64,000 nt of DNA from Flagellimonas abyssi (GTDB lineage Bacteria; Bacteroidota; Bacteroidia; Flavobacteriales; Flavobacteriaceae). The stretch spans positions 124,001 through 188,000 of the forward strand of contig NZ_JAHZSV010000008.1 in the NCBI RefSeq assembly GCF_019457905.1, read 5' to 3'. This document shows positions 1-64,000 of the stretch, one piece after another. Each line of letters starts with the position of its first letter. Positions within the stretch are counted from its first letter, which is position 1. The position numbers were made by a program, and so were the translations under genes. The notes beneath the pieces are model-generated. The model saw nothing but the letters and a program-made list of their open reading frames with translations. It searched no databases and was not told the origin of the DNA.

Positions 1-147
1 GTATACAGGAGCTTGCTAAGGTTTAATTATGGTTACTCGCTTAAGACAGTAAGGGACTATATTAATTATTTTGAACCAAATCTAATTGAGGATTGCAATT
101 GCGGAAATGAGTATTATTATAGTATTGATAACTTGTCTGATAAATGA
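1..147 (+). CDS. C-terminal end of an unrecognised protein (partial)
   Basis: Frame 1 is open from the left edge to a TGA at 145-147 and gives 48 residues with a protein-like composition (many Tyr, Asn and Asp, a Cys-Asn-Cys near residue 34). No start lies inside the window, so this can only be the tail of a gene that begins further left. I do not recognise the family. It ends about 23 bases before the tRNA-Phe terminator, which runs on the opposite strand, so the two units converge. Chance open frames of this length are common, so the call is tentative. Confidence 0.4.
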   Translation, partial: VYRSLLRFNYGYSLKTVRDYINYFEPNLIEDCNCGNEYYYSIDNLSDK

Positions 148-168
148 TGATAAACTCATTCGCCCCCT

Positions 169-209
169 GAAAAAAGAAAAGCTCCGTAAGTCTTTGACCT
201 ACAGAGCTT
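169..209 (-). terminator. Rho-independent terminator of tRNA-Phe
   Basis: Read on the minus strand, a stem of about 13 bp (AGCTCTGTAGGTC paired with GACTTACGGAGCT, two G-U pairs, loop AAA) is followed by a T-rich run TTTTCTTTTTT. It begins about 17 bases past the tRNA 3' end, the expected place for a single-tRNA transcript. Confidence 0.8.
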
Positions 210-225
210 CTTTGAAACTTAAAAG

Positions 226-298
<73 letters not shown>

Positions 299-317
299 AA
301 GCTTTGTTAAGCGGGTG

Positions 318-348
318 CAAATATAATTTCAAAATTAGGATATACAAA
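318..348 (-). promoter_or_regulatory. Promoter of tRNA-Phe (Bacteroidota sigma-A type)
   Basis: On the minus strand TTTG (345-348) is followed after 19 bp by TATATTTG (318-325). This matches the Bacteroidota housekeeping consensus TTTG-N19-TAnnTTTG exactly. Transcription would start near 311, about 13 bases before the mature tRNA. It is the best promoter match in the window. Confidence 0.85.
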
Positions 349-369
349 CAAAAACCCGAAAAAAAGGTT

Positions 370-396
370 TTGATTTTTTTCAATTAACGACCTTTG
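370..396 (+). promoter_or_regulatory. Possible coaX promoter, very close to the start codon
   Basis: TTG (370-372) is followed after 16 bp by GACCTTTG (389-396), one mismatch from TAnnTTTG. The last G is only four bases before the ATG at 401, so a transcript from here would have almost no leader. The spacing is short, so this is tentative. Confidence 0.4.
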
Positions 397-400
397 TAGC

Positions 401-1129
401 ATGAATCTGGTAATCGACATCGGCAATACGTTGATCAAATACGCTGTTTTTGAGAACGGAAGCATCATCTACGACCATAGTTTCGAATCTGTGTTGTTCC
501 TTTCCAAAATTAAGGAACTGTTCGAGAAATATCCCCGGATAAACAAGGCCATACTATCCTCCGTAGGTAAATTGGACCGAAAGGAACGGGACGTAGTGGC
601 CCTTTTTTGCAAGGTGCACGTGCTTACCAGCGATTCCAAAATGCCCTTTAAGAACAGTTATGCCACACCGCAGACCTTGGGCGTGGACCGCTTGGCACTT
701 GCTGCCGCCGCTTATTACCAAAATTCCCGTGGCAATACCTTGGTGATAGATGCCGGTACCTGTATCACCTACGATATGGTGAACAATGCAGGCGAATATG
801 TGGGAGGGGCAATTTCTCCCGGCGTTCGGATGAGGTACCGCGCCATGCACGAGCAAACCGCCGGTCTTCCCTTGCTGGCCCCCGACGAACTTTTGGATTT
901 TATCGGCAACAGTACCGAAACATGTATGCACAGCGGAGTTATAAACGGAGTGTCGCAAGAAGTTGATGGGGTAATCGACCAATATCGCTCTCGTTTTCAA
1001 GATTTAACAGTTATTTTAACAGGCGGGGACTCCCATTTTTTTGCCAAAAGGCTAAAAAACACCATATTTGCGAACTCCAAATTTCTCTTGGAAGGACTTA
1101 ATTGCCTACTGGAATACAATACAAATTGA
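401..1129 (+). CDS. coaX: Type III pantothenate kinase
   Basis: CoaX phosphorylates pantothenate with ATP, the first step of coenzyme A synthesis, in the cytoplasm. The 242 residues match the usual length. The ASKHA-fold signatures are present: the phosphate loop DIGNT at residues 6-10, GVDRLA near residue 98, and the second nucleotide motif DAGTCITYD near residue 117, followed by GGAISPG. Type III enzymes are feedback-insensitive to CoA and need a monovalent cation; that is family knowledge. The ATG at 401 is the only start that keeps the first motif near the N-terminus. The next gene begins at the base after the stop codon, so this leads an operon with envelope genes. Confidence 0.95.
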   Translation: MNLVIDIGNTLIKYAVFENGSIIYDHSFESVLFLSKIKELFEKYPRINKAILSSVGKLDRKERDVVALFCKVHVLTSDSKMPFKNSYATPQTLGVDRLALAAAAYYQNSRGNTLVIDAGTCITYDMVNNAGEYVGGAISPGVRMRYRAMHEQTAGLPLLAPDELLDFIGNSTETCMHSGVINGVSQEVDGVIDQYRSRFQDLTVILTGGDSHFFAKRLKNTIFANSKFLLEGLNCLLEYNTN

Positions 1130-2392
1130 ATGATTAAAAAGATTCTGATTGCTTTTCTCTGCGTGGTTGCACATGGAGCGTTTGCACAAAATGGAACCAT
1201 TTCGCCATATTCTTACTTTGGAATAGGCGACGATAGGGACAAAGGAGCAGTGGATACCCAGATGATGGGGGGTGTAAGTATGTATGGGGACAGTATCCAT
1301 ATCAACCTTTCAAATCCGGCGGCATATTCCAAACTTAGACTGACCGCCTACACCGCGGGAATCTCCCACAAAGAGTATCAGCTCAAGAGCTGGAATGAGG
1401 AACAAAGAACCTCGGTGACCAATTTGGATTATCTGGCCATTGGCTTTCCATTGGCGAAAAACGTAGGATTTGGTTTCGGGATAATGCCCTATTCATCGGT
1501 GGGCTACAGTTTGAATTCAACTTCGAACTCGGCAAATGGGGAGGTCTCCAACTTTTTTGAAGGTGAAGGAGGGCTCAATCGGCTATATGCTTCCATTGGG
1601 TTTGAGCCTATTAAAAATTTGAGTTTTGGGGTTACGGCCAACTTTAATTTTGGCACCTTGGAATATCAAAGGATTCAAAGTGTGGAGGGCGTACAATTCG
1701 GAACTTTGGACGATCGCGAATCCAAGATAAATGGATACGATTTTAAATATGCCCTCAATTATAACCCGACCATTAAGGACAAATATACCCTTTACACATC
1801 CGTACTTGTAAATACGCAAGGAAACCTTACTTCGGAAAATACCCAGACATTGGGGTCGTTTTCACTGGTAACCGGAAACAATGTTGAGGTGGTGGATGTG
1901 GACTTGGATGCATCCAATCTTAGGAATACAGAGTTGAAAATACCCACTAGAACCACTTTTGGCCTCGGTTTTGGAGAAAATAAGAAATGGTTTTTGGGAG
2001 CAGAATACAGTTTTCAACAGATGGGCGATTTTGAAAACACCTTCCTAGGACTGGATAATATCGACTATGGCGATGCCAACACCTATGCTTTGGGAGGGTA
2101 TTGGATTCCCGACTATCGTTCGTTGACCGGGTATTTTAACCGTATTACATATAGGGCCGGCCTTAGGTATGATGTAACCGGAATGACCATCAACAATAAA
2201 GAGATAAACAACTTTGGCATAACTTTTGGATTAGGTTTACCGTTGGGCGCAGATTTCTCTAACCTAAATGTAGGTTTTGAATTGGGAAGACGCGGAACAA
2301 CAGATGCAAACCTTATAGAGGAAAGTTATTTTAAAGTCAATATAGGCTTATCGTTAAATGATAGATGGTTTCAACAAAGAAAAATTAATTAA
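1130..2392 (+). CDS. Predicted outer-membrane beta-barrel protein
   Basis: A 420-residue exported protein. Residues 1-19 form a signal peptide (two Lys, a hydrophobic core, cleavage after AFA-Q). The mature part starts with NGTISPYSYFGIGD and is rich in alternating Gly and aromatic residues with short turns, ending in a beta-strand-like tail, as in FadL/OmpP1-like barrels. Bacteroidota often carry a protein of this kind directly after coaX. I cannot name a substrate. It starts one base after the coaX stop, so the two are probably translationally coupled. Confidence 0.75.
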   Translation: MIKKILIAFLCVVAHGAFAQNGTISPYSYFGIGDDRDKGAVDTQMMGGVSMYGDSIHINLSNPAAYSKLRLTAYTAGISHKEYQLKSWNEEQRTSVTNLDYLAIGFPLAKNVGFGFGIMPYSSVGYSLNSTSNSANGEVSNFFEGEGGLNRLYASIGFEPIKNLSFGVTANFNFGTLEYQRIQSVEGVQFGTLDDRESKINGYDFKYALNYNPTIKDKYTLYTSVLVNTQGNLTSENTQTLGSFSLVTGNNVEVVDVDLDASNLRNTELKIPTRTTFGLGFGENKKWFLGAEYSFQQMGDFENTFLGLDNIDYGDANTYALGGYWIPDYRSLTGYFNRITYRAGLRYDVTGMTINNKEINNFGITFGLGLPLGADFSNLNVGFELGRRGTTDANLIEESYFKVNIGLSLNDRWFQQRKIN

Positions 2393-2494
2393 TAAGCCTT
2401 TTTTTAAAAAAATCATAAATAACCACCCATATAAGGCCCTGGAAAGGGATTTTTTAATGAAAATTTGTACTTTAACAGCTTTAAAATTAGAAAG

Positions 2495-3865
2495 ATGAAA
2501 AAGAGACACTACTTAACAATGATAATGGTCACCATGTTGACGGGATTAAGTATGGCCCAAGCACAGAACCCCGAGTGTATGACCAATCTGTCTATTTACG
2601 CAGAACACGTAAAGGTGAAAAACTATGATGCAGCTTATGAGCCATGGAAAATGGTTTACGAAAGTTGCCCGGACATCAACAAGGCGAATTTCTCCTATGG
2701 AGAAAGAATCTTGAAAGCAAAGGTTGAGAATTCTACCGGAGCTGAAAAAGATGCTTACGTTCAGGATTTATTGTCCTTGTACGATAATAGTCTTAAGTAT
2801 TTCCCGACCAATTACACCAAAGCAGGTGTGGCCATCGACAAAGCATTGTTGATGTACGAGAACAAAATGGCTTCCGATGAAGAATTGTTCACCATGTTGG
2901 ACAAAGCCTTCCAAGAAGATCAGGAAAACTTTACCAACCCAAGGGCCTTGTACCTTTATTTCTCCAGCTTGGTAGATTTGCACGATGCTGGTAAAAGAGA
3001 CCTTCAGGATGTTTTCAATACATACGATGATGTAACCGGTAAACTTGAAGAAGAAAACAAGAAATTGACCGATATAGTTACAAAATTGTTGCCAAAAGAT
3101 TCTTTGGGCACGTTAACTTCCAAAGAAAAAAGAACCCTTAAGGTGGCCACAGTAAATTCAGAATCTTTCGGTAAAGTAGCTAGTAGTGTAGATTCCAAGT
3201 TGGGTGCGCTTGCCGATTGTGACAACCTTATTCCATTATACGAAAAGAGCTTTGATGAAAAGAAAGATGATGTAAAATGGGTGAAGAGAGCCGTAGGTAG
3301 AATGTTCTCCAAAGAGTGTACCGACGACCCTATGTTTAAAAAACTGTTCGAAGCCCAGTTGGCTTTGGACCCATCTGCCGATGCATACATGTACGGTGGT
3401 GTACTTAAACAAAAGTCAGGAGATATGAACGGTGCACTTGCTGATTTCAACAAAGCAGTGGAATTGGAAACAGATTCTTATAAGAAATCCGATATCCTTT
3501 ATAAAATTGCGACCACAGTTAGAAACAGCAGCAAATCTCAAGCAAGAAGCTATGCGCTAAAAGCTATAGATGCAAATCCAGCAAACGGTAAGGCTTACCT
3601 GTTGATTGCCAATCTGTATGCATCTAGTGCCAATGCCTGTGGCGATACTCCTTTTGAAAAAAGAGCCATATATTGGAAAGCGGCCAGCATGGCAAGAAAA
3701 GCAGGTACTGTAGATCCAGCATTGAGTAGCCGAGCTAGTCAAACAGCAGCAAGTTATGATGCCAAAGCACCATCTAAAGAAATGATCTTTAGTTCAGGAA
3801 AAGCAGGTCAGACCATTACTTTCAGCTGTTGGGTAGGAGGTAGTGTTGCCGTACCTAGTCTATAA
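2495..3865 (+). CDS. Secreted tetratricopeptide-repeat protein
   Basis: The protein is 456 residues from the ATG at 2495; a TTG 30 bases upstream would only add a stretch that spoils the signal peptide. Residues 1-24 (MKKRHYL, then a hydrophobic core ending AQAQ) form a signal sequence. The rest is mostly helical, with TPR-like segments such as the one near residues 300-330 (DAYMYGGVLKQKSGDMNGALADF) and another near 360-385. It probably works in the periplasm as a scaffold. It sits between an outer-membrane protein and lptC, which suggests an envelope-assembly role, but no specific partner can be read from the sequence. Confidence 0.75.
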   Translation: MKKRHYLTMIMVTMLTGLSMAQAQNPECMTNLSIYAEHVKVKNYDAAYEPWKMVYESCPDINKANFSYGERILKAKVENSTGAEKDAYVQDLLSLYDNSLKYFPTNYTKAGVAIDKALLMYENKMASDEELFTMLDKAFQEDQENFTNPRALYLYFSSLVDLHDAGKRDLQDVFNTYDDVTGKLEEENKKLTDIVTKLLPKDSLGTLTSKEKRTLKVATVNSESFGKVASSVDSKLGALADCDNLIPLYEKSFDEKKDDVKWVKRAVGRMFSKECTDDPMFKKLFEAQLALDPSADAYMYGGVLKQKSGDMNGALADFNKAVELETDSYKKSDILYKIATTVRNSSKSQARSYALKAIDANPANGKAYLLIANLYASSANACGDTPFEKRAIYWKAASMARKAGTVDPALSSRASQTAASYDAKAPSKEMIFSSGKAGQTITFSCWVGGSVAVPSL

Positions 3866-3866
3866 G

Positions 3867-4469
3867 GTGAAACAGAAATCAAAACATAGTTTAAAGAGCT
3901 TTGCCACGGTATTCACCGTGGCAATCCTTTTTATGTCCTGTGGTGATGGTTATGAAAGGGTGGGCGAGGAAGCAGTTAAACCCCTCTTCCCGCAAGGTGT
4001 GGCCCAAAACTTTACTTTGACCTATACCGAGACCGTCGAGGCGATGAGTACACAGGACTCGGCCAATTCCAGGGTAGTTGCCGTATTAACAAGTCCATTG
4101 TCTGAGGATTTTGATAACCAAGCCTTCAAGTTTCGTACCTTTCCAGAAGGCTTACAGGTGGACTTTTACGATGAAAAAAGTCAAAAAAGTGTAATCGTTG
4201 CCGATTATGGTATTGTATATTCACAGACTAATTTGATAGATTTGAGGGGGAATGTCATAATCAAAAGTCATGATGGTAAAAAATTGGAAACCGACCAGTT
4301 GTACTACGATAGAAAAAACAATTGGATATTTACCGAAGCTGCCTTTACATATACAAACCCCGAGGACGGAACGGTAATGGATGGTGAGGGCATGGACTTT
4401 AATAAAGATTTCACCTTTTTTAAGGCCCATAAAACTTATGGCTTAATGACAATAAAAGAAGAAGAATAG
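3867..4469 (+). CDS. lptC: LPS export protein LptC
   Basis: LptC is the periplasmic part of the LptB2FGC transporter and passes lipopolysaccharide to the LptA bridge. The protein is about 200 residues with a hydrophobic N-terminal segment ending in a lipobox-like FMSC, then a beta-rich domain with the LptC-type segment ending in ETDQLYYDRKNN. Bacteroidota LptC proteins often carry this lipoprotein-like start. No ATG is available. A GTG at 3867, one base after the upstream stop, is preferred over a GTG at 3843 that overlaps the upstream gene. lptE and lpxB lie elsewhere in the window. Confidence 0.85.
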   Translation: MKQKSKHSLKSFATVFTVAILFMSCGDGYERVGEEAVKPLFPQGVAQNFTLTYTETVEAMSTQDSANSRVVAVLTSPLSEDFDNQAFKFRTFPEGLQVDFYDEKSQKSVIVADYGIVYSQTNLIDLRGNVIIKSHDGKKLETDQLYYDRKNNWIFTEAAFTYTNPEDGTVMDGEGMDFNKDFTFFKAHKTYGLMTIKEEE

Positions 4470-4470
4470 G

Positions 4471-4674
4471 ATGATCAAAGTTTTAAGATATACAGAATAC
4501 CTTTATTTGGCGGTAGCCGCCATTTCCATTTACAAGATTGCAACACTTTGGAGCGTTGATCCAAAGGAAACCTACATATTTATCTTCTTTGCCGTGGTGT
4601 CCATAGGCATGTTCATTTTTAGGAGAAGATATCGGAAACGTTTTGAACAGCGAAACAAGGATAATCAACAATAG
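4471..4674 (+). CDS. Small two-helix membrane protein
   Basis: A 67-residue protein with two hydrophobic segments (about residues 9-27 and 34-50) and a strongly basic tail (FRRRYRKRFEQRNK), so both ends should face the cytoplasm. It starts one base after lptC ends and stops two bases before the next gene, so it belongs to the same transcript. Function unknown; small proteins at this place between lptC and the CBS protein are common in flavobacteria. Confidence 0.8.
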   Translation: MIKVLRYTEYLYLAVAAISIYKIATLWSVDPKETYIFIFFAVVSIGMFIFRRRYRKRFEQRNKDNQQ

Positions 4675-4676
4675 CA

Positions 4677-5966
4677 TTGGATTCTTCCGTAATCATCATC
4701 GTTCTTTCTCTGCTGTTTTCGGCATTTTTTTCGGGAATGGAGATAGCCTTCGTTTCCGCCAATAAAATCCATATTGAGATTGAAAAAAAGCAAGAAGGCT
4801 TCTTGGCCAAGGTACTCACCTTGCTTACCGATAAACCTTCAAAATTTATTGCCACCATGCTTATTGGAAACAATATTGCATTGGTAATTTATGGGCTTTT
4901 TATGGGGGATATGCTCATGGAGTGGTTCCAGAGCCTGCTTCCCTCCAATATTCAACTTGTCAATCTACTGTTGACGGACTTTAGCTTATTGTCGCAAACC
5001 ATTATTTCCACACTTGTTATTTTATTGACGGCCGAGTTTTTGCCAAAAGTGTTTTTCCAGATATACGCCAACGTGCTGATCAAGGTGTTTGCCGTCCCGG
5101 CCTATGTTTTTTATCTGCTGTTCTCGGTAATTTCTTGGTTCGTTATCAAAGTGTCCGACTTTATATTAAGGATATTCTTCAAAACAGAAGGGGATGAAGT
5201 TCAACTGTCCTTTACCAAATTGGAATTGGGGGATTACATCACCGAACAAATGGAGACCGTAGAGGAGGAGGATGACGTAGATTCCGAAATACAGATTTTT
5301 CAGAATGCACTTCAATTTTCCACGGTAAAGGCAAGGGAAGTAATGGTTCCCCGAACCGAAATTACAGCGGTAGAACTTAACGAAACACCTAAAAACCTGA
5401 CCAAACTCTTTACGGAAACCGGCTACTCAAAAATTTTGATATTCAAGGATAGCATCGATGAGATTATTGGTTATGTGCACTCCTACGAACTGTTCAAAAA
5501 ACCAAAGACCATTAAAAGTATATTGCTTCCGGTTGAGTTTGTTCCCGAAACCATGCTTATCCAGGATATTTTGAATGTATTGACCAAAAAACGCAAAAGT
5601 ATGGCGGTGGTTTTGGATGAATACGGAGGCACTTCAGGTATTTTGACGGTCGAGGACATTATCGAGGAACTTTTTGGAGAAATCGAGGACGAGCACGATT
5701 CCACCGATTTACATGAAGAACAGTTAGGCGAGAACGAATACAAGTTCTCTGCCCGGATGGAAGTGGATTATATCAATGAAAATTATAAGCTGGAGCTTCC
5801 GGAAGGGGAAGAATATGAAACATTGGGAGGATTGATCGTAAACCAGACAGGAGAAATTCCCGAACAAGATTCAGAAGTTACCGTGGACAACTTCACCTTC
5901 AAAATTTTGGAGGTGTCCAACACCAAAATAGACTTGGTAAGTGTACGCGTTCATACTGAAGATTAA
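4677..5966 (+). CDS. CNNM/CBS-domain transporter-like protein (hemolysin family, CorC-like)
   Basis: The 429 residues have the UPF0053/HlyC layout. A CNNM (DUF21) membrane domain with about four helices covers residues 1-180, a CBS pair covers about residues 205-340 (first repeat opens with AREVMVPRTEI, second contains LDEYGGTSGILTVEDI), and a CorC/HlyC cap domain lies at 350-425. Family members handle Mg2+ or Co2+ efflux; the name hemolysin is historical. The start is a TTG at 4677, two bases after the previous stop; the next ATG would cut into the first helix. GldE of gliding bacteria has the same layout, but it usually sits by gldD, so that name is not used here. Confidence 0.88.
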   Translation: MDSSVIIIVLSLLFSAFFSGMEIAFVSANKIHIEIEKKQEGFLAKVLTLLTDKPSKFIATMLIGNNIALVIYGLFMGDMLMEWFQSLLPSNIQLVNLLLTDFSLLSQTIISTLVILLTAEFLPKVFFQIYANVLIKVFAVPAYVFYLLFSVISWFVIKVSDFILRIFFKTEGDEVQLSFTKLELGDYITEQMETVEEEDDVDSEIQIFQNALQFSTVKAREVMVPRTEITAVELNETPKNLTKLFTETGYSKILIFKDSIDEIIGYVHSYELFKKPKTIKSILLPVEFVPETMLIQDILNVLTKKRKSMAVVLDEYGGTSGILTVEDIIEELFGEIEDEHDSTDLHEEQLGENEYKFSARMEVDYINENYKLELPEGEEYETLGGLIVNQTGEIPEQDSEVTVDNFTFKILEVSNTKIDLVSVRVHTED

Positions 5967-6050
5967 TAATTTCCACTCCTTTTTTAGCTTTCCTATTTGA
6001 AAAGAAAGTGGTATTTTCGCCCACTGAATTTAAAGAAAACAAGCAGTAAA

Positions 6051-8171
6051 ATGGCAATATTAGAGAATATTAGAAAACGGACAACAGTTCTTATTCTAAT
6101 TATTGGTTTGGCGTTGTTCGCGTTCGTAATATCCGGAGTATTCAGCAGTAACAATTTTGCTGGTGGAAAAGTGGGCTCCTCGGTCGCAGAAGTAAATGGG
6201 GAAAATATTCCAATAGAAGAGTTTAGGTCTCAGGTTGAAACAGCATCCAGAAGATACGGACCATCTGTTACCTCCACCCAATTGGTAAACATGGTATATG
6301 ATCAAGAAATCAGAAAGGCCATCTTGAACCAACAGTTCGAAGATTTGGGCATTGATGTGGAAAGCGACCAAATCGTGGATTTTGTGAGAACATCAGGCTA
6401 TGCACAGATTCCTGATTTTCAGGATGAAAATGGAGTGTTCAACGAACAGGTATTCAAAAGTGCCATTGCTGATTGGAGAGCAAATGATCCTTTGCGTTAC
6501 GATGCTTGGTTGCAGGATGAAGAATCCATAATTCAAGCTGCCAAGGAGCGTATGTATTTCAACTTGGTAAAAGGTGGGGTTACTGCTACCTTGACAGAAG
6601 GCCAGTTGAACTATAATATGGCAAATGACAAAGTGGATATGCAATACGTTCGTATTCCTTACACCTCCATTCCAGATAGCACTATCGAAGTTTCCAAAAG
6701 TGATATCCAATCTTATATCGACGAACACAAAGCTTTGTTCAAACAGGATAAGGCACGTGATATTCGTTTTGTTTATTTTGAAGAAAAGCCATCTGCCGAA
6801 GATGAAAACAGTGTTAAGACCGCAATAACTGCTCTCTTGGATAACTCTGTGGAATATTCAGAAGCAAAGGATGCCAACGATACCATTCTTGGATTCAGAA
6901 CTACAACGGATATGGCCGCTTTCTTGGACAGACATTCCGATGCGAAGTTTGATACCATTTACAAGGCCAAAAAAGACCTTCCTTCTGTAGTTGCCGACAC
7001 TTTGATGGCAATGAGCGTTGGGGAAGTATACGGTCCATATAAAGATGGAAATGCTTATAAAGTATCCAAAGTAATGGACAGAAAAGAAAATGGAACTGCA
7101 AAGGCAAGTCACATTTTGATTACATGGGAAGGAGCAGAGCGTGCCAACCCATCCATTACCAGAACCAAGGAGGAAGCAGAAGCCGAAGCAAAAAGACTTT
7201 TGGCAGAAGCTAAAAAAGAAGATGTACTCTTTACAACTTTGGCAAGGGAGAATTCAGATGGACCATCAGCCCCACGTGGAGGTGACCTCGGATATTTCCA
7301 AGAAGGAGTAATGGCCGACGAGTTCAATGATTTCTGTTTTGGAAACCCGACAGGGACCATTGGTTTGGTGGAAACCCAATTTGGTTACCACGTAATCAAA
7401 GTTGACGATAAGCAAGATGTGATTCAGGTAGCAACATTGTCGAGAGAGATAGAGCCATCAGAAGAGACCATCAATACCTTGTTCACCGATGCCACCAAGT
7501 ATGAAATGGCAGTTATGGATGCAGAACCAGAGAACTTTGGGGATATTGCAAGGGAAAGTAGCTACACCGTTCGTCCAGTAAACAAAATCAAGGAAATGGA
7601 AGAGAACCTTCCGGGTCTTGGTTCACAGCGCAGTATTGTACAGTGGGCATTTAACGACGATACCAGTGTTGGCGATATCAAACGCTTTAACGTAAACAAT
7701 GGTTATGCCGTGGTGCAATTGACGAAGAAATATAAGAAAGGACTTATGGCACCTGAGGATGCTTCAGCAACTGCGTTGCCAGCCATTAGAAAGGAGCGTA
7801 AAGCAGAACAGATAATTGCTGCCAATAAAGGTAAAGCAATGGACGCTATAGCTTCGGACAATGGTGTAAGCCTAAGTACTGCATCTGCAGTTACATTGTC
7901 CTCGCCAACGTTGCCAGGGGCAGGGAGAGAGCCATTTGTTGTTGGAAAGGCCTTTGCCATGGAGAAAGGCCAAACTTCTGATTTGCTTGAGGGAAGTACT
8001 GGTGTTTACATGATCAAAGTGACCAATAAAACTGAAGCAGCCGATGTGGAGAATTACAGCACCTATGCGCAAAATCTACAAACAAGTGCTGCTGCCCGAG
8101 TAAATGGGGCAGTGTACAATGCTTTAAAAGATAAGGCAGAGATAGAAGATAAAAGAGCGACATTCTACTAG
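6051..8171 (+). CDS. ppiD: Peptidyl-prolyl isomerase PpiD (SurA/parvulin family)
   Basis: PpiD is an inner-membrane-anchored periplasmic chaperone that acts at the SecYEG exit. The protein is 706 residues from the ATG at 6051 (MAILENIRKRT, the typical PpiD start). A 54-base upstream extension adds an implausible leader. One membrane helix lies at about residues 14-32, a SurA_N-like chaperone region follows, and a parvulin domain spans about residues 350-450 (ASHILITWEG, then GGDLGYFQEGVM and FGYHVIKV). A long C-terminal region completes it. A strong terminator follows at 8192-8221, so this is the last gene of the coaX transcript. Confidence 0.92.
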   Translation: MAILENIRKRTTVLILIIGLALFAFVISGVFSSNNFAGGKVGSSVAEVNGENIPIEEFRSQVETASRRYGPSVTSTQLVNMVYDQEIRKAILNQQFEDLGIDVESDQIVDFVRTSGYAQIPDFQDENGVFNEQVFKSAIADWRANDPLRYDAWLQDEESIIQAAKERMYFNLVKGGVTATLTEGQLNYNMANDKVDMQYVRIPYTSIPDSTIEVSKSDIQSYIDEHKALFKQDKARDIRFVYFEEKPSAEDENSVKTAITALLDNSVEYSEAKDANDTILGFRTTTDMAAFLDRHSDAKFDTIYKAKKDLPSVVADTLMAMSVGEVYGPYKDGNAYKVSKVMDRKENGTAKASHILITWEGAERANPSITRTKEEAEAEAKRLLAEAKKEDVLFTTLARENSDGPSAPRGGDLGYFQEGVMADEFNDFCFGNPTGTIGLVETQFGYHVIKVDDKQDVIQVATLSREIEPSEETINTLFTDATKYEMAVMDAEPENFGDIARESSYTVRPVNKIKEMEENLPGLGSQRSIVQWAFNDDTSVGDIKRFNVNNGYAVVQLTKKYKKGLMAPEDASATALPAIRKERKAEQIIAANKGKAMDAIASDNGVSLSTASAVTLSSPTLPGAGREPFVVGKAFAMEKGQTSDLLEGSTGVYMIKVTNKTEAADVENYSTYAQNLQTSAAARVNGAVYNALKDKAEIEDKRATFY

Positions 8172-8191
8172 GATTTAGCTAAAGATGATAT

Positions 8192-8221
8192 AAAAAAGCC
8201 TCCCGATCGGGAGGCTTTTTT
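8192..8221. terminator. Bidirectional Rho-independent terminator
   Basis: A perfect 30-base palindrome: AAAAAAGCCTCCC-GA-TC-GGGAGGCTTTTTT, with A-run and T-run flanks. It can end ppiD on the plus strand and the convergent gene at 8220-8810 on the minus strand. Confidence 0.9.
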
Positions 8222-8810
8222 ATTTACTTTCATGTTCATCCCATCGCATTTTATAACAGATATGGGTGATTTTTCCTTTAGGATTTACCGTGATTTCAAA
8301 ACCTTGTTTGGTACGGAAATACGCATCCCGAAGGAAGTACCATTTGCCATTTTTAAAAAAGAATTCACGTTTATCCGGTTTCCAATCGGCAATCGGATAT
8401 ATATAATCCAAAAGTGCTTGAAAATTTGAAGCGGATGCTTCGTTGAGTATAAAGTCTTCACGTATATAACTCCTAAGTTCCGGTAGTGGAGTATCGGTTT
8501 TTATCCTCTCAAACCGTTTCACCTCTAAACCAGTGTCCACCACAATAAACTCATGAACCTCTTTTTCCTTTTCGCCATATATATTCTTTGTCTCTTGGGT
8601 GATATAGAACACATCATGCTTTAGAATATTCTGAACAGATTCCGAGGTGATTTGATTGTAATTTGTGGTGCAACTACTGTTGATAAAGTTATCGAGCCTT
8701 AAGATGGTTTCTGTGTCATTTTGACTAAACCCTAGGGTAGTAAATAGTAAAAGAAACCCGGCAATGGGATTTCTAATGAATTTAGTTTGGATTTGGGCCA
8801 TTACTGTCAA
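8220..8810 (-). CDS. Secreted protein of unknown function
   Basis: A 196-residue protein with an N-terminal hydrophobic segment (FLLLFTTLGFSQ) that reads as a signal peptide with cleavage near residue 30. The mature part is mixed alpha/beta with no motif I recognise; the C-terminal region (FFFKNGKWYFLRDAYFRTK, then EITVNPKGKITHI) suggests beta strands. The start could be the listed ATG or the ATG four codons later. It converges on ppiD and shares its terminator. It is separated from the GHMP kinase by 127 bases that hold that gene's terminator, so it is probably a single-gene unit. Confidence 0.7.
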   Translation of the reverse strand: MTVMAQIQTKFIRNPIAGFLLLFTTLGFSQNDTETILRLDNFINSSCTTNYNQITSESVQNILKHDVFYITQETKNIYGEKEKEVHEFIVVDTGLEVKRFERIKTDTPLPELRSYIREDFILNEASASNFQALLDYIYPIADWKPDKREFFFKNGKWYFLRDAYFRTKQGFEITVNPKGKITHICYKMRWDEHESK

Positions 8811-8910
8811 TAGTTTGATGAATAGATATCAAACATAAGAGCAATTGATTAAACTTTAGGGTGCCAATTGACGGACGCCCCGTTTGAGTTTACGGATGAG
8901 CAAAAATTCC

Positions 8911-8937
8911 GAAAAAAGGCCTCTTCGGAGGAAAAAA
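8911..8937 (-). terminator. Terminator of the GHMP kinase/HMG-CoA reductase operon
   Basis: On the minus strand CCTC-CGAA-GAGG (8920-8931) forms a short hairpin followed by CCTTTTTT. It overlaps the region just past the GHMP kinase stop at 8938. The stem is only 4-5 bp, so strength is uncertain. Confidence 0.55.
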
Positions 8938-9846
8938 CTATAGTGACATTTTGGAATAGGAAATCACCGTTTCAAAACCTTTGGACTTAAAATAAGAGCG
9001 TGTTTTGTCATCACCCGTGGCCAAAACAAAATCCCCGCCCCATGCGCCAAGGCTCTTAATCGCCCCAAAATAATCTGGAAAAAGGCGTTGTTTTACAGGC
9101 TGAATTTTTAAAACTTTGGAAAGTAGGGACTCATGTTCCTCCATCAATGTCTCAAAACCGGATAATGTAGAGGCTCCAATCATTTTTTTTGTAATATCTG
9201 AAACTTCTTTAACCAGTTGGGGTTTGTCAAACTGTTGTTCTCTGTAATTGACAATGGCCTCTTTGCTGTTTTGTTTCCGGTTGAGGTGGATAAAAAAGAA
9301 GTGTTCCTTGAAAATTGGGTCGAAATCAATTTCTTCAACTTGAGGATTGCCATCTTTTAATTGATAGGTCAACGGCGAATTGTATTGGGCGCAAGCAATG
9401 TCGTATCCGCTTCCACCAAAAGCATTTTGTAAAAGCTGAAAGGCGTCAACCCGCGCCCATTGGGCAATATTGTTAATAAGAGTTGAGGAAGAACCCAATC
9501 CCCAGGATCTTGGAAAAGTAAGATGGGTCTCAATCTGGAAACCATCGCTTTCGGTCAGTAAAAGAGGATTTTGGGCATTTGCTTCCAGAAGCAACGACGT
9601 CAAGGTCTTGGCTATGGTCTCATCAGAAGTGGAAACTACCCGTAAATCTTTGAGGTCAAACTTCGCGGAAAACCAGATTTTGTCATTTTCATCTAGACTG
9701 GTCCATTCCAGAAAACCGGATGTAGTGGGAGTCACATGGAGCGATTGCCCATAACTGGAAGGTATGGCAAAGCCCAAAGCACCATCCAAAACGGCATACT
9801 CACCTGATATCAATAACTTACCGTTGCTATAAAATTCCTTCTTCAT
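8938..9846 (-). CDS. GYDIA-family GHMP kinase
   Basis: This is a 302-residue member of the galactokinase/homoserine/mevalonate/phosphomevalonate kinase fold. The N-terminus carries the substrate segment GKLLISGEYAVLDGA. The ATP loop is PRSWGLGSSSTLINN at about residues 112-126. The family hallmark GSGYDIACAQY is near residues 145-155. Its ATG overlaps the HMG-CoA reductase stop by one base, so the two are coupled. That points to a kinase step of the mevalonate route to isoprenoids, probably acting on mevalonate or phosphomevalonate. Which one cannot be told from sequence. Confidence 0.88.
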   Translation of the reverse strand: MKKEFYSNGKLLISGEYAVLDGALGFAIPSSYGQSLHVTPTTSGFLEWTSLDENDKIWFSAKFDLKDLRVVSTSDETIAKTLTSLLLEANAQNPLLLTESDGFQIETHLTFPRSWGLGSSSTLINNIAQWARVDAFQLLQNAFGGSGYDIACAQYNSPLTYQLKDGNPQVEEIDFDPIFKEHFFFIHLNRKQNSKEAIVNYREQQFDKPQLVKEVSDITKKMIGASTLSGFETLMEEHESLLSKVLKIQPVKQRLFPDYFGAIKSLGAWGGDFVLATGDDKTRSYFKSKGFETVISYSKMSL

Positions 9847-11162
9847 TACTTCGATTTAATTCGTTCCAAAGCCTCCTTAACTGACGCGTTGGTTACAGTT
9901 TCATCTTTAAAATGTTTGACCATTTTCCGTTTTTCTTCTTCTGTGGCTCCCAATTGATTCAACATGTTCAATAAATGCATTTTCATATGACCTTTTTGAA
10001 TTCCTGTGGTGACCAAACTACGTACTGCCGCAAAATTTTGAGCCAATCCAGCTACGGCCACAATTTGCATTAATTGCTTTGCTGATGGATTCTGAAGAAT
10101 TTCCAAAGCCAATTTTACCAACGGGTGCAAGGTGGTCAATCCGCCAACGGTTCCAAGGGCGAGGGGAACCTCAATCCAAAACCTGAAAATACCATCTTCA
10201 ATTTTGGCATGGGACAGGCTTGAATATTGCCCATCTTTGGCGGCATAGGCGTGTATACCGGCTTCCACGGCCCTAAAGTCATTCCCTGTGGCAAGTACTA
10301 CGGCATCTATCCCGTTCATAATACCTTTATTGTGCGTAACTGCCCGGTAGGGTTCTGCTTTGGCGATGTTAACGGCGCGGACAAATTTTTCCGCAAAATC
10401 TTCGGAAGGCATATCCGTGTTCCCCAGTTCGGATATAGGGCAACTTACCTCTGCCTTCACCAAACAATCGGGTACGTAATTGGATAGGATGCTCATCACC
10501 ACCTCGATGTTTTTTTCTTCTTCCGTAAAATCAATAAAAGAATTTGCTTCTTCCTTTAGGGTCTTGGCAAACTGCTCCAAACATGAGTTGATGAAGTTGG
10601 CCCCCATGGCATCCAGCGTCTCGAAGGTACAATGTAGCTGAAAATAGCCATCGATTTTATCGGTAAGATTCCGTAGTTCGATTGCATTTATGCCCCCACC
10701 GCGCTTTTCCATACTTTGGGTTATGGAGGCGACACTCCTGAGCAGCTCAGGTTTTACGGAATCAAAGAACCTGGAAAGTTTTTGTTTATCACCTTTATAT
10801 ATAAAGTGTACCTGCCCCACTTTTTCGGTACCTATAATCTCAGCTTTAAAGCCGCCGCGTTCCAACCAAAACTTGGCCGCTTTGCTGGCCGCTGCAACAA
10901 CGGAACTTTCTTCGATGGCCATGGGAATGGCATAAAGCTTGTCGTTTATCTTAAAATTTGGCGCTATGGCAAAAGGCAAATAGTAATTCGAAACGGTGTT
11001 TTCAATAAACTCATCGTGCAATTTTTGTACCCTTGGGTCCATGTTCCAATATTGTTCCAGCACCTGTTTTGTCCCTTTTGGGTCTTTGGTACAGTTATTG
11101 GTAATCCAATCAATCTTTTGGGTTTTGGTAAGTTTGGAAAATCCTTCAACGGGAGTGTTCAT
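9846..11162 (-). CDS. Hydroxymethylglutaryl-CoA reductase (class II type)
   Basis: The enzyme reduces HMG-CoA to mevalonate (or runs the reverse in degradative users). The protein has 438 residues and the class II core: an N-terminal helical part, the ENTV dimer motif near residue 55, DAMGANFIN near 185-193, the TGND nucleotide segment near 292, the GTVGG loop, and the catalytic His in GIQKGHM near residue 390. The class II family is often labelled degradative, but in flavobacteria it sits with a mevalonate-type kinase, as here, which favours isoprenoid synthesis. A TATATTTG at 11182-11189 on the minus strand may be its -7 box. Confidence 0.93.
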   Translation of the reverse strand: MNTPVEGFSKLTKTQKIDWITNNCTKDPKGTKQVLEQYWNMDPRVQKLHDEFIENTVSNYYLPFAIAPNFKINDKLYAIPMAIEESSVVAAASKAAKFWLERGGFKAEIIGTEKVGQVHFIYKGDKQKLSRFFDSVKPELLRSVASITQSMEKRGGGINAIELRNLTDKIDGYFQLHCTFETLDAMGANFINSCLEQFAKTLKEEANSFIDFTEEEKNIEVVMSILSNYVPDCLVKAEVSCPISELGNTDMPSEDFAEKFVRAVNIAKAEPYRAVTHNKGIMNGIDAVVLATGNDFRAVEAGIHAYAAKDGQYSSLSHAKIEDGIFRFWIEVPLALGTVGGLTTLHPLVKLALEILQNPSAKQLMQIVAVAGLAQNFAAVRSLVTTGIQKGHMKMHLLNMLNQLGATEEEKRKMVKHFKDETVTNASVKEALERIKSK

Positions 11163-11338
11163 AAAGCTGGGTTAAAGCATTCAAATATACGTATAATGGG
11201 AATTTTGCCAGAGATTCTAAAAATTGATGAAAAACGGTTCGAACCAAAGGTTAAAATTTGTTGCAAATGCAACATCAAAATTTATTTTTCCGATAAATAT
11301 TAGTAAACTTGGGAGTTTTTAATCAATTTTTTCACTTC

Positions 11339-13498
11339 ATGAACAAACAGTCTTTTCTATTCCTATTCTTATTGGGAGTTGTTACTTTTTCTACAGCACA
11401 AAAGAAAAAAATAACCCTCGAAGAGATTTTTGGAGGAGAGTTTAGGACAGAATACATGGATGTCCTACGATCCATGAACAATGGTACACAATACACCATA
11501 TTAAATACATCGCGTTCCCCGCGTTCCAGTAGTCTGGATAAGTACGATTACGAAACTTTGCAAAAAGTGGAGACCATAGTAGCATCATCGGATGCGGTAC
11601 CCTATTTTTCATCCTACAGTTTTAGTGATGATGAATCCCAAGTGCTTTTGGCGACGGAAGTTGAACCTATATTTAGACGTTCCCGTTTAGGGATTTATTA
11701 TGTGTACGATATAGCATCGAAAGAATTGGTGAAAATATCGGAGGTCAAAATCCAAGAGCCTACCTTGTCACCGGACGGGAGTAAAGTGGCTTATGTTCTC
11801 GATAACGATCTATATGTTATGGACTTGGCGGAGCGAACTACCAAGCAGGTCACCACCGATGGAAACAAAGGAACGATTATTAATGGTGTGACCGACTGGG
11901 TGTATGAAGAAGAGTTTGGTTTTGTCCGCGCTTTCGAATGGAACAGCGATGGTTCCAAAATTGCCTTTCTCCGATTTGATGAAACAGAGGTTCCCCATTT
12001 CTCCATGGATGTTTATGGCACGGAACTTTATCCTTCCCAGCATGAGTTTAAGTACCCAAAAGCAGGTGAAAAGAATTCTATTGTAACATTGCATATGTTT
12101 GATGTAGCGTCCGGAGCTATTTCAAACGTGGATTTGGATGGTGCCTACTATATCCCAAGAATCAAATGGATGAACAACCCGGACCATTTGAGTGTTCAGA
12201 CTATGAACAGGCATCAGAACAACTTGAAACTTTATGATGTAAATGCCAAGGATAATTCTGTAAGCGTTCTATTGGAAGAGACCGATGCAGCTTATGTTGA
12301 TATTGATGATGACCTAACTTTTTTGGCCGATGATAGTTTTATCTGGACCAGCGAAGCTGATGGCTACAATCATTTATATTTATATGGTCGATATGGAAAA
12401 TTGAAAAATCAGATTACCGAAGGACCTTGGGAAGTGACGAGTTACTATGGATATGATGAAAAACACGACCGAATTTTTTATCAGTCCGTAGAAAACGGTT
12501 CCATCAATAGGGGAGTGTATAGTATTTCCAGTAAAGGGAAGAAAAAGAAAGCATTATCTACGGATGAAGGTACCAACTCGGCTTCCTTCAGTAGTGATTT
12601 TACGTACTATATCAATACATATTCAAGTGCAGACATGCCATATCGGTTTACTTTGCACGATGCATCAAACGGTAAATTGGTAAAGGAGATCAAGGACAAC
12701 TCGGAACTGCTCAATAAATTGGAGGGGTATGAGATTGCGCCCAAAGAATTTTCTACCATCAACATAAATGGGTACGACCTTAATATGTATATGATGAAAC
12801 CCGCCGATTTTGACCCAAACAAAAAATATCCCTTGTTCATGTTCCAATATAGCGGACCCGGTTCGCAACAGGTGGCCAATCGATGGATGGGTACTCGGGA
12901 CTACTGGCATCAGGTGTTGGTTTCTGAAGGGTATATCGTTGCCTGTGTAGATGGTAGGGGTACAGGATTAAAAGGGCGCTACTTTAAAAAATTGACCCAA
13001 AAGGAATTGGGGAAATATGAAGTGGAAGACCAAATCGACGCTGCAAAAAAGTTAAGTGAGCTTTCCTATATTGATGAAGATAGAACCGGAATCTGGGGTT
13101 GGAGTTATGGAGGATTCATGTCCACTAACTGTATATTAAAGGGCAATGATACCTTTGAAATGGCCATCGCTGTGGCACCGGTAACTTCATGGCGTTTTTA
13201 CGATACCATTTACACCGAACGCTACATGCAAACGCCGCAGGAGAACCCAACGGGGTATGACGATAACTCACCGTTCAACTATCCAGAATTGTTGAAAGGG
13301 AAATATCTTTTGGTACATGGCTCCGGTGATGATAATGTACATGTGCAGAATACCATGAGAATGATAGAAGCACTCGTGCAGGCCAATAAACAATTCGACT
13401 GGGCCATTTATCCCGATAAAAACCACGGTATTTATGGCGGCAACACTAGCCTGCACCTGTATACCAAATTGACCAACTTCGTTAAAGAAAACTTATAA
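11339..13498 (+). CDS. Dipeptidyl peptidase IV-type S9 peptidase
   Basis: DPP4-type enzymes release X-Pro or X-Ala dipeptides from peptide N-termini, here probably in the periplasm. The protein is 719 residues from the ATG at 11339 (the upstream GTG-type start adds ten unlikely residues). It has a signal peptide (MNKQSFLFLFLLGVVTFSTAQ), a beta-propeller domain to about residue 460, and an alpha/beta hydrolase domain. The catalytic Ser is in GWSYGG near residue 589, Asp in GSGDDN near 662 and His in DKNHGIYGG near 694. The Glu pair in the propeller (YEEEFGF near 190) fits the substrate N-terminus clamp. The peptide transporter gene follows 14 bases later. Confidence 0.93.
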   Translation: MNKQSFLFLFLLGVVTFSTAQKKKITLEEIFGGEFRTEYMDVLRSMNNGTQYTILNTSRSPRSSSLDKYDYETLQKVETIVASSDAVPYFSSYSFSDDESQVLLATEVEPIFRRSRLGIYYVYDIASKELVKISEVKIQEPTLSPDGSKVAYVLDNDLYVMDLAERTTKQVTTDGNKGTIINGVTDWVYEEEFGFVRAFEWNSDGSKIAFLRFDETEVPHFSMDVYGTELYPSQHEFKYPKAGEKNSIVTLHMFDVASGAISNVDLDGAYYIPRIKWMNNPDHLSVQTMNRHQNNLKLYDVNAKDNSVSVLLEETDAAYVDIDDDLTFLADDSFIWTSEADGYNHLYLYGRYGKLKNQITEGPWEVTSYYGYDEKHDRIFYQSVENGSINRGVYSISSKGKKKKALSTDEGTNSASFSSDFTYYINTYSSADMPYRFTLHDASNGKLVKEIKDNSELLNKLEGYEIAPKEFSTININGYDLNMYMMKPADFDPNKKYPLFMFQYSGPGSQQVANRWMGTRDYWHQVLVSEGYIVACVDGRGTGLKGRYFKKLTQKELGKYEVEDQIDAAKKLSELSYIDEDRTGIWGWSYGGFMSTNCILKGNDTFEMAIAVAPVTSWRFYDTIYTERYMQTPQENPTGYDDNSPFNYPELLKGKYLLVHGSGDDNVHVQNTMRMIEALVQANKQFDWAIYPDKNHGIYGGNTSLHLYTKLTNFVKENL

Positions 13499-13512
13499 TC
13501 AAACTATAAAAT

Positions 13513-15048
13513 ATGTCAGCAGTAACCAAACCAGTAGAAGAAAAGCAGTTATTCGGTCATCCAAGAGGATTGTTCTATCTCTTTTTTGCCGAGCTATGGG
13601 AGCGTTTCAGCTTTTATGGAATGCGGGCCTTACTTACCCTTTATATGGTAGATGTCATCTTTGCCGCTTTAATGGAAAGAGATTACGCCACTGCTGCGGT
13701 TTATTCTTCTTATGGTTCTTTGGTATATGCTTCAACAGTTATTGGAGGTAGAATATCGGACAGTATTTTGGGTATGCGCCGCTCTATTTTCTTGGGTGGT
13801 ATTTTAATGTCATTGGGGCATTTTGTTCTTGCCATAGAAAACAACATCACTTTTTTTCTCGCATTGTCCTTGATTATAGCCGGTAATGGTTTCTTTAAAC
13901 CTAATATCTCAACCTTTGTTGGGTCGTTGTACAAAGATGGAGACCCTAAAAAAGATTCAGGATTTACCATTTTTTATATGGGAATCAATATCGGTGGATG
14001 GGTGGCTCCTTTGTTATGCGGATTTTTGGCTGCCAAATATGGATGGCACTACGGGTTTGGATTGGCTGGGATAGGAATGCTTACTGGCTTGATTGTTTTT
14101 TGGAGCGGTATCAAAAAAGGAGTGTTTGGTGATAAAGGCTTACCTCCCGAAAATGGAAATATAGAAAAAAAGGTCTTTGGGCTTAAACAAGGCATTTTGG
14201 TACCGGTACTCGCATTCGCCTCGGTTCCTGTGATAGCATATTTATTATCAGCATACAAAGCATTGGGCGCGGAAGGCACTTTTTTTGGAGATCAAAATAT
14301 TGTGAACGTTATCTTCAAGTTGATCGGTATTTCAATTTTAGTGTATCTCGGATATATTATGTACCAGGCCTCGGTGGAGGAGCGAAAAAAACTTTTTGTA
14401 GCTGTACTTATTACGTTTTTCATGACCATTTTCTGGGGTTTTCACGAATTATCAGGGAGCGTGATTACCCTGTTTGCTGCTCGTAATGTGGATTTGGTAG
14501 GAATTATGTCCGCATCGCAGACCAATTCTTTGAACTCCATGTGGATCATTATTTTGGCAATACCTATTTCTCTAATGTGGCAATGGCTGTCCAAAAAGAA
14601 TTTGAATCCAAGAACGCCCTATAAATTTGGAATGGGTCTCTTGTTCGCAGGTATCAGTTTTTATGCACTGGCCATTAGTGGTGCAAGTGCCAACGAAAAT
14701 GGATTTGTACCGTTTACTTATCTATTGTTAATGTACTTCTTGTTGTCTGTGGGTGAATTGTTCATGTCACCGGTAGGACTATCCAAAATTACCGACCTCT
14801 CACCAAAACGAATAGTCGCTTTCATGATGGGAGTTTGGTTCCTTTCTTCAGCATTTGCATTTCAAGTAGTGGGCTTTATAGGTAAACAATTGGCCATTGA
14901 AAGCACAGATGCCGATGTTAGTGGTTTTAGTACCCTTACGGTATACACGGATGGGTTTATGCTCATTGCTCAATATGCACTGGGTGCCGGAATTTTGGTA
15001 ATTTTAGCCTCGCCTTTAATAAAAAAGTTGATGGGCAACGTACACTAG
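13513..15048 (+). CDS. POT-family proton-coupled oligopeptide transporter
   Basis: This is a 511-residue major-facilitator protein with 12-14 hydrophobic helices that imports di- and tripeptides with protons. The POT signatures are present: ELWERFSFYGMRALL (ExxERFxYY-type proton motif) at residues 27-41, and the second PTR2 motif FTIFYMGINIGGW near residue 152. It lies 14 bases after the DPP4 peptidase on the same strand, so the pair likely forms a cut-and-import unit for peptides. The following gene is convergent, eight bases away, with no clear terminator between them. Confidence 0.93.
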   Translation: MSAVTKPVEEKQLFGHPRGLFYLFFAELWERFSFYGMRALLTLYMVDVIFAALMERDYATAAVYSSYGSLVYASTVIGGRISDSILGMRRSIFLGGILMSLGHFVLAIENNITFFLALSLIIAGNGFFKPNISTFVGSLYKDGDPKKDSGFTIFYMGINIGGWVAPLLCGFLAAKYGWHYGFGLAGIGMLTGLIVFWSGIKKGVFGDKGLPPENGNIEKKVFGLKQGILVPVLAFASVPVIAYLLSAYKALGAEGTFFGDQNIVNVIFKLIGISILVYLGYIMYQASVEERKKLFVAVLITFFMTIFWGFHELSGSVITLFAARNVDLVGIMSASQTNSLNSMWIIILAIPISLMWQWLSKKNLNPRTPYKFGMGLLFAGISFYALAISGASANENGFVPFTYLLLMYFLLSVGELFMSPVGLSKITDLSPKRIVAFMMGVWFLSSAFAFQVVGFIGKQLAIESTDADVSGFSTLTVYTDGFMLIAQYALGAGILVILASPLIKKLMGNVH

Positions 15049-15056
15049 AAACCAAC

Positions 15057-17070
15057 TCAGAATTTAAAATCATAAAATCCCTTTTCACCCGTATAGTGGA
15101 AAGGAATTTCTTTTTTGATGCACGTCGCTTGCCATTTGGATATTACACTCGGATAGCTACTGCCATCGGCAAATATTTTTTTCGGTCGAATGGAATCAAT
15201 AAGCCGTTCCAGATTAATTTTTGAAGATTGGGTCAGTAACAGGTAGTCTAATTGCTCTTCCAGAGGAAGAACGCCCAAACTATCCATAACAAATAGTTTT
15301 TTGTCACCGATTTGGTAACTGTTTCGTAATACTGATGTATCTACTTTTTGAATCCGTTCTGCTACCGCATAATCAGTAGAAATAGTGCCAATATTATCGC
15401 TGTCCGAAGTGATTACGGAAAGTGAATCCCCTAATTGATGCAGTAAAATGGTATTTCTGGTTCGGTGTGCTAATACGATAGTTTCCTTTTGGTGCACTTG
15501 GGTTTGATTCCAAATCGTCCAGCTTTGAAAAACAATCAGGCCGCCAAAGAAAAACAAGGCCGATTTCAATCGGGGACGGGATAGGAATACAACCAAAGCA
15601 ATAATGACAGCATATCCGATTATCATTTGAACTGAATCAAAAGGAATATTTCTGATGATGAAACCTTCCTGCCGAGCGACCCAACCAACAATCGAATTCA
15701 TCAGTTGAATTGTCCAATTAAAACCATCGACCAAAAATTGCGGTAAAAGATTGGTCAAAGCCAATAGGATGACCACGATTCCGAGACCCAAAATCAAACC
15801 TAAAAATGGAATAACCAACAAGTTGGAAACAAAAAATAATGCCGGAAACTGATGAAAATAGAACAAACTGATGGGCAAAACGCCCAATTGTGCGGCAACG
15901 CTTACCGAGAGCAGCTGCCATGCTTTTCGAACTACGATGTTATCTGGAAACCAAAATTTCTGGAGTTGGGGATAGACCCAGACAATGGCAAAAACTGCCG
16001 CGTAGCTCATCTGAAACCCTACTTGAAACAGGAACAGTGGCTTAACCAATATAAATGAACAGCATGGAAAGTGCTATAATGTTAAATGAGTTAGTAGGTC
16101 GGTTAAGGTAGAGCGAGTAGGCAACAAACGAGAACATGGTAACAGCCCTAACAATGGAAGGCGAGAGACCTGCCACAAAGGCGTAGCTCCAAAGTAGCAA
16201 AACCACAAAGATGAGTTTTATGGTTTTACCTTTAGGTAAGCGTTCCAATGGAGATAAAAGAAACTCCAACAAAAATAAAATGATGCCTACATGCAGCCCG
16301 GAAACCGCTAAAATGTGAACCGCTCCAGCATTTTTGTAGTCATTGTAGGTAGCTTCGGAAATATCGTCGCGCTTTCCTAAAATGAGGGCCTGTATTACTC
16401 CGAGCTCTTGGTGCCCAAAATTTCTACTTTTCAATTTTGAAATAATGTGTTCCCTAAAATTGGATGCCATGCCGAACAAGGTTTTGGAACCTTGCGTTAC
16501 AATAATTGACCGATAGTTTGTCCTGATTTGATGTTGGATACCTTGTTTTTGTAGATAGTCTTGGTAATCAAATTGATGTGGATTCAGTGGTGGCCTAATT
16601 GCTTCAGGATTGGTAAGGGAAAGAAGCTCATCATCTACCTTTAAGGGTTTCGCAACAGAATCCAAAGTCAGGTTTAGAAGTAATTTTCCGGAGGCTCGTG
16701 TGTCGCCCACAGCAACCACTCGGGTTATATAACTTTGGGAATAGTCGTTGGGTTTTAGAACTTCTTCGACTTTCAACCGCCAAATTTCTTCTGTTTCAAG
16801 GTTTTTGGTGCTGTAATGGGATAACATCCCACGACCCAAGGAAATCCCGACCACCAAAATGCCCAAACTAATGGTTGTGAGAGCAATCAACACTTCGAAA
16901 AACGGGAATCCTTCACCATGTTGCCTTTTGCCAATTACATAGGCCAGTGGCAAAAGGACCAACATAACAAGTAAGGATAAAAGTGGTGTTCCCTCAAACT
17001 GATAACCGATAACGATGCCCAAAATCACCCACAAAGTGAGTTTTATGGACACAAAATTTAGCTGACGCAC
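15057..17070 (-). pseudogene. comEC: ComEC/Rec2 DNA-uptake channel, frameshifted
   Basis: ComEC forms the inner-membrane channel for single-stranded DNA in natural transformation. One gene of about 670 codons is split here. The N-terminal half (17070 down to 16042, 342 residues) carries the DUF4131 and OB-like part and the start of the Competence domain, with AVSGLHVGII. It stops at an early TAA just after ALSMLF. The next frame carries straight on with LVKPLFLFQVGFQMSYAAVF, normally contiguous in ComEC, for 330 residues. A single extra base near 16056 explains the break; there is no homopolymer or slippery run. The C-terminal domain lacks the HxHxDH metal motif. The gene starts one base after the NlpC/P60 stop. 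It may be a real mutation or a sequence error. Confidence 0.88.
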
Positions 17071-17071
17071 G

Positions 17072-17629
17072 TTACAGTATGCGCATGGCCTTTACAAAAG
17101 CGCTGTTCCAGTACCCTTCCCGTAATGAGGATACCAGTACGCCCCTTGAGGTTGTGGCGTGAATAAATTTAATGTCGTCACCGTCTACGTCCACCACCAA
17201 ACCCACATGATTGATGCGTCGTCCCGTTTTACTGGTCTGGAAAAAGAGTAAATCCCCTTTTTCAACATCATTGACCCTGATTTTGTTGCCTTCCAAAGCC
17301 ATTTGGTAGGATGTCCTGGGAAACAAAATATCATTCTCTTTTAAGGAAACATAGACCAGGCCAGAGCAGTCCATTCCCTTTTTTGTGGTGCCCCCATACT
17401 TGTACCGGGTTCCTGAATAACTTAATGCGGTGGAGATAATTTCGTTTGCCTTAACATTTTTACGCCCCTCTTTCTTGTTTTCCTTTTTAGGTACAATTTT
17501 AGGGGAAGTGTCTTCGGTGGACCCCTCTACCGAAACGGTTCGGGTCTTGCTGTAGGTGCGTCGTTTTTTGCCGGGGCCGCAAGCGGTAATGGCCAAAAAC
17601 AACAGTAAGATTATGGTTTTTCGTAACAT
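17072..17629 (-). CDS. NlpC/P60 (C40) cell-wall peptidase, lipoprotein
   Basis: The 185-residue protein has a lipoprotein signal (lipobox ITAC, Cys at residue 17), a basic linker, then an NlpC/P60 domain from about residue 65. The catalytic Cys is in MDCSGLV near residue 87, the His in INHVGLVVD near 140, and a third polar residue in FIHATTS near 155. Such enzymes cut gamma-D-Glu to diaminopimelate bonds in peptidoglycan stem peptides. It lies between lpxB (33 bases upstream) and comEC (one base downstream), so it belongs to an envelope operon. Confidence 0.9.
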   Translation of the reverse strand: MLRKTIILLLFLAITACGPGKKRRTYSKTRTVSVEGSTEDTSPKIVPKKENKKEGRKNVKANEIISTALSYSGTRYKYGGTTKKGMDCSGLVYVSLKENDILFPRTSYQMALEGNKIRVNDVEKGDLLFFQTSKTGRRINHVGLVVDVDGDDIKFIHATTSRGVLVSSLREGYWNSAFVKAMRIL

Positions 17630-17662
17630 CCAAGAATAGATTTACATTCTTGGAAGATAAAA

Positions 17663-18775
17663 CTACACATTTTTCACAATTAATCGGGCTGCCATTTGAC
17701 TGGCTCCTTTTCCACCCAATTTTTCTTTGAGCAATACATAATCCGACAACATGCGTTTCCGTTCGCTTCCTTCTGCAATTTTGGAAAGCTCGTTCTTCAG
17801 GTTGGCAGTGGTCAGGTCATTCTGTATCAACTCTTTTACAACTTCCCTTTTCATGATAAGATTGACCAAGGAGATGTAATCCAAAGTGATGATTCGCTTT
17901 GCTATCTGATAGGAAATCCAATTTCCTTTGTAACAAACTACCTGTGGCACCTCAAAAAGAGCGGTTTCCAGCGTTGCCGTACCACTGGTTACCAGCGCGG
18001 CGTGCGAATGTTTTAAGAGAGTATAGGTTTTGTTGGAGACATATTCCACTTTATCACCTTTTAGAAATGGTGCATAAAATTCATCAGGAAGACTGGGGGC
18101 CCCGGCGATTACGAATTGGTAATCGGGAAAATCCTTTTTTACCGAAAGCATGATTTCCAACATTTTTTGTACTTCCTGCTTTCGACTTCCCGGTAACAAG
18201 GCAATTATAGGTTTTACGGGTTCAAGGTCGTTCTCCTTTCTGAAGGTTTCGTTATCTTGAAGTGGTGTGTTCTCAATGGCATCAATGAGAGGGTGGCCCA
18301 CAAATTGGACCGGATAGCCATGTTTTTTTTCGTAAAAATCCTTTTCAAAAGGGAGTATTACGTACATGTTGTCTATATCTCGTTTGATTTTTGAGATACG
18401 CCCTTCCCTTGAGGCCCAAATTTGTGGAGAAATGTAATAATTGGTTTTGAACCCATTTTGTTTGGCCCACTTTGCGATTCTTAGATTAAAGCCAGAGAAA
18501 TCAATAAAAATTACCACATCAGGATTAAAATCTTGAATGTCCTTTTTGCAATAGGAAATGTTCTTGAATATGGTGGGAATGTTCATCAAAACCTCCAAAA
18601 AGCCCATAAAGGCCATATCCTTGTAATGTTTTGCGAGCTCACCGCCAGCCTGCTGCATCAAATCACCGCCCCAGCAACGAATTTCTGCCGAGGTATCCTC
18701 CTTTTTAAGGGCCTTGATCAAGTTGGACCCGTGCAGGTCTCCCGATGCTTCACCAGCAATTATATAGTATTTCAT
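17663..18775 (-). CDS. lpxB: Lipid-A-disaccharide synthase
   Basis: LpxB joins UDP-2,3-diacylglucosamine and lipid X to make the disaccharide core of lipid A at the inner face of the inner membrane. The 370 residues match the family (GT19, GT-B fold). Signatures are the N-terminal IIAGEASGDLHGSNLI, GGDLMQQAGGEL near residue 37, the ISPQIWASREGR segment near 115, the LLPGSRKQEV loop near 193, and SGTATLETAL near 264 in the nucleotide site. surE lies upstream with a small membrane protein between. This pairing of surE and lpxB is common in Bacteroidota. Confidence 0.96.
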   Translation of the reverse strand: MKYYIIAGEASGDLHGSNLIKALKKEDTSAEIRCWGGDLMQQAGGELAKHYKDMAFMGFLEVLMNIPTIFKNISYCKKDIQDFNPDVVIFIDFSGFNLRIAKWAKQNGFKTNYYISPQIWASREGRISKIKRDIDNMYVILPFEKDFYEKKHGYPVQFVGHPLIDAIENTPLQDNETFRKENDLEPVKPIIALLPGSRKQEVQKMLEIMLSVKKDFPDYQFVIAGAPSLPDEFYAPFLKGDKVEYVSNKTYTLLKHSHAALVTSGTATLETALFEVPQVVCYKGNWISYQIAKRIITLDYISLVNLIMKREVVKELIQNDLTTANLKNELSKIAEGSERKRMLSDYVLLKEKLGGKGASQMAARLIVKNV

Positions 18776-18856
18776 TCTAAGTCAAGTTCAAACAACAGGT
18801 TCAATTTAATTTCAAGAAAAACATTCCATCTTAAATTTGTTCTTGTGTTTTAAGTT

Positions 18857-19144
18857 TTAGGACATCACTTTATATATCATAATAACCAGCGCTGTGACCA
18901 ATGTTGCCAGCATCACGCCTTTGGCCCTTTGGTCTCTCTTTATTCGCAAAAAACCGAAAAAGGCCACTAAGTTCAATATAGCCCCAAGTGCCAATAAACT
19001 GCCAATATGTCCTTGTTCTATGGCTGCATTAAATGTTTCCACTATCCCCAAATCAGAAAAAAGTAGAATGTAGAGCAGTGTTCCAAAAGTATTTGCAATT
19101 ATTCCGACTATAAATCCTATGATGATCTCTTTGCTACCTTTCAT
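18857..19144 (-). CDS. Small membrane protein of unknown function
   Basis: A 95-residue protein with three hydrophobic stretches (about residues 5-27, 45-64 and 75-93) separated by short polar loops, one basic (RIKRDQRAKG). It overlaps the end of surE by 11 bases and is followed after 81 bases by lpxB on the same strand, so it is probably co-transcribed with them. I recognise no family. Confidence 0.75.
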   Translation of the reverse strand: MKGSKEIIIGFIVGIIANTFGTLLYILLFSDLGIVETFNAAIEQGHIGSLLALGAILNLVAFFGFLRIKRDQRAKGVMLATLVTALVIMIYKVMS

Positions 19145-19913
19145 TTAAGTTCCAGTTGTTTATTTGTTGTATGGCATGGTGTGCGGTAAGGTCGAACTGC
19201 GTTGGAACTACCGAAACATAGCCTTGGGCCAATGCCCATTCGTCTGTATCCTCTCCTTTGTCCAAGAGCTCAAATTCTCCCGTAAGCCAATAATAATCTT
19301 TACCAGATGGACTTGTACGTTTATCAAATTTCTCTTTCCAATTGCCACGAGCCTGCCTACAGATTTTAATGCCCTTGGGGCCCTTCTCTGTCTTGGGAAT
19401 ATTTACATTTAGGACCGTTCCTTTCGGGATTCCGTTGTCCAGTGCCTCTTCAACTATTTTTTTGACCGAATCCAGTGCGGGTTCAAAATTGGCATCCCAT
19501 GAATAATCACATAACGAAAATCCGATGGCCGGTATTCCTTCGATGCCCGCCTCTATGGCCGCACTCATGGTGCCGGAATAAATTACGTTGATGGAAGAGT
19601 TGGACCCATGATTGATTCCGCTTACGCAGATGTCCGGGGTTCCATCCAGAATAACACGAAGTGCCAACTTTACACAATCGGCAGGTGTGCCGCTGCAGCT
19701 ATACTCGCTTGGTGCCCCTTCCTTATGGTCCACTACCACCTGCTTGGAAAACAACGTGCTATCTACGGTAATGGCATGCCCCATACCACTTTGCGGACTG
19801 TCCGGAGCCACGACAACAACATCGCCCAGTTCTTTCATGGTGCGTATCAATGCCCTTAGGCCAGGTGCCGTAATGCCATCGTCATTGGTGACAAGAATCA
19901 AGGGTTTTTCCAT
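19134..19913 (-). CDS. surE: 5'/3'-nucleotidase SurE
   Basis: SurE removes phosphate from nucleoside monophosphates with a divalent metal. The protein is 259 residues from the ATG at 19911-19913, which puts the metal motif LVTNDDG at residues 6-12 as in other SurE proteins; a start 36 bases upstream would add an unusual leader. Other family marks are APDSPQSGMGHAIT near residue 40, SCSGTPADCVKL near 78, and the metal-site SGINHGSNSS near 100. The stop overlaps the next gene by 11 bases. It is divergent from the prc gene. Confidence 0.95.
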   Translation of the reverse strand: MEKPLILVTNDDGITAPGLRALIRTMKELGDVVVVAPDSPQSGMGHAITVDSTLFSKQVVVDHKEGAPSEYSCSGTPADCVKLALRVILDGTPDICVSGINHGSNSSINVIYSGTMSAAIEAGIEGIPAIGFSLCDYSWDANFEPALDSVKKIVEEALDNGIPKGTVLNVNIPKTEKGPKGIKICRQARGNWKEKFDKRTSPSGKDYYWLTGEFELLDKGEDTDEWALAQGYVSVVPTQFDLTAHHAIQQINNWNLNER

Positions 19914-19988
19914 GTCAGATAATTTAAAGCATAAAAATACGTTTTTCATAAGGATATGGAGCTTTGTCCGTTTAACAAAAAATTAAAT

Positions 19989-20016
19989 CCAGCCATCGGG
20001 GCTGGCACGGTTTTTT
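19989..20016 (+). other. Hairpin with T-run in the surE-prc gap
   Basis: CCAGCC-ATCGG-GGCTGG (19989-20005) is a perfect 6-bp hairpin, followed after CACGG by six T. It looks like a weak terminator or attenuator on the plus strand, about 100 bases before the prc ATG. No plus-strand gene ends nearby, so its role is unclear. Confidence 0.4.
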
Positions 20017-20114
20017 CTGTATCTTAGAGAATTCATACAATTAGAAAAGATGGATGGCGCAATGAAGATTTGACGGTTTGAGGTCAGATAGTTTCGCTCC
20101 AGAAAAATGAGATT

Positions 20115-22283
20115 ATGAAAAAGAACTTTATTTTGGCACTATTGGTTATTCTTGTTGCAGTAGCTTCCTGCAGTTTTACCAATAAGTCTTTTGATAACGA
20201 CGACAAGGATAAATTTTTGTTGGAATTGATTTCCTACGTACTTGAAAAAGGGCACTATGAGCCCAAAGAAGTAAACGATAGCTTCAGTTCCAATGTTTTT
20301 GATGACTTTATACAGGTTATCGACCCTACCAAAAGATATTTTTTGCAAAGTGATATCGACGAATTTGAAAAATATAGGTTCATGATCGATGATGAGATCA
20401 GGAACACCGATATCACCTTCTTCAATGTTGTGTACCAACGCTTGATGGTTCGTATGCAAGAGGCAAAGGAAATTTACGGAGACGTCCTTGCCCAGCCTTT
20501 TGATTATACTATAGATGAAACCATCGAGATAGACTACGACAAACAAGAGTTTGCTACCAGTAAAAAAGAGCTTAAGGAGCGTTGGAGAAAACAATTGAAA
20601 TACAATACCCTTAACGTTTTCGATAATAAGATTGAAAATCAGATAGCTGATTCAGAAGCAGATTTGGAGGTTGATGCTGCCTATGCTTTCAACGAAATTC
20701 CAGGTTCCATAGATAAGGTCACAACAGAAGAAGAAGCCAGGGAGGTTACAAAAAACACCTTGGATGAATTTTTTGATTTCGTGGACGATTTGGAACGTAA
20801 GGATTGGTTTGTTCAGTACTTGAATACCATTGTAGAAGAATTTGACCCTCATACTTTCTATTTTGCCCCAGAAGAAAAAGAGAAGTTCGATATTGGCATG
20901 TCCGGTAAGTTTGAAGGAATCGGCGCCAGATTGCAGAAGAAGCCCGAAGGAGCAAAGATCGTGGAAATTATTTCCGGGGGACCCGTTTGGAGGGACCAGA
21001 GCCTTGAAGTTGGCGATCAAATCCTTAAAGTTGGTCAAGAAGGAGAGGAGCCCATCAATATTGTGGGAATGCGATTGGAAGACGCCATTAAATTGATCAA
21101 AGGTCCAGAAGGTACCGTAGTGGACCTTACTGTAAGAAAAGTAGATGGAACTATTGAAACAGTATCCATCACCAGGGATGTAGTTGAGCTTGAAGAATCC
21201 TATGCAAAATCCGCGACAATCGATGCTGGGGAGAATAAATATGGATTGATCAACCTTCCTAAGTTTTATATTGATTTCGAAGATTATGCCGAAAGGAATG
21301 CCGCTACCGATGTTGCCAAAGAATTAGAACGACTCAAAGAAGCAGGTGCAGAAGGAATTATCCTGGATTTGAGGGACAATGGCGGAGGATCTTTGAAAAC
21401 GGTGGTTGATATGGCAGGACTCTTCATCAAGGACGGACCTATAGTACAGGTGCGTTCCTCCGGTCAGCGCAAAGAAGTCCATGAAGATAAAGACGAAAGG
21501 ATCCAGTGGGATGGTCCATTGGTGATTTTGGTGAACGAATTATCCGCATCGGCCTCCGAGATATTGGCCGCTGCAATGCAGGACTACAAAAGGGCTGTTA
21601 TTATCGGAAGCAAACAAACTTTCGGAAAGGGAACCGTTCAAAATATATTTCCTTTGGATGATATAGTGAGAGGGAACGAACATGGGGATTTAGGAGCCAT
21701 AAAGCTGACTACCCAAAAATTTTACCGTATCAACGGAGGCTCTACTCAATTGGAAGGTGTAAAAAGCGATATTGTAGTTCCAGACAGATATAGTTATATC
21801 GATTTGGGCGAGCGAGATCAACAGAACCCATTAGGTTGGGATAAAATTACCGCTGCCGACTACAAAGTATGGGATGGTTACATTGATTTTGAAGATGCCG
21901 TTAAAAAGAGCAAGGAACGCATGGCCAAGAATGAGCAGATCAAGCTTATCGAGGAAAATGCCAAATGGCTGAAGGAGCAACAGGATGAAAATGTGATTTC
22001 CCTGAACTATGATAAATACGTGAGCAAAGAAGAAGAAGCAAAGAAACGTTCGGAAAAATTCAAAAGCTTAAGGGATTACGATTCCAAATTGTCCTTTAGT
22101 TCACTAAACTATGAGAAAGAATTGTTCACCCAAGATTCTGTATTAAGGGAAAAAAGAGATAGATGGCACAAGGATCTAGCCCGTGATATTTACGTGGAAG
22201 AGGCCGTAAACGTGCTCAAGGATCTTCATAAGAACAATATCAAGAAAAAAGACGGCGAATTGGCCAGCGTTAACAAAGGCTAA
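20115..22283 (+). CDS. prc: Tail-specific (C-terminal processing) protease, S41 family
   Basis: This is a 722-residue protease that degrades or trims periplasmic proteins from their C-termini. The N-terminus is a lipoprotein-like signal (VAVASC, Cys 20). A long helical N-domain follows. A PDZ domain spans about residues 255-345 (SGKFEGIGARLQ, then GGPVWR). The S41 core has the Ser in SASASEILA near residue 476 and the Lys in TFGKGTVQN near 503. The C-terminal region is charged and helical, as in Prc/Tsp proteins that carry DUF3340. It is divergent from surE and closes with a strong terminator. Confidence 0.93.
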   Translation: MKKNFILALLVILVAVASCSFTNKSFDNDDKDKFLLELISYVLEKGHYEPKEVNDSFSSNVFDDFIQVIDPTKRYFLQSDIDEFEKYRFMIDDEIRNTDITFFNVVYQRLMVRMQEAKEIYGDVLAQPFDYTIDETIEIDYDKQEFATSKKELKERWRKQLKYNTLNVFDNKIENQIADSEADLEVDAAYAFNEIPGSIDKVTTEEEAREVTKNTLDEFFDFVDDLERKDWFVQYLNTIVEEFDPHTFYFAPEEKEKFDIGMSGKFEGIGARLQKKPEGAKIVEIISGGPVWRDQSLEVGDQILKVGQEGEEPINIVGMRLEDAIKLIKGPEGTVVDLTVRKVDGTIETVSITRDVVELEESYAKSATIDAGENKYGLINLPKFYIDFEDYAERNAATDVAKELERLKEAGAEGIILDLRDNGGGSLKTVVDMAGLFIKDGPIVQVRSSGQRKEVHEDKDERIQWDGPLVILVNELSASASEILAAAMQDYKRAVIIGSKQTFGKGTVQNIFPLDDIVRGNEHGDLGAIKLTTQKFYRINGGSTQLEGVKSDIVVPDRYSYIDLGERDQQNPLGWDKITAADYKVWDGYIDFEDAVKKSKERMAKNEQIKLIEENAKWLKEQQDENVISLNYDKYVSKEEEAKKRSEKFKSLRDYDSKLSFSSLNYEKELFTQDSVLREKRDRWHKDLARDIYVEEAVNVLKDLHKNNIKKKDGELASVNKG

Positions 22284-22301
22284 GATTGTCCGATGAAATA
22301 T

Positions 22302-22334
22302 AAAAAAGCCAACTCCGAGGAGTTGGCTTTTTTT
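22302..22334 (+). terminator. Terminator of prc
   Basis: AAAAAAGCCAACTCC-GA-GGAGTTGGCTTTTTTTT: a 9-bp GC-rich stem extended by A-T pairs, directly after the prc stop, with an eight-T run. Confidence 0.92.
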
Positions 22335-22441
22335 GTTGTGGCCAGTTGACATAAATAGAAGAATATGATCAAAGAAGTTTTATTTTTTTAGGATGTATTT
22401 ATTTGCAAAATTTGGCCCTTAAACCCGATCAAATTTATTTG

Positions 22442-23239
22442 ATGAAGAATAGAACCCTTTACGCGGTGTTGATGTTTATTTGTATCGTTGGTTTTTGGCT
22501 GTTCGAAAACTTTTATACGCCAGCAACCTATTCCAAACCCAACGGGTCGGAAACCAATATGGTCGAAGCCAATCTGTTGCCGCGCTCCACTACAGGAGAG
22601 ATTGTGGAACATAGCTACTATACTTTGTCTTACAGCGAACCGTTTGAGCAAGCGGAATGGGTGGCATATGTGCTCAAGCAAGAGCACTTGACCTACGATG
22701 ATAGGGAACGGCCATATTTTATCGAGGACCCAAAGGTATCCACTAAGTCGGCCGATTGGCGAAATTATAGAGGTTCGGGATATGATAGGGGCCATTTGCT
22801 TCCGGCAGGTGATCGCCGGTTCTCGGAACAAGCCTATAACGAAACCTTTTATACCAGTAACATTAGCCCCCAGAACAAAGATTTCAATGCTGGAATCTGG
22901 AACCGTTTGGAACAGCAAGTGCGTTATTGGTGCAAAAAGTATGGAGAACTCTTTGTGGTTACCGGAGGTGTTTTGGAAGAAGGTTTGCCACAAATAGGGG
23001 ATGAAGATGTGGATGTGCCCCGAGCATATTATAAAATTGTGGTAAAAGGTTCCGGGGACAATACAAAGGTTCTTGCTTTTTTGATTCCAGCGGAAGAAAG
23101 TCAAAAGCCATTACAGGATTTTTTGGTTTCCGTGGACGAGGTCGAGAAAAGGACAGGAATCGATTTTTTTGAAATACAGCCTGATGCGTGGCAGTCGCGG
23201 ATCGAGTCAAAAGTAAATGCCGAAGGCTGGAAATTCTAA
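22442..23239 (+). CDS. DNA/RNA non-specific endonuclease (NUC1 type), exported or anchored
   Basis: The protein has 265 residues from the ATG at 22442; the upstream start adds 13 residues that do not fit a signal sequence. Residues 1-20 form a hydrophobic leader (LYAVLMFICIVGFWLF). The beta-beta-alpha metal nuclease motif DRGHLLPAGD, with the general-base His, is near residues 114-123. The metal-binding Asn follows in TSNISPQNKDFNAGIWNRLE near 139-158. Such enzymes cut both DNA and RNA with Mg2+, usually outside the cytoplasm. The gene ends overlapping the convergent rodA by four bases, with no terminator between. Confidence 0.93.
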   Translation: MKNRTLYAVLMFICIVGFWLFENFYTPATYSKPNGSETNMVEANLLPRSTTGEIVEHSYYTLSYSEPFEQAEWVAYVLKQEHLTYDDRERPYFIEDPKVSTKSADWRNYRGSGYDRGHLLPAGDRRFSEQAYNETFYTSNISPQNKDFNAGIWNRLEQQVRYWCKKYGELFVVTGGVLEEGLPQIGDEDVDVPRAYYKIVVKGSGDNTKVLAFLIPAEESQKPLQDFLVSVDEVEKRTGIDFFEIQPDAWQSRIESKVNAEGWKF

Positions 23240-24519
23240 ATGCCGTCCTTCAAACGGTTGGAGTCCAGTTTCAGGAAAATAAATAATAGCATTGTGAAGA
23301 AAATCAAACCGGAACCACCATAACTAAAAAAGGGCAATGGAACCCCAATAGTAGGCAACAGTCCGATTACCATTCCTATATTGATAAAGTAATGGAATAC
23401 CAAAATCGAGATTACACCATAGCCGTACATTCGGCTAAAATCGCTCTTCTGACGCTCCGCTATATATATCAACCGTAAAAAGAACAGGGAGAACAATAAA
23501 ATTACAGTGGCAGTACCCAAAAAGCCCCACTCTTCGCCAACGGAACTAAATATGTAATCGGTATGCTGTTCAGGTACAAAATCACCCTTGGTCCGGGTGC
23601 CTTCAAGGAATCCTTTACCTGTAAATCCACCGGATTCAATTGCTTTTTCAGATTGATAGGTGTTGTAACCAATGGTCTTTCGGATTTCGTCCAATTTATC
23701 CTCATCCTTTTCCAAGCTCAACCACAGTGCAAATCGGTCTCGGTGACGCTGTTCAAAAACGTTCTCGAAAACAAAATTTACGGACAGGGAAAACAGAATG
23801 GAAACCACAATTACACCCAGTACGGGAAGCAAAGGAATCTTAACCGAAGCCTTTTTGAAGGTATAGACCAATAGGGTGAGAATAATCAATCCAATGGAGA
23901 CCCAGACAGTTCCGAACATCAAGGTAGTGGCAAACAAGACTACGGCGAAGATCAAAATTCCCAAATAATAAATAGGAAAACCTTCCCTAAAAAGTACAAA
24001 GAACAGCGAAAAATATATCAACGAACTTCCAGGGTCGGGCTGTGGTAAAATCAAAATAGCGGGCAACAGAATAATTATCAAGGCATAAATTTGATGCTTT
24101 CCCGTTCGTATATCCGTTTGTATATCGCTTAAAAACTTAGCTAATGCCAACGAAGTGGTAACCTTGGCCAGTTCCGAAGGCTGCAGGTTAAAAAAACCAA
24201 GATCATACCATGATGTGGCTCCAGCTATGGTTTTTCCGAAAACAAACAATCCTAACAAGAGAATTATGGAGACTACATAGAAAATTGAAGAAAATCGTTC
24301 AAAAAAGTTAGATTCAACAAAAAGCACGAATATGATTCCCAAAAAAGCCACACCCATAAAAAAGAGTTGCTTTCCATAAAGGGTTGAGAAATCAAAAATT
24401 GATGTGTCCGCATCTCCTACCGAAGTTGAGTAAATGTTGAGCCATCCTATAAAAACCAAAAGCGCATAAAGGATTACACTGATCCAATCCAACCTGCCAA
24501 ACGGCCCTCTACCAGACAT
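23236..24519 (-). CDS. rodA: Rod-shape SEDS glycosyltransferase RodA
   Basis: RodA polymerises glycan strands for side-wall growth together with PBP2. The 427 residues contain ten or so membrane helices and the SEDS family marks: GATSWYDLGFFNLQPSELAK near residue 112, PDPGSSLIY near 169 with the catalytic Asp, a large extracellular loop, and the C-terminal GVPLPFFSYGGSGL near residue 398. The start overlaps the pbp2 stop by 11 bases, so the two partners are translationally coupled. The 5' neighbours mreD, mreC and mreB complete the elongasome set. Confidence 0.96.
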   Translation of the reverse strand: MSGRGPFGRLDWISVILYALLVFIGWLNIYSTSVGDADTSIFDFSTLYGKQLFFMGVAFLGIIFVLFVESNFFERFSSIFYVVSIILLLGLFVFGKTIAGATSWYDLGFFNLQPSELAKVTTSLALAKFLSDIQTDIRTGKHQIYALIIILLPAILILPQPDPGSSLIYFSLFFVLFREGFPIYYLGILIFAVVLFATTLMFGTVWVSIGLIILTLLVYTFKKASVKIPLLPVLGVIVVSILFSLSVNFVFENVFEQRHRDRFALWLSLEKDEDKLDEIRKTIGYNTYQSEKAIESGGFTGKGFLEGTRTKGDFVPEQHTDYIFSSVGEEWGFLGTATVILLFSLFFLRLIYIAERQKSDFSRMYGYGVISILVFHYFINIGMVIGLLPTIGVPLPFFSYGGSGLIFFTMLLFIFLKLDSNRLKDGI

Positions 24520-26377
24520 ACTCGTTTATCTTGAATGGTTCGCCGCTGTAGGGTTTGGCATACTCGTGTTCCAAAGTTTTTTCCAACATGCGTTTTTCCA
24601 GGTCTGTCCTTGTAATTTCCCCTTTAATATATTTTTCAATCAATAGAGAGGCAATATGTCCAGCATATCGAGAACCATAATACCCATTTTCAATATAAAC
24701 TGCCAAGGCTATCTGAGGGTTTTCAACAGGAGCAAAGGCTACAAAAACGGAGTGGTCCGTCAATTGCATCCGTTCGCCATCAATTCGGATATAATTTTCA
24801 ACAGTTCCGGTTTTACCGGCAATATCGATACCTGGAATTTTTACCCATCGAGCAGTTCCGTAATTATATACATTTGCCATTCCCTCGATTACAGGATCAA
24901 AGTGTTTTCTGTCTATGGTGGTGTAATTGGGTTCGGTGTACTTAGGGTCTATCTTTCCATTGTTACCGATGCTCTTTATGATATGGGGCGTATAAAAATA
25001 ACCTCTATTGGCAATCGCTGCGGTCATATTGGCCAATTGTAATGGGGTAGCGGCGATTTCCCCTTGACCGATAGAGTTGGATATGATGGTGGAAGCAGCC
25101 CATCTGCCATCCCCGTACCATTTGTCGTAATAAGCAACATCTGGAATTCTTCCAGGGGCTCCCGTTGGAAGGTCTGTCCCCAAATAACCACCCAGACCAA
25201 AACTTTTCATATGTTTTTCCCAAACATCCATGCCTTTATCCGTGGTATTGTACTTATCAAAAATCTTACGGAACACTCCCGCAAAATAGGCATTACAGGA
25301 TTGATAGATTCCAGAGTTTAAATCTCTGACACCACCTCCACAGTGACATCCTCTGAGTGTATTGCCAACATAAAAACCATGGTAACATCTGATTTTGGTA
25401 TCCTCATTTATTACTCCTTCTTGAAGGCCGATCAGCGCATTTAGCGTTTTAAAGGGTGATCCAGGCGAGGGTTGGGCCAAAATGGAACGGTCCCATGTGG
25501 GTTTGGATATGGTGTCGTAATGGAGTTTGCTATAATTTTTGGAGCGTTCCCGGCCAACCAATAGGGCCGGATCATAAGTTGGACCAGATATCATGGCCAA
25601 GATTTCGCCAGACTTTGGTTCAATGGCAACGATGCCGCCACGTTTACCGTGCATCAACTTCTCGCCATACTCTTGCAGGGTTTTATCCAGTGTAATATGG
25701 ATTTCTTTGCCTTGTTGTGGCAAGGTGTCCAGTTTTCCTTCCTTATAAGGGCCTATATCCCTGTTGAAACGATCTTTTTGAATATGCTTTACCCCTTTTT
25801 GACCCCTTAAAATTTCCTCATACTGTTGCTCAATACCCGTTCTACCTTTTAGCTCGCCTGCAACATAATAGGGGTTGTTCTTAAGGTCCCACTCGTTCAC
25901 CTCGCTGATGTATCCGAGCACATTTGCGGCACTTTTGGTGTTGTAGTAACGCAGGGAACGTTTTTGAATATAAAAGCCATTGTAGTGGCGCATTTTTTCT
26001 TGAAGTTTGGCATAATCTTCCTTGGAAAGCTGGGGCACCAAAACAGAGGGTAACCTTGGGGAATATACTCTTGCTTTTTCCATTTTGGAAAGGAACTCCC
26101 CCTTTTCAATCCCCAATAGACCACAAAACTCCAACGTGTCCAATGGCTTTACTTCCCGGGGGATTACCATGACATCGTATGCGGGCTGGTTGCCTACAAG
26201 AAGTTTTCCGTCCCTGTCATAGATATAGCCTCTTTCTGGGTAGTCGTACACTTTTTTTATTGCAGGATCATCCAATATTTGGTCTGGCGAAAACCGGAAC
26301 AATTGCAAATAGGAAAGCCTTCCTATAAAGGTGAAGCCTATAAGTACAATGACGGATGAAAGCAATAATTTTTTCAT
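24509..26377 (-). CDS. mrdA: Penicillin-binding protein 2 (elongation transpeptidase)
   Basis: PBP2 cross-links peptidoglycan during rod elongation. The 622 residues have an N-terminal membrane anchor (residues 4-25), a dimerisation/pedestal domain (NQPAYDVMVIPRE near 63), and a transpeptidase domain with the active Ser in SPGSPFKTL near 305, the SxN motif SCN near 355 and KTGT near 520. A Cys-rich patch (CYHGF, then GCHCGG) lies just before the SxN motif. It lies between mreD (54-base gap) and rodA (overlap), the standard Bacteroidota order. Confidence 0.96.
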   Translation of the reverse strand: MKKLLLSSVIVLIGFTFIGRLSYLQLFRFSPDQILDDPAIKKVYDYPERGYIYDRDGKLLVGNQPAYDVMVIPREVKPLDTLEFCGLLGIEKGEFLSKMEKARVYSPRLPSVLVPQLSKEDYAKLQEKMRHYNGFYIQKRSLRYYNTKSAANVLGYISEVNEWDLKNNPYYVAGELKGRTGIEQQYEEILRGQKGVKHIQKDRFNRDIGPYKEGKLDTLPQQGKEIHITLDKTLQEYGEKLMHGKRGGIVAIEPKSGEILAMISGPTYDPALLVGRERSKNYSKLHYDTISKPTWDRSILAQPSPGSPFKTLNALIGLQEGVINEDTKIRCYHGFYVGNTLRGCHCGGGVRDLNSGIYQSCNAYFAGVFRKIFDKYNTTDKGMDVWEKHMKSFGLGGYLGTDLPTGAPGRIPDVAYYDKWYGDGRWAASTIISNSIGQGEIAATPLQLANMTAAIANRGYFYTPHIIKSIGNNGKIDPKYTEPNYTTIDRKHFDPVIEGMANVYNYGTARWVKIPGIDIAGKTGTVENYIRIDGERMQLTDHSVFVAFAPVENPQIALAVYIENGYYGSRYAGHIASLLIEKYIKGEITRTDLEKRMLEKTLEHEYAKPYSGEPFKINEYVW

Positions 26378-26431
26378 GATAGACCTAAATTCTTGAGTTG
26401 CACATATAACCCAACGATAAAAACTACGTTT

Positions 26432-26938
26432 TTATTCGCTCTTTGGACTAAAAAGTGAACTGAATAATACACAAAGTATTAAAGTTACCGTTCCCGTGGC
26501 AAAAACTTTTTTCAAAATTAACAGGATATGGGCGATACTTAAAATTTCAAACGAAAAGAATATGAGATGATGAACAAAAATAAGAAGCGCCATAAAAGTA
26601 ATTCGCTGCAACTTGGTCGTGTTTTTAAAACTAAAATTTTGAAAATCATAGTTCACGCCAAAGCAAAAACGCATTATGGCAGGTCTTGCATAAGCAATGG
26701 TGACCGATGCCAAGGCGTTCAATGCAAGGCTGTCCGAGAAAATATCGATGACCAATCCCAACAGAAAAGCCGTAAGCATAAAAATGGCACGATTCCTTTT
26801 AATGGGATACCAGTAAAAGAAGATTACATAAACCATAGGGTTGATGAAACCCAGAAAATTGAGATTATTGAATATGAGCACCTGTGTGATGACCAACAAC
26901 ACAAACCGGAGAATATTTATGATGGGTGAATTGTTCAT
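26432..26938 (-). CDS. mreD: Rod-shape protein MreD
   Basis: A 168-residue inner-membrane protein with about five helices that belongs to the rod complex and links MreC to the membrane. Sequence conservation in this family is low; the assignment rests on length, the N-terminal helix followed by FINPMVYVIFFYWYPI, the GLVIDIFSDSLALNALAS loop, and its place between mreC (four-base overlap) and pbp2. Confidence 0.9.
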   Translation of the reverse strand: MNNSPIINILRFVLLVITQVLIFNNLNFLGFINPMVYVIFFYWYPIKRNRAIFMLTAFLLGLVIDIFSDSLALNALASVTIAYARPAIMRFCFGVNYDFQNFSFKNTTKLQRITFMALLIFVHHLIFFSFEILSIAHILLILKKVFATGTVTLILCVLFSSLFSPKSE

Positions 26939-27747
26939 TCTATGGTTCTGGATTCAAGTTCCTCTATTTCTTCTTTATTCTGATTCTCGATTAAGTATAC
27001 ATTTTTAATGCTGGCCATATCGGAGAATAGCTCCACGTCAATATTGTAGAAACTTTTGGAATCGTTAAGATCATATTTCTTGATAACACCTATCGGAACG
27101 TTTTCCGGAAAAATGCTGGACATACCCCCGGTAACAATGGTATCTCCTACCACCAAGGGGACCAGTCTTGGAATATCGACCAGTTGCACCACAGAATAAT
27201 CTTTTGTATCCCATACCAACGAACCAAAATATTCGGTGCCCTTTATTTTTGCGTTGATGTTGGATTTGGTGTTGAGCACACTTTGCACCGTAGCAAAATT
27301 ATTCGACACATTTTCCACGATTCCCAAAATACCGTCGGTAGTGATTACACCCATATCTTGATGCACCCCATCTTTCTCTCCCTTGTCAATTAAAACATAA
27401 TTTCGAGGCGAGGTAAAACTATTTTTTATAAGCCGGGCATTCAATACTTGATAAACGGCCAAAGTGGAATCCAAAGGTTCAATGCTATCATATTCTGTGT
27501 TGAAAAGAATTCTGCGCAATCGCTGATTCTCCTCGACCAATCTTTTGTTCTCCTCTTGCAGGTCGAAATAAGATGACACATCGGAACCGGCACCATAAAT
27601 ACTACCGGAGACCCAACGGGATGAATTAAAGAATCTGGATTGATGGTATGAATGGGACCGAATCGTCATCACCAAAGAAATAAACGCAAAAAACACATAC
27701 AAAAATGCATTTCGATAGCGTAAAACAAAATTGATGATGCGTTGCAT
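26935..27747 (-). CDS. mreC: Rod-shape protein MreC
   Basis: MreC is a periplasmic scaffold that switches on PBP2/RodA. The 270 residues have one N-terminal membrane helix (about 10-27), a coiled coil with EENKRLVEENQRLRR near residues 64-78, and the beta-barrel domain with DKGEKDGVHQDMGVIT and GDTIVTGGMSSIFPENVPIG. The C-terminal tail is acidic. Start overlaps nothing upstream (66 bases to mreB); the stop overlaps mreD by four bases. Confidence 0.94.
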   Translation of the reverse strand: MQRIINFVLRYRNAFLYVFFAFISLVMTIRSHSYHQSRFFNSSRWVSGSIYGAGSDVSSYFDLQEENKRLVEENQRLRRILFNTEYDSIEPLDSTLAVYQVLNARLIKNSFTSPRNYVLIDKGEKDGVHQDMGVITTDGILGIVENVSNNFATVQSVLNTKSNINAKIKGTEYFGSLVWDTKDYSVVQLVDIPRLVPLVVGDTIVTGGMSSIFPENVPIGVIKKYDLNDSKSFYNIDVELFSDMASIKNVYLIENQNKEEIEELESRTIE

Positions 27748-27813
27748 GCAATCGTATCGTTAAGAAGGTTTTTTCAACTCCTTGAAGGTAATAGAACTGT
27801 AAAGATTACAGCG

Positions 27814-28842
27814 CTATTTTATTAAAATACTTTTATAGCGTTCCAAGTTTTTAAGGGCAATACCTGTACCTCGAACAACCGCTCTCAAAGGATCTTCGGC
27901 AATGTAAACGGGCAAATCGGTTTTTTGGGAAAGCCTTCTGTCCAATCCTCGTAGCATGGACCCACCACCTGCTAAATAAATACCTGTGTTGTAGATATCG
28001 GCGGCCAACTCTGGAGGAGTTTGCGATAGGGTTTCCATAACAGCGTCTTCCACCCTTAAAATACTTTTGTCCAAGGCTTTGGCGATTTCTCGGTAAGAAA
28101 CCTGAACTTGTTTTGGTTTACCTGTCAAAAGATCACGACCTTGGATGGATTTGTCATCCGGTGGGGATTTTAAATCCTCGGTTGCAGAACCAATTTCTAT
28201 TTTGATGGCTTCGGCCGTACTTTCACCCACGTAAAGGTTGTGCTGGGTCCTCATGTAATAAATGATATCGTTCGTGAACACATCACCTGCAATTTTTACA
28301 GATTTGTCACAAACGATACCGCCTAATGCAATGACCGCAATCTCTGTGGTACCACCACCTATATCCACGATCATGTTTCCTTTCGGCTGCATGATATCAA
28401 GGCCGATACCAATGGCTGCAGCCATAGGCTCATGAATCAAGTAAACTTCTTTGCCGTTGACACGTTCCGCAGATTCACGGACCGCACGCATTTCCACTTC
28501 GGTAATGCCCGAAGGAATACAGATGACCATTCGAAGCGCGGGCGGAAACCATTTTTTCTTGAGTGCCGGAATGTTTTTGATGAACATGCTGATCATCTTT
28601 TCCGATGCATCAAAATCAGCGATTACACCGTCTTTCAACGGTCGTATGGTTTTGATGTTTTCATGGGTCTTCCCCTGCATCATATTGGCTTCGCGGCCCA
28701 CCGCGATTATTTTCCCTGATATACGGTCCCTTGCCACAATGGAAGGACTGTCGACCACCACTTTGTCCAAATGGATGATCAGGGTATTTGCAGTACCAAG
28801 GTCGATGGCTATCTCCTCGGTCATGAAATCAAAAAATCCCAT
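27814..28842 (-). CDS. mreB: Rod-shape actin MreB
   Basis: MreB is the bacterial actin that orients side-wall synthesis. The 342 residues carry the actin-fold motifs: phosphate 1 IDLGTANTLI at residues 13-22, connect/phosphate 2 IVDIGGGTTEIAVI near 158, and adenosine TGIYLAGGGSMLRGLD near 287. The N-terminal MGFFDFMTEEIA is short and may form the membrane-binding helix. It heads the mre cluster, 55 bases after purH on the same strand, and may be read through from the purH promoter as well as its own. Confidence 0.97.
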   Translation of the reverse strand: MGFFDFMTEEIAIDLGTANTLIIHLDKVVVDSPSIVARDRISGKIIAVGREANMMQGKTHENIKTIRPLKDGVIADFDASEKMISMFIKNIPALKKKWFPPALRMVICIPSGITEVEMRAVRESAERVNGKEVYLIHEPMAAAIGIGLDIMQPKGNMIVDIGGGTTEIAVIALGGIVCDKSVKIAGDVFTNDIIYYMRTQHNLYVGESTAEAIKIEIGSATEDLKSPPDDKSIQGRDLLTGKPKQVQVSYREIAKALDKSILRVEDAVMETLSQTPPELAADIYNTGIYLAGGGSMLRGLDRRLSQKTDLPVYIAEDPLRAVVRGTGIALKNLERYKSILIK

Positions 28843-28897
28843 ACAAATCGTGTGTTTTTCGGATTAACGGTAAAATTTAACGGCTAAAGTACTAAAA

Positions 28898-30427
28898 TTA
28901 ATGTTTAAAATGTCGAGTACCTGTCATCACCATCGCCAATCCATTTTCGTTACAATAATCTATGCTCAATTGATCCTTGATGGAGCCTCCTGGCTGAATG
29001 ACACTTTTAATGCCCGCTTTGTCCGCAATCTCCACACAATCGGGGAATGGGAAGAAGGCATCACTGGCCATTACGGCACCTTCCAAATCAAATTCGAAAG
29101 ACTTTGCTTTATGGATGGCTTGATTCAAGGCATCCACACGTGAAGTCTGTCCAGTACCACTGGCGCACAATTGCTTGTTCTTGGCCAAAACAATAGTGTT
29201 GCTTTTGGTGTGTTTGCACAATTTGGATGCAAAAATTAAGTCCTCGATTTCTTCAGAAGTGGGTTTTTTGTCGGTAACGGGGTTCAAGTCTTCTTTGGTA
29301 TCGGTTTTTGAATCTTTATCCTGAACCAGAACACCGTTCAGGCAAGTCCTGACCAAAGTTTCTGGCAATTCAATCTCGTTTTGAATCAAGATGATCCTGT
29401 TTTTCTTGCCCTTCAAAATTTCCAAAGCTTCATCGGAATAACTGGGAGCGATCACTACTTCACAGAACAAATTGTGGATTTCTTCGGCAGTTGGTTTGTC
29501 AATTTCAACATTGGAAATCAAGATTCCACCAAAGGCTGAAACTGGGTCACCGGCCAGGGCGTCCACGTATGCTTGTTTAATAGTGCTACGTGTAGCCAAT
29601 CCACAGGCATTATTGTGTTTTAGGATGGCAAACGTTGGATCATCATTTTTGAATTCGCCCATCAAGTTTACGGCGGCGTCAACATCCAGTAAATTGTTGT
29701 AGGATAGCTCTTTGCCGTGCAATTTGGTGAACATGGCATCAAAATCGCCGAAGAAATATCCTTTTTGGTGCGGGTTTTCACCGTATCGCAATACCTGACC
29801 TTTGGTCTCGCTGATTTTCAATACGGTTTCTTCCTTCTCCTTGTTGAAGTAATTGAAGATGGCCGTATCGTAATGGGATGAAATATTGAAGGCCTTGGTG
29901 GCAAAACGCTTACGGTCTTCCAAAGTCGTGGTGCCGTTTCCTTCGGTAATTACGTTCAAAAAGTCCTCGTAATCCTCCATGGACGATACGCAAAGCACAT
30001 CCTTGAAGTTTTTGGCGGCCGCCCTGATCAGGGAAATGCCCCCGATGTCGATTTTCTCGATAATATCTTGTTCCGATGCGCCACTGGCAACGGTTTTTTC
30101 AAATGGATAGAGATCCACGATCACGATGTCCAACTGAGGGATTTCAAATTCCGCCATTTGTGCAACATCACTTTCATTGTCCTGTCTGTTCAAAATTCCT
30201 CCAAAAACCTTCGGGTGCAATGTTTTTACACGACCGCCCAATATGGATGGGTAGCTGGTCACGTCCTCAACGGGTACCACATCGATACCCAAATCGCGGA
30301 TAAATTTTTCGGTTCCTCCTGTAGAATAAAGAGTTACCCCAAGTTCATCCAATTTTTTAACGATGGGTTCCAAACCATCTTTATGAAATACGGAAATTAA
30401 CGCGGCAGAGGCTTTTTTAGCAGTCAT
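28898..30427 (-). CDS. purH: Bifunctional AICAR transformylase/IMP cyclohydrolase
   Basis: PurH carries out the last two steps of IMP synthesis. The 509 residues comprise an MGS-like cyclohydrolase domain (STGGTEKFIRDLG near residue 35, GGRVKTLHPKVFGG near 65) and an AICAR transformylase domain with the catalytic LKHNNACG near 265 and the C-terminal QPGGSIKD segment near 480. It starts the transcript leading into mreB; the coupling of purine synthesis with the mre cluster is frequent in flavobacteria. A likely -7 box lies at 30461-30468. Confidence 0.97.
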   Translation of the reverse strand: MTAKKASAALISVFHKDGLEPIVKKLDELGVTLYSTGGTEKFIRDLGIDVVPVEDVTSYPSILGGRVKTLHPKVFGGILNRQDNESDVAQMAEFEIPQLDIVIVDLYPFEKTVASGASEQDIIEKIDIGGISLIRAAAKNFKDVLCVSSMEDYEDFLNVITEGNGTTTLEDRKRFATKAFNISSHYDTAIFNYFNKEKEETVLKISETKGQVLRYGENPHQKGYFFGDFDAMFTKLHGKELSYNNLLDVDAAVNLMGEFKNDDPTFAILKHNNACGLATRSTIKQAYVDALAGDPVSAFGGILISNVEIDKPTAEEIHNLFCEVVIAPSYSDEALEILKGKKNRIILIQNEIELPETLVRTCLNGVLVQDKDSKTDTKEDLNPVTDKKPTSEEIEDLIFASKLCKHTKSNTIVLAKNKQLCASGTGQTSRVDALNQAIHKAKSFEFDLEGAVMASDAFFPFPDCVEIADKAGIKSVIQPGGSIKDQLSIDYCNENGLAMVMTGTRHFKH

Positions 30428-30460
30428 CTTCTGTGTCTTAAAATCAATTTATTAAGGGCA

Positions 30461-30468
30461 CAAAAGTA
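30461..30468 (-). promoter_or_regulatory. Likely -7 element of the purH promoter
   Basis: On the minus strand TACTTTTG matches TAnnTTTG exactly, about 34 bases before the purH ATG. I see no TTG at the proper upstream distance, so only the -7 half is supported. Confidence 0.45.
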
Positions 30469-30520
30469 CTTTATTTGAGACTAAAAAACAGTACGGGTTA
30501 TCAACAAAATGGGAGAAGTT

Positions 30521-30973
30521 TTACAGGATCTCTGCCACTTTTTGGTTGATGAATTCCAAAAAGCGTTCATCCTCTTCGGTAAATGGGTCGGGAGTGTTGG
30601 AATCGATATCGATTTGGCCCACATTTTCACCGTTCACAAATAGCGGAACAACAATTTCAGCTTTAACGGTAATGCTACAGGCGATGTAGTTGTCCTGAGC
30701 GGCCACATCGGGTACCACAAAGTTCTGATTGCTCACGGCAACCTGCCCACAAATGCCCTTGCCAAAAGGAATAATGGTATGGTCTGTGGCAGCACCAGCG
30801 TAGGGACCCAGCTTCAATTCCTCCTTGGCACCATTTTTAAAATAGAACCCTACCCAGTCATAATGGTCGACATTGCTGCGCAACAGTTCACAGATTTCGC
30901 CCAAACGGTCATCCACGGATTTGTTCCCCTCCTTTACTATTTCGAGCACTTTGGGTTCCAATGATTTTAGCAT
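30521..30973 (-). CDS. GAF-domain protein, free methionine-R-sulfoxide reductase-like
   Basis: The 150-residue single GAF domain follows the fRMsr (MsrC) pattern: YDWVGFYF near residue 38, GKGICGQVA with Cys 75, PDVAAQDNYIACS with Cys 99, then EIVVPL and GQIDIDS. In E. coli MsrC the redox cysteines are 84, 94 and 118. The spacing here maps Cys 75 and Cys 99 to 94 and 118, while the position of Cys 84 is His 65. The nucleophile is therefore kept but one partner Cys is missing. It may reduce free Met-R-sulfoxide with altered recycling, or only bind a small ligand. It has its own promoter at 30987-31018. Confidence 0.85.
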   Translation of the reverse strand: MLKSLEPKVLEIVKEGNKSVDDRLGEICELLRSNVDHYDWVGFYFKNGAKEELKLGPYAGAATDHTIIPFGKGICGQVAVSNQNFVVPDVAAQDNYIACSITVKAEIVVPLFVNGENVGQIDIDSNTPDPFTEEDERFLEFINQKVAEIL

Positions 30974-30986
30974 GACATTTTTTTTG

Positions 30987-31018
30987 CAAATGTATTGAAT
31001 AGTGGATTAGTACGACAA
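30987..31018 (-). promoter_or_regulatory. Promoter of the GAF-domain gene
   Basis: On the minus strand TTG (31016-31018) is followed after 21 bp by TACATTTG (30987-30994), an exact TAnnTTTG. The start codon lies 14 bases past the -7 box, so the leader should be very short. Confidence 0.65.
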
Positions 31019-31088
31019 AAGAAAGTGAACTTACAGGCCAAAAACAGATAAAGTTCTGTTAAGCAAAACAATAAATGTTAATATTTTG

Positions 31089-31096
31089 TAGTTTTG
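31089..31096 (+). promoter_or_regulatory. Likely -7 element ahead of the copper island
   Basis: TAGTTTTG matches TAnnTTTG and ends seven bases before the ATG at 31104, so the transcript would be leaderless or nearly so. No convincing -33 TTG is seen. An octamer TTTTGTAG occurs twice in tandem here (31084-31099). Confidence 0.45.
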
Positions 31097-31103
31097 TAGT
31101 CGA

Positions 31104-31490
31104 ATGAAACAGATTTTTCATCAAATAGTATCCTCATTAATGGGCCTTTTGGTCTTGGCCTCCACGGTTTCGTGGACGGTGGACAAGCATATTTGTATGG
31201 GCCGTGTGATGGATATTTCCTTTTTTGCCCATGCCGATGATTGTGGTATGGACATGGATATGGAAAAATCCTGTTGTAATGATGAATCTTTCACCGTTCA
31301 AGGTCAAGATGACCTAAAAATCTCCTTCGAGAAGTTTGATTTGGACCAACAAGTCTTTTTGATAAGTTTTGTCCAATCCTATTTTCAGCTTTTCGAAATT
31401 GATTCCGAAGAGCCAAGTTCGTTTAGGGAGTACAACCCTCCGCCATTGATACGGGACGTGCAGGTTCTGGATCAGACTTTCCTTATTTGA
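31104..31490 (+). CDS. HYC_CC_PP family protein
   Basis: A 128-residue exported protein. The N-terminal hydrophobic segment (residues 8-26) reads as a signal or anchor. The family marks are the HICMG motif near residues 29-33, a CC pair in SCCNDE near 53, and a Pro-rich NPPPLIRDV near the C-terminus. A Met/Asp-rich stretch (DDCGMDMDMEKSCC) could bind copper. Members of this family are found next to CusA/CzcA-type pumps in Bacteroidota, as here, 94 bases before the pump gene. Function unknown; a periplasmic metal-binding or sensing role is an inference. Confidence 0.8.
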   Translation: MKQIFHQIVSSLMGLLVLASTVSWTVDKHICMGRVMDISFFAHADDCGMDMDMEKSCCNDESFTVQGQDDLKISFEKFDLDQQVFLISFVQSYFQLFEIDSEEPSSFREYNPPPLIRDVQVLDQTFLI

Positions 31491-31584
31491 TTTAAGCATT
31501 GATTGAATGTACCCGGCCAATTTGGTTGGGCAGCTGCGTTTATACGCATTTTTTGTATCGATCTAATGTTTAAATCAAACCCTT

Positions 31585-34500
31585 ATGCTGAACAAAAGCA
31601 TTAAATTTTTGATAGAGAATAAACTGGTAGCCATATTGCTCCTGCTATTTTTTATGGCTTGGGGCATAGTGAGCACACCCTTTAATCGGAATACCGGTAT
31701 CTTGCCCAGCAATCCCGTTGCCGTGGATGCCATTCCGGATATTGGGGAAAACCAACAGATTGTTTTCACCAAATGGCCGGGCCGTTCCCCACAGGATATC
31801 GAAGATCAAATTACGTATCCATTAACGACTTCTTTGCTTGGTATTCCTGGAGTTAAGACCATTCGGAGTTCTTCCATGTTCGGGTTTTCCAGCATCTACA
31901 TCATTTTTGAAGAGGAAGTCGAGTTCTACTGGAGCCGTAGCCGAATTCTTGAAAAACTCAATTCATTGCCCAACAATTTATAGCCCGATGGAGTAAATCC
32001 TGCTTTAGGACCCGATGCTACAGCCTTGGGACAGATTTTCTGGTATACCTTGGAAGGTCGGGATAAGGATGGAAATGTAACAGGAGGATGGGATTTGCAG
32101 GAACTGCGAAGCGTTCAGGATTACTATGTGAAATATGCATTGTCATCTGCATCGGGCGTTTCGGAAGTTGCTTCCATTGGCGGGTTTGTGCAGGAATACC
32201 AAGTAGATGTGGATCCCGAATTGATGAAGCAATACAATGTCGGTTTAGATCAGGTCGTAAAAGCCGTTAAACAGAGCAATCGGGATATTGGCGCACAGAC
32301 CTTGGAAATCAACAAAGCTGAATACTTGGTTCGTGGATTGGGATACATCAAATCCTTGGACGACATAAAAAATGCCGTAGTTACGGCAACGGATTACACC
32401 TCCATCAGAATTAAAGATGTGGCACACGTATCCTTGGGTCCTGCTGTCCGCCGTGGTATTTTGGACAAGGAAGGTGCCGAAGTGGTCGGTGGGGTGGTTG
32501 TAGCAAGATACGGCGCCAATCCATTGGAAGTCATCAACAATGTGAAGGAAAAAATAACCGAGTTGAGTGCAGGGCTTCCCTCCAAGGAATTGAAAGACGG
32601 AACCACTTCACAACTCACCATTGTCCCTTTTTACGATAGAACAGAACTCATCCAAGAAACATTGGGAACGCTCAACGAAGCCCTGACTCTGGAAATATTG
32701 ATAACCATTTTGGTCATCGTGGTCATGGTGTTCAATCTTAGGGCCTCCGTTTTGATATCTGGACTCTTGCCCATTGCCGTTCTCATGGTGTTCATCGCCA
32801 TGAAAATGTTCAACGTGGATGCCAATATCGTTGCACTTTCGGGTATTGCCATTGCCATTGGTACGATGGTCGATGTAGGGGTAATCCTCTCGGAGAACAT
32901 AATTCGGCATATGGATGAAAATGAACAGAACCTATCGATAAACGAAGTGGTGTACAATGCGACTGCTGAGGTTTCTGGGGCCATTCTTACGGCAGTACTG
33001 ACCACCATTATCAGTTTTATACCCGTGTTCACCATGGTGGGGGCAGAAGGAAAACTATTTCGGCCGTTGGCCTTTACAAAGACCATGGCGTTGACGGCCT
33101 CTATTATTGTGGCGCTGTTCCTCATTCCACCATTTGCGGCCATTATATTCAAAAGGAAAAACCGAAAGCCCATCATTACTTATGTCTGGAACGGCATTTT
33201 GATTGCCTCGGGACTGGTTGCCATTGGTTTTGGCTATTGGTTGGGCCTGGCCTTGATTGCCTTTGGTGTTTCGGGAATCTTAAAACTCCGTCAAACTTTG
33301 GATGGGAAACAAAACAGTATGCTCAATGTGGGCATCTGCGTTGCCACCATCGCCTTTTTGCTGGCCACCTATTGGAGGCCTCTCGGTTTTGATCGTAGCA
33401 TTGCTATCAACCTGATTTTTGTGGGATTGATTTGCAGTGTTTTGCTTGGTGGGTTTTACCTGTTCCGACAATACTACAGCCGTATTTTAACATGGGCCTT
33501 GGAACATAAATTGCTATTTCTTTCCATTCCCACGGTGATTGTGGTATTCGGATTTATGATTATGCGGAACACGGGCCAAGAGTTTATGCCCTCCCTCAAT
33601 GAAGGTTCCTTTTTGTTGATGCCGACTTCCCTGCCGCATGCCGGAGTGGAAGAAAATAAACGGGTGGTACAGCAGTTGGATATGGCCGTCGCTACCATTC
33701 CAGAGATTCAAACAGTGGTTGGAAAAGCGGGAAGAACGGAATCCGCTTTGGACCCGGCGCCACTTTCCATGTACGAGAACATTATTCAGTACCGCTCGGA
33801 ATATCAAAAGAATGAAGCAGGAAGCCCCCAACGTTTTAGAGTAAATGACGATGGTTATTTTGAGTTGAGCAACGGAAAAGTGCTTGCCAACCCCAATGTA
33901 CAAGTGAGCAATGAGCAAAATTATAAGGAGAACCATGTAAGTGAACCCTTGCGAATCGACAGGAACTTATTGATTCCAGACAGTGACGGGGAATACTTTA
34001 GGAACTGGCGACCGGAAATAGAAAGTCCAGATGATATTTGGAACGAAATTGTAAAGGTGACCAGACTTCCCGGAATTACATCTGCTCCCAAGCTGCAACC
34101 CATCGAAACGCGTTTGGTGATGTTGCAAACAGGGATGCGGGCCCCAATGGGCATTAAAGTGAAGGGACAGGATTTAAAGGAAATTGAAAACTTTGGCCTT
34201 CAACTGGAGCCCATATTAAAAGAAGCGTCCGGGGTGAAGGACGAGGCGGTTTTTGCAGACCGAATCGTTGGTAAGCCCTACCTCCTTATCGATATTGACC
34301 GTGAAAAATTGGTCCGATATGGTTTGGTTATCGAGGACGTACAGCAGATTTTAGAGGTGGCCCTTGGTGGAATGCAATTGACCCAAACCGTGGAAGGAAG
34401 GGAGCGATATGGCGTTCGTGTGCGATATCCAAGGGAACTCCGCGAAAATCCAACCGATTTGAAAAATATTTATGTTCCTGTGCAAAAAGGAAGCCCGGTT

Positions 34501-35322
34501 CCTTTGAGCGAATTGGTCACCATCCGTTATGAACAAGGTCCGCAGGCCATTAAAAGTGAAGATACCTTTTTGGTAGGTTATGTACTTTTTGATAAGCTCG
34601 ATGGCTACGCTGAAGTGGATGTGGTGGAAAATGCACAGGCCAAAATCCAAGAAAAGATAAACAGTGGCGAGTTGGTGGTGCCCAAAGGTATCAGTTACCG
34701 ATTCACGGGTACCTACGAAAACCAGTTAAGGGCAAAAAAGACCTTGTCCGTCGTGGTTCCGCTGGCGTTGTTGATCATATTCTTGATTCTGTACTTCCAA
34801 TTCAAGTCAGTTGCTACCTCCATGATGGTATTTTCAGGGATTTTGGTGGCCTTTGCAGGTGGGTTTTTAATGATTTGGTTCTATGGTCAGGACTGGTTCC
34901 TCAACTTTAGTTTTATGGGCGAGAACCTCCGGGACCTTTTCCAAATCCACACCATTAACCTGAGTGTTGCGGTGTGGGTCGGATTTATCGCATTGTTTGG
35001 AATTGCTACGGATGATGGGGTGGTCATGGCCACCTACCTTACCCAAACTTTTGACAAGAACAAACCGGACAACTTGAAACAGATTCGTGCTTCGGTATTG
35101 GAAGCGGGAGAAAAACGAATAAGACCTTGTTTGATGACCACTGCGACTACCATTTTGGCACTCTTGCCCGTGCTTACCAGTACAGGTAGGGGGAGCGATA
35201 TCATGATTCCGATGGCCATTCCAAGTTTTGGTGGAATGCTCATCGCTTTGATTACACTCTTTGTAGTACCAGTGCTGTTCAGTTGGAAAAGTGAATTGCA
35301 ACTTAAAATGCAAAACCAATGA
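31585..35322 (+). pseudogene. cusA: CusA/CzcA-type heavy-metal RND pump, interrupted by an in-frame TAG
   Basis: The pump subunit exports Cu(I)/Ag(I)-type ions from the periplasm through the outer membrane using proton flow. One continuous frame of 1,245 sense codons runs from the ATG at 31585 to 35322 and is broken only by TAG at 31981-31983. The residues before it (KLNSLPNNL) and after it (PDGVNPALGPDATALGQIF) are contiguous in CusA proteins. The first part has the N-terminal helix and VDAIPDIGENQQIV; the second has both porter/funnel regions, about ten more helices and the proton-relay stretch GIATDDGVVMATYL near 34995. An extra four-helix insert lies near 33160-33470. Losing the TAG (for example TTG, Leu) would restore the gene. 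The stop overlaps the next ATG by four bases (ATGA). Confidence 0.92.
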
Positions 35323-36539
35323 AAAAAAGATTCATTTATATAATGTTTGTGCTGGCCACATTTGGGACGAAGGCCCAATCGTTGGAAAGCTATCTGCAAG
35401 AAGCGGAACAGAACAGCCCCATGATTCAGGCCTTGGAACTGCGCTACAACATTGCCAAAGAAAAGGTGAACGAAGTGAACACCTTGCCAAACACAACGGT
35501 TGCCGCAGGATATTTTGTGAGCGAACCAGAAACCAGAACGGGGGCACAAAGAGCTCGGTTTTCGGTCTCGCAGATGTTGCCTTGGTTCGGTACCATCACG
35601 GCGCGGGAGAACTACGCAAGTTCCATGGCGGAGACAGCGTATGCTGAAATTGTCATCGCCAAACGAAAACTGGCGTTGTCCTTGGCACAATCCTACTATA
35701 ATTTATATGGGATTCAGGCCAAGCAAAAGGTGCTTCAGGAAAATATTGAACTTTTGAAAACTTACGAAACCTTGGCGCTCACTTCGGTTGAAGTAGGGAA
35801 GGCTTCGGCCGTGGATATCTTAAAACTTCAAATCCGTCAGAATGAATTACAACAGCAAAAAGAGGTTTTGGAACAATCCTACTTGTCAGAGCAGGCCGTA
35901 TTCAACAATTTGCTGAATCGTGATGAAAGCATTGCCGCGGAGGTTGTGGAAGAAATGGAAATTCCTGAAGATGATACTATTTTGAACAAGGATGATTTGA
36001 GCCTCAACCCGGAGTTGCTCAAGTATGACCAATTGTATGAATCCGTAACGCAATCCGAAGTGCTCAACCAAAAGGAAAATGCACCAAGTTTCGGTATAGG
36101 TTTGGATTATATCCCCGTTTCGGAACGCGATGATATGGTTTTTAGCGATAATGGAAAGGATATTGTAATGCCGATGGTCACTTTTTCCGTGCCAATTTTC
36201 AACAACAAGTTTAAATCGACCACCAAGCAGAACGAGTTGCGTCAAAAAGAGATTGAATTTCAAAAAGAGGAGCGATTGAATGTGTTGGAAAATGCCTATG
36301 CCAGTGCCATTTCGCAACGGAACCAAGCACGTATCGCATACCGCACCCAAGCAAAGAATCTGGAGCAAGCGAAGGATGCCGAAGAAATCTTGATCAAGAG
36401 TTATGAAACCGGAACTATCAATTTCAATGATGTGCTCGATGTTCAGGAGCTGCAATTAAAATTTCAGACCAATCAAATACAATCCGTGCAGTTATATTAT
36501 ATACAATCTGCCATCATCAATTATTTAATTAACAAGTAA
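35319..36539 (+). CDS. TolC-family outer-membrane channel (CusC-like)
   Basis: The 406 residues comprise a signal peptide (MKKRFIYIMFVLATFGTKAQ) and two OEP repeats of long helices and short strands, the layout of outer-membrane efflux channels. It shares a four-base ATGA overlap with the pump gene, so it should be the exit duct of the tripartite system. The adaptor is encoded further down at 40746. There is no lipobox Cys, unlike E. coli CusC. Confidence 0.9.
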   Translation: MKKRFIYIMFVLATFGTKAQSLESYLQEAEQNSPMIQALELRYNIAKEKVNEVNTLPNTTVAAGYFVSEPETRTGAQRARFSVSQMLPWFGTITARENYASSMAETAYAEIVIAKRKLALSLAQSYYNLYGIQAKQKVLQENIELLKTYETLALTSVEVGKASAVDILKLQIRQNELQQQKEVLEQSYLSEQAVFNNLLNRDESIAAEVVEEMEIPEDDTILNKDDLSLNPELLKYDQLYESVTQSEVLNQKENAPSFGIGLDYIPVSERDDMVFSDNGKDIVMPMVTFSVPIFNNKFKSTTKQNELRQKEIEFQKEERLNVLENAYASAISQRNQARIAYRTQAKNLEQAKDAEEILIKSYETGTINFNDVLDVQELQLKFQTNQIQSVQLYYIQSAIINYLINK

Positions 36540-36555
36540 ATTTAATTTATCAAAA

Positions 36556-36891
36556 ATGAGAACAAACATCAGAACAGTGATCGGAATCACATTTGCATCG
36601 GTATTGGTGCTTACAGTATCGTGCAAGGGAAAAACGGAGGAAGCCAAGGAAACATCCACTGAGGCGACCATGGACAATGAAGGTCACGATATGGAGAAAA
36701 TGGATCATGAAAATCATGATATGCAAGGCATGGAAACTGCCAAAATGGAAGGCAAGGAGTATACCTCCAAATATGTTTGTTCTATGCATTGTGAAGGCAG
36801 TGGAAGTGATGAGGAAGGAAAATGCCCAGTTTGCGGGATGACCTATGTGTTGAACCAGGAACATATGGCCGACGGGCACACCCATAACTAA
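36556..36891 (+). CDS. Met/His-rich lipoprotein with a heavy-metal-binding domain
   Basis: A 111-residue lipoprotein (signal ending LTVSC, Cys 23). Residues 36-65 are rich in Met, His and Asp (GHDMEKMDHENHDMQGM), a pattern typical of periplasmic Cu(I)/Ag(I) binding. A zinc-ribbon-like heavy-metal-binding module follows: YVCSMHCEG, then GKCPVCGMTYV, and a His-rich tail. The same module appears twice in the P-type ATPase and once in the adaptor downstream. A metallochaperone for the RND pump, in the place of CusF, is a reasonable inference. Confidence 0.82.
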   Translation: MRTNIRTVIGITFASVLVLTVSCKGKTEEAKETSTEATMDNEGHDMEKMDHENHDMQGMETAKMEGKEYTSKYVCSMHCEGSGSDEEGKCPVCGMTYVLNQEHMADGHTHN

Positions 36892-36908
36892 TTTTTAATT
36901 GCACCGCT

Positions 36909-37460
36909 ATGCGTATCAAGGTAAAAAATATGGTATGTGAAAGATGCAAAGGCGTTCTGAAAAATGAATTTCGGGATGTTGGCATTGAGGTGGTACAAAT
37001 TGACTTGGGAGAGGTTGAGTTGAAGGATTCGGCCATTGGCCAAATAGCACGTATTCGGGAGATTTTGACCAAGAACGGATTTGAATTGATAGAGGATGTT
37101 GATCAAACGTACATCGTTGACATCAAGAAACACTTGATCAATGCTTTGGATGACCGTTCCAATCAGAATCTCTCGGAATACTTGGCCAAAAAACTGGGCA
37201 AGAAGTATTCGGCGCTCAGTAAAATGTTCAGTGCGAAGGAGGGCTTGACCATTGAAAAATATTTTATCCTGCTCAAAATGGAGAAGGTAAAAGAAGAAAT
37301 ACAGATGGGAAACAAAACCTTCTCCGAAATTGCCTACGATTTAGACTATAAGAGCAGCAGTCACTTGGCCAAACAATTTAAATCGGTAACGGGGATGTCG
37401 ATGAGCGATTATAAGAAATTGGAGGAGTGGAACAGGAGACCTTTGGACCAAATTGTATAA
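36909..37460 (+). CDS. AraC-type regulator with an N-terminal CxxC metal-binding-like segment
   Basis: A 183-residue protein. Residues 1-65 resemble an HMA domain: strand KVKNM, then VCERC (Cys 10, Cys 13), a helix, and strands with VVQIDLGEVEL. Residues about 90-175 form an AraC double helix-turn-helix (KKYSALSKMF, then SEIAYDLDYKSSSHLAKQFKSVTGMSMSDYKK). It lies in the middle of the copper genes, 17 bases after the lipoprotein and 67 before the ATPase. A direct metal-responsive activator of this island is the best reading; this is inferred from architecture and context. Confidence 0.82.
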   Translation: MRIKVKNMVCERCKGVLKNEFRDVGIEVVQIDLGEVELKDSAIGQIARIREILTKNGFELIEDVDQTYIVDIKKHLINALDDRSNQNLSEYLAKKLGKKYSALSKMFSAKEGLTIEKYFILLKMEKVKEEIQMGNKTFSEIAYDLDYKSSSHLAKQFKSVTGMSMSDYKKLEEWNRRPLDQIV

Positions 37461-37502
37461 AAGAAACCCAGAATTGTAAAAAGCTTCCGACTGGTATTCA
37501 GC

Positions 37503-37510
37503 TAGTTTTG
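37503..37510 (+). promoter_or_regulatory. Possible -7 element ahead of the copper ATPase
   Basis: TAGTTTTG fits TAnnTTTG and lies 17 bases before the ATG at 37528. The closest TTG (37474-37476) is 26 bp upstream, too far for the standard spacing; an activator such as the adjacent AraC protein might compensate. Confidence 0.4.
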
Positions 37511-37527
37511 AATAAAAAGCAAACAAG

Positions 37528-40026
37528 ATGAAACATACATATCACATACACGGAATGAGTTGCAATGGTTGTAGAAACCATGTGGAACAAACCCTATCTA
37601 AAGTTGCTGGGGTTAATTCAGTTGAGGTGAATTTGAAAAAGGCCGAAGCTGTGATTGAGATGGAGGAACACATTCCAATCGAAACGTTCCAAAAAGCAAT
37701 GGAAGAAGATGGTGGTAGTTATAGCATTCATATGCATGGACATCATCATGAACCCAAACAAGAAAAAAAACAGGCTACAACAAATGGCAACGGTACCTTT
37801 TATTGTCCTATGCATTGCGAAGGAGATAAAACCTACGACAAACCTGGTGATTGCCCAGTTTGTGGGATGGATTTAGTGGAGGAGCAGAATACTTCTTCCA
37901 ATTCTAATCAAAAATGGACCTGTCCCATGCACCCCGAAGTGGTTGAAAATGGACCAGGTTCCTGTCCAAAATGTGGAATGGACCTAGTGCCCAAAGTGCC
38001 CGAAACCAGTGCAGAGGAGAAGACGTACAAAAAACTGCTCAAAAAGTTTTGGATAGCGGTAGCCTTTACGTTGCCCATTTTCCTTATTGCCATGAGCGAC
38101 ATGATTCCCAATAATCCGCTCCATAAATTATTAGCGCCACAATACTGGAATTGGGTGCAATTTGCGCTGTCGATTCCCGTGGTGTTTTATGCCACTTGGA
38201 TGTTCTTTCAACGTGCCTACCGAAGCATCAGAACATGGAATTTGAACATGTTTACCCTCATTGGAATTGGAGCTGGGGTGGCTTTTGTGTTCAGTGTACT
38301 TGGATTGCTATTTCCGGAATTTTTTCCTGACCAGTTCAAGGGAGGAACCGGCGCTGTACATGTGTATTTTGAGGCCGCGACAGTAATTCTTACGCTGGTG
38401 CTATTGGGACAATTATTGGAAGCCAGGGCACATAGCAAGACCAATAACGCCGTAAAAGAATTGTTGAAACTGGCTCCCAACAAAGCCATAAAAGTGGTGG
38501 ACGGGGAAGAAGTTGAGGTCAGCATCGATGACATTGAGAAAGGGGATATTCTCCGAGTAAAACCCGGAGAAAAAATTCCTGTGGACGGTATTATTACCGA
38601 TGGAGAAACCTCTGTGGACGAATCCATGATCACAGGGGAACCCATCCCTGTTGAGAAGACGGTTGATGATAAAGTGAGCAGCGGTACTATCAACGGGAAC
38701 CAATCTTTTTTGATGAAGGCCGAAAAGGTGGGCAGTGATACGTTACTCTCACAAATCATTGATATGGTGAACCAAGCCAGCCGAAGCCGGGCACCCATTC
38801 AGAATTTGGCGGATAAGGTATCTGCCTATTTTGTGCCCATTGTGGTGATAATTTCCATAATTACCTTCGCGGTTTGGGCCGTTTGGGGTCCACAGCCCGC
38901 TTATGTCTATGCATTGATCAATGCCATTGCAGTTTTGATTATCGCTTGTCCTTGTGCACTGGGTCTTGCCACACCAATGTCCATAATGGTCGGGGTGGGT
39001 AAGGGCGCCCAAAACGGCGTGCTCATCAAAAATGCGGAAGCTTTGGAGAAACTGGCCGATGTGGACACCTTGATCATCGATAAAACGGGAACCATTACCG
39101 AAGGTAAACCCACCTTTGACCATTTGGAGGCCTTTTCGGATGACTATTCAGATAGAGATTTGTTGCAATACGTTGTTTCGGTAAATGCCAACAGTGAACA
39201 TCCATTGGCCCAGGCCACGGTGAATTATGGCAAGGAACAAGATGTACAGGTTCTACAAACTGATTCTTTCAATGCCGTAACGGGAATGGGAGTTGAAGGA
39301 AAAATCAATGGTTCCGAAGTCCATTTGGGTAACCTCAAATTGATGGAAAAGGCCAATGTCGAAATCTCTGATTCGATAAAGGAAAAGGTGATAAAATCCC
39401 AAGAAAAAGGAAAGACGGTTTCCTATTTGGCCATCGATGGAAAATGTCATGGATTTGTGGCCATTGGTGATAAAATAAAGGCAACCAGTGCCAAAGCCAT
39501 CAAAGCTATTCAGGACAGGGGAATTTCCGTAATCATGCTTACAGGCGACAATGCCAACACAGCCAAGGCGGTGGCGGGAGAACTTCATTTGGATGATTTT
39601 AAGGCAGAAGCTTTACCGGAGGATAAAATGAAGGAAGTGGAACGCCTACAAGGTGAGGGAAAAGTGGTCGCGATGGCCGGTGATGGCATCAACGACGCCC
39701 CGGCCCTCGCCAAAAGTGACTTGGGCATTGCGATGGGCACGGGTACCGATGTGGCCATAGAAAGCGCTATGGTCACTTTAGTGAAAGGTGATCTGCACGG
39801 TATCGTTAAAGCAAGGAACCTTAGTGAAGTCGTCATGAAAAACATAAAACAAAACCTATTTTTTGCATTGATATACAATACCATCGGAGTGCCCGTAGCG
39901 GCAGGGGTACTCTATCCGTTATTTGGGATATTGCTCTCACCTATGATCGCGGCTCTAGCCATGAGCTTTAGCTCCGTATCGGTGATTACCAATGCATTAC
40001 GACTACGAACTAAATCAATCGACTAA
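37528..40026 (+). CDS. copA: Cu(I)/Ag(I)-type P1B-ATPase with HMA and two heavy-metal-binding modules
   Basis: This ATPase pumps copper or silver ions out of the cytoplasm. It has 832 residues. HMA domain at 1-62 with MSCNGC (Cys 12, Cys 15); a His stretch HMHGHHHEP at 68-76; heavy-metal-binding module 1 at 90-116 ([19 protein letters not shown]); module 2 at 129-156 ([19 protein letters not shown]). The membrane part follows with the CPC motif in ACPCALG near residue 474, phosphorylation motif DKTGT near 518, TGD near 671 and GDGINDAP near 717. CPC with this helix layout fits Cu(I)-type transport. Three N-terminal metal modules is more than usual. A PepSY gene starts eight bases after its stop. 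Confidence 0.94.
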
Positions 40027-40033
40027 TACAAAA

Positions 40034-40741
40034 ATGGTAAAACGAAAAACAGCGATTAAAATTAGAAAGGCCCACAGGTATTTGGGACTGTTTTTGGGAA
40101 TACAATTCATTATGTGGACGGCCAGTGGCCTTTATTTCAGTTGGACCGATATTGATGAAATCCACGGAGACCATTTCAGGAATATGGATCATAAACCTGT
40201 TGCCTTTGATGGTCTCATCGGAAGTTCAAAAATCAACATACCGGGTAAAATAAGTTCGTTGAGCCTTAAGGAAATAGCAGGAAAACCCTACTACTGGATA
40301 AACCATGAGTTTTTGGTGGATGCGAGGGATGGAAGCCTGAAAAGCAACATTTCGGAACAAGAGGCCTTGGAAGTTGCAGCGCGTGAGATGGCACCGAGTT
40401 TAAAAGTGAAAAATGTGGAGGTCATCAAGGAAACCGATAAGCATCATGAGTATCGAGGTAGAACACTACCCGCTTATGTGATTTCTTATGATTCCCCCGA
40501 GAATATCAAGGCCTATGTTTCCCTTGCCGACGGTTCTTTTCAAACCGTACGACATCGAAACTGGAGATGGTTCGATTTTTTGTGGATGACCCACACTATG
40601 GATTATGAGGGCAGGGACGATTTTAATACAACTGTCCTTCGGGCCTTTTCCCTTTTGGGATTGATCACTGTACTGAGCGGATTTTTGCTCTGGTTTACCT
40701 CGTCGCCAACGATGCGGAAAATCGTTAAACGTAAAAAATAG
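40034..40741 (+). CDS. PepSY-domain membrane protein
   Basis: The protein has 235 residues from the ATG at 40034, eight bases after the ATPase stop; an earlier start would overlap copA by 35 bases. A helix near residues 18-36 (GLFLGIQFIMWTASGLYFSW) and another near the C-terminus (FSLLGLITVLSGFLLWF) flank a periplasmic PepSY-like region of about 150 residues. Related PepSY-TM proteins act as membrane reductases for metals, and several His residues near the helices (KAHRYLG, THTMD) could bind haem. A copper- or silver-reducing role next to the pump is inferred from context. Confidence 0.78.
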   Translation: MVKRKTAIKIRKAHRYLGLFLGIQFIMWTASGLYFSWTDIDEIHGDHFRNMDHKPVAFDGLIGSSKINIPGKISSLSLKEIAGKPYYWINHEFLVDARDGSLKSNISEQEALEVAAREMAPSLKVKNVEVIKETDKHHEYRGRTLPAYVISYDSPENIKAYVSLADGSFQTVRHRNWRWFDFLWMTHTMDYEGRDDFNTTVLRAFSLLGLITVLSGFLLWFTSSPTMRKIVKRKK

Positions 40742-40745
40742 AAAA

Positions 40746-42482
40746 ATGAAAAAGGAAAATATCATTTATATCGGAATTGCTGTGGTAGTGGGATTATTGG
40801 TCGGCTATCTCATATTTGGGGGCAGTGAAGGCAGCACTACAATGGACGAACATGATCACGGCACCGAATCTACTACCAGCGAAATGTGGACCTGTTCCAT
40901 GCATCCACAGATCATGCAGCCGGAGCCAGGATCTTGTCCCATTTGTGGTATGGACCTTATTCCTGCGGAAAGTAGCGAAGAAGGACTCATGGCCAATCAG
41001 ATTAAAATGACCCAGAATGCCATGGTGCTCGCGGGGGTGGAAACTATTCAGGTAGGTTCCCAAACTGAAGGGGAAGGTAGTGTCAAGGTTTCGGGCAAGA
41101 TTACCGTTAACCAAGAATCCGACGCGGTCCAATCAGCCTACTTTGATGGTAGGATAGAAAACATCTTCGTGAATTTTGAAGGGGAAGAGGTGCGCAAGGG
41201 CCAAAAGCTGGCCACTATTTATGCGCCGGCCTTGGTTTCGGCACAGCAAGAATTGCTGACGGCGGCCAAATTGAAGGAAACCCAACCCCAATTGTACAAA
41301 GCGGTCCGCAATAAATTAAAGCTCTGGAAGTTGTCCGAATCACAAATTGATCAAATAGAGAATTCGGGTAACGTTGTTGAAAATTTCCCGATATATTCCA
41401 ACGTCAGGGGAGTGGTTTCAAAAATAATGGTAGAGGAAGGGGATTATATCAAAACAGGTTCACCTTTGGTGAAAGTGGCCAATTTGGGCTCTGTTTGGGC
41501 CATTTTTGATGCCTATGAAAGTCAATTGGGACTTTTTGAAAAGGGTCAAACCTTGGAAATCACTACAAGATCTTACCCGAATGAAACATTTCCCGCGACA
41601 GTTTCTTTTGTTTCCCCGCTATTGAACAACAGTACAAGAACCTTGGAGGTTCGCGCGGAACTTGATAATGAAAAAGGATTGCTAAAACCCGGAATGTTCG
41701 TGCAGGCCAAGATTGAGATGTCCAAAAATGAAAAAGTTGAGGTTTTGACCATTCCCGAGAGTGCGGTTTTATGGACAGGTCAACGCTCTTTGGTGTATGT
41801 GCAGCCGGACCCTTCAACTTCGATTTTTGAAATGAGGGAGGTGGAACTGGGAAATTTGAGCAATGGAAGCTATGCGGTCAATTCGGGATTGAAACCTAGG
41901 GAACTGGTCGTTGCCAAGGGAACTTTTACGGTGGATGCCGCAGCACAATTACAGGGTAAAAAGTCCATGATGAACCAAGATGGTGAAACCATGACCATGG
42001 ACCACGAAGGCCACTCAAAAATGGGCGGAACCATGAAAATGCAATTTTCAGAAGAGGTACAGGACAAGTTTGGGGGTTTACTGGGGGTATATCTGGACCT
42101 AAAAGATGCCTTGGTAGCATCGAACAGTGAACAAACGCAGGCAATGGCACAAAAAGGAGCAAGGATAGCTTTGGACATCAGTGGTATGCAAATGGATGAT
42201 ATGGGCAGGAGCCACATGTCCCAATTGGCAGAACAACTGGCAGAAATGGCTTCAAAAAGTACATTGGAGGATCAACGTGGGATTTTTATCCAGCTTTCCC
42301 AAAACATGATCCAGATCGGACAACAAATGCAAGGTTTGGAAACGAAGATTTATGTCCAACATTGTCCTATGGCAAATAATGACAAAGGTGCGAACTGGCT
42401 GAGTTTGGAGCAAGAAATACGAAATCCTTACTATGGTGATGCCATGCTTACCTGTGGCAGTGTGGTAGGAACCATCGAATAG
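40746..42482 (+). CDS. cusB: RND efflux periplasmic adaptor (CusB-like) with heavy-metal-binding and DUF3347 domains
   Basis: The adaptor links the RND pump to the outer channel. It has 578 residues: an N-terminal membrane anchor (6-25), a heavy-metal-binding module at 48-76 (WTCSMHPQIM, CPICGMDLIP), a membrane-fusion core with barrel-sandwich and alpha-hairpin at about 100-390, a Met/His patch near residues 412-430 (TMTMDHEGHSKMGGTMKM), and a C-terminal DUF3347 domain ending with YVQHCPMANNDKGANWLS and LTCGSV. The added ends are common in Bacteroidota copper adaptors. It starts four bases after the PepSY gene and closes the island. Confidence 0.92.
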   Translation: MKKENIIYIGIAVVVGLLVGYLIFGGSEGSTTMDEHDHGTESTTSEMWTCSMHPQIMQPEPGSCPICGMDLIPAESSEEGLMANQIKMTQNAMVLAGVETIQVGSQTEGEGSVKVSGKITVNQESDAVQSAYFDGRIENIFVNFEGEEVRKGQKLATIYAPALVSAQQELLTAAKLKETQPQLYKAVRNKLKLWKLSESQIDQIENSGNVVENFPIYSNVRGVVSKIMVEEGDYIKTGSPLVKVANLGSVWAIFDAYESQLGLFEKGQTLEITTRSYPNETFPATVSFVSPLLNNSTRTLEVRAELDNEKGLLKPGMFVQAKIEMSKNEKVEVLTIPESAVLWTGQRSLVYVQPDPSTSIFEMREVELGNLSNGSYAVNSGLKPRELVVAKGTFTVDAAAQLQGKKSMMNQDGETMTMDHEGHSKMGGTMKMQFSEEVQDKFGGLLGVYLDLKDALVASNSEQTQAMAQKGARIALDISGMQMDDMGRSHMSQLAEQLAEMASKSTLEDQRGIFIQLSQNMIQIGQQMQGLETKIYVQHCPMANNDKGANWLSLEQEIRNPYYGDAMLTCGSVVGTIE

Positions 42483-42563
42483 ATTTTAGTTAATATTTAG
42501 CCAAATAAAATCTACATATTTAAATCTGGAATACATTTACTTCAGTTTTTAATTTATTGACTC

Positions 42564-42659
42564 ATGAAACAAGCGAAGTCAACTGGAAAGTCATCTCCTG
42601 CAAAAGCTGTAAAGCCTGCTGCCAAGAAGACTGCCCAAGCTACTGGTAAAAAGAAGTAA
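42564..42659 (+). CDS. Tiny Lys/Ala-rich basic protein (31 residues)
   Basis: An ATG-to-TAA frame of 31 codons, with ten Lys, seven Ala and no acidic residue: MKQAKSTGKSSPAK, then AVKPAAKKTAQATGKKK. The composition resembles histone H1-like tails and bacterial Lys-rich nucleoid proteins; the C-terminal end of TopA in this window (KKSPKKKAKTKAKK) is similar in style. It stands alone, 81 bases after the adaptor gene. The leader is AT-rich. It could be a nucleoid-associated micro-protein; without expression data it stays a candidate. Confidence 0.55.
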   Translation: MKQAKSTGKSSPAKAVKPAAKKTAQATGKKK

Positions 42660-42707
42660 CTTGGTTATTGGTTCTTATGAAGGACCGCACTAAACAGATA
42701 AAAAGAA

Positions 42708-42733
42708 AACGCCCCGATGCAAATCGGGGCGTT
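42708..42733 (-). terminator. Terminator between the micro-ORF and groL
   Basis: AACGCCCCGAT-GCAA-ATCGGGGCGTT is an 11-bp perfect stem. On the minus strand it is followed by TTCTTTTT and lies 28 bases past the groL stop. On the plus strand the tail (CCTATTTTAT) is weaker, so it mainly serves groL. Confidence 0.85.
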
Positions 42734-42761
42734 CCTATTTTATAATACTTGTATTCATGAA

Positions 42762-44399
<1,638 letters not shown>

Positions 44400-44415
44400 T
44401 TAGTTGATTTTTAAG

Positions 44416-44694
44416 TTATACAATTGCCAAAATATCGCTTTCGCGCATCATCAAATAGTCGGTGCCATCGAACTTAAGTTCTGTACCGGCATATTTTCCA
44501 TAAAGAACGGTGTCACCTACTTTTACGGTTACTTTTTCGTCCTTGGTTCCAGGTCCAACGGCCACAACAGTTCCTTTTTGTGGTTTCTCTTTCGCGTTGT
44601 CCGGGATGATGATACCGGAGGCAGTTTTTGTCTCGGCCTGTAGTGGCTCGATTAAAACCCTGTCTGCCAATGGTTTGATGTTAATTTTAGCCAT
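44416..44694 (-). CDS. groS: Co-chaperonin GroES (10 kDa)
   Basis: GroES is the lid of the GroEL chamber. The 92 residues match the family: LADRVLIEP near residue 8, a mobile loop with [18 protein letters not shown] near 20-37, GTVVAVGPG near 41, and the C-terminal [15 protein letters not shown]. No CIRCE element (TTAGCACTC inverted repeat) lies upstream; a different palindrome is present at 44749-44764. Confidence 0.98.
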
Positions 44695-44748
44695 ATTTTT
44701 AATTTTTAGGTGTTTGTTTTAAAAATTCTTGAAGATAAGAGACAGAAA

Positions 44749-44764
44749 TTGTGCCAATGCACAA
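44749..44764. promoter_or_regulatory. Perfect inverted repeat upstream of groS
   Basis: TTGTGC-CAAT-GCACAA is a perfect 6-bp dyad centred about 62 bases before the groS ATG. On the minus strand its TTG could also serve as the -33 of a groS promoter, with a poor -7 (TATCTTCA) 24 bp on. This placement is what an operator would need; no known repressor site is matched. Confidence 0.4.
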
Positions 44765-44784
44765 AAACTGACAATCTGGAAAAC

Positions 44785-44819
44785 AAAAATGCCAGCTTGT
44801 CATTTAAGCTGGCATTTTT
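44785..44819 (-). terminator. Terminator of secG operon
   Basis: AAAAATGCCAGCTT-GTCATTT-AAGCTGGCATTTTT: a 14-bp stem with A and T flanks, 20 bases past the secG stop on the minus strand. It separates the sigma-54/lptE/secG transcript from groESL. Confidence 0.9.
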
Positions 44820-44839
44820 CTATGCTTTGTCACTTTGTG

Positions 44840-45202
44840 TTATCCAATAGTATCTACTGGACTTGTAGTGTTGGCCGGTGGAAGTTGTTCAGGTACTTCC
44901 TCTGGAACTGTTTCTGGTATTTCGGTATCGTCGCCTTGAAGCAATTTGGAATCTGCTTGGCTATAGTTCCCTTTTAAGGAAACATTGGAAAGCAAGATCA
45001 AAACAATCAACAAGGTAGCAAGCGTCCAAGTACTCTTGTCCAAAAAGTCCCCAGTTTTCTTAACACCGCCAACAACTTGGTTGCCACTTCCTCCAAAGGA
45101 GGATGATAATCCACCGCCTTTGGGATTCTGGACCATAATGACCAAGATTAACAAAAGGCACACGATAATTATCAGTACCAAAAAAATTGAAAACGTGCTC
45201 AT
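44840..45202 (-). CDS. secG: Preprotein translocase subunit SecG
   Basis: SecG is the small SecYEG subunit that aids protein export. The 120 residues contain two membrane helices (about 4-23 and 54-73), joined by the family motif VQNPKGGGLSSSFGGSG near residues 24-40. The acidic, Pro-rich C-terminal tail is typical of Bacteroidota SecG. It lies three bases after the TPR gene and ends the operon at a strong terminator. Confidence 0.95.
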   Translation of the reverse strand: MSTFSIFLVLIIIVCLLLILVIMVQNPKGGGLSSSFGGSGNQVVGGVKKTGDFLDKSTWTLATLLIVLILLSNVSLKGNYSQADSKLLQGDDTEIPETVPEEVPEQLPPANTTSPVDTIG

Positions 45203-45205
45203 TTC

Positions 45206-46117
45206 TTATTCTTTTTCTTTCTGCAGCTTCTTCACTGCCTGAATTTGGTCTGCAAAGAAACCACTTTTTTCTGGATATTTCAAACTCAATATTTTAAAAG
45301 CTTGGATGGCCTTTTTATACTTTTTTTGTTCTAAATAGACCTTGGCCAAAGTCTCGGTCATTAACTCGTTTTGGTCAATTTTGGTAGACTCTTTTATGTT
45401 CACTTTTGGGTTGGATTCTTTTGGAACTATTTTAGGATTGTTCTCAATGAATTTGTCCAAGAGTTCAAACTTTTTCTTTCGTTCCAATTCTTCCAGCACA
45501 TTTCCGCTCCCTTGGTCACCATTAGTGTTTTGCTTCTCAACAGGTTCGTCATGGGTGGATGTCAGTTGAAGCCATTCGGTAAACGAGTGTTTTTCTTTTT
45601 TGGTGAACGGAATGGGTTTGCCCAAGTTTAAATTGGTGTCATCCTCCTTTTTTGGTTCCTCAATCTTTTTAAGCTTGACTTCAGGTTTTCTGGATTCAAA
45701 AAGTTTTGGGTTCAGAATCTGTTCGGCATCATTTAGGTTTTGGGGCAGGGCAGGCTCGCTGGATTCCGAAAGCATGCTAGCCGTATTTGGGTTCGGCTCT
45801 ATTTCTTCAGAAATGGCTTCCTGGTCCTCGAGTTTGGAGCCTCTACCGGCAATGGCATCGGCGATATTGTTTTGAAAGAATTCTTTGGAGGTAATGTAGT
45901 CAAAAAGCACATCCCTATCAGCTGTATGTGCAGCCGTTACTTTTAACGCATTGTTGTATTTGTAACTGTCCAGATTTTTAAGTCCCTTTAGGTGCAAGGC
46001 CCGTGCAGCCTGAAAATAGGGGTACTCTTCAATAATATCCTCTAGTTCCCGAGTTTGTTTGGGAGATAGAATGGTGTTTGAATTTTGAAGAATATGTATA
46101 AAATCTGAAATGTTCAT
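45206..46117 (-). CDS. TPR-containing protein of unknown function
   Basis: The 303 residues begin with a helical N-domain (FIHILQNSNTILSPKQTRELEDIIEEYPYFQAARALHLKGL), followed by a long acidic, Lys/Glu-rich linker of about 130 residues, and a C-terminal TPR-like pair (LAKVYLEQKKYKKAIQAFKILSLKYP). There is no signal peptide, so it is probably cytoplasmic. It sits between lptE and secG with gaps of 6 and 3 bases, a conserved Bacteroidota order. The role is unknown; a link to envelope assembly or export is only suggested by position. Confidence 0.8.
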   Translation of the reverse strand: MNISDFIHILQNSNTILSPKQTRELEDIIEEYPYFQAARALHLKGLKNLDSYKYNNALKVTAAHTADRDVLFDYITSKEFFQNNIADAIAGRGSKLEDQEAISEEIEPNPNTASMLSESSEPALPQNLNDAEQILNPKLFESRKPEVKLKKIEEPKKEDDTNLNLGKPIPFTKKEKHSFTEWLQLTSTHDEPVEKQNTNGDQGSGNVLEELERKKKFELLDKFIENNPKIVPKESNPKVNIKESTKIDQNELMTETLAKVYLEQKKYKKAIQAFKILSLKYPEKSGFFADQIQAVKKLQKEKE

Positions 46118-46123
46118 AAAATT

Positions 46124-46642
46124 TTACCAATTTCCCAAGGAGGCATTAAAAATGTCCTGGGTGAGTCGTTCAAAAATTTCCTCGTGCGCGGCAGCCTGTA
46201 CGGATGGCAGGGGAGCTGCGGCATCAAAATCGTAAAAGAAGGAAAATCTTCTTTCAAAATCAGCATCTTCTTTGGTTGTATTGTAAAACCTGACGTTTAC
46301 GCTCATGGTCAATCGGTTTTGAGCGGTCCTTTGGTCGGCGGTGGCAGTCATTGGTACCACTTTGTATTCCACAATTTCGCCTTCATAAACCAAATCTCCA
46401 TTGCTCCCGGTCAGTGAAAGACTCGTAAGATTGTTAATCATATCTTGCAGCGCCAAGGTAAAATCCCTTCCCAAACCGGGCACGATTACCGAGCCGGGCG
46501 TTTGGTCCGCATAGTTTTGGAAAAAATTGACCTGAAAACTCTGCGCGGTACCAATATCGGCGCCGGAAAAGTTGTAGGCACCACAACTTTGCAAGAAGAA
46601 AACCAATCCTAGCAATCCGATTTTAATTCCATTTTTTTTCAT
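46124..46642 (-). CDS. lptE: LPS-assembly lipoprotein LptE
   Basis: LptE plugs the LptD barrel that inserts lipopolysaccharide into the outer membrane. The 172 residues start with a lipoprotein signal (lipobox LQSC, Cys 20) followed by GAYNFSGADIG, the usual Bacteroidota LptE start. A DTxN-type beta/alpha domain follows with the segment TVSVNVRFYN-like (MSVNVRFYNTTKEDADF) near residue 110. It lies 29 bases after the sigma-54 activator gene. lptC and lpxB are elsewhere in the window. Confidence 0.88.
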   Translation of the reverse strand: MKKNGIKIGLLGLVFFLQSCGAYNFSGADIGTAQSFQVNFFQNYADQTPGSVIVPGLGRDFTLALQDMINNLTSLSLTGSNGDLVYEGEIVEYKVVPMTATADQRTAQNRLTMSVNVRFYNTTKEDADFERRFSFFYDFDAAAPLPSVQAAAHEEIFERLTQDIFNASLGNW

Positions 46643-46671
46643 CTCTGACTTGTAACTGTTTTGGGTATAAA

Positions 46672-47952
46672 TTAAAGATCGTACTGCTTTATTTTTCTGT
46701 AGAGCGTTCTTTCCGAAATACCGAGCTCTGCGGCAGCGGCTTTCCTTTTTCCTTTATTGCGCTCCAATGACTTTTTGATCAATTCAATCTCCTTTTCCTG
46801 TAAAGATAGGGTTTCTTCTTCTTCGATTTCCTCAGCAAAATGATATCTATCTTCTGGAGGCAATTGGGACGGAGCGGGAGGCGTTGGTTCCAAAACTGGC
46901 TCTGGCAAATGGAGCAATTCGGCAGGTGTTTCCTCGTGCTCTATTTCTTCTTCAGGCTCTTGATTGCCATAGATTTTACGAATCAAGCCTTCATTTTCCC
47001 GTTGCACCTTATTGGAATCGTTATCCTTCAGCAATTCCAAAGTCAATTTTTTGAGGTCGTTGAGGTCGCCCTTCATATCAAAGAGCACTTTGTACAGTAT
47101 TTCGCGTTCGTTGCTAAAATCACTTTCCTTTTTGGTCTGCCCCACAACTGCAGGTAAACTGGAGCCGGTGGAATTCGGAAGATAACTGTTCAAGGTTGAA
47201 GCGGAGATATTCCTGTTTTCTTCCAATACAGAAACTTGCTCTGCAATGTTTCTTAATTGACGGATATTGCCAGGCCAACGGTATTTTAAGAGCAGGTTCA
47301 CCGCATCGTCCTCCAAACGAATAGTGGGCATTTTGTATTTCTGACCAAAGTCGGAAGCAAATTTTCTAAAAAGCAGATGAATGTCGTCCCTTCTGTCACG
47401 AAGGGGCGGTAAACTTATTTCGACCGTGCTTAATCTATAATAAAGGTCTTCCCTAAATTTTTCCTTTTTTATGGCCTCGAACATGTTCACGTTTGTAGCG
47501 GCCACAATCCGAACATTGGTTTTTTGAACCTGTGATGATCCCACTTTCAAAAACTCCCCATTTTCCAAAACCCGGAGCAAACGTACTTGAGTGGTCAGTG
47601 GAAGCTCGCCTACCTCGTCCAAGAAGATGGTTCCGCCATCGGCCACTTCAAAATAACCGCTTCGTGTTTGTGTGGCACCGGTAAAGGCCCCTTTTTCGTG
47701 TCCGAACAATTCACTGTCGATGGTTCCCTCGGGAATCGCTCCACAGTTTACCGCAATGTATTTGGCATGTTTTCGGTGCGATAGCGAGTGGATGATCTTT
47801 GGGATTGATTCTTTCCCCACACCACTTTCACCTGTTACCAAAACGGAGATATCCGTAGGAGCAACCTGTATTGCTTTTTCTATTGCCCGGTTGAGCTTGA
47901 CATCGTTTCCGATAAGCTCAAATCGTTGTTTTATGGATTGTACACTTTCCAT
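46672..47952 (-). CDS. Sigma-54-dependent activator, AAA+ and Fis domains, no receiver
   Basis: The 426 residues begin almost at once with the AAA+ domain: Walker A GESGVGKE near residue 40, GAFTGA loop that contacts sigma-54 in HEKGAFTGATQT near 88, Walker B GGTIFLDEVGEL near 110, and sensor motifs with ENIRQLRN-type (WPGNIRQLRNIAEQ) near 230. An acidic, Pro-rich linker follows. The C-terminal Fis-type helix-turn-helix is KRKAAAAELGISERTLYRKI. There is no receiver, GAF or other N-terminal sensor, so activity must be set by other means (level, partner protein). It heads an operon with lptE, a TPR gene and secG. Confidence 0.94.
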   Translation of the reverse strand: MESVQSIKQRFELIGNDVKLNRAIEKAIQVAPTDISVLVTGESGVGKESIPKIIHSLSHRKHAKYIAVNCGAIPEGTIDSELFGHEKGAFTGATQTRSGYFEVADGGTIFLDEVGELPLTTQVRLLRVLENGEFLKVGSSQVQKTNVRIVAATNVNMFEAIKKEKFREDLYYRLSTVEISLPPLRDRRDDIHLLFRKFASDFGQKYKMPTIRLEDDAVNLLLKYRWPGNIRQLRNIAEQVSVLEENRNISASTLNSYLPNSTGSSLPAVVGQTKKESDFSNEREILYKVLFDMKGDLNDLKKLTLELLKDNDSNKVQRENEGLIRKIYGNQEPEEEIEHEETPAELLHLPEPVLEPTPPAPSQLPPEDRYHFAEEIEEEETLSLQEKEIELIKKSLERNKGKRKAAAAELGISERTLYRKIKQYDL

Positions 47953-47957
47953 ATGTT

Positions 47958-48025
47958 GTCATTCCTGTGAAAGCAGGAACTTTATTTTTTAGGTATTCCA
48001 CATCGTTCTTCGACTACGTTTAGAA
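47958..48025. repeat. Degenerate dispersed intergenic repeat
   Basis: The 98-base gap between miaB and the sigma-54 activator holds two halves of a widespread intergenic repeat pattern. One half is CATTCCTGTGAAAGCAGGAA (47960-47979), a hairpin with a TTCCTG/CAGGAA stem. The other is TTCTTCGACTACGTTTAGAA (48006-48025), like the TTCGACTGCGCTCAGAATGA half that often accompanies it. It does not recur inside this window as far as I can see. Confidence 0.5.
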
Positions 48026-48050
48026 ATCGGTGTGAAATTAGAAATGGTTA

Positions 48051-49514
48051 TTAATTATTTTCTGAATACCCTACTGCTTCTCCGATAAGGGTAGCCGAGG
48101 TGCATTCGTTGATTTTTACATTTACAAAATCACCTACTTTGTAGTGTTCTTTAGGGAAGACAGCTACGGTATTCTGTGAATTTCGCCCCATCCAATGAGC
48201 GTCCGATTTTTTGGAAGTCCCTTCTATCAAGATCTCTTCGGTTTTTCCCAAATGCTCTTGGGTACGATAATGACTGTGTTTTTGTTGAAGGTCGATGATT
48301 TCGGTTAATCTCCTTTTTTTGATTTCATCAGGAACATCATCATCCATTTTACGCTCTGCAAGTGTTCCGGGACGTTCGGAATAGGCAAACATGAATCCAA
48401 AATCATATTTCACGTATTCCATCAAACTTAGAGTGTCCTGATGGTCCTCTTCGGTTTCTGTTGGGAACCCGGTTATCATATCCTGACTGATGGCACAATC
48501 TGGAATTAGTTTTTTGATGCTGTCGATTAACTCAAAATATTCCTCACGAGTGTGCAAACGGTTCATTGCCTTTAAAATACGGTTGCTTCCACTTTGTACC
48601 GGCAAGTGAATGTACTTACAGATATTTCTATGCTTGGCCATGGCCTCGATTACGTCCAAGGTCATATCCTGAGGGTTGGATGTCGAGAAACGGATGCGCA
48701 TTTTGGGCTGCGCCTGTGCTACCAGTTCCAAAAGTCCGGCAAAGTTTACGGAAGTGGCCTTTTGCATGTCCGTTGCCTTGTCGAAATCCTTCTTCAATCC
48801 GCCACCATACCAGAGGTAGCTATCCACATTCTGGCCTAACAGGGTGATTTCTTTGAATCCTCTGTCCCATAGATCGTTCACTTCTTCCAAAATGGATTGT
48901 GGGTCGCGGCTACGTTCCCTTCCCCGGGTAAAAGGAACCACGCAGAACGTACACATGTTGTCACATCCGCGCGTTATGGAAACAAAAGCGGAGACTCCGT
49001 TGGTGTTTAATCGAACCGGGGCCACATCGCCATAGGTCTCATCTTTGGATAGGATAACATTAACGGCATTCCTGCCTTCGTCTATTTCTTGTATCAGGTT
49101 GGGAAGGTCTTTGTAGGCGTCCGGTCCTACCACCATGTCCACTATTTTTTCTTCTTCCAAAAACTTGCTCTTCAAACGCTCGGCCATACATCCCAAAACA
49201 CCCACTTTCATGTTGGGTCTGGTTCTTTTAACGGCGTTGAATTTTTCCAAACGCTTGCGTACGGTCTGTTCGGCCTTTTCCCGAATGGAACATGTATTTA
49301 CCAAAACCAAGTCTGCATCGTTCAGGTCTTGGGTGGTATTGAAACCTTCCTTTGCCAAAATGGATGCAACAATTTCACTGTCCGAAAAGTTCATCTGGCA
49401 ACCGTAGCTCTCTATGTAGAGCTTTCGACCGTTCTTTTCGTTGTTTTCCAGCGATAATGTACTTCCCTGTTGGCTTTCGTCTATTATCTTTTCCACGCTT
49501 TTTTCCTCTATCAT
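48051..49514 (-). CDS. miaB: tRNA-2-methylthio-N6-dimethylallyladenosine synthase
   Basis: MiaB is a radical-SAM enzyme that adds the 2-methylthio group to i6A37 of tRNAs. It has 487 residues from the ATG at 49512-49514. N-terminal UPF0004 domain with Cys in YGCQMN, NTCSIRE and LGCMAE for one 4Fe-4S cluster; radical-SAM core with CDNMCTFC near residue 190; C-terminal TRAM domain ending with [18 protein letters not shown] start at 49535 is ruled out because the promoter -7 box (49533-49540) lies on top of it. tRNA-Phe, encoded at 226-298, is one of the usual MiaB substrates. Confidence 0.96.
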
Positions 49515-49532
49515 AAATGTTTCAATGGGGTG

Positions 49533-49564
49533 CAAAGATAGTGCTTATTACATTTTAGTGACAA
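49533..49564 (-). promoter_or_regulatory. Promoter of miaB
   Basis: On the minus strand TTG (49562-49564), 21 bp, TATCTTTG (49533-49540), an exact TAnnTTTG. It sets the start codon of miaB at 49514 and excludes the longer reading from 49535. Confidence 0.68.
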
Positions 49565-49589
49565 TATGGCAGTATTTTTTAATAATATA

Positions 49590-49619
49590 TTGCGATATCC
49601 CTTGTTAATATTACCTTTC
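49590..49619 (+). promoter_or_regulatory. Promoter of the membrane-protein gene at 49646
   Basis: TTG (49590-49592), 19 bp, TACCTTTC (49612-49619), one mismatch from TAnnTTTG. It lies 26 bases before the ATG and is divergent from the miaB promoter. Confidence 0.55.
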
Positions 49620-49645
49620 ACTTTAAAAACAATCTAAACAGTACA

Positions 49646-50374
49646 ATGAATTTCACTAGTCTTTCCGAAAGAATACAGCAAAGCGCCCAGGTAGAATTCG
49701 GGTCTGTGTTCAACAACTCCGTTGAGCTTTTTAAAAAAGTATGGCTACAAGGTTTTATAACGCTTATATTGACATTTGCGGCAATTCTTCCGTTCTATTT
49801 GTTGATCTACTTGCCAATGATAGCTATGGGGATAAGTGATCCTGATATTTTTGAACAGCAAGAAATACCGCCTTTATTTGCAGGGTTGATGACTTTGGTT
49901 ATGCCTTTGTTTGTGATCGGTGTGATGACAATAGGTATTTGTTTGAATGCCGCTTTTCTAAGAATCTGTAGAAAATATGATTTGAACGAATCGGGGAAGG
50001 ACGACTACTTCTACTATTTTAAAAGGGAGTATTTGTCCAAGGCATTGATTATTTCTTTGATCATGGTCGGTTTGTCCTTTTTGGGTGTTTTGGCTTGCGG
50101 CTTGGGGATAATTTACCTTATGGTGCCCATGTCCTTGTTTCCTGCATTTTTTGCTTTTGACAGGGAACTTACCGCTTTGGAAGTAGTGAAGGCAAGTTTT
50201 GCCCTTGGCAACAAAAACTGGTTGATGATATTCCTTTTGATACTTGTTTCGGGATTGGTCGGTCAATTAGGAGCGATCCTATGCTTGGTCGGAGTATTGT
50301 TTACTGCAATGTTCAGTAAAATTCCGATCTACTTTATACATAAAGATGCGGTTGGGGTTTCGATGGACGTATGA
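49646..50374 (+). CDS. Polytopic membrane protein of unknown function
   Basis: The 242 residues have a soluble N-terminus of about 35 residues and five or six hydrophobic helices (near 34-58, 78-105, 130-160, 185-215). It has the general look of membrane domains found in glycerophosphodiester phosphodiesterase-associated families (repeated FALGNKNWL, then FFAFDRELTALEVVKAS), which undergo no clear catalysis by themselves. Single-gene unit with its own promoter. Function unknown. Confidence 0.75.
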   Translation: MNFTSLSERIQQSAQVEFGSVFNNSVELFKKVWLQGFITLILTFAAILPFYLLIYLPMIAMGISDPDIFEQQEIPPLFAGLMTLVMPLFVIGVMTIGICLNAAFLRICRKYDLNESGKDDYFYYFKREYLSKALIISLIMVGLSFLGVLACGLGIIYLMVPMSLFPAFFAFDRELTALEVVKASFALGNKNWLMIFLLILVSGLVGQLGAILCLVGVLFTAMFSKIPIYFIHKDAVGVSMDV

Positions 50375-50442
50375 TTTTTTTGTGGTAAATGGCGCAACGA
50401 AATGCTTTGGTCTGTGTCTAAACAACTAAAAAACAAGCCGCT

Positions 50443-51696
50443 ATGAAGACCAAGGTCCTTTTATTTTTATGCATCAATTTTTTATTGTTCACCTCTTGCT
50501 CCGATGATGATTCCAACGGTACATATGAGGAGTATTTGGTAGCCCGTCCTTTGACGATGAATCGTGCAGAGTTTGCCAATAGTGTGGATGTTATAGCCCC
50601 TCGACCCATGAACGAATCTGGCAAGGTTTATACCTATGGGGATTATATTTTCATCAACGATAAATATGAAGGAATACATGTTATAGATAACAGTAATCCG
50701 AACCAACCCGTAAAGGTGGCTTTCATTCAAATCCCGGGAAATGTGGATATTTCCGTAAAGAACAATTTTCTTTATGCCGATAGTCTAATGGATTTGGTGA
50801 TATTAGATATTTCTGATCTTGATAACATCACAATCGTAAATCGGTTAGAAAATGTATTGCAAGATTATGTGGCAGCCCCTTTTGAGGCCGACTTGGTCGA
50901 TTATGGCGATTATGATTATTACTCTGATGAAATTATTGTAGGGTGGGAAATGGTCTCTGAACGTATGTCGAAGGAGCAATACCAATCTCGTTTTGGAGAT
51001 TTTGGGATTGCTTTTGCCGAAGTGGCGAACGATGCCAGTGGAGGAACTGGCCAAGGTGGGTCGTTGGCAAGGTTTAAAATTGTGGAGGATTATTTATACG
51101 CCGTCGATAGTCACAACATCAATATCTTCAATATTTCAGATTTGGACAATCCTCAGGTTTTGGACGATGTGCATGCAGGTTTTGATATTGAAACCATTTT
51201 TAACCGGGACAATTATTTGTTCTTGGGCAGTATGAGGGGAATGTATATTTATGATATTTCATCTCCGGCAACACCAACTTTTGTATCGGAGTTCCAACAT
51301 GGCACGGCCTGTGACCCTGTTGTAGTAGATGGCGATTATGCCTACGTAACCTTAAGGGGCGGCAATATGTGTGGCGCTACCGAAAGCGGATTATATATTG
51401 TGGATATTTCCAATATAGAAAATCCTGAACTGGTCATAACCTATCCTATGGATGGGCCGTATGGTCTGGGAATCAAGAATGAAAAAATATTTATATGCGA
51501 CGGGGCCTCAGGTCTTAAGGTTTATGATAAGACAGACATTAATAATTTAATCGAATTGAACCATTTTGAAGATATCGTCACCTATGATGTGATTCCCATG
51601 GAAAACCATCTGATTATGGTCGGCGATGAAATACTATATCAATATGAATACCTTGACGGTAGTATTAAACTAATAAGTCAGATAGGGCTCAACTAG
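50443..51696 (+). CDS. LVIVD-repeat lipoprotein
   Basis: The 417 residues start with a lipoprotein signal (LLFTSC, Cys 19). Next come about six blade-like repeats of the LVIVD type, each with a core such as GIHVIDNSNPNQPVKVAFI, LVILDISDLDN, NIFNISDLDNPQVL and GLYIVDISNIENPELV. They likely form a beta-propeller on the cell surface or periplasmic face of a membrane. The role is not known; such proteins are frequent in marine Bacteroidota. The next stretch has a terminator at 51716-51745. Confidence 0.85.
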   Translation: MKTKVLLFLCINFLLFTSCSDDDSNGTYEEYLVARPLTMNRAEFANSVDVIAPRPMNESGKVYTYGDYIFINDKYEGIHVIDNSNPNQPVKVAFIQIPGNVDISVKNNFLYADSLMDLVILDISDLDNITIVNRLENVLQDYVAAPFEADLVDYGDYDYYSDEIIVGWEMVSERMSKEQYQSRFGDFGIAFAEVANDASGGTGQGGSLARFKIVEDYLYAVDSHNINIFNISDLDNPQVLDDVHAGFDIETIFNRDNYLFLGSMRGMYIYDISSPATPTFVSEFQHGTACDPVVVDGDYAYVTLRGGNMCGATESGLYIVDISNIENPELVITYPMDGPYGLGIKNEKIFICDGASGLKVYDKTDINNLIELNHFEDIVTYDVIPMENHLIMVGDEILYQYEYLDGSIKLISQIGLN

Positions 51697-51715
51697 ATAA
51701 AAAATCAACTTTTCT

Positions 51716-51745
51716 TATCCCACTTTTAGTGGGATATTTTTTTAT
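51716..51745 (+). terminator. Terminator after the LVIVD gene
   Basis: TATCCCAC-TTTTA-GTGGGATA followed by TTTTTTTATT, 20 bases past the stop codon at 51696. An 8-bp stem with a classic T-run. Confidence 0.9.
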
Positions 51746-51782
51746 TGGTAAAGGGCAAAACCACAAAATCGAAAAATTGATA

Positions 51783-51790
51783 TACTTTTG
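51783..51790 (+). promoter_or_regulatory. Likely -7 element of the topA promoter
   Basis: TACTTTTG matches TAnnTTTG exactly and lies 19 bases before the topA ATG. No TTG is found at the proper upstream spacing. Confidence 0.45.
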
Positions 51791-51809
51791 TTAGGACAAA
51801 ACCAAGTGC

Positions 51810-54290
51810 ATGCCAAAGAATTTAGTTATTGTAGAGTCCCCCGCAAAGGCAAAGACCATTGAACGATTTCTAGGAAAAGAGTTCCAAGTCGAGTCCAGTT
51901 TTGGGCATATTGCCGACCTCCCCTCGAAAGAGCTTGGAGTAGACGTGGAAAACGATTTTAAGCCGAAATATACTGTTGACAAGGAGAAAAAAGCCTTGGT
52001 AAAAAAACTCAAGGATTTAGCTAAAAAAGCAGAAACCATATGGCTTGCGAGTGATGAGGACCGTGAAGGAGAGGCGATATCATGGCACTTGGCAGAGGAA
52101 TTGGGACTGGACAAGAGCAAGACCAAAAGAATCGTATTCAACTCCATTACCAAATCGGCCATCCAAAAGGCGATAGAAAACCCAAGAGACATTAACTATA
52201 ACTTGGTTAATGCACAGCAGGCCCGTAGGGTTTTGGACAGGTTGGTGGGTTACGAACTGTCACCCGTTCTTTGGAAAAAAATAAAACCGGGACTTTCAGC
52301 AGGGCGTGTGCAATCTGTGGCGGTACGTTTGATCGTTGAGCGCGAAAGGGAAATTGAAGGGTTTACGCCTGAGGCATCTTTTCGTATCAAAGCTGAGTTC
52401 AAGACCAACGAAGGAAATACATTTGCCGCAAAGCTGAACACTACGTTCCCGACCAAGCAAGCAGCAGAATCATTTTTAAAGGAAAATATTGGAGCGGATT
52501 TTTCGGTTTCGGATTTGGCCCAAAAACCGGCAAAGAAATCTCCGGCAGCACCGTTTACCACATCTACCTTGCAGCAGGAAGCTTCAAGGAAACTTTATTT
52601 TTCGGTAAGCCGTACCATGCAGGTGGCACAACGCTTGTACGAGGCAGGTCTTATTACCTATATGAGAACGGATAGCGTCAACCTTTCCAACGAAGCATTG
52701 GCTGCGGCAAAAGATGCTATTCTGGATAACTACGGCGAAAAATATAGTCAAACCAGAAACTTTACAGGGAAATCCAAAGGAGCGCAAGAGGCGCACGAGG
52801 CCATCCGGCCTACCGATATGAAGTTGCAATCGCCCCAATTGGAGCGAGACCAGGCCAAATTATACGAACTTATTTGGAAACGTACCCTGGCATCCCAAAT
52901 GAGCGATGCTCAATTAGAACGTACCAATGTTAAGATAAAAGCCAGTACCCATGGCGAAGAATTTTCTGCAAACGGTGAAGTGGTAAAATTTGATGGTTTC
53001 TTAAAGGTATATCTCGAAGGAACTGATGATGAGGATAGTGAAGAGCAAGAAGGAATGTTGCCAGCCATGAAGGTGGGAGAGCCACTTCAAAACGTATTTA
53101 TTTCGGCAACCGAAAGATTTTCCAGGCCACCCTATCGTTATTCGGAAGCTTCTTTGGTGAAGAAATTGGAGGAGTTGGGCATCGGAAGACCATCTACTTA
53201 CGCCCCCACCATATCTACCATACAGAACAGAGGCTATGTAGAAAAGGGTACTGTTGAAGGTTCCGAGCGAAAATATATGCAATTGGTACTGGAGAACGGG
53301 AAAGTGTCCGATAGCCAACTGAGCGAAATGGTCGGCTCCGAAAAGGGAAAGATTGTGCCTACCGATATAGGGATGATCGTAAACGACTTTTTGATGACTC
53401 ACTTTACCCAAATTTTGGATTACAACTTTACCGCGCAAGTAGAAGAGGATTTTGATGAAATCGCTTCAGGAGATGAGGATTGGCAGGAAATGATGAAAAA
53501 TTTCTATAAAGATTTTCATCCTAATGTGCTGGAGGTAGAGGAAAATGCCGAGCGCGCCAGTGGAGAACGTGTTTTGGGAACCGACCCAAAATCAGGCAGA
53601 CAAGTTTCAGTAAGGTTGGGCCGTTTTGGACCGATGGTTCAGATTGGGACCGTAGATGATGAAGAAAAACCAGAGTTTGCCAGCTTGCTGCCAGACCAGT
53701 CCATTGGTACCATTACTTTTGAAGAAGCAATGACTCTTTTTGAGCTTCCACGAAAATTAGGTGTTTACGAAGGCGAAGAGGTAGAAGCTAATGTAGGTAG
53801 ATACGGTCCTTATGTGCGATTTGGAAAAAAATTCATTTCGCTGGCTCAAGGAGAAAGCGCTTTTGATGTGGATATGGAACGTGCCATTGAACTTATCAAG
53901 GAAAAGCAAAAAGCGGATGCGCCCATCGGCACTTATGAAGGAAAGGATGTTACCAAAGGTAAAGGTAGGTTTGGACCATTTATCAAGTGGGACGGCATGT
54001 TTATCAATGTGAACAAGAAATACGATTTTGATGATTTATCCGACGGAGATATCGCTGAATTGATCGAGGCCAAGAAGAAAAAGGAGGCTGAAAAAATCGT
54101 TCAGGAATGGTCAGAAGAAAAGATACGGATAGAAAAAGCCCGTTGGGGGAGACACAATATTATAAAAGGTAGGGTGAAAGTGGAGCTTTCCAAGGATGTG
54201 GATGCTACAAAAATCACCTTGGAAGAAGCGCAGGCCCTACTGGAAAAGAAATCACCAAAGAAAAAAGCCAAGACAAAAGCTAAGAAATAA
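51810..54290 (+). CDS. topA: DNA topoisomerase I
   Basis: TopA relaxes negative supercoils by cutting one strand. The 826 residues contain the TOPRIM domain (IVESPAKAKTIERFL at 7-21, ASDEDREGEAISWH near 77-90), the type IA core with the active Tyr in LITYMRTDSVNLS near residue 287, and a C-terminal region with three repeats of the kind LGRFGPMVQIG (near 615), VGRYGPYVRFG (near 665) and KGRFGPFIKW (near 720). No CxxC zinc ribbons are present. The tail is Lys-rich (KKSPKKKAKTKAKK). It is followed after two bases by the arginase-fold gene, an order seen often beside gldK in flavobacteria. Confidence 0.97.
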   Translation: MPKNLVIVESPAKAKTIERFLGKEFQVESSFGHIADLPSKELGVDVENDFKPKYTVDKEKKALVKKLKDLAKKAETIWLASDEDREGEAISWHLAEELGLDKSKTKRIVFNSITKSAIQKAIENPRDINYNLVNAQQARRVLDRLVGYELSPVLWKKIKPGLSAGRVQSVAVRLIVEREREIEGFTPEASFRIKAEFKTNEGNTFAAKLNTTFPTKQAAESFLKENIGADFSVSDLAQKPAKKSPAAPFTTSTLQQEASRKLYFSVSRTMQVAQRLYEAGLITYMRTDSVNLSNEALAAAKDAILDNYGEKYSQTRNFTGKSKGAQEAHEAIRPTDMKLQSPQLERDQAKLYELIWKRTLASQMSDAQLERTNVKIKASTHGEEFSANGEVVKFDGFLKVYLEGTDDEDSEEQEGMLPAMKVGEPLQNVFISATERFSRPPYRYSEASLVKKLEELGIGRPSTYAPTISTIQNRGYVEKGTVEGSERKYMQLVLENGKVSDSQLSEMVGSEKGKIVPTDIGMIVNDFLMTHFTQILDYNFTAQVEEDFDEIASGDEDWQEMMKNFYKDFHPNVLEVEENAERASGERVLGTDPKSGRQVSVRLGRFGPMVQIGTVDDEEKPEFASLLPDQSIGTITFEEAMTLFELPRKLGVYEGEEVEANVGRYGPYVRFGKKFISLAQGESAFDVDMERAIELIKEKQKADAPIGTYEGKDVTKGKGRFGPFIKWDGMFINVNKKYDFDDLSDGDIAELIEAKKKKEAEKIVQEWSEEKIRIEKARWGRHNIIKGRVKVELSKDVDATKITLEEAQALLEKKSPKKKAKTKAKK

Positions 54291-54292
54291 CT

Positions 54293-55450
54293 ATGGCGTT
54301 CGATTTTCTGGTTCCGGTCAAGGACAAGGTATTGGCACATTCCGAATTGTTGCCAGAACAGGCATTGGGCAAGAACGTTCATATGCATACCGAAAAGGAT
54401 GGGCTACCTGTGTTCGCTCAAGCTGATGTTGCCATTTTTGGTGTCTTGGAATCCAGAAACGCTTTTGAGAAAAAACCCGAAAAATTGGATCTTGATGAGG
54501 TCCGTATCCAGCTTTACCGTCTTATGATGGGTAACTGGAACTCCACTATTATCGATATTGGCGACGTGGAGGAGGGCAATACTGTAGAGGATACCTATTT
54601 TGTGGTAAAGGAAATTGTAGCCGGTCTCCTTGAAGAAAATATTATACCAATTGTTCTGGGACTTACCCAGGACATTACCTTTCCCACGTATCGTGCTTTT
54701 GATAAAATAAAGAGTATGGTGAATCTGGTCTCCATCGATAGTCGTTTTGACTTTGGTGAGGACGATGAATTGATTTCATCACATTCCTACATGAGCAAAA
54801 TTATCACCGACAAGCCCAACAACCTATTCAATTTTTCCAATATTGGTTACCAGAGCTACTTCAATGCCCAGGAGGAAAAGGATTTAATGGAGCGTCTGTT
54901 CTTTGATGCTTACAGGTTAGGTGAGATTGCGGCCAACATAGAATTGGCGGAACCGGTATTGCGCAGTAGCGATATTGTTAGTTTGGATTTAAGGGCGATT
55001 CGAGCAAGTGAAATGGGCGGCTCCAGAAATTTTTCTCCCAACGGGTTTACCGGAAGGGAGATATGTGCCATTGCCCGCTATGCAGGGATAAGTGACAAAG
55101 TAACCCTGTTCGGTATCTACGAGGGAGAGAATTCACACCAAGCCTTTCAGATGATCGCCCAGATCATCTGGTACTTCATAGAAGGGTTGAGTTTTAGAAT
55201 AAAAGAATACCCAAGCTCCAAGAGCGAAGACTTCACAAAGTTTACCGTGCCCACGGACACCGAGGAATTGGTCTTCTTCAAAAGTCATGTTACAGAAAGA
55301 TGGTGGGTAGAAGTGCCAACAATTTTAGCTGAACATACTAAAACAAATTCGGTGGCGTTATTACCATGCACCGAAGAGGACTATCTGGATGCTTGCAACC
55401 AGAACATTCCGGAAAGGTGGTTCAAAGCCTATAGAAAGGGGCTGAACTAA
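54293..55450 (+). CDS. Arginase/formimidoylglutamase-fold protein with a degraded metal site
   Basis: The 385 residues have the ureohydrolase layout. The three metal motifs are altered, however. GGDHS is GLTQD at 123-127, DAHxD is DSRFD at 149-153 (His to Arg), and SFDxDxxDP is SLDLRAI at 230-236 (second Asp to Arg). Two Asp of the set are kept (149, 153) and one at 232; the His ligands and one Asp are gone. A two-Mn active site is therefore unlikely. Automatic names such as formimidoylglutamase should be doubted. It lies two bases after topA and 121 before gldK. A non-catalytic or re-purposed role is inferred. Confidence 0.85.
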   Translation: MAFDFLVPVKDKVLAHSELLPEQALGKNVHMHTEKDGLPVFAQADVAIFGVLESRNAFEKKPEKLDLDEVRIQLYRLMMGNWNSTIIDIGDVEEGNTVEDTYFVVKEIVAGLLEENIIPIVLGLTQDITFPTYRAFDKIKSMVNLVSIDSRFDFGEDDELISSHSYMSKIITDKPNNLFNFSNIGYQSYFNAQEEKDLMERLFFDAYRLGEIAANIELAEPVLRSSDIVSLDLRAIRASEMGGSRNFSPNGFTGREICAIARYAGISDKVTLFGIYEGENSHQAFQMIAQIIWYFIEGLSFRIKEYPSSKSEDFTKFTVPTDTEELVFFKSHVTERWWVEVPTILAEHTKTNSVALLPCTEEDYLDACNQNIPERWFKAYRKGLN

Positions 55451-55571
55451 TTAAATTAAATTTTGACCATTAATTGTTTTTACACAATAATTCATTCAAA
55501 AATCAGTTTTGAGAATAATAAACCTGTGTAGTGCAGTTATAAATCTTGAATCGAATAATTTAACCTAAAGT

Positions 55572-56951
55572 ATGAGAAAGCTATTCTTTTCATCTATAGC
55601 ACTTGTTTTTTTGCTTACCAGTTGTGGCTCTAAATCAAGATCAAAAGGTGAACTAGTTGGGGTCAGTGGAAAAAAATGGCATCCAGAAAAACCCTATGGA
55701 ATGGAACTGATTCCCCGCGGCGCCTTTGTTATGGGTAAAGCCGAGGAGGATCAGGCAAAAGTATTGAACGCTCCCACAAGAACGGTTACCGTACGTTCCT
55801 TTTATATGGACGACACGGAAATCACCAATAGTGAGTACCGACAGTTTGTGGAGTGGGTCAAGGATTCCATAGTAAGAACAAAATTGGCCATTTTGGCCGA
55901 CGAGCTGGGGATAAGCCCAGAGGATGAAGGTATCGGGGAGTATGCTTTTAAAGATACAGATACTACCGAACTATCCGTTTATGATAAATATATGCTCGAC
56001 AACTACGCGGGTCTGGGAGCGACCGGGTACGAAGGAAGGGCATTGAACAAAGATGTGGACTTGGTATGGGATACATCCGAATATCCAGATGAGTACTACG
56101 CAGAGGTTATGGATTCCATCTACCTACCCGAAGAAGAAAGCTATAACGGCTTGAGAAGTGTGGACGTTACCAAGTTAAAATATAAGTACAGCTGGATGGA
56201 TATCGAAGCAGCCGCTAGGGCCAGGACCGGTAACAGAAAGGATTTCATTAAGCACGAAGAATTGGAGATTTATCCCGATACCACTGTATGGATCCGGGAT
56301 TTTGAATACAGCTACAACGAGCCAATGCACAACGATTACTTTTGGCACGACGCCTACAGTGATTATCCTGTGGTTGGTGTTAACTGGATGCAGGCCAAAG
56401 CTTTCTGTAACTGGAGGACCAAGTTCAAGAACGATGACCAAAAAAGTCGCGGCAAGCAGTTCGTAAACCAGTTCAGGTTGCCCACCGAAGCTGAGTGGGA
56501 ATATGCCGCAAGAGGTGGAATCGAAGGAGGGACATATCCTTGGGGTGGTCCGTATGTGATCAGTGATACAGGATGTTTTATGGCCAACTTTAAACCACAG
56601 CGTGGTGATTATGCCGCTGATGCCGCCCTATACACCGTGGAAGCCAAATCTTTTGAGCCAAACGAATACAACCTGTACAATATGGCCGGTAACGTATCCG
56701 AATGGACCAACTCAAGTTTTGATCAAGGTGCATACGAATACCTGTCCACCATGAACCCGAATATCGGTTCACAGGACAATCAACGTAAAGTAATCCGCGG
56801 AGGTTCTTGGAAAGATGTTGCCTACTTCTTGCAAGTAAGTACCAGGGATTACGAATATCAGGATTCCGCTAGAAGTTACATTGGATTTAGAACCGTTCAA
56901 GATTACATGGGAGAAGAAGATTCTACCAACGGTAGCAGAAGCGGACTATAA
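55572..56951 (+). CDS. gldK: Gliding/T9SS lipoprotein GldK
   Basis: GldK (PorK) is an outer-membrane lipoprotein that forms the periplasmic ring of the type IX secretion system with GldN. The 459 residues have a lipoprotein signal (LLTSC, Cys 18) and an FGE-sulfatase-like domain: PYGMELIPRGAFVMGKAEED near residue 37, RLPTEAEWEYAARGG near 305, NMAGNVSEWTNS near 375 and VIRGGSWKD near 405. The active-site Cys pair of true formylglycine enzymes is not evident, so it should be structural. First of four gld genes with short gaps (85, 63 and 26 bases). Confidence 0.97.
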   Translation: MRKLFFSSIALVFLLTSCGSKSRSKGELVGVSGKKWHPEKPYGMELIPRGAFVMGKAEEDQAKVLNAPTRTVTVRSFYMDDTEITNSEYRQFVEWVKDSIVRTKLAILADELGISPEDEGIGEYAFKDTDTTELSVYDKYMLDNYAGLGATGYEGRALNKDVDLVWDTSEYPDEYYAEVMDSIYLPEEESYNGLRSVDVTKLKYKYSWMDIEAAARARTGNRKDFIKHEELEIYPDTTVWIRDFEYSYNEPMHNDYFWHDAYSDYPVVGVNWMQAKAFCNWRTKFKNDDQKSRGKQFVNQFRLPTEAEWEYAARGGIEGGTYPWGGPYVISDTGCFMANFKPQRGDYAADAALYTVEAKSFEPNEYNLYNMAGNVSEWTNSSFDQGAYEYLSTMNPNIGSQDNQRKVIRGGSWKDVAYFLQVSTRDYEYQDSARSYIGFRTVQDYMGEEDSTNGSRSGL

Positions 56952-57036
56952 TAAAACAACGAGAGAACATTATATAAACAAGTAAGAGTAGTAACCAAAT
57001 ACTTATTTTTTATATAACTTAATTAAAACTAGAATT

Positions 57037-57693
57037 ATGGCGCAGTCAAAATCAACAAAAAAGCTGTTTAACATGGCCTACGGGCTTGGAGCATCAGTAG
57101 TAATTATTGGTGCATTGTTCAAGATCCTTCACTGGGAGTTCGGACCACTTACAGGTGGACTTCTTCTTGCTGTTGGTCTTATTACCGAAGCATTGATCTT
57201 TGCTATCTCTGCATTTGAACCGGTAGATGATGAGTACGATTGGTCTTTGGTTTATCCTGAATTGGCAGGAGGTCAGCAATCTGCTTCCAGAAAACAAGAG
57301 GCTAAAGATGCTCAAGAAGCTGAAGGTCTTCTTTCCAAGAAATTGGACAACCTACTTAAAGAAGCCAAAATCGATTCTGATCTTTTTGCCAACTTGGGCG
57401 AAAGCATCAAGAGTTTTGAAGGTGCCGCTAAGAATATCACTCCTACAACAGATGCTATCCAACACACTAAGAAGTATTCTGAGGAATTGTCTCATGCAGC
57501 AGCTCAAATGGAATCTTTGAATAGCTTGTACAAAGTACAATTGGAAAGCGCTAGCAGACAAGCTTCCATCAACGAGGAGGTTGTACAGAACGCAGGTGCT
57601 TTGAAAGACCAAATGCAATCGTTGGCCACTAACCTTTCTTCTTTGAACGGTGTTTACGGTGGTATGCTTACAGCCATGGGCGGAAGAAACTAA
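57037..57693 (+). CDS. gldL: T9SS motor protein GldL
   Basis: GldL is the inner-membrane ring that, with GldM, turns proton flow into motion for gliding and type IX export. The 218 residues have two membrane helices (about 13-31 and 38-58; LFKILHW lies between), with a Glu inside the second helix (GLITEALIF) as expected for the proton path. A cytoplasmic coiled region follows with repeated Ser/Asn/Leu heptads and a C-terminal Gly-rich end. Confidence 0.97.
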   Translation: MAQSKSTKKLFNMAYGLGASVVIIGALFKILHWEFGPLTGGLLLAVGLITEALIFAISAFEPVDDEYDWSLVYPELAGGQQSASRKQEAKDAQEAEGLLSKKLDNLLKEAKIDSDLFANLGESIKSFEGAAKNITPTTDAIQHTKKYSEELSHAAAQMESLNSLYKVQLESASRQASINEEVVQNAGALKDQMQSLATNLSSLNGVYGGMLTAMGGRN

Positions 57694-57756
57694 TTAGAGT
57701 TTGATCAACAGAAAACAAACCAAATCAAATTAATTATTAAATCTAATTAGAAAAAC

Positions 57757-59328
57757 ATGGCAGGAGGAAAACAAACACCACGTCAGAAGATGATCAACCT
57801 TATGTACTTGATCTTCATCGCGATGTTGGCCCTTAATATGAGCAAGGAAGTACTTGCAGCTTTCGGACTTATGAACGAAAAGTTGGAAACTTCCAATACG
57901 AACATGGATTCCAATAACGCTAGTTTCTTTGCTAGCTTGGAAACCAAAGCTTCCGAAAATGCTGAAGAGTATGGAGCGCTTTACGAAGATGCTCAAAAGG
58001 TAAAAGAACTATCCGATAGCTACTACAGCTATTTGGAAGGATTGAAAAAAGAAATGACCGCAGATTTGGAGGATCCAAAAGATTATGTGGTTATGGATAA
58101 GTCCGATTACTTGGACCAAAAATTCTTTCAAGGTGACAATTTAGGCCCAGAAGGAAAAAAGTTCATGGAATACATCAACAACTACCGTGAAGGCGTGATC
58201 AATGCATTGCCGGAAGGTAAGTTCGAATCTTTGAAATCTGCAGTGAAAGCTCGCTTTGCTACAGGTGGTGAAGACGGTAAGGTTGAGAAGAGAGACGGAA
58301 CCCGTCAAGATTGGATCAACTATCACTACGAAGGATTCCCATTGGTAGCTTCTTTGACCAAGATGACCCAATTGCAAGCTGACATCAAAACTACGGAGCA
58401 AGAGGTGTTGAAAACCCTTTTGGAAGGTGAGTTGACCGAAGCTGTATCGTTGACCAACTTTGCAAGTTCATTGTCCGCTCCAAAAACGGCTTACTACGCA
58501 GGTGAAAAGTATGATGGAAAAATCATTGTTAGCAAAACCGACAAGACTTCCACACCTGTAAAAGCTGAGTTGACCTTGGATGGAAGACCAATGACAGAAG
58601 GTAAAGATTACGAATTGGAAGCTGGTGGTATCAAAATGTTGATCAGTGCCGGTACTCCAGGTGATCACACAATCAAAGGAACAATGACCTTTATGCAGGA
58701 TGGTGAAGAAGTTCCTGTAGAAGTGAACAATACTTTTGCTACGATTTCCATGCCCAACGCAGCGGTTATATCTGCTGATAAGATGAACGTGGTTTACCGT
58801 GGGGTAGCCAACCCAATGACGATTTCTATTCCTGGAATTCCAGATAACAAGGTGTCTGCAAATGCTCCTGGTTTGAGCAGAAGAAGTGGAAGCCAGTACG
58901 TTATGAATCCTGGAACAGGTAGGTCTGTGACCATTACAGCTTCCGGTACTTTGCCAGATGGTAAAGGCATCAGCACTAAGTCCGAGTTCCGTATCAAGGA
59001 TATTCCAAGACCAAGCGGTACCGTTCGTGGTGAGTCTGGTAGCGTTAAAATGCCAAGAAACAACCTGGAAATTTCCACTGTTAGCGCTATGTTGGAAGAC
59101 TTTGATTTTGACTTGAACCTTGCTGTAAGCCAGTTTAAGTTCAAAGTTCCTGGTCAACCTACTGTAGTTGTAAACGGAAACAAATTGGATGCCAGAGCCA
59201 AATCTGCACTTAAGAGAGCAGATAGAGGTGAATCTGTCCAGATATTCGATATTCAAGCTTACATCACAAACAACAAGAGCTACAAGTTGAAAAAAGTATC
59301 TCCTGTAGTGGTTGAGCTTACAAACTAA
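57757..59328 (+). CDS. gldM: T9SS motor-shaft protein GldM
   Basis: GldM spans the periplasm from the GldL motor to the GldKN ring. The 523 residues start with AGGKQTPRQKMINLMYLIF, and one membrane helix at about 11-35 contains the conserved Arg/Lys near its start. Four periplasmic domains follow: a helical one to about 220, then three beta domains (ALTKTYYAGEKYDGK-type repeat near 245, VVYRGVANPMTISIPG near 345, FKFKVPGQPTVV-like near 465). The order and length match known GldM. It is followed by gldN after 26 bases. Confidence 0.97.
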   Translation: MAGGKQTPRQKMINLMYLIFIAMLALNMSKEVLAAFGLMNEKLETSNTNMDSNNASFFASLETKASENAEEYGALYEDAQKVKELSDSYYSYLEGLKKEMTADLEDPKDYVVMDKSDYLDQKFFQGDNLGPEGKKFMEYINNYREGVINALPEGKFESLKSAVKARFATGGEDGKVEKRDGTRQDWINYHYEGFPLVASLTKMTQLQADIKTTEQEVLKTLLEGELTEAVSLTNFASSLSAPKTAYYAGEKYDGKIIVSKTDKTSTPVKAELTLDGRPMTEGKDYELEAGGIKMLISAGTPGDHTIKGTMTFMQDGEEVPVEVNNTFATISMPNAAVISADKMNVVYRGVANPMTISIPGIPDNKVSANAPGLSRRSGSQYVMNPGTGRSVTITASGTLPDGKGISTKSEFRIKDIPRPSGTVRGESGSVKMPRNNLEISTVSAMLEDFDFDLNLAVSQFKFKVPGQPTVVVNGNKLDARAKSALKRADRGESVQIFDIQAYITNNKSYKLKKVSPVVVELTN

Positions 59329-59354
59329 GAAGTATAAAAAGTATACAAGTGATT

Positions 59355-60257
59355 ATGAATTGGAAAAACGCATTATTAATAGGATTGTTGGGCATATTGC
59401 CAGTATCAATCATGGCACAGGCAAACATTTTGAATGCCAAGCTGCCCGAAGATATCGGTAAGAAAACCCAAGCTCAAATAGAGCAAGATGCCGATGAGCC
59501 CTTGGAATACGGTTATGTGGATGATAGGGATATCCTTTGGTCCAAGACCGTCTGGGAAATCATCGATCTTGACGAGCGAGTTAACTTTCCATTGTATTAC
59601 CCAACCGATACCATAGGTATTGGAGCGGACAGAAGGTCTTTGTACCACGTTTTGATGAAAAACATCAGAAACGGTAATCTTACCGAGGTATATGCAGACT
59701 CTTACTTTACAGAGAAGAGAAAGTTGGAGGACCTTTCGGCAACCTTGCGTAAAGTGGATACCACTGATCTTGGATATGAACAATTGAATGCTGGTGAGCA
59801 AATATCCCCTGAGTTTATCAACAGAAGGGATTTGACAGCCGCTGATATTGAGGAATTCCGAATTAAAGGAATGTGGTATTTCGATAAGCGCCAAGGTGAG
59901 CTTAAGTATCGCTTATTTGGAATTGCCCCAGTTGCTCCCGATGTAAACTTCATAGACGATGAATCTATGGGAACTGGTGAGAACAAAGTAGAGTTGTTCT
60001 GGGTATGGTATCCTGCGGCACGTCAAATTTTGCACGATGCCAAGGTGTACAACCAGCAAAACTCTGCAAGACCAATTTCTTTTGATATGTTGTTGAACGC
60101 GCGTCGATTCAATGGTGTCATCTATAAAGAAGAAAACGTTCACGAGGATCGTGAGATAAGCGATTACATTTTTGATAATGCCTTGTTCCAGCTCTTGGAA
60201 GCCCAAAGAATCAAAGAGGGCATACGAGATAGAGAGCAAGATATGTGGGCGTACTAA
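59355..60257 (+). CDS. gldN: Gliding/T9SS ring protein GldN
   Basis: GldN (PorN) pairs with GldK to make the periplasmic ring. The protein has 300 residues from the ATG at 59355; a GTG two codons earlier is also possible. A signal peptide (about 1-22, ending IMAQA) precedes the domain with RDILWSKTVWEIIDLDERVNFPLYYP near 55-80, a stretch strongly conserved in GldN, and a C-terminal part with MLLNARRFNGVIYKEENV near 250. It ends the gld operon at a strong terminator. Confidence 0.96.
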   Translation: MNWKNALLIGLLGILPVSIMAQANILNAKLPEDIGKKTQAQIEQDADEPLEYGYVDDRDILWSKTVWEIIDLDERVNFPLYYPTDTIGIGADRRSLYHVLMKNIRNGNLTEVYADSYFTEKRKLEDLSATLRKVDTTDLGYEQLNAGEQISPEFINRRDLTAADIEEFRIKGMWYFDKRQGELKYRLFGIAPVAPDVNFIDDESMGTGENKVELFWVWYPAARQILHDAKVYNQQNSARPISFDMLLNARRFNGVIYKEENVHEDREISDYIFDNALFQLLEAQRIKEGIRDREQDMWAY

Positions 60258-60289
60258 ACGTTCATAGAATAATTCCAATTCAATACAGT

Positions 60290-60317
60290 AAAACGCCGCA
60301 CCTAGTGCGGCGTTTTT
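60290..60317 (+). terminator. Terminator of the gldKLMN operon
   Basis: AAACGCCGCAC-CTA-GTGCGGCGTTT followed by TTTT: an 11-bp GC-rich stem 34 bases past the gldN stop. Confidence 0.93.
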
Positions 60318-60362
60318 TTGTTTTAAAGTCAAATGAAAATGCCAAGGACTCGTTCAGTTGCT

Positions 60363-60370
60363 TAATTTTG
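60363..60370 (+). promoter_or_regulatory. Likely -7 element, four bases before a start codon
   Basis: TAATTTTG matches TAnnTTTG exactly and ends four bases before the ATG at 60375. A transcript from here would begin at or just after the start codon's position, so leaderless translation is possible. No good -33 TTG is present. Confidence 0.4.
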
Positions 60371-60374
60371 TGGT

Positions 60375-61430
60375 ATGGTTGATTATTTAGTTGTAGGTCT
60401 GGGTTTGGCGGGAATCACTTTTTGTGAGGTTCTGGAGGAAAATGGAAAAACCTTTAAGGTAATCTCCGATGACTCCCAGCAAGCATCACAAGTTGCCGGG
60501 GGCTTGTACAATCCAGTTATTTTGAAGCGGTTTACCATGGCGTGGAAGGCCAAAATGCAATTGGAAGTAGCAAAACCGTTTTATCAAAAAATAGAAAAAA
60601 AAATAGGGACCAGTATCGAGTATGAGCTTCCAGTGCTTCGAAAATTCGCCTCTATTGAAGAGCAAAACCTATGGTTTGAGGTATCCGACCGTCCAGATCT
60701 GGATTATTTTCTGTCCACTAAAGTGCTCCCCAATAACAATCCCGCCATTGACGCTCCGTATGGTTTCGGAGAAGTAAAATATACAGGTAGAATTGATACT
60801 GCCGCTTTGGTGAGGTCGTACAGCAATTATCTCAAGAAACGTGATTTGCTTTTAGAAGAGTCTCTGGATTTTGATGCAATTTCAATTACAAACGAAACCG
60901 TATCGTACAACAATGAAACGGCAAAGAATCTCGTGTTCGCCTGTGGTTTTGGACTCAAACAGGACCCATACTTTGGATATCTGCCCTTGAACGGGACCAA
61001 AGGGGAATTGCTTATCATCCACGCCCCGGAATATCGAGAGAACAACGTTATAAAATCGTCCGTTTTTACCATTCCCATGGAAAATGATAGATATTTGGTC
61101 GGCGCTACCTACAAGTGGAAGGACAAGACCAATATACCCACAGAAGAATCCAAAAATGAGCTTTTGGAAAAGTTGACAACCTTTTTAAAGTGTGATTTTG
61201 AGGTTGTGGATCATGTAGCGGGTATTAGACCAACGGTTGTAGACCGTAGGCCATTGGTGGGAAGGCATCCAGAGCATAAAAACCTTTATGTGTTGAACGG
61301 TTTTGGTTCGAGAGGAGTAATGATCGGACCGTACGCTTCCAAACAACTTTTTGATTACATAGAAAAAGAATCCGAGCTCGACCCAGAAATGGATATTCAA
61401 CGATTTACTAAAAAATACTACTCAAAATAG
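60375..61430 (+). CDS. DAO-family FAD-dependent oxidoreductase
   Basis: The 351 residues have an N-terminal Rossmann dinucleotide site (VDYLVVGLGLAGITFCEVL, GxGxxG at 8-13) and the DAO substrate-domain features, including GGLYNPVILKRF near residue 41, NGTKGELLIIHAPE near 205, and the C-terminal RPTVVDRRPLVGRHPEHKNLYVLNGFGSRGVMIGP near 285-320. Family members oxidise amino acids or amines, or carry out related steps; the substrate is not evident. Single-gene unit between the gld terminator and a convergent DUF983 gene two bases away. Confidence 0.88.
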   Translation: MVDYLVVGLGLAGITFCEVLEENGKTFKVISDDSQQASQVAGGLYNPVILKRFTMAWKAKMQLEVAKPFYQKIEKKIGTSIEYELPVLRKFASIEEQNLWFEVSDRPDLDYFLSTKVLPNNNPAIDAPYGFGEVKYTGRIDTAALVRSYSNYLKKRDLLLEESLDFDAISITNETVSYNNETAKNLVFACGFGLKQDPYFGYLPLNGTKGELLIIHAPEYRENNVIKSSVFTIPMENDRYLVGATYKWKDKTNIPTEESKNELLEKLTTFLKCDFEVVDHVAGIRPTVVDRRPLVGRHPEHKNLYVLNGFGSRGVMIGPYASKQLFDYIEKESELDPEMDIQRFTKKYYSK

Positions 61431-61432
61431 CT

Positions 61433-61828
61433 TTATGCGGTTTCGTGCTTTTTAACAGAGGTTGCATCATACTTCACAAAAAGATTGATCCAAATATTTC
61501 TGGAAAGTCTAATTATGACCGGCATAAAAACCACTAAAGTGCCCACAATGGCAATAAAAGTCGTGGGTAATGAAGCGTCCAGAAACAAGAATGAAATCAC
61601 AAAGGCGGCTACGGCAAAAGCAATGCCGACAGCATAGCTGACATACATCGCCCCGTAAAAAAATGAAGGCTCAATCTTGTATTTTAAACCGCAATGTGAA
61701 CACCTTTCGTTCATACTGAAGATTTTGGAAAGAGCATAGGGGTTGGATTTCTCATACATACTCTCTTCTTGGCACCTTGGACAGTTTCCTGTTAAAATGC
61801 TGTACATTTTGGTTCCTTTTTTTAACAT
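61433..61828 (-). CDS. DUF983 membrane protein with a zinc-ribbon-like motif
   Basis: The protein has 131 residues from the ATG at 61826-61828 (MLKKGTKMYSILTGNCPRC); a start 36 bases upstream would overlap the predicted -7 box and give an odd leader. A four-Cys motif (CPRC at about 16-19 and CSHC near 42-45) probably binds zinc. Two to three membrane helices follow (about 57-83 and 88-110). The DUF983 family is of unknown function. The gene converges on the flavoprotein gene with a gap of two bases. Confidence 0.85.
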   Translation of the reverse strand: MLKKGTKMYSILTGNCPRCQEESMYEKSNPYALSKIFSMNERCSHCGLKYKIEPSFFYGAMYVSYAVGIAFAVAAFVISFLFLDASLPTTFIAIVGTLVVFMPVIIRLSRNIWINLFVKYDATSVKKHETA

Positions 61829-61836
61829 TTGCACGG

Positions 61837-61852
61837 CTTTTGTACAAAAGTA
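61837..61852 (-). promoter_or_regulatory. Palindrome overlapping the likely -7 box of the DUF983 gene
   Basis: On the minus strand TACTTTTG (61845-61852) fits TAnnTTTG, 17 bases before the ATG at 61828. It overlaps a perfect 14-base palindrome CTTTTGTACAAAAG (61837-61850). No -33 TTG is found at the normal distance. Confidence 0.4.
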
Positions 61853-61893
61853 TACATTCGCCAATTAATGTTTTGTAATCAAGGTCACATATA

Positions 61894-63807
61894 ATGCTAA
61901 ATATTCATAATCTATCCGTAGCCTTTGGAGGGGAATATCTGTTCGAGGAAATATCTTTTCGTCTCAATGGGGGCGACAGGGTAGGGCTTATCGGAAAGAA
62001 CGGTGCCGGAAAATCAACCATGCTCAAACTCTTGGCCAAGGAAATGTCCTTGGACGAAGGTGCCATAGCTACCGAAAAAAATGTCAAAATTGGGTTTCTA
62101 AAACAGGATATCGATTTTGAGGAAGGTAGAACCGTGCTGGAAGAATCCTATCAGGCATTTTCAGAGATCAAGGAGATGGAGCTGAAGTTGGACGAGATCA
62201 ATACGGCTTTGGCCGAACGTACAGATTATGAAAGCGAAGGCTATCACCAATTAATGGTAGATCTTAACGATGTTACCCATCGATATGAAATATTGGGCGG
62301 TTACAACTATCAGGGAGATACGGAGAAGGTACTTCTTGGACTAGGTTTTAAGCGGGAAGATTTCAACAAGCTCACCGATACATTTTCTGGTGGTTGGCGT
62401 ATGCGTATCGAACTTGCCAAATTGTTGCTCCAAAGCAATGATGTACTCCTGCTCGATGAGCCAACGAACCACTTGGATATTGAGTCCATCATCTGGCTGG
62501 AACAATTTTTAAGGAACTTTACCGGAGCAGTAGTGATCGTTTCCCACGATAAAATGTTTCTGGATAATGTGACCAACCGAACCATCGAGATTTCTTTGGG
62601 CAGGATATATGATTACAGTAAGCCCTATTCACAATTTTTGGTACATCGCAAGGAAATCAAGGAACAACAATTGAGTGCCCAGAAAAACCAGGAAAAACAA
62701 ATTCAGCAGACCGAAAGGTTGATAGAAAAGTTTAGGGCCAAGTCCAGTAAGGCTTCCATGGCGCAATCCTTGATCAAGAAGCTGGATAAAATGGAGCGAA
62801 TCGAAGTGGATGAAGAGGATAACAGCGTAATGAACTTGCGCTTCCCTGTTTCCATAAATCCTGGTAAAGTAATCGCTGAATTGGATGGCGTTTCAAAAAG
62901 CTACGGTTCTAAAAGAGTATTAGAGGATATTGACCTTTTGGTAGAAAGAGGGAGCAAAACAGCTTTCGTAGGCCAAAACGGACAGGGTAAGACTACTTTG
63001 GCCAAGATCATGGTCGGAGAACTTGACCATGATGGAAACCTAAAAATCGGACACAACGTGCAGCTAGGGTATTTTGCCCAGAACCAAGCTGAGTATCTGG
63101 ATGGCAGCAAAACCATTTTGGATACCATGATCGATGCGGCCAACGAGAGCAATCGGAGTAAAGTAAGGGACATCCTTGGCTCATTTTTGTTCAGGGGCGA
63201 TGATGTGGACAAGTATGTAAAAGTGTTGTCAGGAGGTGAAAGGAATCGCTTGGCATTGGCAAAGATGTTGTTGCAGCCCTTTAATGTGCTGGTAATGGAT
63301 GAACCTACCAACCACTTGGACATAAAATCCAAGAATGTACTGAAACAAGCTTTGCAAAGTTTTGAAGGTACACTGATATTGGTATCTCACGACCGTGATT
63401 TTCTTCAGGGATTGACGGATAGGGTTTACGAATTCAAGGAAGGGGGAATCAAGGAGTATTTGGGCGATATCGATTTTTACTTGGAACAGCGTAAAATGGA
63501 TGATTTCCGAAGTGTTGAAAAAGGAGATCAAAAGAAAGAGGAAAAAACTCAGGAAAAATCAAAGGAAAGTGACTACCATACTCAGAAAAAGCAAAAGTCA
63601 TTGAAGAATCGACTCAGCGGAGTAGAGAAGAGGATCTCGCAATTGGAAAAGGAAATTGCGAATATTGACCACGACCTTCTTATGGATTACGATACCACCA
63701 TTGCCAAACCAAACTTTTTTGACAAATACGAAGGGAAAAAGAAGGAATTGGAAGGCCTTATGGAAGATTGGGAAACCCTCTCGCATGAACTAGAAACATT
63801 GGATTAA
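61894..63807 (+). CDS. ABC-F family ATPase (Uup/EttA type)
   Basis: The 637 residues form two ATP-binding cassettes without membrane parts, the ABC-F layout of ribosome-associated translation factors. Cassette 1: Walker A GKNGAGKST near 36, signature FSGGWRMRIELAK near 165, Walker B LLLDEPTNHLDIES near 187. Linker (P-site tip) at about 245-320. Cassette 2: Walker A GQNGQGKTT near 362, signature LSGGERNRLALAK near 447, Walker B VMDEPTNHLDIKS near 470. A charged coiled-coil tail from about 540 to the end is like Uup, which may bind DNA. Resistance to ribosome antibiotics is possible for the family but not shown. Confidence 0.94.
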   Translation: MLNIHNLSVAFGGEYLFEEISFRLNGGDRVGLIGKNGAGKSTMLKLLAKEMSLDEGAIATEKNVKIGFLKQDIDFEEGRTVLEESYQAFSEIKEMELKLDEINTALAERTDYESEGYHQLMVDLNDVTHRYEILGGYNYQGDTEKVLLGLGFKREDFNKLTDTFSGGWRMRIELAKLLLQSNDVLLLDEPTNHLDIESIIWLEQFLRNFTGAVVIVSHDKMFLDNVTNRTIEISLGRIYDYSKPYSQFLVHRKEIKEQQLSAQKNQEKQIQQTERLIEKFRAKSSKASMAQSLIKKLDKMERIEVDEEDNSVMNLRFPVSINPGKVIAELDGVSKSYGSKRVLEDIDLLVERGSKTAFVGQNGQGKTTLAKIMVGELDHDGNLKIGHNVQLGYFAQNQAEYLDGSKTILDTMIDAANESNRSKVRDILGSFLFRGDDVDKYVKVLSGGERNRLALAKMLLQPFNVLVMDEPTNHLDIKSKNVLKQALQSFEGTLILVSHDRDFLQGLTDRVYEFKEGGIKEYLGDIDFYLEQRKMDDFRSVEKGDQKKEEKTQEKSKESDYHTQKKQKSLKNRLSGVEKRISQLEKEIANIDHDLLMDYDTTIAKPNFFDKYEGKKKELEGLMEDWETLSHELETLD

Positions 63808-63942
63808 GAGAAATCACCGCTTTCTTACAACGTTTTTTCGCAAATTCACAACATATAGCTGTTAGTTTATCGATAAAACTTGTAAGATGTTTCTCATTTT
63901 TATTATTTTGTATGTAAATTTCCTACAACTAAATAAGAAATA

Positions 63943-64000
63943 ATGCTTCGTATTACGATTTTTCTCTTTTGTTTGATGTCCTCAGCTGGTATATCGTTGG
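63943..64000 (+). CDS. Start of a secreted-protein gene (partial, right edge)
   Basis: An ATG at 63943 opens a frame that runs off the window. The first 19 residues (MLRITIFLFCLMSSAGISL) form a clear signal-peptide core with one basic residue. AT-rich DNA of about 135 bases separates it from the ABC-F gene. Nothing can be said about the mature protein. Confidence 0.55.
   Translation, partial: MLRITIFLFCLMSSAGISL

Follow-up and report, generated by a model that had tools for sequence, protein, structure and literature searches.

A resident cusA probably lost to a recent nonsense mutation in Flagellimonas abyssi, whose assembly also contains a second CusA on a metal island

In the genome of Flagellimonas abyssi considered here (G000, a draft assembly of 4.4 Mb in 111 contigs), the resident gene for a CusA-type metal pump is interrupted by one in-frame TAG. 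This is no chance open reading frame but a conserved gene, interrupted once. I propose, with a probability of about two in three, that the TAG is a genuine and very recent nonsense mutation that has turned the resident cusA into a pseudogene, and that its loss was tolerated because the strain had acquired, by horizontal transfer, an island with an intact CusA. The literal content of the finding is an ordinary recent pseudogene. Its interest comes from the context, in which a mobile copper pump seems to be taking the place of the resident one, several times over and still at an early stage.

A conserved gene with one stop codon

The window, the stretch of 64,000 nucleotides that was analysed (C93:124001-188000), contains a copper operon in the order cusA-cusC-HMBD-AraC-ATPase-PepSY-cusB (Table 1). 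An earlier note, made from the sequence alone, described the cusA frame as continuous apart from the TAG, and so it proved: there is a single internal stop, at codon 133, ahead of the proper final stop. A Pfam search of the window copy found matches to PF00873 in both pieces, to either side of the TAG. The note also took the residues flanking the stop (KLNSLPNNL and PDGVNPALGP) to be normally joined. The frame is indeed conserved across them, but in relatives one leucine stands between the two. Translation should end after 132 residues, so that this copy would give no functional pump, barring a sequencing error at that base.

Table 1. Features of the resident copper operon, in coordinates of the window
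Feature	Position	Strand	Remarks
Small upstream protein (orf128), HYC_CC_PP family (NF047658)	31104..31490	+	intact here; carries a frameshift in G022
Resident cusA (HME-RND metal pump)	31585..35322	+	one in-frame stop; protein 94% identical to intact 1246-aa orthologue
Internal TAG	31981..31983	+	Leu codon in genus orthologues
cusC-like outer membrane channel gene (OEP)	35319..36539	+	intact
Small protein with heavy-metal-binding domain (HMBD)	36556..36891	+	intact
AraC-type regulator	36909..37460	+	intact here; absent at this place in G018, G091
Copper-type P-type ATPase	37528..40026	+	intact
PepSY-associated membrane protein	39992..40741	+	intact; listed start overlaps ATPase, true start may be later
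cusB-like periplasmic adaptor, HMBD + DUF3347	40746..42482	+	intact

What stands in place of the TAG in relatives is clear. Among the 71 genomes searched within the genus, 34 have a resident cusA, this type being defined by a protein identity of at least 87%. Leucine occupies the codon of the stop in all 32 of the other orthologues that are readable there (33 others in all; G014 has no letters at that place), written as TTG in 26 and with other leucine codons in six. The nearest relative, G064, has TTG at the codon within an intact cusA that is 94.2% identical in DNA. A natural gene boundary at the TAG was rejected, since the relatives show none there. Where the records with the most similar cusA are named, the label is in most cases Muricauda, Allomuricauda or Flagellimonas.

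The leucine is kept by CusA relatives across the family, the exception being a distant, partial one (L036) with phenylalanine; the other RND pumps of G000 (L001-L008) differ from leucine at this place. No relative examined has a stop at the codon. When 110 genomes of the family were drawn, each from its own genus and G000 included, 75 gave a CusA match at E <= 1e-280, and G000 alone had an internal stop, at a cut-off that would hide short fragments. A few matches in this draw were partial in protein coverage, among them the early-ending second copy of G185.

The damage does not extend to the rest of the operon. The seven genes other than cusA (orf128, cusC, HMBD, AraC, copA, PepSY and cusB) are single open frames in the window, and in most relatives the alignment covers roughly the whole of each, in agreement with the statement of the earlier note that the remaining copper genes, channel and adaptor included, are intact. 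Elsewhere the operon does vary. The AraC gene is absent between the HMBD gene and the P-type ATPase in G018 and G091, where gaps of 27 and 22 bases, respectively, take the place of the 638 to 654 bases measured where the gene is present (G000, G022 and G064). In eight genomes PepSY has stops between positions 3 and 13, which were set aside as preceding the likely true start; a further stop at 217 in G018 was counted as damage. PepSY was not found in G062 in the operon comparison, and genes missing or cut in G090, G030 and G014 were attributed to contig ends. A further RND pump gene, with a 1102-aa frame and no internal stop, lies 2.1 kb past the end of the window (G000:C93:190122-193193).

If the loss of the resident cusA is real, it is probably young, as judged by the substitutions in the gene. 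The ratio dN/dS between G000 and G064 is 0.034, as against 0.017 to 0.044 in 13 other pairs, and selection on the gene looks to have been normal until very recently. An excess of amino-acid changes on the G000 side was found with p=0.30, 0.17 and 0.017, according to which of three outgroups was used, and at columns that are otherwise invariant G000 departs twice (W35R and K753R, in G027 numbering), as compared with four times for the intact G064. Relaxed selection in the cusA of G000 was thus looked for and not clearly found. General decay of the genome is the less likely account. Internal stops are absent from the 12 other full-length RND pump genes matched in G000, and likewise from the four matches to the second CusA, and the remaining genes of the operon are undamaged.

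A second CusA on a metal island

The same assembly contains an intact second CusA (C42:24233-27961), 81% identical to the window protein. Near it on C42 are CusB-like RND adaptors that score over the TIGR01730 cut-off and TolC-type channels whose weak matches fall under theirs. The contig also carries a match to a copper multicopper oxidase (426.6 bits, under the cut-off of 478.95). Two copper-type P-type ATPases, as well as MerA and MerTP, pass their respective cut-offs. One of the three possibilities raised in the earlier note was that the strain has just lost its main periplasmic copper/silver exporter. Recent loss of this copy of cusA is the best reading, but with an intact CusA on C42 and CusB-like and TolC-like genes nearby, the loss of the main exporter is not supported.

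Then there is the near identity of this region in different species. C42 is 99.98% identical to contig C25 of G022 over 50,197 bp (9 differences) and 99.955% identical to contig C1 of G001 over 52,778 bp, and all three genomes have the same island cusA, at 100% identity. The resident cusA genes, in contrast, are 81.3% identical in DNA between G000 and G022 and again between G000 and G001, and the island-bearing species' own cusA genes are about 81-83% alike. An island so nearly identical, in genomes whose resident cusA genes are so different, shows recent horizontal transfer of about 50 kb between species.

The island holds a long run of further genes besides those for copper and mercury. In G001, tyrosine integrases edge the shared stretch on both sides; C42 has an IS21-type pair at its start, and its right end lies inside a tyrosine integrase. 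Integrases at the edge are what an integrative conjugative or mobilizable element would have, and the island is a candidate for one. The island stands on a separate contig of a draft, and its membership in the G000 genome is likely; the IS21-type element has a 91% relative on another G000 contig, which fits C42 belonging to that genome. About 12-14 kb outside the shared stretch, G001 carries a TraG-like gene and a DUF5712 protein with a weak relaxase match, under cut-off. No near-identical copy of this region was found in G000, where the best match, on another contig, is 78%.

Two other observations concern the surroundings of the island. Just outside the shared stretch on C25 of G022 is a CusA-like fragment of 284 aa (L162:6149-7003), corresponding to the C-terminal part of ACR_tran, which is perhaps a remnant of an earlier pump. 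The same 38 bases occur at two contig ends of G000 (C45:1-38 and C28:86537-86574) and match G001 just past the right island integrase; they are possibly an attachment site or a repeat.

Repeated loss within the genus

The interruption in G000 is not the only one. Of the 34 genomes with a resident cusA, four have it in broken form, each through a mutation of its own. G000 has the TAG at codon 133, G018 has a TAA at codon 1100, G001 has lost 13 bp, and G010 has gained a single base pair. Of the remaining 30 genes, 29 are full-length and open, and that of G014, split over two contig ends, was scored as not broken. The four broken genes lie apart on the cusA tree, with weak support (41 and 48) at the nodes near G001 and G018.

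All four genomes carry a second CusA, at 78-82% identity. The resident gene is broken in four of the eight carriers of such a copy and in none of the 26 non-carriers (Fisher p=0.0015, to be taken, like the other p-values of this association, as a guide only, the 78-82% label having been picked after seeing the data). The nearest relative, G064, is one in which no 78-82% copy was found at E <= 1e-100. The figures become 4/7 and 0/27 for the 81-82% type alone (p=0.00075), 4/8 and 0/21 when only genomes at least 90% complete are counted (p=0.0029), and 3/7 and 0/25 when G010 and G014 are left out (p=0.0071). With a looser definition, any second CusA-like gene of at least 54% identity, the association is not significant (4/18 and 0/16, p=0.105), and for the 54-66% type alone p=1.0. 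Among the 29 copies of the 78-82% CusA listed, none has a stop.

The other four carriers (G002, G022, G059 and G080) keep an intact resident cusA; in one of them, G022, the small gene that precedes it carries a frameshift of one base. The pattern recurs in a second island lineage, the B-type cusA being 99.97% identical between G018 and G080, as against 82.2% for their resident cusA. G091 runs against the pattern, having lost its AraC gene although it has no 78-82% copy. Among the 37 genomes that lack the resident type, 18 are listed with such a copy, as compared with 8 of the 34 that have it; if those copies stood at the resident locus, this would fit complete replacement in some of them.

These observations may be brought together as follows. 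A metal island of about 50 kb would have been acquired by horizontal transfer, bringing with it an intact CusA and its CusB-like and TolC-like partners. Provided that this strain uses the island pump to export copper or silver, it would make the resident pump redundant, and this redundancy would be the reason that the resident cusA could be lost. The hand-over would have been repeated independently in the genus, as suggested by four lesions, all alongside a close second CusA, the numbers being small.

A stronger version of the proposal, which I put forward tentatively and consider well short of even in likelihood, is that two nearly equivalent CusA pumps are costly, through membrane load or mispaired CusA-CusB-CusC, and that inactivation of the resident copy was selected each time. 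If true, copper export in the genus would have passed again and again from the chromosome to a mobile element, in a way that can be dated, and would here be observed at the first mutation.

Alternative explanations

The TAG could be a sequencing or assembly error, the resident cusA being intact. A single-base difference in a draft of 111 contigs is the kind of change that such an error would make, and the normal appearance of selection on the gene is what one would expect of an intact pump. Against this, three other genomes have lesions in the same gene, one of them a 13-bp deletion, which makes true loss likelier beforehand, and the dozen other full-length RND genes of G000 are free of stops. 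I judge an error to be unlikely. The mutation might instead be real and have no causal link with the island: the gene would have been lost neutrally, or conditionally so, for example in culture or in low-copper water, and the association would have arisen by chance or through an excess of mobile elements in some genomes. The sample is small, the association weakens under the looser definition of a second copy, and four carriers keep both genes, all of which speak for such a view; what speaks against it is that no non-carrier has a broken gene whereas half of the carriers do, and that G000 alone has an internal stop among the 75 family matches obtained at a cut-off that hides short fragments. 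This explanation I find more doubtful still.

It was also suggested in the earlier note that the TAG is read through, and one might imagine that it is recoded, giving a full-length pump. The frame downstream is perfectly kept, and selection looks normal up to now, as read-through would predict. The suggestion nevertheless finds no support, and recoding was rejected on three counts: usage of TAG, tRNA anticodons and PylS. TAG terminates 13 of the 46 open reading frames of at least 150 aa, chosen mechanically, in the window. One of these is mreB, whose TAG-ended product can be aligned along all 342 aa with four of five relatives, the fifth stretch stopping inside the gene. Of the 40 tRNA matches in G000 (150 of 260 initial candidates being scored), 39 were given an anticodon by ARAGORN, in no case CUA. 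The fortieth (L254:131-203; C82:258280-258352) is weak, at 36.8 bits, with a short D-arm and no call by ARAGORN; it was rejected as a suppressor, since its anticodon loop, in my reading of the Rfam alignment, is CAA. PylS had no match in G000. Together with the lack of a stop at this place in any relative examined, this makes read-through highly improbable. A last view has the 132-aa and 1098-aa parts made separately and working together. The first start-like in-frame codon past the TAG, a TTG at 32026, lies 42 bases downstream and begins a listed ORF of 1098 aa, so that it could serve as a start. It is not used as a gene start in relatives, the relatives seen have no boundary here, and the second piece would be without the first membrane helix of the RND topology. 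A split gene in this sense deserves hardly any credence. Apart from these matters, four tandem tRNA-Glu genes of equal score, spaced by 147 bases, were observed on C22 (L236, C22:28176-28688).

Significance and comparison with known systems

The preferred reading, a recent nonsense mutation tolerated after acquisition of the island, makes this a further instance of an evolutionary process already known, as opposed to a system of a new type. In the literature, covered for the most part by titles and the beginnings of abstracts, the case was not found described. The 71 genomes amount to a natural experiment on a small scale, in which a chromosomal pump has been lost by different mutations, so far only beside a close second pump, and they allow a test of the speed at which mobile metal resistance displaces resident resistance. 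They also carry a warning, that copper sensitivity is not to be called from one broken cusA.

The pump itself is best compared with CusA of E. coli. The intact orthologue from G027 scores 784.7 bits against TIGR00914, the model of the CusA/CzcA family, and the island copy 782.1 bits, over a cut-off of 701.45, and the best solved relative of the orthologue by sequence is E. coli CusA (PDB 3ne5 and others). Both the window copy and the island copy keep methionine at the places aligned with the three methionines of the CusA metal site, which would favour CusA (copper/silver) over CzcA; the third stretch of the alignment was cut off after the site. The likeness to E. coli CusA thus extends to the family cut-off, passed by the intact orthologue, and to the methionines. 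The differences are the internal stop of the window copy, the length of the protein (about 1246 aa here as compared with 1054 for the PDB chain) and the gene order of the operon given above.

In xenologous gene displacement, a resident gene is displaced by a horizontally acquired homologue. The term occurs in at least part of the text of PMC1274311, PMC6427688 and PMC3091735. The likeness here is that a gene from the resident pump's own family has come in on an island of recent transfer, and that the resident copy has been inactivated. The difference is that the resident locus is still nearly whole, which suggests an early stage, and that the process would be repeated within one genus.

Alteromonas macleodii belongs to a different phylum from Flagellimonas. 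Its copper-resistance islands (PMC8478169) resemble the present case in that copper genes of marine bacteria are mobile or plasmid-borne; loss of a resident pump is not described in the accessible portion of that account. A recently broken RND pump gene is known from Brucella ovis, where bepE is a pseudogene, and the abstract of that paper (PMC12306736) speaks of general pseudogenization in a host-restricted lineage. The contrast is with a free-living marine genus in which the broken pump is accompanied by an acquired replacement.
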